This document shows positions 1 through 26,697 of a DNA stretch of 26,697 bases, in pieces. The position numbers and the translations under genes were made by a program. The stretch spans positions 1-26,697 of IMG/VR virus record IMGVR_UViG_3300010412_000068. One strand, written 5' to 3'. How positions within the stretch are numbered: position 1 is the stretch's first letter; the number at the start of each line of letters is the position of its first letter. The DNA is from a virus. The notes under the pieces were generated by a model. The model did no database searches. It saw only the letters and a list, made by a program, of their open reading frames with translations, and was not told the origin of the DNA.

Positions 1-1261
1 TTTGAAGAGCCTCTTTTACCCGCCTCTTAGCTATACTATAACCTTCTTTGAACGTGGTCTTCCACCCAGTAATAGTTGATCCGCGTTGCCCTCTGAACTC
101 TGGGTCGGCTGAGTACTGTGCTACCCGCTGCGCTATAGTGTCAAACCCAATATCAGTAGTCCTTTCCATAAAAACGTACTGACTCAGACTATTTCCAGTC
201 ACCTGTCCTTCTGGACTGAACATACCAGACACAACTTGTTTTGCCTCAGTGCTAGTCTTAGGCTGGTTCTGCCAAAAGGTGGGGCTGAGTGGACTCTCAA
301 ACTTAGGCAGCCCATCAGTTAGGTAGGCTGGCAGCCTAGCCGGAATAGCCCTTACTAGTCCATCCTTATTACGGTACGTAAACCCATACGGCACTTTGTT
401 TAGAACACCATCTTCTTTGACAACTACTATCGGAGTAGTCGCCCCTTCAACCATGTGCGGCGACGGAGGAAGACTAGTGTGAAAATGTTCGGGTGCCCTG
501 ATATCTATGATCTCAAGCCAACCGTCTCTCTCCCTAACGTTTATCGTGATAGGAGTTGGATCTGACTTCCACACTGCGCTTCCACGACCCATGATCTGAG
601 GTCTAGGAGAGACAGTTCTGGCTATGTCAGAGAGATCCATATGATCTAGGTGGGATACAAACTGACTCCTAGCCCTCGCCTTATTGATACGCATCATAGT
701 ATCAAGGGCTGTATCTGAGACCCAGCCCAGTTCTGGCGTACGCATTCTATCTGGTGATCCATACACATCTGATAGGAACTCACGCACTTCTGGGTTTAGC
801 CTTCTGTCTATACCGATGGCAGACAAGTCAATGAACTCTTGCTCATTAACATTAATGCCCGCACCCTCTTCGCTAAGAAGCTTCTTTTCTCCAGACAGAA
901 CTTGAAGCTCTGTTTCTAGCGGACGGATAAAGTCTGGCTCTTCAGTTCTGAACAGGCTAGTTTCAAACGACTCCACAGTAGGAGGAGGCACATCATCAAA
1001 TAGCCCCTCATCTTTCATCGCCTCGTACTCTGCGTACTCAGCCTCGAACTCCCGCTGAACTTCCTCTGGAGAACGGAAGTCCACTAAGTCAGGCTCTTCC
1101 CTCATAGAGGGAAGTTCCTCGAACGTAGCCTTCATCTTCTCTAAGTTCTTAGGAACTTGAGATCCGGCCCTCTCTATAACTCTAGGGGCCTTTGCTTCCT
1201 GCTTTGCAAACCAGTTGAAAGCGTCTGAAAGACTGCTGATTCCCTTAGATACTGCGCTCAT
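1..1261 (-). CDS. Probable internal virion protein, C-terminus beyond window (partial)
   Basis: Reading the minus strand from an ATG at 1261-1259 gives an uninterrupted frame to the window edge, about 420 codons with no stop, so the gene is cut at its 3' end. The start forms an ATGA overlap with the stop of the upstream 634-aa gene, and an AGGA sits about 9 nt upstream. The protein begins MSAVSKGISSLSDAF. Residues about 45-130 are rich in Glu and Asp, and the rest mixes charged and beta-prone stretches. No signal peptide, membrane span or catalytic motif was recognised. Its place as the last of four coupled genes after the tail tube genes suggests another large ejected or internal capsid protein, but that rests on position only. 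A copy of the dispersed palindrome lies at 1144-1157, where it encodes VPKN. Confidence 0.85.
   Translation of the reverse strand, partial: MSAVSKGISSLSDAFNWFAKQEAKAPRVIERAGSQVPKNLEKMKATFEELPSMREEPDLVDFRSPEEVQREFEAEYAEYEAMKDEGLFDDVPPPTVESFETSLFRTEEPDFIRPLETELQVLSGEKKLLSEEGAGINVNEQEFIDLSAIGIDRRLNPEVREFLSDVYGSPDRMRTPELGWVSDTALDTMMRINKARARSQFVSHLDHMDLSDIARTVSPRPQIMGRGSAVWKSDPTPITINVRERDGWLEIIDIRAPEHFHTSLPPSPHMVEGATTPIVVVKEDGVLNKVPYGFTYRNKDGLVRAIPARLPAYLTDGLPKFESPLSPTFWQNQPKTSTEAKQVVSGMFSPEGQVTGNSLSQYVFMERTTDIGFDTIAQRVAQYSADPEFRGQRGSTITGWKTTFKEGYSIAKRRVKEALQ
1144..1157. repeat. Dispersed palindrome copy 1
   Basis: AGTTCTTAGGAACT, matching consensus AGTTCYTARGAACT. Flanking bases extend the inverted arms to AAGTTC/GAACTT. 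It lies in the left-edge partial gene, encoding VPKN. Confidence 0.8.
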
Positions 1262-3162
1262 TGCACAAGTCCTAGGCCCATGAGGATGCGATATCTGAAG
1301 GTGTTGTTTATTACCTCATCCTCCACAGCGTATGAACCACTAAAAGATTGTAAATTTCGTGCAGCACCATACGCAGCACGAAGGTCAGCTCCATACTGAT
1401 TGTTGAATGCGTCCGCTACTAATCCAAGCTGCCGCTTGACTAGCTCTGGTGCGTCCTTTTTTACTTTGATTCGTGCTCCAGCGTTAGTAACTTCTACGTC
1501 GAGCCACTCAGCATTCTTCCATGCAAGCCTACCTCCTTGCTCAGTAAACGCCATTCGCGCACTGTAAGCAATGTCAGTAGTTAACTCATCTACTTCATAT
1601 AAGACTGTTCTTTGTACAACTTGGGCGTACGTAGCTGGTACGGAGGCCAGTGCTTTGCTAACCTTTTCGCTAGATAGAGTTCCTAAGAACTGATTTCTAA
1701 AGGCTCTACTTGGCCTATTAACATTGTTTTCCCTGTTCCATGTCATTGTTTCGGCAATGCTAGAAAGCGCAGCCAGCCCCTGCTGGGAACTGCCACGAAG
1801 ATCCCGTGGATTTGAATCAGTAACATCGTCTAGCAACCGCGTTGCAGCGGCCATCTGCTGAATACGGGCAGCCTCTGCCTTGACTCCATCCCCCTCTAGA
1901 TCCTGCTGCTGGCCCGGACGGTTACCGGGAACTGGGAGTACCTCGCCTGCGTCGTTAGTGTATGCTCCCTGATTACCCCATATCCTACCGAGGTCCTGAG
2001 TGAGCTGGTTACTTAGATTTCTACCAAGAAGAAGCGCCTCTGGAGTATCTTTTAGACCATCAAGTGCCTTGACTAGACCAAGGTTAACTGCCAAGGTTGG
2101 GTTGTTCTGAAGCAATGCACGGTAGTCTGCATCTGCGTAGAAGTTTACCTGTGCTCTAGCTTCCTCTGGTGTTCTGGCATCTGCCATCATCTCAAAGTAA
2201 GGCTTCACTGTAGTTTCGTACACCTGATTAAACTGGCGATCCGTCATTGTTGGCACCAGTCTCTTGGCCTCAGCCCTCATTGCCTGCCATTGTGGACCAC
2301 CAGTTCGGTAATCGTACGCAATCGCAGTCTTCTGTTTGTCGAACTGGTTCTGTAGTTCTGGCGTTGTGCTGTATACAGAGTACGGAACAGAGTTGACTTG
2401 ATTAACAAACCCAATTACTCGTGAGTTAAGGGTAGCTAGGAAACCCTTTTCCATAGTGCTGACGAACGCTTCCTGAATCTGTGGCTCAACTAGCTTGTCC
2501 TTCAGATCACCAGTCTCTACCGCATTGCGAAGCGTCTGCAACTCTTGTGCTGCTGCAATTGCTTGGGTACCCTGCCGGTAGAACTCCACAGGATTTCGGT
2601 ACAGCAGAGTGCTGTCGATTCCCAGCCCTATAATCTGGCTATTGATCTTGTCCCAAAAGTCCTTCTGTGCCCTAGCCTCAGATTCCTGTGCTGCAATGAC
2701 AGCCTCTACTGCGGAGCCGATAGGATTGTACCCCTGAGATCTGCTTGCTGCCTGAAGTAGCTCGTCTGCCATCCACGGCTTGCGGGCCATGTGCTCCCTA
2801 AGAATCTGCTCCTGCCTGATCTTTAGTTCTGTTTCAGAGATCTGGCCTGACTTCCTTGCTCGCGTTAGGCGAGTAAGTCTGTCTGCAAACAACTGTAGAT
2901 CCTTGTCAGTCGGAGGATCTTCGCCAGTAAAACCAGAGAAGACATCCTCTTCAGTGGTTAGATCCAACGGCTGATCCAAGAACCGCTGTCGTTCCTGCTC
3001 AAGCTCACCGACTAGCTTGTTCTCGTTGTAGTCCTTGAGTCCTTCGATGGCAATATCTGCCACTTGTCCTACTGCCCTAGCAATAGCACGGGGATCTCCG
3101 GTCTCTGGTCGCCTGAAGTTAGCAACCTGAGCAGGCTGGAGGTTCGGATTTTCAACTGCCAT
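1258..3162 (-). CDS. Internal virion (ejection) protein, 634 aa
   Basis: Large soluble, mostly helical protein with no recognised enzyme motif. Residues about 90-140 hold a charged helical segment with the pattern IRQEQILREHMARKP followed by LLQAAS, a style seen in internal virion proteins of short-tailed phages. The size is of the order of T7 gp15 (about 750 aa), but I could not establish homology by eye. The start is firm: ATG overlaps the TAA of the 1651-aa gene by one base (TAATG), and AGGAG lies about 9 nt upstream. The product is inferred to be packaged in the head and released with DNA to help form the trans-envelope channel, from its place after the gp14-like gene. A copy of the dispersed palindrome at 1678-1691 encodes FLGT. 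Confidence 0.75.
   Translation of the reverse strand: MAVENPNLQPAQVANFRRPETGDPRAIARAVGQVADIAIEGLKDYNENKLVGELEQERQRFLDQPLDLTTEEDVFSGFTGEDPPTDKDLQLFADRLTRLTRARKSGQISETELKIRQEQILREHMARKPWMADELLQAASRSQGYNPIGSAVEAVIAAQESEARAQKDFWDKINSQIIGLGIDSTLLYRNPVEFYRQGTQAIAAAQELQTLRNAVETGDLKDKLVEPQIQEAFVSTMEKGFLATLNSRVIGFVNQVNSVPYSVYSTTPELQNQFDKQKTAIAYDYRTGGPQWQAMRAEAKRLVPTMTDRQFNQVYETTVKPYFEMMADARTPEEARAQVNFYADADYRALLQNNPTLAVNLGLVKALDGLKDTPEALLLGRNLSNQLTQDLGRIWGNQGAYTNDAGEVLPVPGNRPGQQQDLEGDGVKAEAARIQQMAAATRLLDDVTDSNPRDLRGSSQQGLAALSSIAETMTWNRENNVNRPSRAFRNQFLGTLSSEKVSKALASVPATYAQVVQRTVLYEVDELTTDIAYSARMAFTEQGGRLAWKNAEWLDVEVTNAGARIKVKKDAPELVKRQLGLVADAFNNQYGADLRAAYGAARNLQSFSGSYAVEDEVINNTFRYRILMGLGLVQ
1678..1691. 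repeat. Dispersed palindrome copy 2
   Basis: AGTTCCTAAGAACT, inside the 634-aa gene, where the minus strand encodes FLGT. It is 521 bases from copy 1, the closest pair. Confidence 0.8.
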
Positions 3163-6100
3163 TACTGTCTACTCCTAGATAGAATTTTTTGTATCTCTTC
3201 CTCGGAAGCTCCTAGCTGCCTAGCTATAGCTGCTCTGCCCTGTAGGTCCCCTTCTGGTAGGGCCAGTGCCTTGTCCCTAAGGGCTTCGCGCTCCTGCCTA
3301 GTCATCGGACCCCTTGCGGGATTCATCCTTTGTTCTTCCAGCTTCTTGATTGCAGCATCGCTGCCCTCAAGGGTCTGATCCCACAGCTCTCCAGTAGCCT
3401 CAAGACTCTTCTGCTGCTCTCGGAGCATCGTCTCAAGAGCTGGCAAGTCCTCGGGCTCCACGGCATTAGACTGGCGTAGCCTATAGATCAGCCACTCCGT
3501 TGGAGTGGGGGCGTTCTTAGACAGCGCCTGTGTGATGTAGTCTGCTACACCGTCATTCGTCGGCTTCCTTGCGGCTTCAAGCGCATCGAACTTCTCAAGT
3601 ACATAGGTCCTTTCTTCCGGGGGTAGACCCTGCAATACCGCACGCTCAAGCGCAATGCGATTCCGGTAATACTCAGGCGAATAGGTATCGCCCTCTGCAT
3701 AAATCTGGGTAATGTTGAGAATCCTAGCATGGTACTCCGACGCGATCTGGTCCAGTTCCTTCTGGCGTTCTCGCATATCCTTAGTTAGTGCCCACAGTTC
3801 CTTCTGACCCGTGCTTGTAATACCGAATAGCCCCTTAGCTAGCGCCTCTTCACGCGAGGCATTGTACTTATGAGGCACCCCTGCCTGCGACAGAAGCTCC
3901 CCAGTCCTCCAAGCCAACCGGGCCTTAAGGTAATCATTATATCCCGACGCTAGGCCAGCCAGCGTGGCGTCAAGCACGATCTCAAGCTCCTGCTCTGGGG
4001 TCCACTCTGGGAAATCTACCCGCATCATGTCATTGGCAATGCTGGCTGCCTCAATCAGTCGAGAACTAGTCATAAAGGACGGGCCAAGGGCCGTCTCGAC
4101 CATCGTCTTCTTGGTGCCCGCCTCCCAGAAGGAGCGGACAACATTCAAGAAGTTGGCACCCGGAGCCAAGAACTCATCAAATGGGAGATCCAAGTCTGGG
4201 TCGTTGACCGCTTTCTGGATAGCAGCATCAAGAATGATATCCAAGAATCCACCGCTGAGAATATCTACGACAAGTCCGTTAGCGTACTTGTCTAACCCAG
4301 CCTTTACCAAGAACTGTTCTGCCTCTGGCTTGAGTGAGAAGCCCGAAGCACCAAATAGCAGGAACTGCCCAGCCAACAGTTTGCGTGCCTCACCCTTAGT
4401 GAACGACTTGTTCCCAAGCCTACCACCCATACTATCGGGAAGAGCCTGAAGGAACGTCAAGAACACCTTGTGAGTGAACGACATGAACTGCATCGGCAGA
4501 CTTAGGAGGCCGTACTGATACTTCGATGCATTGGCCCGGTGCATAGCTAGGGCATAGTTAGACCCCCGTGCCTGTGCTTCACGCCAATCGGCCTGAGTAA
4601 ACTGTGTTAGCTTCTTGTATCCCTTCTCTGCCTTGATCTTGCGGACTGCCATCATATAAGAAGCAGCCACGTTAAACGACTCACCGGCTTGGAATCCAAA
4701 CTTGTTGAGCGCACGACGCACCGGACCAGCAGATGCTATATCCGCAGCCGACTTACCAATCTGCCCAGCCCTACTGGCCGCGTCTTCGACCGGAGCCTTC
4801 ATTAGATCCGACGCGAAGGTGTGCATATTCACAGCCTCAACAAGTCCTGACCTGTTGAACTGTGCTACGAGTTCGTCGTACTCCTTGAGAGAGACGCCCA
4901 TCATCTTGGCATTCCTAGTTCTTAGGAACTTGTGCTCCTTAAGGGAGCCTGCCATTTCAAGATTCCTACTACGAGCGCCGCTCATCAGCAAGAAGGTATC
5001 CCACTGCCACTTACCAGCGTACGTGGGGTCCAATCCCTGAAGGAATACGTGCTGTGATCCCTGAAGAACAAGCTGCCTCAAGGGCCTAGTCGTCATAAAG
5101 TCGAAGAAGGCAAGGCTCTTCATCCACTCGACGGGGGCAAACTTCTCAGCGTTCCTAGCTATGAGAGTTCCAACCCTCGACCCTTTAGGCAGAACGGTAT
5201 CTTGAAGGAACTCCGCGCCCCGCACAGCGGCACGACGGAAGTTAACGCCGCCCCCGTACAGGCTGCCCTCCATCACTCTGATGTAATCCCACACAGCGTT
5301 TGCTTGCGTAGCCTGTTTAGAGTAGGTTCTGTTCCCCGCTTTAATGGCCTGATCTAGCAGAGTAGAGACCTCAGCAGAAGTCTTCTTTGTAATATCTACG
5401 CCAAGTAGCGCCCCATACTGCTGGCTAAATTGCTCCTTGAGCGAACGCACAAGATCTTCAGTCGCCAACTGTCGGCCAAGAATCCTAGAGGTACGCTGTA
5501 GTGCATTGATTGGATCAACGATTTCAGCCCTGCCGCCTGTAGTAGACGCCAATGGGTCTGCCAACCTATTGTCGAAGAAGATCCTACCCTCAAGCTGCAT
5601 CTGCTCCAAGTCGCGGGCCACCCTATCTGAATCACTCAGCCTCGGATCAATCTCGTCTATCACATAGGACACGCTATCGTCTCCGCGCTCTCGGTTGAGA
5701 CGCTCTATCATGTCCTGTGCACTGCGACGATCCGGTGCCACCGCAACTGCGGTAGCGTGCTGGGTGGTGCGGCCATTGATGGACGCTCCCTGCGTCACCC
5801 TTCGGATGAAGATATTGTCCTTGTAGAGCCTAGGGTAGTAGCCCGGAGTGTACTGTAGCGGAAACTTGTTAAGTCCCTCAAGCCTAGTCCCAGCCTGCGG
5901 ATTGTGTAGTACCAGCGTACTCAGCTTAGATCCTGACGTACTAACAGGAATTGGCAGTTCAAGGACTGCCCCGTTATTCTTGTAGAGTTCCTTAAGTTCT
6001 GCCCTAGAAAGATTGACCTCTTGTAGGGTATGTGGATCTAGAATAGTATAAACTCCAGCGTTGGAGTACCTCGACATATCATCCAACGATACCGGCCTGC

Positions 6101-8117
6101 CGTGGTACATAGTCTTACCGGCACGAAGAGTGCGATAGTTTCTGCCAGTAAACTCCCGATACAACCTGTCATTATTGATGTGGTATACCGTATCATAGTA
6201 CTGACGAAGGTAGTACCACCCAGTCAATTCCTTGTTACTAGAGTCTGGGAAAGCCTCTTGCAGCTCATCCCAAGAGGGGACACGGCCTTCCCTTTTGCCA
6301 AAAGCTTCAGTCCACTCGTACATCTCACCAACAGTACGACGCTGGCTCCAGCTCAAATCCTTGAAGACTGGGGCAACCAGTTGATCCATACGCGCAGCGA
6401 GCGCCTGCTCACTAAGGAACGCCCGCACACCCTTAAGATATATTTCTGGAGAGAGTACAGACGAGGGTGTGCCGAACCACAGAGACGCCCGCCCAAGCCA
6501 CGTTGGTGACATGACCGGATCTGTCCCGAAGAGAAGCTTGTCCTCAGGCCGGAAGAAGTACTCTTGGTCGTATTGGACATAGAACTCTCCCTGCCTATTT
6601 GGAATGCCTTCAATGCCCTCGCGGGCAGCGATTGACTTAAGCTCGCCAGCACCATTGACCTCAAGGATCTTGACCTTCTGGCCCGACTCGTCAAGGCTCT
6701 TGGCTAGATCCCTAGCTGCGTCAATAGACGAGAAGCCATGCGTGTCGCTTGAGCCAATAACACTCCCAAAGCGAACCCCACTACGATCATCGAGGATACT
6801 AATAGAAGATCTACCAAGCCGCAAGCGACCCGCGAAAGTAGACTCGATCTCTTGTGCTTTCCTTTCAACGGCACCTGTGATCTCCTGATTAGTGAAGATA
6901 TCCTCAGAGGCATTCTTGCGAAGCTCATCAATGTCTCCCCTAACCCGCTCAATATGGGCAGCCGCCTGTGCCACACCATCTGGTAGATTGTCCGCATTTC
7001 GTACGGGAGGGCGGGGAAGCTGTGACTCTGCCACATCCGTGTTCTTGATGCCCCAACTAGATAGCGTGGGTGCGTTTTGTAGCTGAGTCATCAGCTCAGT
7101 GAGCAGCCTCTTCGTTACTCGGTTGTTTGTGGAAGCTGCGATCTTGAGTGCTCCCATCTTGCCAAGTTTTCTGATGCCAGCAAGCCCCGCACCAAAGTTA
7201 AAGACTGTCCCTAAGTTACGTAGCGTGCGATCCAACCAGTCATTAGGATTATTCTGGAACAGCACTTCGTCGGTAAGGACAGACCACTTAATGTCTAGTG
7301 CAACGATATCTGCAATAGCTGGGTTGTTCGCAAACTCATGCCGGAACTTACGAAGGGCTTGCCTCTTCTCCTCAGGAGACAGAGACACTAGCCACTCACG
7401 AAGATTCTGCATGGCTTCACCATTAAGCATCTGCGAAGGCATAAGGTAGTCTGGCATTCCCATTGCTTTGGCAACGTACACACCATGACCCTCATCCCAT
7501 CCGGGGATGAAGAAGCCAAGACCCTTCAAGAAATAACTGATAGTCCCGCCCACCGTATCGGGAGGCTTAACCTCTTGAGAGATAGCCCGAAGCTCTATTT
7601 CAATGTCGTTGTTAAGTCTGGTTATGTCTCTTGCGATCTCAATAGTCCGCTCAAGATTCCAGTGTTGAATAGACATCTCATGCGGGTTTGTTGCATCTAG
7701 TTTAGCGGCAGCTTCAAGAATGCCCCGCACAGCCATTTCAATCTGCGGCATACTATCGTTCGCTGCATAGTTAGCAACGACATCTGTCGCAATTTGAGCG
7801 TGCTCTGGATTGGAGAAATCCACTTGAACCGGAAACGATCTGCTCTGTCTTGCGACCCTATCATAGATCTCTTCCTTAGCCTGATCTCCCCGTGCGTTCT
7901 TGTAGACTTGAACTTGCCAATCAAAGTCTTCGCTTTTCCCGTTCTTTTCGTAAATGGCACGAAAGTCTTCAATGTCTCTGATCGACCCCTGTCCTTGTGA
8001 TGCGGCCTGTATAAAGGCAGCGGTAGTAGCCCTAGTTCCGGGCAACCCATTATCAAGGTGCGCTACGGGATCTCCCTCAATCTCACGAGGACGCTCGTTC
8101 TCACGAATAGTCTTCAT
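3162..8117 (-). CDS. Giant internal virion (ejection) protein, 1651 aa
   Basis: Longest gene in the window, with size and position like T7 gp16 (about 1300 aa), the large ejected protein that forms part of the periplasmic channel. No lytic transglycosylase signature was recognised at the N-terminus, unlike T7 gp16. Visible segments include a hydrophobic Gly-rich stretch near residue 305-330 (FNFGAGLAG), a Tyr-rich motif near 755 (YTPGYYPRLYKDNIF), a Phe-rich region near 1000 and an amphipathic hydrophobic region near 1200 (LSLPMQFMSFTHKVFLTFL). The C-terminal 250 residues are highly charged and probably helical. The start overlaps the previous stop (ATGA), with GGAG about 10 nt upstream. A dispersed palindrome at 4917-4930 encodes FLRT. 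The assignment rests on size, context and composition. Confidence 0.8.
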   Translation of the reverse strand: MKTIRENERPREIEGDPVAHLDNGLPGTRATTAAFIQAASQGQGSIRDIEDFRAIYEKNGKSEDFDWQVQVYKNARGDQAKEEIYDRVARQSRSFPVQVDFSNPEHAQIATDVVANYAANDSMPQIEMAVRGILEAAAKLDATNPHEMSIQHWNLERTIEIARDITRLNNDIEIELRAISQEVKPPDTVGGTISYFLKGLGFFIPGWDEGHGVYVAKAMGMPDYLMPSQMLNGEAMQNLREWLVSLSPEEKRQALRKFRHEFANNPAIADIVALDIKWSVLTDEVLFQNNPNDWLDRTLRNLGTVFNFGAGLAGIRKLGKMGALKIAASTNNRVTKRLLTELMTQLQNAPTLSSWGIKNTDVAESQLPRPPVRNADNLPDGVAQAAAHIERVRGDIDELRKNASEDIFTNQEITGAVERKAQEIESTFAGRLRLGRSSISILDDRSGVRFGSVIGSSDTHGFSSIDAARDLAKSLDESGQKVKILEVNGAGELKSIAAREGIEGIPNRQGEFYVQYDQEYFFRPEDKLLFGTDPVMSPTWLGRASLWFGTPSSVLSPEIYLKGVRAFLSEQALAARMDQLVAPVFKDLSWSQRRTVGEMYEWTEAFGKREGRVPSWDELQEAFPDSSNKELTGWYYLRQYYDTVYHINNDRLYREFTGRNYRTLRAGKTMYHGRPVSLDDMSRYSNAGVYTILDPHTLQEVNLSRAELKELYKNNGAVLELPIPVSTSGSKLSTLVLHNPQAGTRLEGLNKFPLQYTPGYYPRLYKDNIFIRRVTQGASINGRTTQHATAVAVAPDRRSAQDMIERLNRERGDDSVSYVIDEIDPRLSDSDRVARDLEQMQLEGRIFFDNRLADPLASTTGGRAEIVDPINALQRTSRILGRQLATEDLVRSLKEQFSQQYGALLGVDITKKTSAEVSTLLDQAIKAGNRTYSKQATQANAVWDYIRVMEGSLYGGGVNFRRAAVRGAEFLQDTVLPKGSRVGTLIARNAEKFAPVEWMKSLAFFDFMTTRPLRQLVLQGSQHVFLQGLDPTYAGKWQWDTFLLMSGARSRNLEMAGSLKEHKFLRTRNAKMMGVSLKEYDELVAQFNRSGLVEAVNMHTFASDLMKAPVEDAASRAGQIGKSAADIASAGPVRRALNKFGFQAGESFNVAASYMMAVRKIKAEKGYKKLTQFTQADWREAQARGSNYALAMHRANASKYQYGLLSLPMQFMSFTHKVFLTFLQALPDSMGGRLGNKSFTKGEARKLLAGQFLLFGASGFSLKPEAEQFLVKAGLDKYANGLVVDILSGGFLDIILDAAIQKAVNDPDLDLPFDEFLAPGANFLNVVRSFWEAGTKKTMVETALGPSFMTSSRLIEAASIANDMMRVDFPEWTPEQELEIVLDATLAGLASGYNDYLKARLAWRTGELLSQAGVPHKYNASREEALAKGLFGITSTGQKELWALTKDMRERQKELDQIASEYHARILNITQIYAEGDTYSPEYYRNRIALERAVLQGLPPEERTYVLEKFDALEAARKPTNDGVADYITQALSKNAPTPTEWLIYRLRQSNAVEPEDLPALETMLREQQKSLEATGELWDQTLEGSDAAIKKLEEQRMNPARGPMTRQEREALRDKALALPEGDLQGRAAIARQLGASEEEIQKILSRSRQ
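4917..4930. repeat. Dispersed palindrome copy 3
   Basis: AGTTCTTAGGAACT, inside the 1651-aa gene, encoding FLRT. Confidence 0.8.
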
Positions 8118-9184
8118 TTATTAAATGCTCCGCCATCTGTGTTGGCTTTCTCGTACGCCTTGATGTTAACACCGGGGATGGCATTAATTCCAGATGGACC
8201 AGTACCGCCAATAATATCTCCAATTGCACTGGGTCCTGTGAGTGACGGGGCACCCAATGCGCTGGCGGCTCCCATGCGAGCTGATCCACCACCGACTGGA
8301 CCGGGAGCGACGCCACCAACTATCCCACCAATCTTTCCCGCAATCTGTGCGGCTTTGCTTGCGCCTTCAGCAGCGCCAAGGCCAGCAGCAAATGTGCCTG
8401 CTACCTGACCAATGGTAGACCACAAAGCCGAACTCTCAGAGTAGCGGCTAGCCGCCATATCGTATCCAAAAGCTTTGTTTTCTCTTGCTAGGATCTGCTC
8501 TTCCGTGTTGATATTGTAGTAAGCTTGGGCAGTCAAAGAAGACTGGACGCCCTGTACACCAGAGGACTCAAGACCAGCACCACTAGCTACCGCAGCAGCC
8601 GACACCTGTGCTTGACCCATCCTGTAATCTTGCAGCATCTTACGACGCTGGATAAACTGTGCCATCAAGTCTGCCTTACGCCGCTCTTTTGAGCCCTTAC
8701 GAGACGCCTTATTTGCTTTTCCTGCCTGTATTCCAGAGTACACCGTAGAGCCCACAGCAACTACAGCAGCCGTAATGGCTGCCGATTCAAAGCTAGTCTT
8801 ATGTTCGGTCCACGGCGTGAAGAACTCGGCCTCTACTTCATTAATGTCTGTCAGATTCTTTGGGTTTGGGATAGTGTTAAAGCAGATAGTATCCTCATGT
8901 GCATATCCTATACGCTGTGCACCCGCAGGAACTACCCCCATCCACGGAGCTTCAACATCCACCTCTCCTTCAGGAGACCAGATGGTCAGCCTACCAGCAG
9001 CAACATAAAAGTAATTCTCAACCTTGTGCTCCATCCCAACCAACATAGTGCCAGCAGGAAGGAACATTTCTCTAACATACAGTCCGTCAGTAAAATGATG
9101 TGACGTATACTCATTCACATCCAGCCTGTCTGGATGACTGTCGAGAAATTCGACTAGTGCCTTGAGTGTTTCTTTTTCAATCAT
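8114..9184 (-). CDS. Cupin-like domain fused to gp14-like internal virion protein, 356 aa
   Basis: Two parts are visible. Residues 1-125 resemble a small cupin-like (double-stranded beta-helix) domain: LPAGTMLVGMEHKVENYF has the Gly, His53 and Glu56 spacing of cupin motif 1, and GYAHED (His96, Glu97) suits motif 2. Residues about 130-356 look like a T7 gp14-type internal virion protein: an Ala-rich hydrophobic helix (SAAITAAVVAVGSTVYSGIQ), a basic coiled segment, then a Gly/Ala-rich region (GTFAAGLGAAEGASKAAQIA) and a Gly-rich tail. I chose the ATG at 9184 because it makes an ATGA overlap with the tail tubular B stop and has AAGGGAGA about 9 nt upstream. The longer start at 9217 is TTG without a Shine-Dalgarno. 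The fused protein probably joins the ejection core; the cupin part's role is unknown. Confidence 0.8.
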   Translation of the reverse strand: MIEKETLKALVEFLDSHPDRLDVNEYTSHHFTDGLYVREMFLPAGTMLVGMEHKVENYFYVAAGRLTIWSPEGEVDVEAPWMGVVPAGAQRIGYAHEDTICFNTIPNPKNLTDINEVEAEFFTPWTEHKTSFESAAITAAVVAVGSTVYSGIQAGKANKASRKGSKERRKADLMAQFIQRRKMLQDYRMGQAQVSAAAVASGAGLESSGVQGVQSSLTAQAYYNINTEEQILARENKAFGYDMAASRYSESSALWSTIGQVAGTFAAGLGAAEGASKAAQIAGKIGGIVGGVAPGPVGGGSARMGAASALGAPSLTGPSAIGDIIGGTGPSGINAIPGVNIKAYEKANTDGGAFNK

Positions 9185-11604
9185 TGCTTTCGCTCTCCCT
9201 TGTACTCTAGGCTCCAACCGAGGATATGACAGTCCTTGCCCGTGTCCGCTCTGAAGCGTAGATGTAGGCAGCGTCCCCTGCCACGGAGTTTGGTGCGTGA
9301 TATAATGACGGGTAGCCCGCTGTCGAAGTTGTCGTTGACACCTGTGGGCTGATAGTACCTAGAGTGACGGTACACCTGTTGTTCCGTGCTCCACTTCCCA
9401 GAACCCGAGGCATCTGAGAAGTCCCACCTAGCTTGGATGTAACATCCGCCGGGATTAACCGGCTCAAGCGAGCCGTCAGGATTCTGGGTAAACCCCGTTT
9501 CGGAACGGGCCATGTATACGTGACAGACTGGGGCTTGCCGATGTCTGGCAAAGTCACCCAAGTTGTCGTACCCGGTAACGATATAAGCGGATTGCTCTGT
9601 CCCGTCAAAGTCGGTGAAGTTACTGTGGTCCATGTCGTATACATTGAGCTTGACTCCTGCGTTGTCCCTAGTTCCTAGGAACTTCATCTTTTTTGCTGAG
9701 TCGCTGGCATCGCCTAATCCAGTAGCCACGATCCCACGAAGCTTGAAGTTCGTAGTAAGGTCAGAGTGGGGGAATGTCAGCTTGTAGAACGATCCTATCC
9801 TTAGGTCGAATACTAGTGCGGCATTGTACGTGCGTGGCGCTTGTACCGTTGCATCTCCATAGAGGTAGTAAACCCTTTTCTTGGAATCATCGAAACCAAT
9901 TTGAACTTCCCGTTTTCTGGCGTCAGGTATGTCATTCCATAAACTCTGTATAACTGTTTCGCTAATCGAAGCGGCATTAATCTGTCCAGAGTTCTGATCT
10001 GGTGCGAGAACATAGATACCTCTAGGTGAGCAGAAGGTTATAGTTGAGTCTATCTTCCTGATAGCCTGTGACCCAATCGCTTCAACATCGGAGATTTTAC
10101 GGACGTTATACCCATCCGCCCTAAACCCCCCTTGGGAAGCTGGGAGAATAGCCCACACTCCGTTTGCCGCAAACACGACAAGGGCATCCTCCATGGATAC
10201 CATACCATGAACGGCTCCCATGTTGGGGACAACAATTGTTCCTCCATCTGCTGGGGTGAGAGCATTGATGAACTCCGAGGTTGGATCGGCTTCTTGGTAG
10301 CATCTACCAAACTGTTTCTCATTGTACACTATCTGTGAGAAATAGATAGTATCGTTGAGCAGGGGGTGGTTTGTCCCCGCCCAGAACACGCGGCCTGCGT
10401 GGAACGTTATTGCTGTCGGTCTTTCGTCGGTCGAGTAAGCATCGGTTCTGTAGACGATCTCTTTACCGACCTGTCCTTTTGTGACATACTGTGTGTTCCA
10501 GCTAGAATATCCACTCGGCTTAAAGAAGTAGATCGTGAACGTCGTACCGGAGGGGGCGGTTGCAATCTGGTAGGTTCCGTTAAGAGTTCCCGTCGCAACC
10601 GTTCCACTAGTCGTGTTATACTTAAACTCATTGTTGATAATCGTAACCACATCGTTCGCAACGAGGCCATGAGCCGCCGTCGTAGTGATTGTAGTAAACC
10701 AATACTGTCCGAGATCTGATGTCGAAAACGAGTCCACAGCAAGGAGAGTTGCACTCGGAATTCTAGCCAGACCAGTGTCAAACGGACTAAGTACCAGCGC
10801 ACCCTGCGGCGCACTGGAGTCTCCGAACGCCTCCGCATCGAGCTTGGCGGCGTTGAATTCTTTGATTCCGTCAATCTCTGCATAGCCCGTGGTAGTTGCT
10901 CGCCTGTAGCCCTTCCAGTAGATCTGGTTCTTTGCGGGATACTCACCCTGTGCAGAAAAGTATGAGGTGACAAGGGCTGCTGCCCATCCCCTATTGATGA
11001 GATTATATTTGTGATCGTCCGATAGAGTCGTTGGAAAGCTACGGATATCCACGCCATCTTCGACTCCTTTGAAGTCACGGATATATATCTCAATCTGAGT
11101 TGCAGTGAAAGTGTTTGTGTCTACATCGTACGATACATAGAAAGGTTCTACATACCGACCAGTCACAAACAAGTAGCCGCGCCCGCTAGCAATAGCGACC
11201 GGCTCCTCATACACCAGTGAGTTAGTATCGACAGTACGAAAGTCCAAAAGATCCACAGACTGAGCATGGAAATTTGGGGAGAGATCCTCGTTCTCTGTGG
11301 CAAAAAGAAGGGCACCCCCAACCTGTATTACAATGAATACAGTATCGGGGTTGCCCGCTACGTTAGTCCAGCGATAGCTAGAACAAGCCATGCCGGAACT
11401 GTAAGTTCCATCTACAGAGACATCCGCTACCGAATGACCGCTCTCCTTTGCCAGTCCCTTACGCCGACGCCTCGTACCATTAACGAGCATCTCAAAGTTC
11501 TGTTCATCAAGAGAAGTACCATCGGGAAACGTAAGCGGCGAGACTTCAGTATTGATGCCACCCGCGAAAGAGAAGTATGTCTTATCAACTGGGATCTGCG
11601 GCAT
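9181..11604 (-). CDS. Tail tubular protein B / tail nozzle (T7 gp12-like), 807 aa
   Basis: Builds the tail nozzle of short-tailed phages, attached below the adaptor ring. The N-terminus is characteristic of the family: FSFAGGINTEVSPLTF, then SLDEQNFEMLVNG and RRRRKGL. The remainder is beta-rich and hydrophilic with many Tyr, Gly and Thr residues, as expected for a propeller-like nozzle, and 807 aa is close to T7 gp12 (about 790 aa). The ATG at 11604 lies inside the end of the 113-aa gene (20-nt overlap). The nearest clear Shine-Dalgarno (AAAGGAG) is about 13 nt upstream, a rather long spacing, so expression may partly depend on coupling. A perfect palindrome at 9670-9683 encodes FLGT. Confidence 0.9.
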   Translation of the reverse strand: MPQIPVDKTYFSFAGGINTEVSPLTFPDGTSLDEQNFEMLVNGTRRRRKGLAKESGHSVADVSVDGTYSSGMACSSYRWTNVAGNPDTVFIVIQVGGALLFATENEDLSPNFHAQSVDLLDFRTVDTNSLVYEEPVAIASGRGYLFVTGRYVEPFYVSYDVDTNTFTATQIEIYIRDFKGVEDGVDIRSFPTTLSDDHKYNLINRGWAAALVTSYFSAQGEYPAKNQIYWKGYRRATTTGYAEIDGIKEFNAAKLDAEAFGDSSAPQGALVLSPFDTGLARIPSATLLAVDSFSTSDLGQYWFTTITTTAAHGLVANDVVTIINNEFKYNTTSGTVATGTLNGTYQIATAPSGTTFTIYFFKPSGYSSWNTQYVTKGQVGKEIVYRTDAYSTDERPTAITFHAGRVFWAGTNHPLLNDTIYFSQIVYNEKQFGRCYQEADPTSEFINALTPADGGTIVVPNMGAVHGMVSMEDALVVFAANGVWAILPASQGGFRADGYNVRKISDVEAIGSQAIRKIDSTITFCSPRGIYVLAPDQNSGQINAASISETVIQSLWNDIPDARKREVQIGFDDSKKRVYYLYGDATVQAPRTYNAALVFDLRIGSFYKLTFPHSDLTTNFKLRGIVATGLGDASDSAKKMKFLGTRDNAGVKLNVYDMDHSNFTDFDGTEQSAYIVTGYDNLGDFARHRQAPVCHVYMARSETGFTQNPDGSLEPVNPGGCYIQARWDFSDASGSGKWSTEQQVYRHSRYYQPTGVNDNFDSGLPVIISRTKLRGRGRCLHLRFRADTGKDCHILGWSLEYKGERKQ
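9194..9201 (-). promoter_or_regulatory. Ribosome binding site deciding the 9184 start
   Basis: AAGGGAGA on the minus strand lies 9 nt before ATG 9184. It supports the shorter form of the cupin/gp14-like protein over the in-frame TTG at 9217, which has no Shine-Dalgarno. Confidence 0.7.
9670..9683. repeat. Dispersed palindrome copy 4
   Basis: AGTTCCTAGGAACT, a perfect palindrome, inside the tail tubular B gene, encoding FLGT. Confidence 0.85.
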
Positions 11605-11926
11605 TATCTTTCTCTAGCTCCTTTCGCTTTTCGGAGATAGCACGATTCTTAGCCGCCTTGTCTGCTGCTTTGGTTTCTTCGTCCATACGGTGGAGGAACC
11701 GCTTGATAGCAGCAACCGCCCACTCTCTCTTAGTCCACACGCCAGCACACTCAGGCGGAGCCGGGACACGCCGGTCAAAGACCGGAACACCATCCTCAAG
11801 CTTGTAGAATCGTACCTCAAACATCCCAGTACCGGGACGATTGAACACACCCCAGAGCCGACCCAATGGGTCCTTCAGCTCGTGCTCAGGAGTTTCCAGC
11901 TTGTTCTCATCTACATAGATTCCCAT
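11585..11926 (-). CDS. Unknown small protein between tail tubular A and B, 113 aa
   Basis: Not recognised. The N-terminal two thirds look like a small globular domain (DPLGRLWGVFNRPGTGMFEVRF, shown in part as GRLWGVFNRP), and the last 45 residues are a highly charged Lys/Glu/Ala helix (MDEETKAADKAAKN) that probably forms a coiled coil. There is no signal peptide or membrane span. The ATG is two bases after the tail tubular A stop, and its AGGAGGT Shine-Dalgarno is formed by the last two Arg codons of that gene, so the two are tightly coupled. Its position between two tail tube genes suggests a role in tail assembly, for instance as a chaperone or minor tail component; this is inference only. 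Confidence 0.8.
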   Translation of the reverse strand: MGIYVDENKLETPEHELKDPLGRLWGVFNRPGTGMFEVRFYKLEDGVPVFDRRVPAPPECAGVWTKREWAVAAIKRFLHRMDEETKAADKAAKNRAISEKRKELEKDNAADPS

Positions 11927-11928
11927 TG

Positions 11929-12696
11929 TTACCTCCTCGGGATACGCCCATAGTCTGGCAGATTGTCAAATGCATGATCGTTAGCCAGCTTACGGTCAGT
12001 CCTCTGTGCTCTCACACGGGACCTCAGCGCATTCCGAGTCACCTTCTGTGGTGCCCCGTCCTTGAAGTACTCAAAGCAGATCTCTCGTGCTTCGTTAATC
12101 AAGAGGGACATGAGGTGTTTGGGTAGGTCAATTACTGCTGCGTCACTTAGGCTGAGATCCGAGCGGATCTGCCCATAAGCTTGGGTCTTGGATTCCATCA
12201 GGGTATCTTCAACGTCCGCATTGAACGAATCAAATACCAAGTAGTCGTTGTCAAAGGTCGTGTAGTATGTTGGGGATTTATCGTTCCTGATGTGGAGCCG
12301 ACCCCCGTAAAAGTCGTACACTATCTGTACGGTAGCTTCGCTTGAATCCCTTAAGTTAACTCTATCCATAAACTCCTCTGGAGTCACGTAGTCTATGTTC
12401 TGGTAGAGCGGGGGATCTGCGGTGGCAATACGCTTGTCGTATTTCAGCCACTCAATGTTAAAGTATCCCTCAGGGATCTTAAGGTAGTTGGGGCGAGCTG
12501 TATCTGACACGCCATCCAACTGGAACAACCTCTTCTTAGAGGTCATTCGATGTTCGTCTAGAATGTTCTCGTACGCATCACGGACAACCATAGCAACCTG
12601 AGTTGCCTCGTGGGTCTCGGTGATACTGTTCACCGCATCACTATCCATATCGGACAGGAGCCTCTGTGTGATATCGAGAAGTGTTACGTTAGCCAT
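11929..12696 (-). CDS. Tail tubular protein A / head-tail adaptor (T7 gp11-like), 255 aa
   Basis: Forms the ring that joins the portal to the tail nozzle. The N-terminus has the usual helical arrangement of the family: VTLLDITQRLLSDMDSDAV followed by a helix with EATQVAMVVRDAYENIL. The central part is beta-rich with YLKIPEGYFNIEWLKYD, and the C-terminal third is helical with a final Arg-rich tail. Length is near T7 gp11 (about 196 aa) but somewhat longer. It sits between the capsid genes and the nozzle gene as in T7. AAGGA lies about 6-7 nt upstream of the ATG. The gene follows the 58-nt gap containing a strong hairpin, so its level relative to capsid may be set there. Confidence 0.85.
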   Translation of the reverse strand: MANVTLLDITQRLLSDMDSDAVNSITETHEATQVAMVVRDAYENILDEHRMTSKKRLFQLDGVSDTARPNYLKIPEGYFNIEWLKYDKRIATADPPLYQNIDYVTPEEFMDRVNLRDSSEATVQIVYDFYGGRLHIRNDKSPTYYTTFDNDYLVFDSFNADVEDTLMESKTQAYGQIRSDLSLSDAAVIDLPKHLMSLLINEAREICFEYFKDGAPQKVTRNALRSRVRAQRTDRKLANDHAFDNLPDYGRIPRR

Positions 12697-12708
12697 TCAA
12701 GTTCCTTA

Positions 12709-12739
12709 GGGAGTCGGGGGACCGAAGTCCCCCTATCCC
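12709..12739 (-). terminator. cUUCGg hairpin after capsid genes (partial terminator or processing site)
   Basis: In the only sizeable intergenic gap, the transcript can form a 7-bp stem, GGGGGAC-UUCG-GUCCCCC (12716-12733), closed by the extra-stable cUUCGg tetraloop. It can extend through a small internal loop by a GGGA/UCCC stem at 12709-12712 and 12736-12739. No U-run follows, so it is not a textbook intrinsic terminator; it could attenuate transcription, block exonuclease decay of the capsid message or mark a processing site. T7 also places a terminator just after its capsid gene. Confidence 0.6.
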
Positions 12740-12754
12740 GATTAGATGGACTAA

Positions 12755-13249
12755 TTAGACAGCAGCCGGAACGAGGTACTCGATCACAACTTCCGCTTCA
12801 CCCGCCGTAAAGGCAGCGGTGTCGTAGGAAGCTCCGACCTTGTAATCCGCATCCAGCACCGTGCCGATTGCAGCACCGTCGCACGCAATGTCAGCGCCCG
12901 CCACAAGGGCAGCAACCGCAACCGCAGCGTCGATACCATCATCGTCATCGGTACCCGCAACGCCAGCCTTGTAGATGCCGATATCGAGCGTAGCCGTCGC
13001 GCCCACAAACAACGTCTTAACGACGAGCGTGGCCTTCTCAAGCAATGCTCCAGCCGGAATCACAGGGGCATGAACAAGCTGGGCAGAAACATCTGCATCA
13101 GCCAGATCAGCACCCGTGATCTTCATCACAATCTGCTGACGGCGGCTATCGCCTGCCGGAACACGGGCAGAGCCCGTGGTCTCAACAGTACGAGTGCCGT
13201 AACCGACATTCAAACCGTCCTTGTTAGTCCAATAAGATTCGCGTCCCAT
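12755..13249 (-). CDS. Probable capsid accessory / decoration protein, 164 aa
   Basis: Small, acidic, Ala/Val/Asp-rich protein that is predicted by eye to be mostly beta strand: TLVVKTLFVGATATLDIGIY, then TDDDDGIDAAVAVAALV, ending VVIEYLVPAAV. There are no Cys, no Trp beyond the N-terminal region and no hydrophobic membrane span. It starts 17 nt after the major capsid stop with a strong AAGGAGGT Shine-Dalgarno, so high expression is likely, and the hairpin follows its stop. Stoichiometric head decoration or cement proteins often sit directly after the capsid gene, which is the basis of the call; it could also be a minor structural protein. Its DNA is visibly more GC-rich than its neighbours and uses many GCN/GAC codons. 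Confidence 0.75.
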   Translation of the reverse strand: MGRESYWTNKDGLNVGYGTRTVETTGSARVPAGDSRRQQIVMKITGADLADADVSAQLVHAPVIPAGALLEKATLVVKTLFVGATATLDIGIYKAGVAGTDDDDGIDAAVAVAALVAGADIACDGAAIGTVLDADYKVGASYDTAAFTAGEAEVVIEYLVPAAV

Positions 13250-13266
13250 AGTAGGTTACCTCCTTA

Positions 13267-14235
13267 TTAGACCACATCAACGTCGGACAGAACAACCACG
13301 AGGTTCTCAGGACGATACACCTTCAGACCATAGCGAGCAGTCGTAACATACTCTTCGCGCTGGAAGTCCTTGTTGTAATCGCCATCGACCTCAGGCATCT
13401 GACGCCACGCACCCATGAAGGGATACATCTCCTTGTCCGAAAGCGACATGAAGAGGTTGGCAACGCCAGCCGTGGTAGAGAGCGTACCATCCGTCTCGTT
13501 CTGATCCTTCGGCAGATAGTTCGACACATAAACGTCGAAGCCGAAGATGTTCTTCACGAAACGGTTCTTCTGCCCAATACCCGTCTCAACGATGCCTTCC
13601 CAACGAGGGTTGTTGGAGAAGTTGACGAGGTTAGCAATCGTGTTGAGCGTGTACTCCACACTCGGGTCCACGATAGCAATGAGGTTGGTGTCGCTCATGT
13701 TGGCCTTCTTCAGGCTGTAAAGAGCCTTAGCGAAGTCGGCAACAGCCATCGCCTCAGACGTACCCGTCGCAATGAAACGGTGGTCAGCACCGTTAATCGC
13801 GTTGCCGTCCGTAGCGCCCGAGCGAGCAACCTGTCCACCACTCGCACCAGCCGCACCCAGAGCAAGGATGTCGGTCTCAACCTTCTCGTCAAGTGCCCGA
13901 CGCTGCTTCGGAACGAAGCTGGCTTCGAGCTTGGCAGCATAGTAAGCGTCCTGCCTCGCCTTCTTGGTGATATACGTCGCACTCGAAACGTACTCGGAGA
14001 TCGTAAACTGGAACTCACCAGTATCCATCGAGTCGTACTGGACCGGCGTATCCTCAACATAGTTGCGGATAGTCGCATCGCCAATCGACGGGATGGTGAA
14101 CGTGGTGCCATCGGGAAATTCCGTCAGCCAGTTCACGTAAGCCTTCGCCTGAAGATCGTCCTTAGCCTCTTCCTTCAGCATCGAAGACCACAACTCCGAG
14201 CGAATAAGTGCATCAATCTGTGCAGTCGTATGCAT
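13267..14235 (-). CDS. Major capsid protein (HK97-like fold), 322 aa
   Basis: Forms the icosahedral shell. The N-terminal arm (MHTTAQIDALIRSELWSSML) is followed by a beta-rich E-loop-like region (TTFTIPSIGDATIRNYVED) and a long helical part with VPKQRRALDEKVETDILAL. The later P-domain/A-domain order includes LIAIVDPSVEYTLNTI, then NIFGFDVYVSNYLPK, and the C-terminal YGLKVYRPENLVVVLS. The length is typical for podovirus capsids (about 320-350 aa). It lies after the scaffold gene, as expected. CAGGAG sits about 9 nt upstream of the ATG, and the gene ends in tandem stops (TAATAA). No slippery heptamer for a T7-style 10A/10B frameshift was seen near the end. Confidence 0.93.
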   Translation of the reverse strand: MHTTAQIDALIRSELWSSMLKEEAKDDLQAKAYVNWLTEFPDGTTFTIPSIGDATIRNYVEDTPVQYDSMDTGEFQFTISEYVSSATYITKKARQDAYYAAKLEASFVPKQRRALDEKVETDILALGAAGASGGQVARSGATDGNAINGADHRFIATGTSEAMAVADFAKALYSLKKANMSDTNLIAIVDPSVEYTLNTIANLVNFSNNPRWEGIVETGIGQKNRFVKNIFGFDVYVSNYLPKDQNETDGTLSTTAGVANLFMSLSDKEMYPFMGAWRQMPEVDGDYNKDFQREEYVTTARYGLKVYRPENLVVVLSDVDVV

Positions 14236-14252
14236 TTAATTCACTCCTGTTG

Positions 14253-14999
14253 TTATTCGTTGAACTTTTCCCCAAGAGCTTTCCGATCCTTGAACATCTG
14301 CTGCTGGATGCTCACCTCATAGAACCTACTACCCAACTCCTTGCGAAGATTGTTGTAGTAAGACTGATTGCGAACACCAGAGGTACTCATACCCGCAGCT
14401 TCCGTGTTTCTGGTCGAACTCGGAATGTTTGTAGGACCTACCGGCTTTGGGTTTCCGGTCAGACCTAGCACCTGACGAGCAACCACAGGCGTCCTCTCAA
14501 CCATCTGAGCCAAGTCCGCAGTAGTAACCTTGAGTTCAGCCGCCTTAGTTCTTAAGAACTCGCGTACCTTATTCGTGTCACCGTGGATGCGAACCAGCTC
14601 TTCCTGAATGAGACGCCGACTCTGGGCGTGCTGCGTCCGGGCCTGATCCTCTCGGATAATAGCCAAGATATCTTCTCTCGAAATACCAGCCGAGCTATTA
14701 CCCTCGGGCTTGGGTTCGCCAGAAGCATTCTCCAACTTATCGTTCAAGCGTGCGAGCGCGGCATCCAACGAATCAATCTTACCAGCCCGCTTGAGTTCCT
14801 CACGCATCTGTGCGTTTTCACTCTTGAGCTGCTCGATGAAGTTGTCCTGCTCGATCCGGCTCTTAGCCAGATCCTGTGGCGTCTTGAACTTCTTGCCTTC
14901 GCCAACTAGTTCAGCAAACAGGTCAGCCTGCTGGTTGTTGGTTCCGGTATCCTGCGGAGTGGAATCCCCGCTAAACACATCGTCATTCTGGTCAGTCAT
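14253..14999 (-). CDS. Capsid assembly scaffolding protein, 248 aa
   Basis: Guides capsid assembly and leaves before or during packaging. The composition is typical: highly charged, Gln/Glu/Lys-rich and helical, with a coiled-coil stretch at about residues 45-85 (QDLAKSRIEQDNFIEQLKSE is part of it) and a disordered Pro/Gly linker (EPKPEGNSSAG). The C-terminal region is basic and helical (SYYNNLRKELGSRFYEVSI), the part that contacts capsid protein in related systems. It lies directly before the capsid gene. The start overlaps the previous stop (ATGA), with GGGAG about 8 nt upstream. A perfect palindrome at 14547-14560 encodes FLRT. Confidence 0.88.
   Translation of the reverse strand: MTDQNDDVFSGDSTPQDTGTNNQQADLFAELVGEGKKFKTPQDLAKSRIEQDNFIEQLKSENAQMREELKRAGKIDSLDAALARLNDKLENASGEPKPEGNSSAGISREDILAIIREDQARTQHAQSRRLIQEELVRIHGDTNKVREFLRTKAAELKVTTADLAQMVERTPVVARQVLGLTGNPKPVGPTNIPSSTRNTEAAGMSTSGVRNQSYYNNLRKELGSRFYEVSIQQQMFKDRKALGEKFNE
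14547..14560. repeat. Dispersed palindrome copy 5
   Basis: AGTTCTTAAGAACT, a perfect palindrome, inside the scaffold gene, encoding FLRT. Confidence 0.85.
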
Positions 15000-15292
15000 T
15001 GTTTATTCTCCCTTGGTCTTGGTAGATTCTTATACACATCCTGTAGGGCTCTTTCGTACCCTATAGCATATGCAGCAGAGGCAGCATAGTCGGGCCGGTC
15101 TAAGTCCGCAAACTTCTGCCTATTCGTTCGGAACAAGGACCGCAACATATTGCGGGCCTCGTCCCAGTAATTCATTCCATTGGTCAACCACTCGTGGTGG
15201 GCCTTGAGTTCTTCTCCCCTAAGACCCTTATCCCAAATAGCTGGGATGCCGCCTCGTGGTGATTCAAGATCATCCACTTCTGCTTCGAGCAT
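14996..15292 (-). CDS. Unknown small head-cluster protein, 98 aa
   Basis: Not recognised. It looks soluble and helical, with an acidic N-terminus (MLEAEVDDLE), a central aromatic helix (HHEWLTNGMNYWDEARNMLR) and a Tyr/Ala-rich helix (DRPDYAASAAYAIGYERALQ). There is no signal peptide or membrane span. Its ATG overlaps the previous stop by one base (TAATG), and no convincing Shine-Dalgarno was seen, so translation is probably coupled to the secreted-protein gene upstream. Position between portal and scaffold suggests a head-assembly helper; that is inference only. Confidence 0.78.
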   Translation of the reverse strand: MLEAEVDDLESPRGGIPAIWDKGLRGEELKAHHEWLTNGMNYWDEARNMLRSLFRTNRQKFADLDRPDYAASAAYAIGYERALQDVYKNLPRPRENKQ

Positions 15293-15681
15293 TACTTGGC
15301 GTCCAACTGTCCCGGAGGATTGGGCCTGCCCTTAACCGTCTTACAGACCTGTCCCGTCCACTCCGAAGGATCAACGGGATCAAGTGCCTTTGTTCTAGCA
15401 CGATAGCAGACTGTATAGTTGGGTGGCAGATCTCGTGGAAGTGAGTATACCGTGCCCGGAGCAGGGACTAGATCGTTTGCAATAACCTGCCCGTCTCTCG
15501 TAACTTCAACCTCAGTATACTCAATCTCCTCTACGGAAAGCGGGGTTCCATCAACTCGTGACGTAGGATGAACCCACGACACATCATCTGACTGAGAGCC
15601 AGCGGCTTCTGCCTTGTCCATAACAATAAGCAACAGACACGCGGCAGCAATCACCGCTGCAATCTTAATATACTTTCTCAT
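15292..15681 (-). CDS. Secreted fibronectin-III-like protein, 129 aa
   Basis: Has a clear Sec signal peptide: a basic start (MRKYIK), a hydrophobic core to about residue 20 and a plausible signal-peptidase I site after KAEA (residue 26). The mature part, residues 33-117, resembles a single fibronectin type III domain: VSWVHPTSRVDGTPLSV opens it, TEVEVTRDGQVIAND gives the middle strands, and YTVCYRA ... SEWTGQVCKTV gives the last two. Cys92 and Cys113 could form a disulfide between adjacent strands. It is therefore likely exported to the periplasm of the infected cell rather than assembled into heads. A strong AGGAGGT Shine-Dalgarno and an ATGA overlap with the portal stop show tight co-translation. 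Function unknown; superinfection exclusion and envelope modification are possible guesses. Confidence 0.8.
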   Translation of the reverse strand: MRKYIKIAAVIAAACLLLIVMDKAEAAGSQSDDVSWVHPTSRVDGTPLSVEEIEYTEVEVTRDGQVIANDLVPAPGTVYSLPRDLPPNYTVCYRARTKALDPVDPSEWTGQVCKTVKGRPNPPGQLDAK

Positions 15682-17477
15682 TCTACCTCCTGCAATCCTT
15701 GTTCTGCACCCGGAGGCAGACTGGCTAGATCAGGAGACGAGGTTGCCTCCATCACTGTCTGATCCTGTGCAACCTGAGACATAGTAGCAAATTCTTTCTG
15801 TTCCGAGATTCTAGCGAACGGACGAATCAAGGCAAACTCCTCGAACTGTAGAAGCTCTTCAATGAGTGACGCGAGTTCTTTTCCAGAGAAGTGGACCTTG
15901 ACGAGTTCATCGGCGTAAAGGGGTGAATTGACGATCCCCATAAGGTTTTGCATAGCCTGCGCCTTCTTAGCGAAGTGCCTCGCACCCATCGGATAGAGCT
16001 TGCCTTTAGCCTTGATATCCTCGGGACTAACATTAATGAACTCCTCTACTCCAGTATCCGGGTCAAGCACTCGGGTGGCTTCAGCCGCATTCATGTTACG
16101 ACGAGCTGACTCCAACATCTGGTTCAACAGGGGCTCAAGGAATGTCTGCTCAAAGTGCTGGACTTTATTCTGGAAGATGCGGCCTGCCGCGTTCTCAAGG
16201 GCCTGAACCTCGAACGCAGTCTTTTCCCCCGGAGTCCGAATACCCATTGCTTGCTTGGGAGCCCCGGCCATCTCTTCCATGATGGCAAGATACTTATCAA
16301 TTTGAAAATCTGCCTGCAATGCGGTAGCATCTGGCCGCAGGATCTCGACGTTTGACTCACTATCTCCGTAAATCTTTTCTCCGGGTCCCCATTCCCATTC
16401 CTCAACGTAGCCCCTTTGATAGACAACCGGCGTAGCGATTTGGTCGAATACGTCGGCACGAAGGTTCTCAAGATGGTCAACACGGTATTGCACCCCCACT
16501 AGATTATCCAAGGGACCCATAGCCAGAAGCGTGTCTGGTCGTAGTCGCCAACCAGTGTGGTGCTTATTGGAAGTCCCAGTCCAAGAGCGAATGGGCTCCA
16601 TAAGCAGAACATAGGAACGATCCGCTACGATTATTCTATAGTTTTCGTAGAGTGTGTCTTTCTCTACGTCATAGAGGTCGCCCTCGAACTCTAACAGTTC
16701 GACAGTATTAGACCTATAATAATCCAAAAGGTTCCCAAAACCATCAATTTTATATGACTCTGCCTTCAATCGGTCATGGCTATCGAGCCCCTGAGCTTGG
16801 CCCCGGCAGTCACGGAGTTTCTGCCAGCCCGCTTGAATCCAAGCAGAGTCTTCTGGCATACTGGAAATCCGCTTTGCTAAACTTCCAAGCGTAGTGAACG
16901 TTCGAGTGATCTTCGGAGATTCCGTGAAAGAGGCTGCCGTAAGGTCGAATACGATATCCAGCGGAGATATACGCTTGAGCCGTGGACCCCGGTAAACAGA
17001 AAACGTGGTTCCATCGGCATCGGTGTGAATTTTATCTTCAAAGACCACCTCCGCAAATGCGTTGCCGTAGTCAATATAATCGTAGACTAGGCGACTTACC
17101 TCTTCCCTGAAGTTGGCCTGACGTAGCTTGTTACGGATGTATGCCTTGACAACCCGAGCTTTGTCCGCATCGTCAGACTCCTCCGTCGAAGGTTCCCAAT
17201 CAAACCAATACTCACTGGGAAATAGAGCGGCCATATAGTTCGCATGTAGGTTGTCCCTTAATTGACAAAGCTTTGGAAGCGTAGTCTTGTTCTTCCACGG
17301 GGTAGTCGAAGAGACGTTAGTCTTTGTCGTATCTGTAGCAAACACGAAGTTGCGAAGCTCCTGCTTCTCCTCTTCCCAATTCTTGCGAGCCTGTCGCCAT
17401 GTCTGGTACTGCTCTGCAATCTGAACGGCAAGAGTCTCCCGTGGGCCGCTAATTGATTCTAGATCAAGAGTCTTCAC
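15678..17477 (-). CDS. Portal (head-tail connector) protein, 599 aa
   Basis: Dodecameric portal through which DNA enters and leaves the head. Family features of podovirus portals are visible: an N-terminal helical wing with TLPKLCQLRDNLHANYMAAL and FPSEYWFDWEP, a central YDYIDYGNAFAEVVFED segment, RLKRISPLDIVFD, and the clip/stem signature around residues 405-435 (GIRTPGEKTAFEVQALENAA) followed by a helix with FEQTFLEPLLNQMLE. The C-terminal tail is Gln/Glu-rich. Length (599 aa) is near T7 gp8 (536 aa), slightly longer. Translation starts at GTG 17477, with AAGGAG 5 nt upstream that overlaps the terminase stop region, leaving 9 nt between the genes. Confidence 0.93.
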   Translation of the reverse strand: MKTLDLESISGPRETLAVQIAEQYQTWRQARKNWEEEKQELRNFVFATDTTKTNVSSTTPWKNKTTLPKLCQLRDNLHANYMAALFPSEYWFDWEPSTEESDDADKARVVKAYIRNKLRQANFREEVSRLVYDYIDYGNAFAEVVFEDKIHTDADGTTFSVYRGPRLKRISPLDIVFDLTAASFTESPKITRTFTTLGSLAKRISSMPEDSAWIQAGWQKLRDCRGQAQGLDSHDRLKAESYKIDGFGNLLDYYRSNTVELLEFEGDLYDVEKDTLYENYRIIVADRSYVLLMEPIRSWTGTSNKHHTGWRLRPDTLLAMGPLDNLVGVQYRVDHLENLRADVFDQIATPVVYQRGYVEEWEWGPGEKIYGDSESNVEILRPDATALQADFQIDKYLAIMEEMAGAPKQAMGIRTPGEKTAFEVQALENAAGRIFQNKVQHFEQTFLEPLLNQMLESARRNMNAAEATRVLDPDTGVEEFINVSPEDIKAKGKLYPMGARHFAKKAQAMQNLMGIVNSPLYADELVKVHFSGKELASLIEELLQFEEFALIRPFARISEQKEFATMSQVAQDQTVMEATSSPDLASLPPGAEQGLQEVE

Positions 17478-17486
17478 AGTTACTCC

Positions 17487-19037
17487 TTATGCCCGTACTC
17501 CGCCGAAGCGCGGATGATAGACAACATTTGTTTTCCGTTTCATCTGATAGTTCCTAGGAACTACTGCTATAGAGATAGCTGACGCGAGAGCGTCTTTAAG
17601 GTCATCGTGTCGAGGCTTATACTGGGTAACCTCAAGTTCGAGTTCCTCGCATACACCCCCGTACCAATGCCAAATAGATCCATTCTCATAACGGGGTCGA
17701 AGGACCGCATCAATACGTTCCTCTTTTGTGCCCATAGTGCGTGTCGGGCGGAACTTGTCGAACGATAGAGGGACGCCTGCTTGTTTGACATAGACTGTTT
17801 TAAGCTCCTCCACGATAGCGTCTTGTGCAACAGTGACTTCGGCCCGTATCCTACGGAACCCCCACTTAGCATAGAGCTTGTATATGTGTTCCCAGTAATC
17901 ACCGATCTTCTTTGTTTTGAATCTGTCTATATCTAGGACGTAGATATTGTTCTCGTGATCTACGCCGATTACTACTACGGCAGTCCAGTCTGCTGCGTTC
18001 GTAACCGAAAATGCAAAGTCGATTGCTGCGCTAACATTGAGCACGCGGTCCCGGTAAAACCAACGACCATCCTTTTGGGATATGCCCTTGCGGTCATAGT
18101 ATTGAAAAAGATCTTTCGATATGCCTGCTTCATCGGAGGCATTAGGATTATTGTAATACTGTGCATAAAACTGGGTCTTGTCGAGGTACTGGGCTCGTTT
18201 CTTAGCTAGAATCTCTTGATTGAATCCGAACCAACGCCCGTCCCCTCGCTGCATACGAGGCCAAAGGTACTCCCCCGTACCGTCCCCACTATCCTCTACC
18301 TCTCTCTGAAATACTTCATAGACTGGGGTAGACGAAACCTTGTTGCCATACTCATCAAAGATTTCAGCTTCCATCTCAAGGAGCTGCTGGTACAAATCGG
18401 CTGGGTGGTATCGCGTACCGACAACCCACTCTCGTGCGTCTGACGATTCGATAGAAGCCAGCAGAGAGTATTGACTCGCAACCTTCTCCCTTCCCTCTTT
18501 TGTGTACGCATTCTCTTGTACAACTACGTCATCCAGCACCGCGATGTTACAATGCATCCCGGTAATCGAAGTGGTAAGCCCTGCCGTAAACACCGTGGGA
18601 TCTCGTACGCCCTCAGCCGCACGTAGCGGATGATCGACTTCGATCTCACTGTTTGTCCACTTCGACCGTTTCCCCTCATCGGGGTGCACCATGTCGGGCC
18701 AATACTTTGCATACTTCTTTGACGATAGAATATCCTTAATTGCCTTGAGCTGCTTCTCTGCCAAGTTAGAGGTAGAAGAAATGTACAGCACTGTGACGGC
18801 TGGGTTGCGGGTAATCTCCCACGCAACACGGTATGCCATCATAGCCGATTTTTGGTGGTCTCGGGGCAAGAGTGCCATCTGGTGAGACTTGGCTTCGTCT
18901 CGTGTCCACCATCTTGCAAGGTCTTCATGTACCTTGCCTAGTACTCTATGAGGCGCAACAAGCCGGATAAACGCCAGTAGATCCTGCTCCGCAGCCTGCC
19001 GAATCTGCTCGACCTTAGTCAGCGGAGCCTTTGACAT
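17487..19037 (-). CDS. Terminase large subunit (packaging ATPase/nuclease), 516 aa
   Basis: Motor that cuts and translocates phage DNA into the procapsid. The N-terminal ATPase has a variant Walker A, LLPRDHQKS at residues 56-64, and a Walker B, NIAVLDD at 164-170; VGTRYH is a likely coupling motif. The C-terminal RNase H-like nuclease shows its first acidic residue in AAIDFAFS (Asp near 340) and a late one in RHDDLKDALA (near 479). The length is typical of large terminases. I place the start at ATG 19037, 11 nt after GGGAGG; a longer form from GTG 19046 would have only a 2-nt spacing. It overlaps the upstream adhesin gene by 23 nt. A 16-bp perfect palindrome at 17548-17563 lies near its 3' end. 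Confidence 0.94.
   Translation of the reverse strand: MSKAPLTKVEQIRQAAEQDLLAFIRLVAPHRVLGKVHEDLARWWTRDEAKSHQMALLPRDHQKSAMMAYRVAWEITRNPAVTVLYISSTSNLAEKQLKAIKDILSSKKYAKYWPDMVHPDEGKRSKWTNSEIEVDHPLRAAEGVRDPTVFTAGLTTSITGMHCNIAVLDDVVVQENAYTKEGREKVASQYSLLASIESSDAREWVVGTRYHPADLYQQLLEMEAEIFDEYGNKVSSTPVYEVFQREVEDSGDGTGEYLWPRMQRGDGRWFGFNQEILAKKRAQYLDKTQFYAQYYNNPNASDEAGISKDLFQYYDRKGISQKDGRWFYRDRVLNVSAAIDFAFSVTNAADWTAVVVIGVDHENNIYVLDIDRFKTKKIGDYWEHIYKLYAKWGFRRIRAEVTVAQDAIVEELKTVYVKQAGVPLSFDKFRPTRTMGTKEERIDAVLRPRYENGSIWHWYGGVCEELELEVTQYKPRHDDLKDALASAISIAVVPRNYQMKRKTNVVYHPRFGGVRA
17548..17563. repeat. Dispersed palindrome copy 6 (longest, 16 bp)
   Basis: TAGTTCCTAGGAACTA, a perfect 16-bp palindrome, near the 3' end of the terminase gene. 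Here the minus strand encodes VPRN, a different reading phase from copies 2-5. Confidence 0.85.
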
Positions 19038-19809
19038 TAGGCGCACTACCTCCCGATATCCAATTTACAGTACCACCCAACGAACGAACATAATATCCTG
19101 CGGCACCTCCGTCACCGGGGTTGTAGCCACCATCACTACCGTTTTGGCCCGCAGCTCCATACGCTCCACCGTCGCCGCCATTGAGAAAAGCCGTACCTCC
19201 AGCTCCGCCCGCACCAGCCGCTCCGCCCGTTCCAGCAGCACCATCCTGAGCACTCCCTAATATACTGCTACCAGCTTCCCCTCCAAGACTACCACCAGCG
19301 CCTCCGCCACCACCAGAACCGGGCGCAACCTCTGGTTCATACGGGCGAACATTAACAAACGAGAGGTCTCCACCTCCGCCGCCTCCGCCGCCGCCCCAGA
19401 CGTTACCAGAGGCGTTTGTGATATTTAGCGTGGAGCCTGAGCCGGGGCCTACTATAGCATTGCCCCCAGCCCCACCGTTCATGTAAAATCCCCATCCACC
19501 AAAATTATCATCATAACCTTCGCCCCCATTACCACCCCTTCCTAAGATGTAGCCATTGTTAGTCAGGTCAATCGTGGTGCCACCCGGCATACCACTAAGA
19601 TCCATAGCGGGCTTGGAGGTAGTGGTAGAATAAACCTCAACTGCGGCATTGATAGTAATCGTGATGGTCATTGGAATAATGACCGTCTCGATGCCTTCCT
19701 GTATCGCAAGCTGGTCTAGGAGATTCCACTCGGCTGTGTTGGCAGCAATGGTGAACGTTGCCGTAGAAGCATGAGCATCAAGCTGCTGCCCAAAAAACGG
19801 GAATAGCAT
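19015..19809 (-). CDS. Glycine-rich adhesin / tail tip-like protein, 264 aa
   Basis: Probable receptor-binding component. Residues 1-90 are beta-rich (TATFTIAANTAEWNLLD, then VIIPMTITITINAAVEVYST) and lead into NNGYILGRGGNGGEG, a motif style that often opens glycine-rich tips of phage tail proteins. Residues about 90-250 are extremely Gly-rich, with a run of nine consecutive Gly and many GG or GAGG repeats, the composition expected of polyglycine-II sandwich adhesins such as the T4-group gp38 type. The start overlaps the 230-aa gene stop by one base (TAATG), with AAGGA about 9 nt upstream. The 3' end overlaps the terminase start. No homology search was possible, so the adhesin role is inferred from composition and location. 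Confidence 0.75.
   Translation of the reverse strand: MLFPFFGQQLDAHASTATFTIAANTAEWNLLDQLAIQEGIETVIIPMTITITINAAVEVYSTTTSKPAMDLSGMPGGTTIDLTNNGYILGRGGNGGEGYDDNFGGWGFYMNGGAGGNAIVGPGSGSTLNITNASGNVWGGGGGGGGGDLSFVNVRPYEPEVAPGSGGGGGAGGSLGGEAGSSILGSAQDGAAGTGGAAGAGGAGGTAFLNGGDGGAYGAAGQNGSDGGYNPGDGGAAGYYVRSLGGTVNWISGGSAPNVKGSAD
19049..19054 (-). promoter_or_regulatory. Ribosome binding site deciding the terminase start
   Basis: GGGAGG on the minus strand, inside the end of the glycine-rich gene. Its spacing is 11 nt to ATG 19037 and only 2 nt to the alternative GTG 19046, which favours the ATG. Confidence 0.6.
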
Positions 19810-20501
19810 TAGCTAATGTCCTTAAGTACCGTTGTAATCCAGATGTCGTTTGCGCTATCATAGGTAGCCTGAATCAAGTCGATCTCGCCTATACCAGTAG
19901 AAAGAATCGGCGCACTCCCACCCTGAAACTTATACTTGGTACCCCATGTAATCACTCGGCCACCTGTGCCGTCCTGCTGGACACGGATGTGCAGCGTCAT
20001 GGTCGTGCCAGCACTCGGAGGATTAAGGGGGTTGTTCAGTGTAAATGACTGAGTGGGTGTGAGCGTGAAGGAATTGCCGTCCTCGCAATTGACATCGACT
20101 GTTGCTCCATCAACAAGTGCCACCTCTGTCGTAAGGACTGGTTGGGTAAAGATTGCTTCCTGATTCTGGAACAGGACAGAACCCGCAGGGAACGACGGTG
20201 CAACTGTAAATGTCCAAGCCGCCGAAATAGTCGCGGTAGCATTGACTCTCGGATAGTCCGCTGCAACATATCCGCCGAGTTGAGCAGTGTTCGTGGCATT
20301 AACGGAGTTCGCATTTGTAATGTTCCCACAGTTGACGATGTTCCAGCCACCCATATCGAAGTCATTCTGCATAGCATTCGGGGCCGTACCGTCACGGAAG
20401 ACGATGCGTTCCATGATAGCTTCGATAGCGTCGAAGTTTGCATTGAGCTGAGTAGTCGTGTAGTACCCAGAGTTAATTGTAGTCAGCGTAAGTTTAGCCA
20501 T
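19809..20501 (-). CDS. Short tail fiber-like protein, paralogue of the 197-aa protein, 230 aa
   Basis: Starts MAKLTLTTINSGYYTTTQLN and carries an N-terminal helix then the motif FRDGTAPNAMQNDFDMGGWN, the same type found at the start of many podovirus fiber and spike proteins. Residues about 165-230 form a beta-rich C-terminal domain with QQDGTGGRVITWGTKYKFQG and DLIQATYDSANDIWIT. Both ends match the 197-aa protein encoded at 22764-23357, so the two are paralogues with different middle parts. GAGGT sits about 7 nt upstream of the ATG. It is likely a virion tail component that modulates host binding or adapts another fiber; this is inference. Confidence 0.78.
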   Translation of the reverse strand: MAKLTLTTINSGYYTTTQLNANFDAIEAIMERIVFRDGTAPNAMQNDFDMGGWNIVNCGNITNANSVNATNTAQLGGYVAADYPRVNATATISAAWTFTVAPSFPAGSVLFQNQEAIFTQPVLTTEVALVDGATVDVNCEDGNSFTLTPTQSFTLNNPLNPPSAGTTMTLHIRVQQDGTGGRVITWGTKYKFQGGSAPILSTGIGEIDLIQATYDSANDIWITTVLKDIS

Positions 20502-20511
20502 TTAGTTTACC

Positions 20512-22761
20512 TCAGTTGGCATTCTTCCAATCAAATGCTACGTGATTGGTGGGGGGTGAATACTGAAAAGGTCCGCGAGTGTTTATCTCAGTAGATGGGT
20601 TGCTGGTGTTGTTGTTTGTGCTAGTAAACGAAAGCACAGGAACATCTATCAAACCAGTTATAACTCCAGAAGCAACTAAGCTACCATTGAGGAAGGTCTG
20701 TACCGTTGCCGTGTCAGCATCATAAGCCAACCCGATGACATCTCCTTGAATAAAGCGCCTTCCGACACCGCTACCCGTATCAACATCTGCTCCACTAGTT
20801 CTGATGCGGGCTGTGATCTCAGTAAAAACGTCATCGTCGGTCAACCCTCCCCACTGTTTGGTCCCAAACAAACCGTTGTACTGGAGAATATCTTCATTGG
20901 CATCTACATAGGTAGCTGCTGCTATACCAAAAATAAAGAAAGTAGTTGCTGCACCCGCGCTGACAACTTTGTACTCTAGATAATACTTCCCCGGAGCCCC
21001 AAACTTAGAGCCGGGATTCCAACCCCTAACAATTCCACCCACTACATTGCGGGCATAGTCTGGTCCAACTGCTTCTATTACAGTCTTATCTCCCGTTTGT
21101 CTGTAAATACCATTATCCATCTTGTATGGAGTGGTGAGGTTTCGTGGAATGTAGTACGGGAATTTTCCAGAGTTATCACTAAACGCAAGGTTAATAAGAG
21201 TGGTTCTTTCGTCCGAGCTTTGGTATGTCGTATAACTCTTAGACCATGAGTGAAACGGACTCATCTTCATTTGATTAAACTTCGCATCTTGATTGACTGC
21301 GGTAGTGGTTGTTACTACATTTGTGTCTGGGCACCCCCATCCGGGGATGATACCAAGGTAGGTTTGTTTAACGGCTGGTCTTGCCACAGACCCCGTTGAT
21401 TGAAAGTCTGGGTATCCCGATGGTATGCTTCCCTGTCCCTCCGCTGGCGGCACAGCAGAAAACGAGTTCCCAAAGCCAGAGTAGATTTTGTAGGTACCCG
21501 CAGTTTTGACATCTAAGAAAACCCAGTAACACTGTCCTGCTGTATTGTCAACAAAGTTGAACGTTGAAGTTCCGCCGGTAATGCCGCGTATAAAAATATC
21601 GGCATTGTTCCCATTCTCTACAGCGGCTGTATATGGTCTCTGCCAAAAGTTGTAGGCCCCATAGCCACGCATTACCTTTGTTGCCTGAGCCCAAGATCCT
21701 TTGCCTATGCCCATTAGTTGATATGCGCCGGTATACGTAGACGAATCCCCATTCCCAGCGTAGCAAATCAGGGTGTGCTTGCCGGGAGCTAGCGTCACCT
21801 CTTTGTAGATGAAGCGCGGAAGCCGCTCGGTATATGTGCCGTTCAGACAGACGTATTGAAATACGTTTGGATAAACTTCGGTTACTTCCAGAAAACCTGA
21901 TGTTCCTACCGCATCACAGTCTACAAAAGACACGCCCTGAGCAGCGTTAACAGGTCTATCAGTCCAGTAATTGTGACCGAGGGCCATGTCGTAGTTGTCA
22001 TTTTTTGATCCGGTAATAAAGTCAAACCCACCAACTGCACCAACGTCGCCTAGGCCATTCGGGTCCCAGAAGTCAACTTCAAGGTACTGTTGAGGCGGCT
22101 CAGTGGCTCCAGTGAAGGCGTAGTTACCGTTGCCAAGCAACACCATCCAATTTGGCTTTCTAGCCCTATCATAAAATAGATAGTCGCTTATAGGTTTTGG
22201 AAGATTCGTACCACCAGCAGCGGTGAAAGATGCAAAGTCGCTCGCACTACAGTTAATGGCAAGACTCTCATCCCCTGAATACCAAGCCCAGTTACTTGGC
22301 ATGTTATTGTTCTTTATCCACAGCAAAGTATTTGAAGTTGGTATGCTGTTGCCAGAGTAACTAAAGTCTTGGAGGGGATAGTCTGCTGGAACATTCCTCA
22401 TGCACCATTTCATAGCACCCCAAAACGTATTGCCGACAGATGGGAAGGCTACCCCGGCATCATCTCCTTCCTGCAAAACACAATACCAAAGATGGGTGAA
22501 TCTTTGGTTTCCTTCTGGGAAAGTTGCCGGGTCCCAAGTAAACCCGGCGTTAATCTGTCCATTAATAAACTGCCACCGTGGTCTTGCTGTTAGGTCCGTA
22601 GCCGTCGAATGGAAATAGGATGTGTAAAATAAGAACATCAAGTCTCCCGGCTGCCAGCCGGGGCACGGAACAATTGTGCCGGGATGATCCCCCGTAATCG
22701 TCTCGCTTCCAATAACTAGTGGATCTGACGATGGGCCGGGAATCCAGAACGTCGGGTACAT
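20512..22761 (-). CDS. Large tail protein with C-terminal SPRY-like domain, 749 aa
   Basis: Probable tail fiber or receptor-binding protein. Most of it is beta-rich and aromatic (many Trp, Tyr and Gly). Residues about 586-735 resemble a SPRY (B30.2-type) sandwich domain: GKYYLEYKVVSAG at its start, then FFIFGIAAATY, and the telling GDVIGLAYDADTATVQTFLN followed by GSLVASG. SPRY domains bind proteins or sugars and occur in some phage tail proteins. The N-terminal 580 residues were not assigned. ATG is two bases after the previous stop, with only a weak Shine-Dalgarno, so coupling to the 197-aa gene is likely. It sits between the two paralogous short fiber genes. Confidence 0.75.
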   Translation of the reverse strand: MYPTFWIPGPSSDPLVIGSETITGDHPGTIVPCPGWQPGDLMFLFYTSYFHSTATDLTARPRWQFINGQINAGFTWDPATFPEGNQRFTHLWYCVLQEGDDAGVAFPSVGNTFWGAMKWCMRNVPADYPLQDFSYSGNSIPTSNTLLWIKNNNMPSNWAWYSGDESLAINCSASDFASFTAAGGTNLPKPISDYLFYDRARKPNWMVLLGNGNYAFTGATEPPQQYLEVDFWDPNGLGDVGAVGGFDFITGSKNDNYDMALGHNYWTDRPVNAAQGVSFVDCDAVGTSGFLEVTEVYPNVFQYVCLNGTYTERLPRFIYKEVTLAPGKHTLICYAGNGDSSTYTGAYQLMGIGKGSWAQATKVMRGYGAYNFWQRPYTAAVENGNNADIFIRGITGGTSTFNFVDNTAGQCYWVFLDVKTAGTYKIYSGFGNSFSAVPPAEGQGSIPSGYPDFQSTGSVARPAVKQTYLGIIPGWGCPDTNVVTTTTAVNQDAKFNQMKMSPFHSWSKSYTTYQSSDERTTLINLAFSDNSGKFPYYIPRNLTTPYKMDNGIYRQTGDKTVIEAVGPDYARNVVGGIVRGWNPGSKFGAPGKYYLEYKVVSAGAATTFFIFGIAAATYVDANEDILQYNGLFGTKQWGGLTDDDVFTEITARIRTSGADVDTGSGVGRRFIQGDVIGLAYDADTATVQTFLNGSLVASGVITGLIDVPVLSFTSTNNNTSNPSTEINTRGPFQYSPPTNHVAFDWKNAN

Positions 22762-22763
22762 GC

Positions 22764-23357
22764 TTACTGGAAATCCGTGTTGTGTGCACAGTACCAGACA
22801 TCATTGATAGAGTCGTACTGGCAAGACACTAGATCTACTGCATTAGCCGCAGAGCTAATCGTGATAGCGTTCCCACCCGGAAACTTAAATGCCGCATTCC
22901 ATGTGACGGTGTAACCTCCCGTCCCATTCTGCTTGATGATAAAGTTAATGACCTGTCCGCTAAGTCCGTTTGTCGGACCAGTCGGCTTTCCGATAGTCAG
23001 GTCCTGATCCAACAGAATGTAGTGAACATTAGAGTCACATTGAATAGGTGTGTAAACGCCACCGTTAATGGTGGCGGTATACATTAGGGTGGCGGCTGCC
23101 TTCTCATACTGGTTGCACTGGTTGAGGTACGTAAGGTTGTCGATGCCGCCCGCTACATACTCTAGGCACCCGACATTGATGAGGCAGTAGCCGTTCATGT
23201 CGAGGTCTTTATCCATGAAGTTCGGGGTTGTCCCATCTCTAGATAGGGTATTCTCAACGGCAGCTTCAATCAATGCCATGTTATCATTGAACGTAGTGAT
23301 GAGGGTTTGGAGATCTACCCCAGTAACTGCCACATCAGCCAACACAAGCTTCGCCAT
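22764..23357 (-). CDS. Short tail fiber-like protein, 197 aa
   Basis: Starts MAKLVLADVAVTG, with a helical segment, then LSRDGTTPNFMDKDLDMNGY, the fiber-family motif shared with the 230-aa paralogue. The C-terminal domain (about residues 135-197) has KQNGTGGYTVTWNAAFKFPG and LVSCQYDSINDVWY, again aligned with the paralogue. The middle part differs and is richer in Cys and Tyr. GAGGA is about 9 nt upstream of the ATG, which overlaps the previous stop by one base (TAATG). Likely a tail or fiber component; whether the two paralogues assemble together is not known. Confidence 0.78.
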   Translation of the reverse strand: MAKLVLADVAVTGVDLQTLITTFNDNMALIEAAVENTLSRDGTTPNFMDKDLDMNGYCLINVGCLEYVAGGIDNLTYLNQCNQYEKAAATLMYTATINGGVYTPIQCDSNVHYILLDQDLTIGKPTGPTNGLSGQVINFIIKQNGTGGYTVTWNAAFKFPGGNAITISSAANAVDLVSCQYDSINDVWYCAHNTDFQ

Positions 23358-23680
23358 TAGATTGCTTCCTCAATCTGAAATCTGCCAGACTCTGCAACCT
23401 GAAGTACCGCAATGTGCGTTACCTCTGGGGGTGTCACCAAGTACTCAACCCCTGCCGGGAACAGAGTACTCGATGTCGTAGCCGTAACTCCCGCCGTTCC
23501 AAACTCAATGTAGCAATCTTTGGTAGCAGAGATACGAGCGACCTCCCCCTTGACCAACCCAGCCGGGAGTGCAAGAGTTGCACTGACTCCAGTAGTCGTG
23601 GCCGTAGCGCGGACGCCAGAAAGCCTGAGAGCTTGGAGCGGGGCTCCAGACTGATCTCTCAGCAAATTAATCTTAGCCAT
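23357..23680 (-). CDS. Small beta-rich virion-type protein, 107 aa
   Basis: The protein begins MAKINLLRDQSGAPLQALRL and is nearly all beta strand, with VARISATKDCYIEFGTAGVT and SSTLFPAGVEYLVTPPEVTH. Small proteins of this style are common in tail regions of environmental phages, but no function is recognised. The start at 23680 is chosen because AAGGAG lies 5 nt upstream and the ATG follows the 909-aa gene stop by one base. A longer form from TTG 23737 would overlap that gene by 56 nt and lacks a good Shine-Dalgarno. It shares the MAK-L opening with the two short fiber proteins downstream. Confidence 0.78.
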   Translation of the reverse strand: MAKINLLRDQSGAPLQALRLSGVRATATTTGVSATLALPAGLVKGEVARISATKDCYIEFGTAGVTATTSSTLFPAGVEYLVTPPEVTHIAVLQVAESGRFQIEEAI

Positions 23681-23681
23681 C

Positions 23682-26411
23682 TTATCTCCTTCCGATACGT
23701 CCGAGTCTGGACATAACTCGACGGACTCGTCCAGCAAACGCGCCCGGTGTAAATGGAATGGTCAGCGTAGCAAGTATTACGGAGCCCACCGCACTGAAAG
23801 CGCGAACCACTGGAACAATTAGAGACTCTGCTAGGGTTGCTGTGCCCGTAGCAACGAAACTAAATGATTTACTAATTCCTCTGGTAAGAGAGCTTGTGGC
23901 TCCTGCGGAGAATGAAAGTAGCTTGGATACAGCCTTCTGTAGTGTCGTGGTAGCGGTACCTGTATACGTAAAGTTTTCGACATAGGTAACAACGAACGTG
24001 AGGGCCGCAGTCCCAGATGCCGCAAACGACCTGACGATATCATTGACGCCACTTATAAAATCCTTCGCAAACGATACAGCACCCGACGCTGCGTATGCGA
24101 ATGCCTTTCCTATCGACTTCAGGGCGGTACTTGTTCCGGTCGCGGTGTACTGTAGGCTTATAGAAATACTCCTCAAAAGAGCACTCGTCCCCGCACCCGT
24201 GTACGCTAGAACTTTCCCCACAGACTTCGAGATCTGGGCCGAGCCTGTAGCCGAATACGCTAGTACCAGCAGTTTGACCTTTTGGGTTGCTGTAACTAGC
24301 GTCCCTGTTGCGCTATAGGCAAAAGATCTTAGGAACGTACCGGCTTTCAATAAAGCCGAGGTTCCGGTTGCACCATAGTTCAACAGTTTACTTAGACTAC
24401 GTTCGAGAGAAATAGTTCCCAACGCAGAATAAGTAAGGCTCTTCAAGTACGAGTGCGACTTCGTGAGGAGGGCGCTACCCGTTCCAGTAAAGCTAAGAGC
24501 CAGAAGCTTTACCTTCTGCGTCAGGGTCGCAAGCGATCCCGTTGCACTATAGACTAGAGAAAGACCAACCTCTTTTAGAAGGTTCGATGTACCTGTTCCG
24601 GCGTAATTTAAACTGCGGACAAAGGTAGATGTGAGCGTGAGAGAGGCCCCACCTGTTCCAGTGTAAACCAGCGAACGGAGGTAGCTGGCGGCTTTTGCAA
24701 AGGCCGAGGCCCCTGTTGCACTGTACGTAAAAGATCTTAAGTAGGACTTACCGTAGGTAAGTGCACTTGTCCCAACCCCTGAGTAGTCCAGAGATCGGAG
24801 GTATGTCGCGCTCCTCTCTAAGAGAGAGCTGCCACTTCCAGTAAATGAGAACGTCCGTGATAGCACCTGCTGTAGTGCAGTTGCCACAGAACCCGTTCCG
24901 GCATATGAAAGCAGTTTACCAACTATGCGCTCTACTGTTGAGGTGCCCGTTCCAGTATAACTAAATGAGCGTACCCGCGTAAGTGCACGGGCAAAGGCAG
25001 AACTTCCTACGCCACTGAAAGAGAATGTTCTATCAAAGAACTTTCCTTTAGCTAGCGTTGGCGTTCCAGTTCCACTATACACATACGAACGCAGGAACGA
25101 GGTGGCTTTTGTTAAGGCACTCGTTCCAGTTCCTGAATACGCAAAAGACTTCGCAAGAGAAAGCAGCTTCGTTAGAGCACTTGTTCCCGTTCCTGCGTAG
25201 CTTTTTACCAGACCGACTTGTTTTAGCGGTGTGCTGGCCGTGCCAGTTCCGCTAAAGGTGTGGTTCTCGTTGTACTGCGTTCCGCCGGTCCCGACCGTGA
25301 CCATCGGGTAGCCGGATGCCGGAACTCGTGTAGTACCGTCCGGGGCGAGGAAGGAGAACTCAATGGTATCCCCATTCGTTACCGTTCCGCTGTCAAGGGA
25401 GAGCGAGAACGCATACTCAGCGGAGTCGTCGGTCCATGTGCGCGAAGCGGGGCCAGCTGCGGCAGTCTCAAAGAACTCGTTCCATGTCTGCTGCTGTGTC
25501 GCAACCCCGGTGATGGCACTCAGCAGGTTGTTGAAGTTCTGCTGGTCGGTGTTGGCCGCACTCGCTACCAAACGGGCTGCACCAGAAATGTCGTCAACAG
25601 GTACCCATCCACCGCCATTGACACGCTGATAGAGGGTAAAGCCGCCGGTATTGCCGATATTCGCGTCCGCACTCTCGCCAGCGTTCATCACGAGGATGAA
25701 GGGATTGCTGACGGTGCGGGAGATGTTGGTGTCCTCAGCCGCTAGCGCGGTGGGAGCATCAATGTCCGACTCATCGTAGAACCTGTAGTGCCCGCTTACC
25801 CACGTTGCGGGTACGGCTGGCGTGTAGGTCAGAACGACATCACACGCATCTATTTCCCCGTAAAGGCCATCCTTAGCCATGTTCTGGCTATAGTTATCAA
25901 CGTCGAACATGAAAACCGGGTAATCGGGGAAACCCGGCGCAGTTATACCAGAAACGGCTGTCGGGCCTGTAAATACCCCCGTCCAGCTGGAGGATGTAGC
26001 CATATTCATCATCCGCCATGCACCGATGGGGTACGTCCCACCAACGGGGTAGCCTGTGCCGCCCGTGGTCCATTGCGGGATGATGCCGAAACAGCACCTC
26101 CACTCGCCGCTATCGTCAACGCGGCTTACTGTGCGGAATCGCACCCTCACGTTGACGTTCGTAACGAGCGCCCACGCAAAGTCGCTCGGATAAGAACCGC
26201 CCGAAGGGTACAGCTTCAGTATGCCATAACCTTCAGGAGCCCCATCCGCGTTTAGCTGGATGCCTGCTGTGCTGTCGGCGCTATCGTAGCCCTCATCCAT
26301 CGCCTCCAGATTGGCGGTCGTGATGGAGGCTGGGATGATAACATTGTTACCGTTGTTACTACATTCGGTTGATGCAGTACTTGTGGTCGGAAGGAGTGTT
26401 AGAGTTGCCAC
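23682..26411 (-). CDS. Repeat-rich tail fiber-like protein, 909 aa
   Basis: Three parts. Residues 1-210 are a beta-rich head (NVNVRVRFRTVSRVDDSGEW, then a Trp/Gly-rich stretch). Residues 230-380 look like a fiber domain of a type common in phage tail proteins (FTLYQRVNGGGWVPVDD ... TNGDTIEFSFLAPDG). Residues 386-884 are about 25 tandem degenerate repeats of 16-25 aa with core YSGTGTSALTKA and a linking YLRS-like strand. The C-terminus is strongly basic (FAGRVRRVMSRLGRIGRR). The start is GTG 26411, with AGGAG 8 nt upstream, 11 nt after the previous gene. It is likely a long fiber or stalk, from the repeats and the adjacent fiber genes; no enzyme motif was seen. Confidence 0.8.
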   Translation of the reverse strand: MATLTLLPTTSTASTECSNNGNNVIIPASITTANLEAMDEGYDSADSTAGIQLNADGAPEGYGILKLYPSGGSYPSDFAWALVTNVNVRVRFRTVSRVDDSGEWRCCFGIIPQWTTGGTGYPVGGTYPIGAWRMMNMATSSSWTGVFTGPTAVSGITAPGFPDYPVFMFDVDNYSQNMAKDGLYGEIDACDVVLTYTPAVPATWVSGHYRFYDESDIDAPTALAAEDTNISRTVSNPFILVMNAGESADANIGNTGGFTLYQRVNGGGWVPVDDISGAARLVASAANTDQQNFNNLLSAITGVATQQQTWNEFFETAAAGPASRTWTDDSAEYAFSLSLDSGTVTNGDTIEFSFLAPDGTTRVPASGYPMVTVGTGGTQYNENHTFSGTGTASTPLKQVGLVKSYAGTGTSALTKLLSLAKSFAYSGTGTSALTKATSFLRSYVYSGTGTPTLAKGKFFDRTFSFSGVGSSAFARALTRVRSFSYTGTGTSTVERIVGKLLSYAGTGSVATALQQVLSRTFSFTGSGSSLLERSATYLRSLDYSGVGTSALTYGKSYLRSFTYSATGASAFAKAASYLRSLVYTGTGGASLTLTSTFVRSLNYAGTGTSNLLKEVGLSLVYSATGSLATLTQKVKLLALSFTGTGSALLTKSHSYLKSLTYSALGTISLERSLSKLLNYGATGTSALLKAGTFLRSFAYSATGTLVTATQKVKLLVLAYSATGSAQISKSVGKVLAYTGAGTSALLRSISISLQYTATGTSTALKSIGKAFAYAASGAVSFAKDFISGVNDIVRSFAASGTAALTFVVTYVENFTYTGTATTTLQKAVSKLLSFSAGATSSLTRGISKSFSFVATGTATLAESLIVPVVRAFSAVGSVILATLTIPFTPGAFAGRVRRVMSRLGRIGRR
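23686..23691 (-). promoter_or_regulatory. Ribosome binding site deciding the 23680 start
   Basis: AAGGAG on the minus strand, 5 nt before ATG 23680, inside the last codons of the repeat-fiber gene. It supports the 107-aa form of the downstream protein. Confidence 0.75.
23760..25256 (-). repeat. Coding tandem array, about 25 units of ~54-60 bp
   Basis: Within the 909-aa gene (residues 386-884), each unit encodes a pattern such as FAYSGTGTSALTKATSFLRS. By hand count most units are 18 or 20 residues, some 16 or 22, one 25. Nearly all are even in length, which would keep beta-strand alternation in register. DNA copies have diverged more than the protein pattern, so the array is old or held by protein selection. 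Confidence 0.85.
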
Positions 26412-26422
26412 GGGAAGTTCTC

Positions 26423-26697
26423 CTACTGGTTAGGATTGCCCCCGTTGCTTCCTGACCCCGGAGGCCACGTAATCGTGCCCACGAGATCACGGGTCATGCA
26501 ACACCCGTAGTCCGGCGAGATAAGGCCATTGGCGATATCGTCACGGATTGCCTGTACGTCACCGGGCCAGTCGCCACAGTCAACCGCGCCTGATGCCAGC
26601 CAATGGGGCTTCACATCCGCGATGTAGCGCGGATCGGTGTGCACCTTGTTCCACACCTTAAGTTCCTTGAGGAGACCGCAGACGTACTTTCGCGGAG
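26423..26697 (-). CDS. Unknown protein, 5' end beyond window (partial)
   Basis: The frame is open from the right edge to a stop at 26423, giving at least 91 codons; an internal GTG at 26656 is not needed as a start. The visible part contains KYVCGLLKELKVWNKVH, HWLASGAVDCGDWPGD and GCCMTRDLVGTITWPPG, and ends with a Gly/Asn-rich disordered tail (GSGSNGGNPNQ). It has four Cys. No family was recognised. It lies 11 nt before the repeat-fiber gene in the same direction, so it probably belongs to the same transcription unit. Confidence 0.7.
   Translation of the reverse strand, partial: PRKYVCGLLKELKVWNKVHTDPRYIADVKPHWLASGAVDCGDWPGDVQAIRDDIANGLISPDYGCCMTRDLVGTITWPPGSGSNGGNPNQ

Follow-up and report, generated by a model that had tools for sequence, protein, structure and literature searches.

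We describe a 909-residue phage protein whose repeats keep two faces of different composition apart over most of their length, and propose that these repeats form a loop-poor beta stalk, the protein being a virion component encoded in the tail-fibre (host-recognition) module of a Zobellviridae-like podovirus; to this reading we assign a probability of roughly 0.6. The two-faced array itself is real and well supported; phage repeat proteins of its kind are widespread but lack a solved fold. The gene lies in one IMG/VR virus record, a linear fragment of 26,697 bases that was analysed whole and is referred to here as the window (Table 1).

Table 1. Repeat protein, its parts and the adjoining genes (positions in the window)
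Feature	Position	Strand	Remarks
909-aa repeat protein, fibre module	23682..26411	-	GTG start, GGAG ribosome-binding site shortly before
N-terminal non-repetitive region, residues 1-383	25263..26411	-	acidic: 40 D/E, 14 K/R
26 repeats, residues 384-890	23742..25262	-	basic: 45 K/R, 10 D/E
First unit, 19 residues (384-402)	25206..25262	-	
Phase-unbroken stretch, residues 403-770	24102..25205	-	368 residues, all 37 Lys/Arg at odd positions
Single 23-residue unit, residues 771-793	24033..24101	-	sole odd-length step in array after first unit
Basic C-terminal tail AFAGRVRRVMSRLGRIGRR, residues 891-909	23685..23741	-	7 Arg, no acidic residue
Small downstream gene (MAKINLLRDQSG...)	23357..23680	-	ATG one base past the repeat gene's stop codon
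Rest of fibre module	19015..23357	-	197-aa and 230-aa tail-fibre-like proteins, 749-aa protein, Gp38-type adhesin
Gp38-type tail-fibre adhesin	19015-19809	-	Pfam PF05268, 45.9 bits vs cut-off 25
Terminase large subunit (terL)	17487..19046	-	~60% identical to Zobellviridae/Cobavirinae

Periodicity and face alternation

The repeats follow the consensus [LF]-S-[YF]-S-G-T-G-T-S-A-L-T-[KR]-A-(x-S)-[VYF]-L-[RK]-S. An earlier sequence-only reading had counted about 25 degenerate units in this protein, in good agreement with the 26 delimited here by self-similarity and by a gapless unit finder; the latter recovered all 26 unit starts. BLOSUM self-similarity reached z = 14.7 at an offset of 20 and 9.7 at 18, with sharp peaks at 18, 20, 38, 40, 58 and 60 and significantly negative values at the odd offsets 17 and 21, and the same test detected no periodicity in the N-terminal 376 residues.

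From first to last, the spacings are 19, 20, 20, 20, 20, 18, 20, 20, 20, 20, 20, 18, 20, 20, 18, 20, 20, 18, 18, 18, 23, 20, 18, 18 and 20, that is, fifteen of 20, eight of 18 and one each of 19 and 23, making 23 of 25 even. The lengths of 16, 18, 20 and 22 with a single 25 that had been read off previously therefore hold for 18 and 20; units of 16, 22 and 25 were not found, and 19 and 23 were seen instead. Because most units are exactly 20 residues long, the number of even lengths carries little weight by itself: among the window units of other lengths 8 of 10 are even (p = 0.055), and the 19- and 23-residue units break parity, a point against an even-length rule.

Firm evidence for in/out alternation comes from the segregation of residues between the two faces. 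Over residues 403-770, Lys and Arg occupy 37 odd and no even positions, large hydrophobic residues 81 odd and 34 even positions, and Ala, Ser and Thr 31 odd and 128 even positions, so that the even positions are 70% Ala/Ser/Thr; past the 23-residue unit, the odd/even pattern restarts in unit phase. When unit positions were treated as exchangeable in an exact position-permutation test, the Ala/Ser/Thr split gave p = 1.9e-4 for the window, and the related loci L060, L020 and L085, which have a similar face split, gave 6.5e-5, 6e-3 and 6e-5, respectively. The alternation that the earlier reading had drawn from even lengths is thus borne out, by face segregation rather than by the length count. 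Such a split is what a two-faced extended chain, held through every turn, would give.

Units share on average 33% of their residues, and codon identity at equal residues of different units is 0.281, compared with 0.295 expected from codon usage. The codons have thus fully diverged, and at the DNA level the array shows no tandem repeat; the array is therefore old, and its pattern has been selected and maintained at the protein level.

Genomic setting, relatives and the basic tail

At about 60% identity to its counterparts in Lentibacter, Roseobacter and Celeribacter podoviruses of the Zobellviridae, TerL marks the window phage as a Zobellviridae relative. Neighbours of the repeat gene encode TerL, a portal and a major capsid protein, tail proteins and, at 3162-8117, internal virion proteins. 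The repeat gene itself belongs to the variable tail-fibre module, which lies upstream of terL and has the Gp38-type adhesin close by, and this position beyond terL among fibre genes is that of the tail-fibre module of Zobellviridae-like podoviruses. In cobaviruses, the stretch from terL to the genome end is variable and encodes tail fibres and connectors as well as tail assembly proteins (PMC6775973). Besides the adhesin and the repeat protein, the module of the window includes two proteins that match tail-fibre profiles, and from gene position and annotation we infer that the repeat protein is probably part of the virion.

Several smaller observations concern this module. The genes at 19809-20501 and 22764-23357 encode paralogous small tail-fibre-like proteins with a common N-terminal family (phrog_18671), both within the one module. 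The adhesin (PF05268) sits in a podovirus fibre module immediately before terL; Gp38 adhesins of this family are known from T-even myoviruses. In locus L301, a copy of the 230-aa tail-fibre-like protein, 60% identical to it, is encoded next to a Gp38-like gene.

Among the relatives, L060, L020 and L085 were found through a DNA pattern, and L302 and L312 through terL, that is, without selection for repeats. The repeat gene of L060, which encodes a basic C-terminus, is followed by genes for a putative major capsid protein and tail tubular proteins. The L312 protein has 247 residues, is encoded some 270 bases before terL and shows eight spacings of 20 and one of 22 and the ending VRRRRRM; in L302 the spacings are 20 (five times), 24 and 23, and the ending is LFKQLRRYFITLFRTKRH. 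In L305 and L307, basic tails occur without the window-type repeat. Both 20-residue repeats and basic tails therefore belong to the locus near terL, though not always together. In the place of the window's repeat gene, L305 (762-1088) carries a 109-aa protein with LYGGARxLYGSF repeats and a basic tail. In L302 (1478-3016) an Ig-like domain is apparently split over the ORFs 1478-2200 and 2207-3016, in what looks like a frameshift, whether real or from sequencing.

The cultured Zobellviridae phages MEP401 and MEP402 encode, in the same module, a 271-aa protein with 20-residue LTGTGT repeats, in both phages lacking the Lys/Arg face and the Arg-rich tail. The version from Methylophilales phage MEP401 (gp59, WBF78112.1, annotated as a tail protein) resembles the window protein in its 20-residue GTGT-anchored repeats, its module upstream of terL and its family; however, it has about nine units, lacks both the 18-residue units and the Lys/Arg face, and ends in a domain of minor tail proteins where the window protein has its basic tail. 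Unit number, which the sequence-only reading had proposed to compare between phages, is 26 in the window protein, 18 (main units) in L060 and nine or so in gp59. A tblastn search of 50,697 phage records with the whole protein and with 215 residues of its repeats gave no match, the repeats being possibly hidden by the low-complexity filter; a related-locus search with the 909-aa protein returned none, and a DNA-pattern scan of genome contigs gave two stretches, neither containing the repeat.

The Arg-rich tail noticed in the earlier reading is real, although it lies just outside the span then given. Residues 892-908 are predicted as a helix, at low confidence, in the full-length AlphaFold2 model, and the helical moment marks the tail as amphipathic in the window (p = 0.013) and in L060 (p = 0.024), but not in L305 or L312. 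Its last codons, AGG AGA (23685-23690), both Arg, form part of the Shine-Dalgarno sequence of the next gene. We considered and rejected the tail as a mere by-product of that signal, with which only these two Arg codons overlap; the five remaining Arg codons are outside it, and relatives use different codons. Given that a basic C-terminal tail recurs in the podoviral relatives L060, L302 and L312 and, differently built, in L305 and L307, it can be taken as a real feature of this podovirus group. Homologues of the small downstream gene directly follow the basic-tailed gene in L302/L303 and L305. A conserved basic C-terminus combined with differing N-termini mildly favours C-terminal anchoring; the usual anchor of a fibre is N-terminal, and anchoring by a C-terminal helix would be the reverse.

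Predicted fold and competing explanations

An AlphaFold2 monomer of ten units, run with five related rows, reached pLDDT 65 and pTM 0.61 and consists almost entirely of strand and turn, with strand breaks and turns at matching unit positions. In the full-length monomer (mean pLDDT 47) this strand pattern recurs and the N-terminus is poorly modelled; residues 1-383 are an orphan in sequence, with an unreliable predicted fold (pLDDT mostly 25-45). The two findings that were to count against the sequence-only reading, disorder and lack of a consistent period, did not arise. Its suggestion of a long regular beta stalk or solenoid holds in part, with strands in the monomer at medium confidence; Foldseek against PDB and viral models returned no significant fold match.

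We favour a long, stiff, loop-poor beta stalk as the structure of the repeat region. Each 18- or 20-residue unit would be nearly all extended, with tight turns near G-T (positions 7-8) and T-K (12-13), one face being small (Ser/Thr/Ala) and the opposite one aromatic or aliphatic with regularly spaced Lys/Arg. An insertion or deletion of one residue would flip both faces of all downstream sequence, and units would change length by two because a single-residue change would swap these faces. Attached to the tail or the capsid by one end and contacting the cell by the opposite one, the stalk would hold the N-terminal domains at a distance from the basic helix at the C-terminus. The beta fold, the stalk role and this reason for even lengths are what we infer from the combined evidence, and further points count against them: Lys/Arg sharing a side with Phe/Tyr/Leu is unusual for a buried core, AlphaFold2 models the repeats with no more than medium confidence and does poorly on the N-terminus, and the MEP401 repeats show no Lys/Arg segregation.

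How such a stalk would be built can be envisaged in two ways. A monomeric beta-solenoid, with one unit per coil stacked in parallel into a rod of about 12 nm as in DUF2807/GIN-domain adhesins, is a realistic possibility. The strand-turn-strand pattern of the AlphaFold2 monomer is as in a coil, and the weak Foldseek PDB matches are mostly solenoids, including the solved adhesin/lipoprotein structures 3jx8 and 3pet (E 6.3-6.6, query TM-score 0.39-0.44). 3jx8, whose turns are also [GS]SG, is in addition the sole PDB match of the repeat profile, and its turning up by both fold and profile is a lead rather than a test. The window repeats and the DUF2807/head GIN solenoids have in common a G-S-G/G-T-G turn after a hydrophobic-x-hydrophobic strand and about 20 residues per coil. 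Nevertheless, none of these matches reaches significance (E = 0.63 for sequence, 6.6 for fold), the window protein does not match the DUF2807/GIN domain family (PF10988) at E<=1, and coil lengths in these solenoids include 19 and 21: the spacings of 3jx8 are 21, 21, 20, 19, 20 and 18, so that a free solenoid tolerates odd lengths.

An intertwined homotrimeric stalk, a triple-stranded beta-helix like the T4 gp5 spike, would explain even-only lengths, since mutually wound chains forbid loops, and we hold it as a tentative alternative; the rod would then measure 25-37 nm. Trimeric beta stalks occur in phage spikes and fibres, that of T4 gp5 being built from VxGxxxxx octads (PMC4576200), and both the fibre context of the gene and the alternation kept through every turn agree with such an arrangement. 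Set against this, the likeness to gp5 is that of a phage beta stalk made from short repeats (PMC4576200), whereas the window has 18/20-residue units of another consensus from which the octad is absent, and the monomer model adopts its regular pattern alone.

An action of the basic face and the tail helix on membranes, on lipopolysaccharide or on nucleic acid in place of a stalk role, for instance as a surface-binding polycation, is unlikely. The excess of Lys/Arg over Asp/Glu in the repeats and the cationic amphipathic helix indicated for the tail by its moment would suit such a role, but the gene is in the fibre module and not among the internal virion proteins, and the repeats of L312 and MEP401 carry no similar one-sided charge. 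A flexible low-complexity linker without fixed fold, its repeats the product of compositional drift, would fit the medium AlphaFold2 confidence and the predominance of small residues, and is made very improbable by the strict Lys/Arg parity over 368 residues, the same face split in divergent relatives, the regular aromatic positions and a protein pattern kept while codons are saturated.

Comparable repeats in other phages

The earlier reading had not recognised the kind of repeat. This stands insofar as no solved structure recognisable by sequence was found for the repeats and the 909-aa protein matched no Pfam or NCBIfam family (none at E<=1 in Pfam), but the repeats are covered by the profile of phrog_23524, and similar GTG-anchored repeats occur in many phage-contig proteins. 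The unnamed phrog_23524 family of phage proteins, without assigned function, matches the window protein in three stretches (E = 5e-16), as well as L060 (2e-12), L020 (1e-8) and L160 (7e-4), at the level of the repeats only, leaving the N-terminus and tail of the window protein uncovered. Literature searches found no description of such repeats in phage fibres.

We scanned 35 non-redundant viral-contig repeat ORFs with a unit finder that was trained anew for every protein on its own sequence. Three collagen-like ORFs had unit lengths in multiples of 3, and the others mostly 18, 20, 22, 24 or 26; the collagen-like pattern, with Gly at every third residue and lengths in multiples of 3, is not that of the 18/20-residue window units. 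After exclusion of spacings of 18 and 20, which were selected by the search patterns, and of one 10+13-type ORF, 49 spacings were even and 16 odd (p = 2.5e-5, an optimistic value as spacings within a protein are non-independent). The TGVxGTGxVG, ASGTGTATGVG and TETGTGTDTLGVA repeats of phage-contig proteins resemble those of the window in their GTG anchor and in units of 18, 20, 22 and 24, but differ in consensus, and are likened by pattern, not by descent.

These findings raise the idea of an undescribed large class of phage stalks, quantised in length by two-residue steps as one loop-free and possibly trimeric beta fold, with distinct sequence families under one rule and, in the podovirus group, anchorage by the conserved basic C-terminal helix; as a whole we regard this as doubtful. 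Should the two-residue rule turn out to be general and to go with a single fold, the finding would carry more weight. Similar repeats are common in the fibre and tail proteins of phages but are left unexplained by the profile libraries used. If the two-face rule holds, the sequence could serve to constrain the fold and the number of units to estimate the length of a stalk, and stalks of this type would become candidates for designed rods; the virion-binding end, once identified, would tell where to seek the receptor-binding part in this podovirus group.

Some candidates from these searches were set aside. Most patterned viral matches were chance or other GTG repeats, and phmmer matches between other GTG repeats and PDB chains seem to reflect composition rather than homology. 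A basic tail is no general property of GTG repeat proteins, only 3 of 25 complete C-termini being basic against a background of 8%. Among the remaining repeat proteins, L231, L239, L235, L242, L245 and L278 have TGVxGTGxVG repeats with 20- and 22-residue, mostly even units, and a single protein of L056 (4143-7103) carries two kinds of 20-residue repeat in series, DTQASSDSVTRVVTASRTAT and then VVVPATATGTYSFSGSSTAT.
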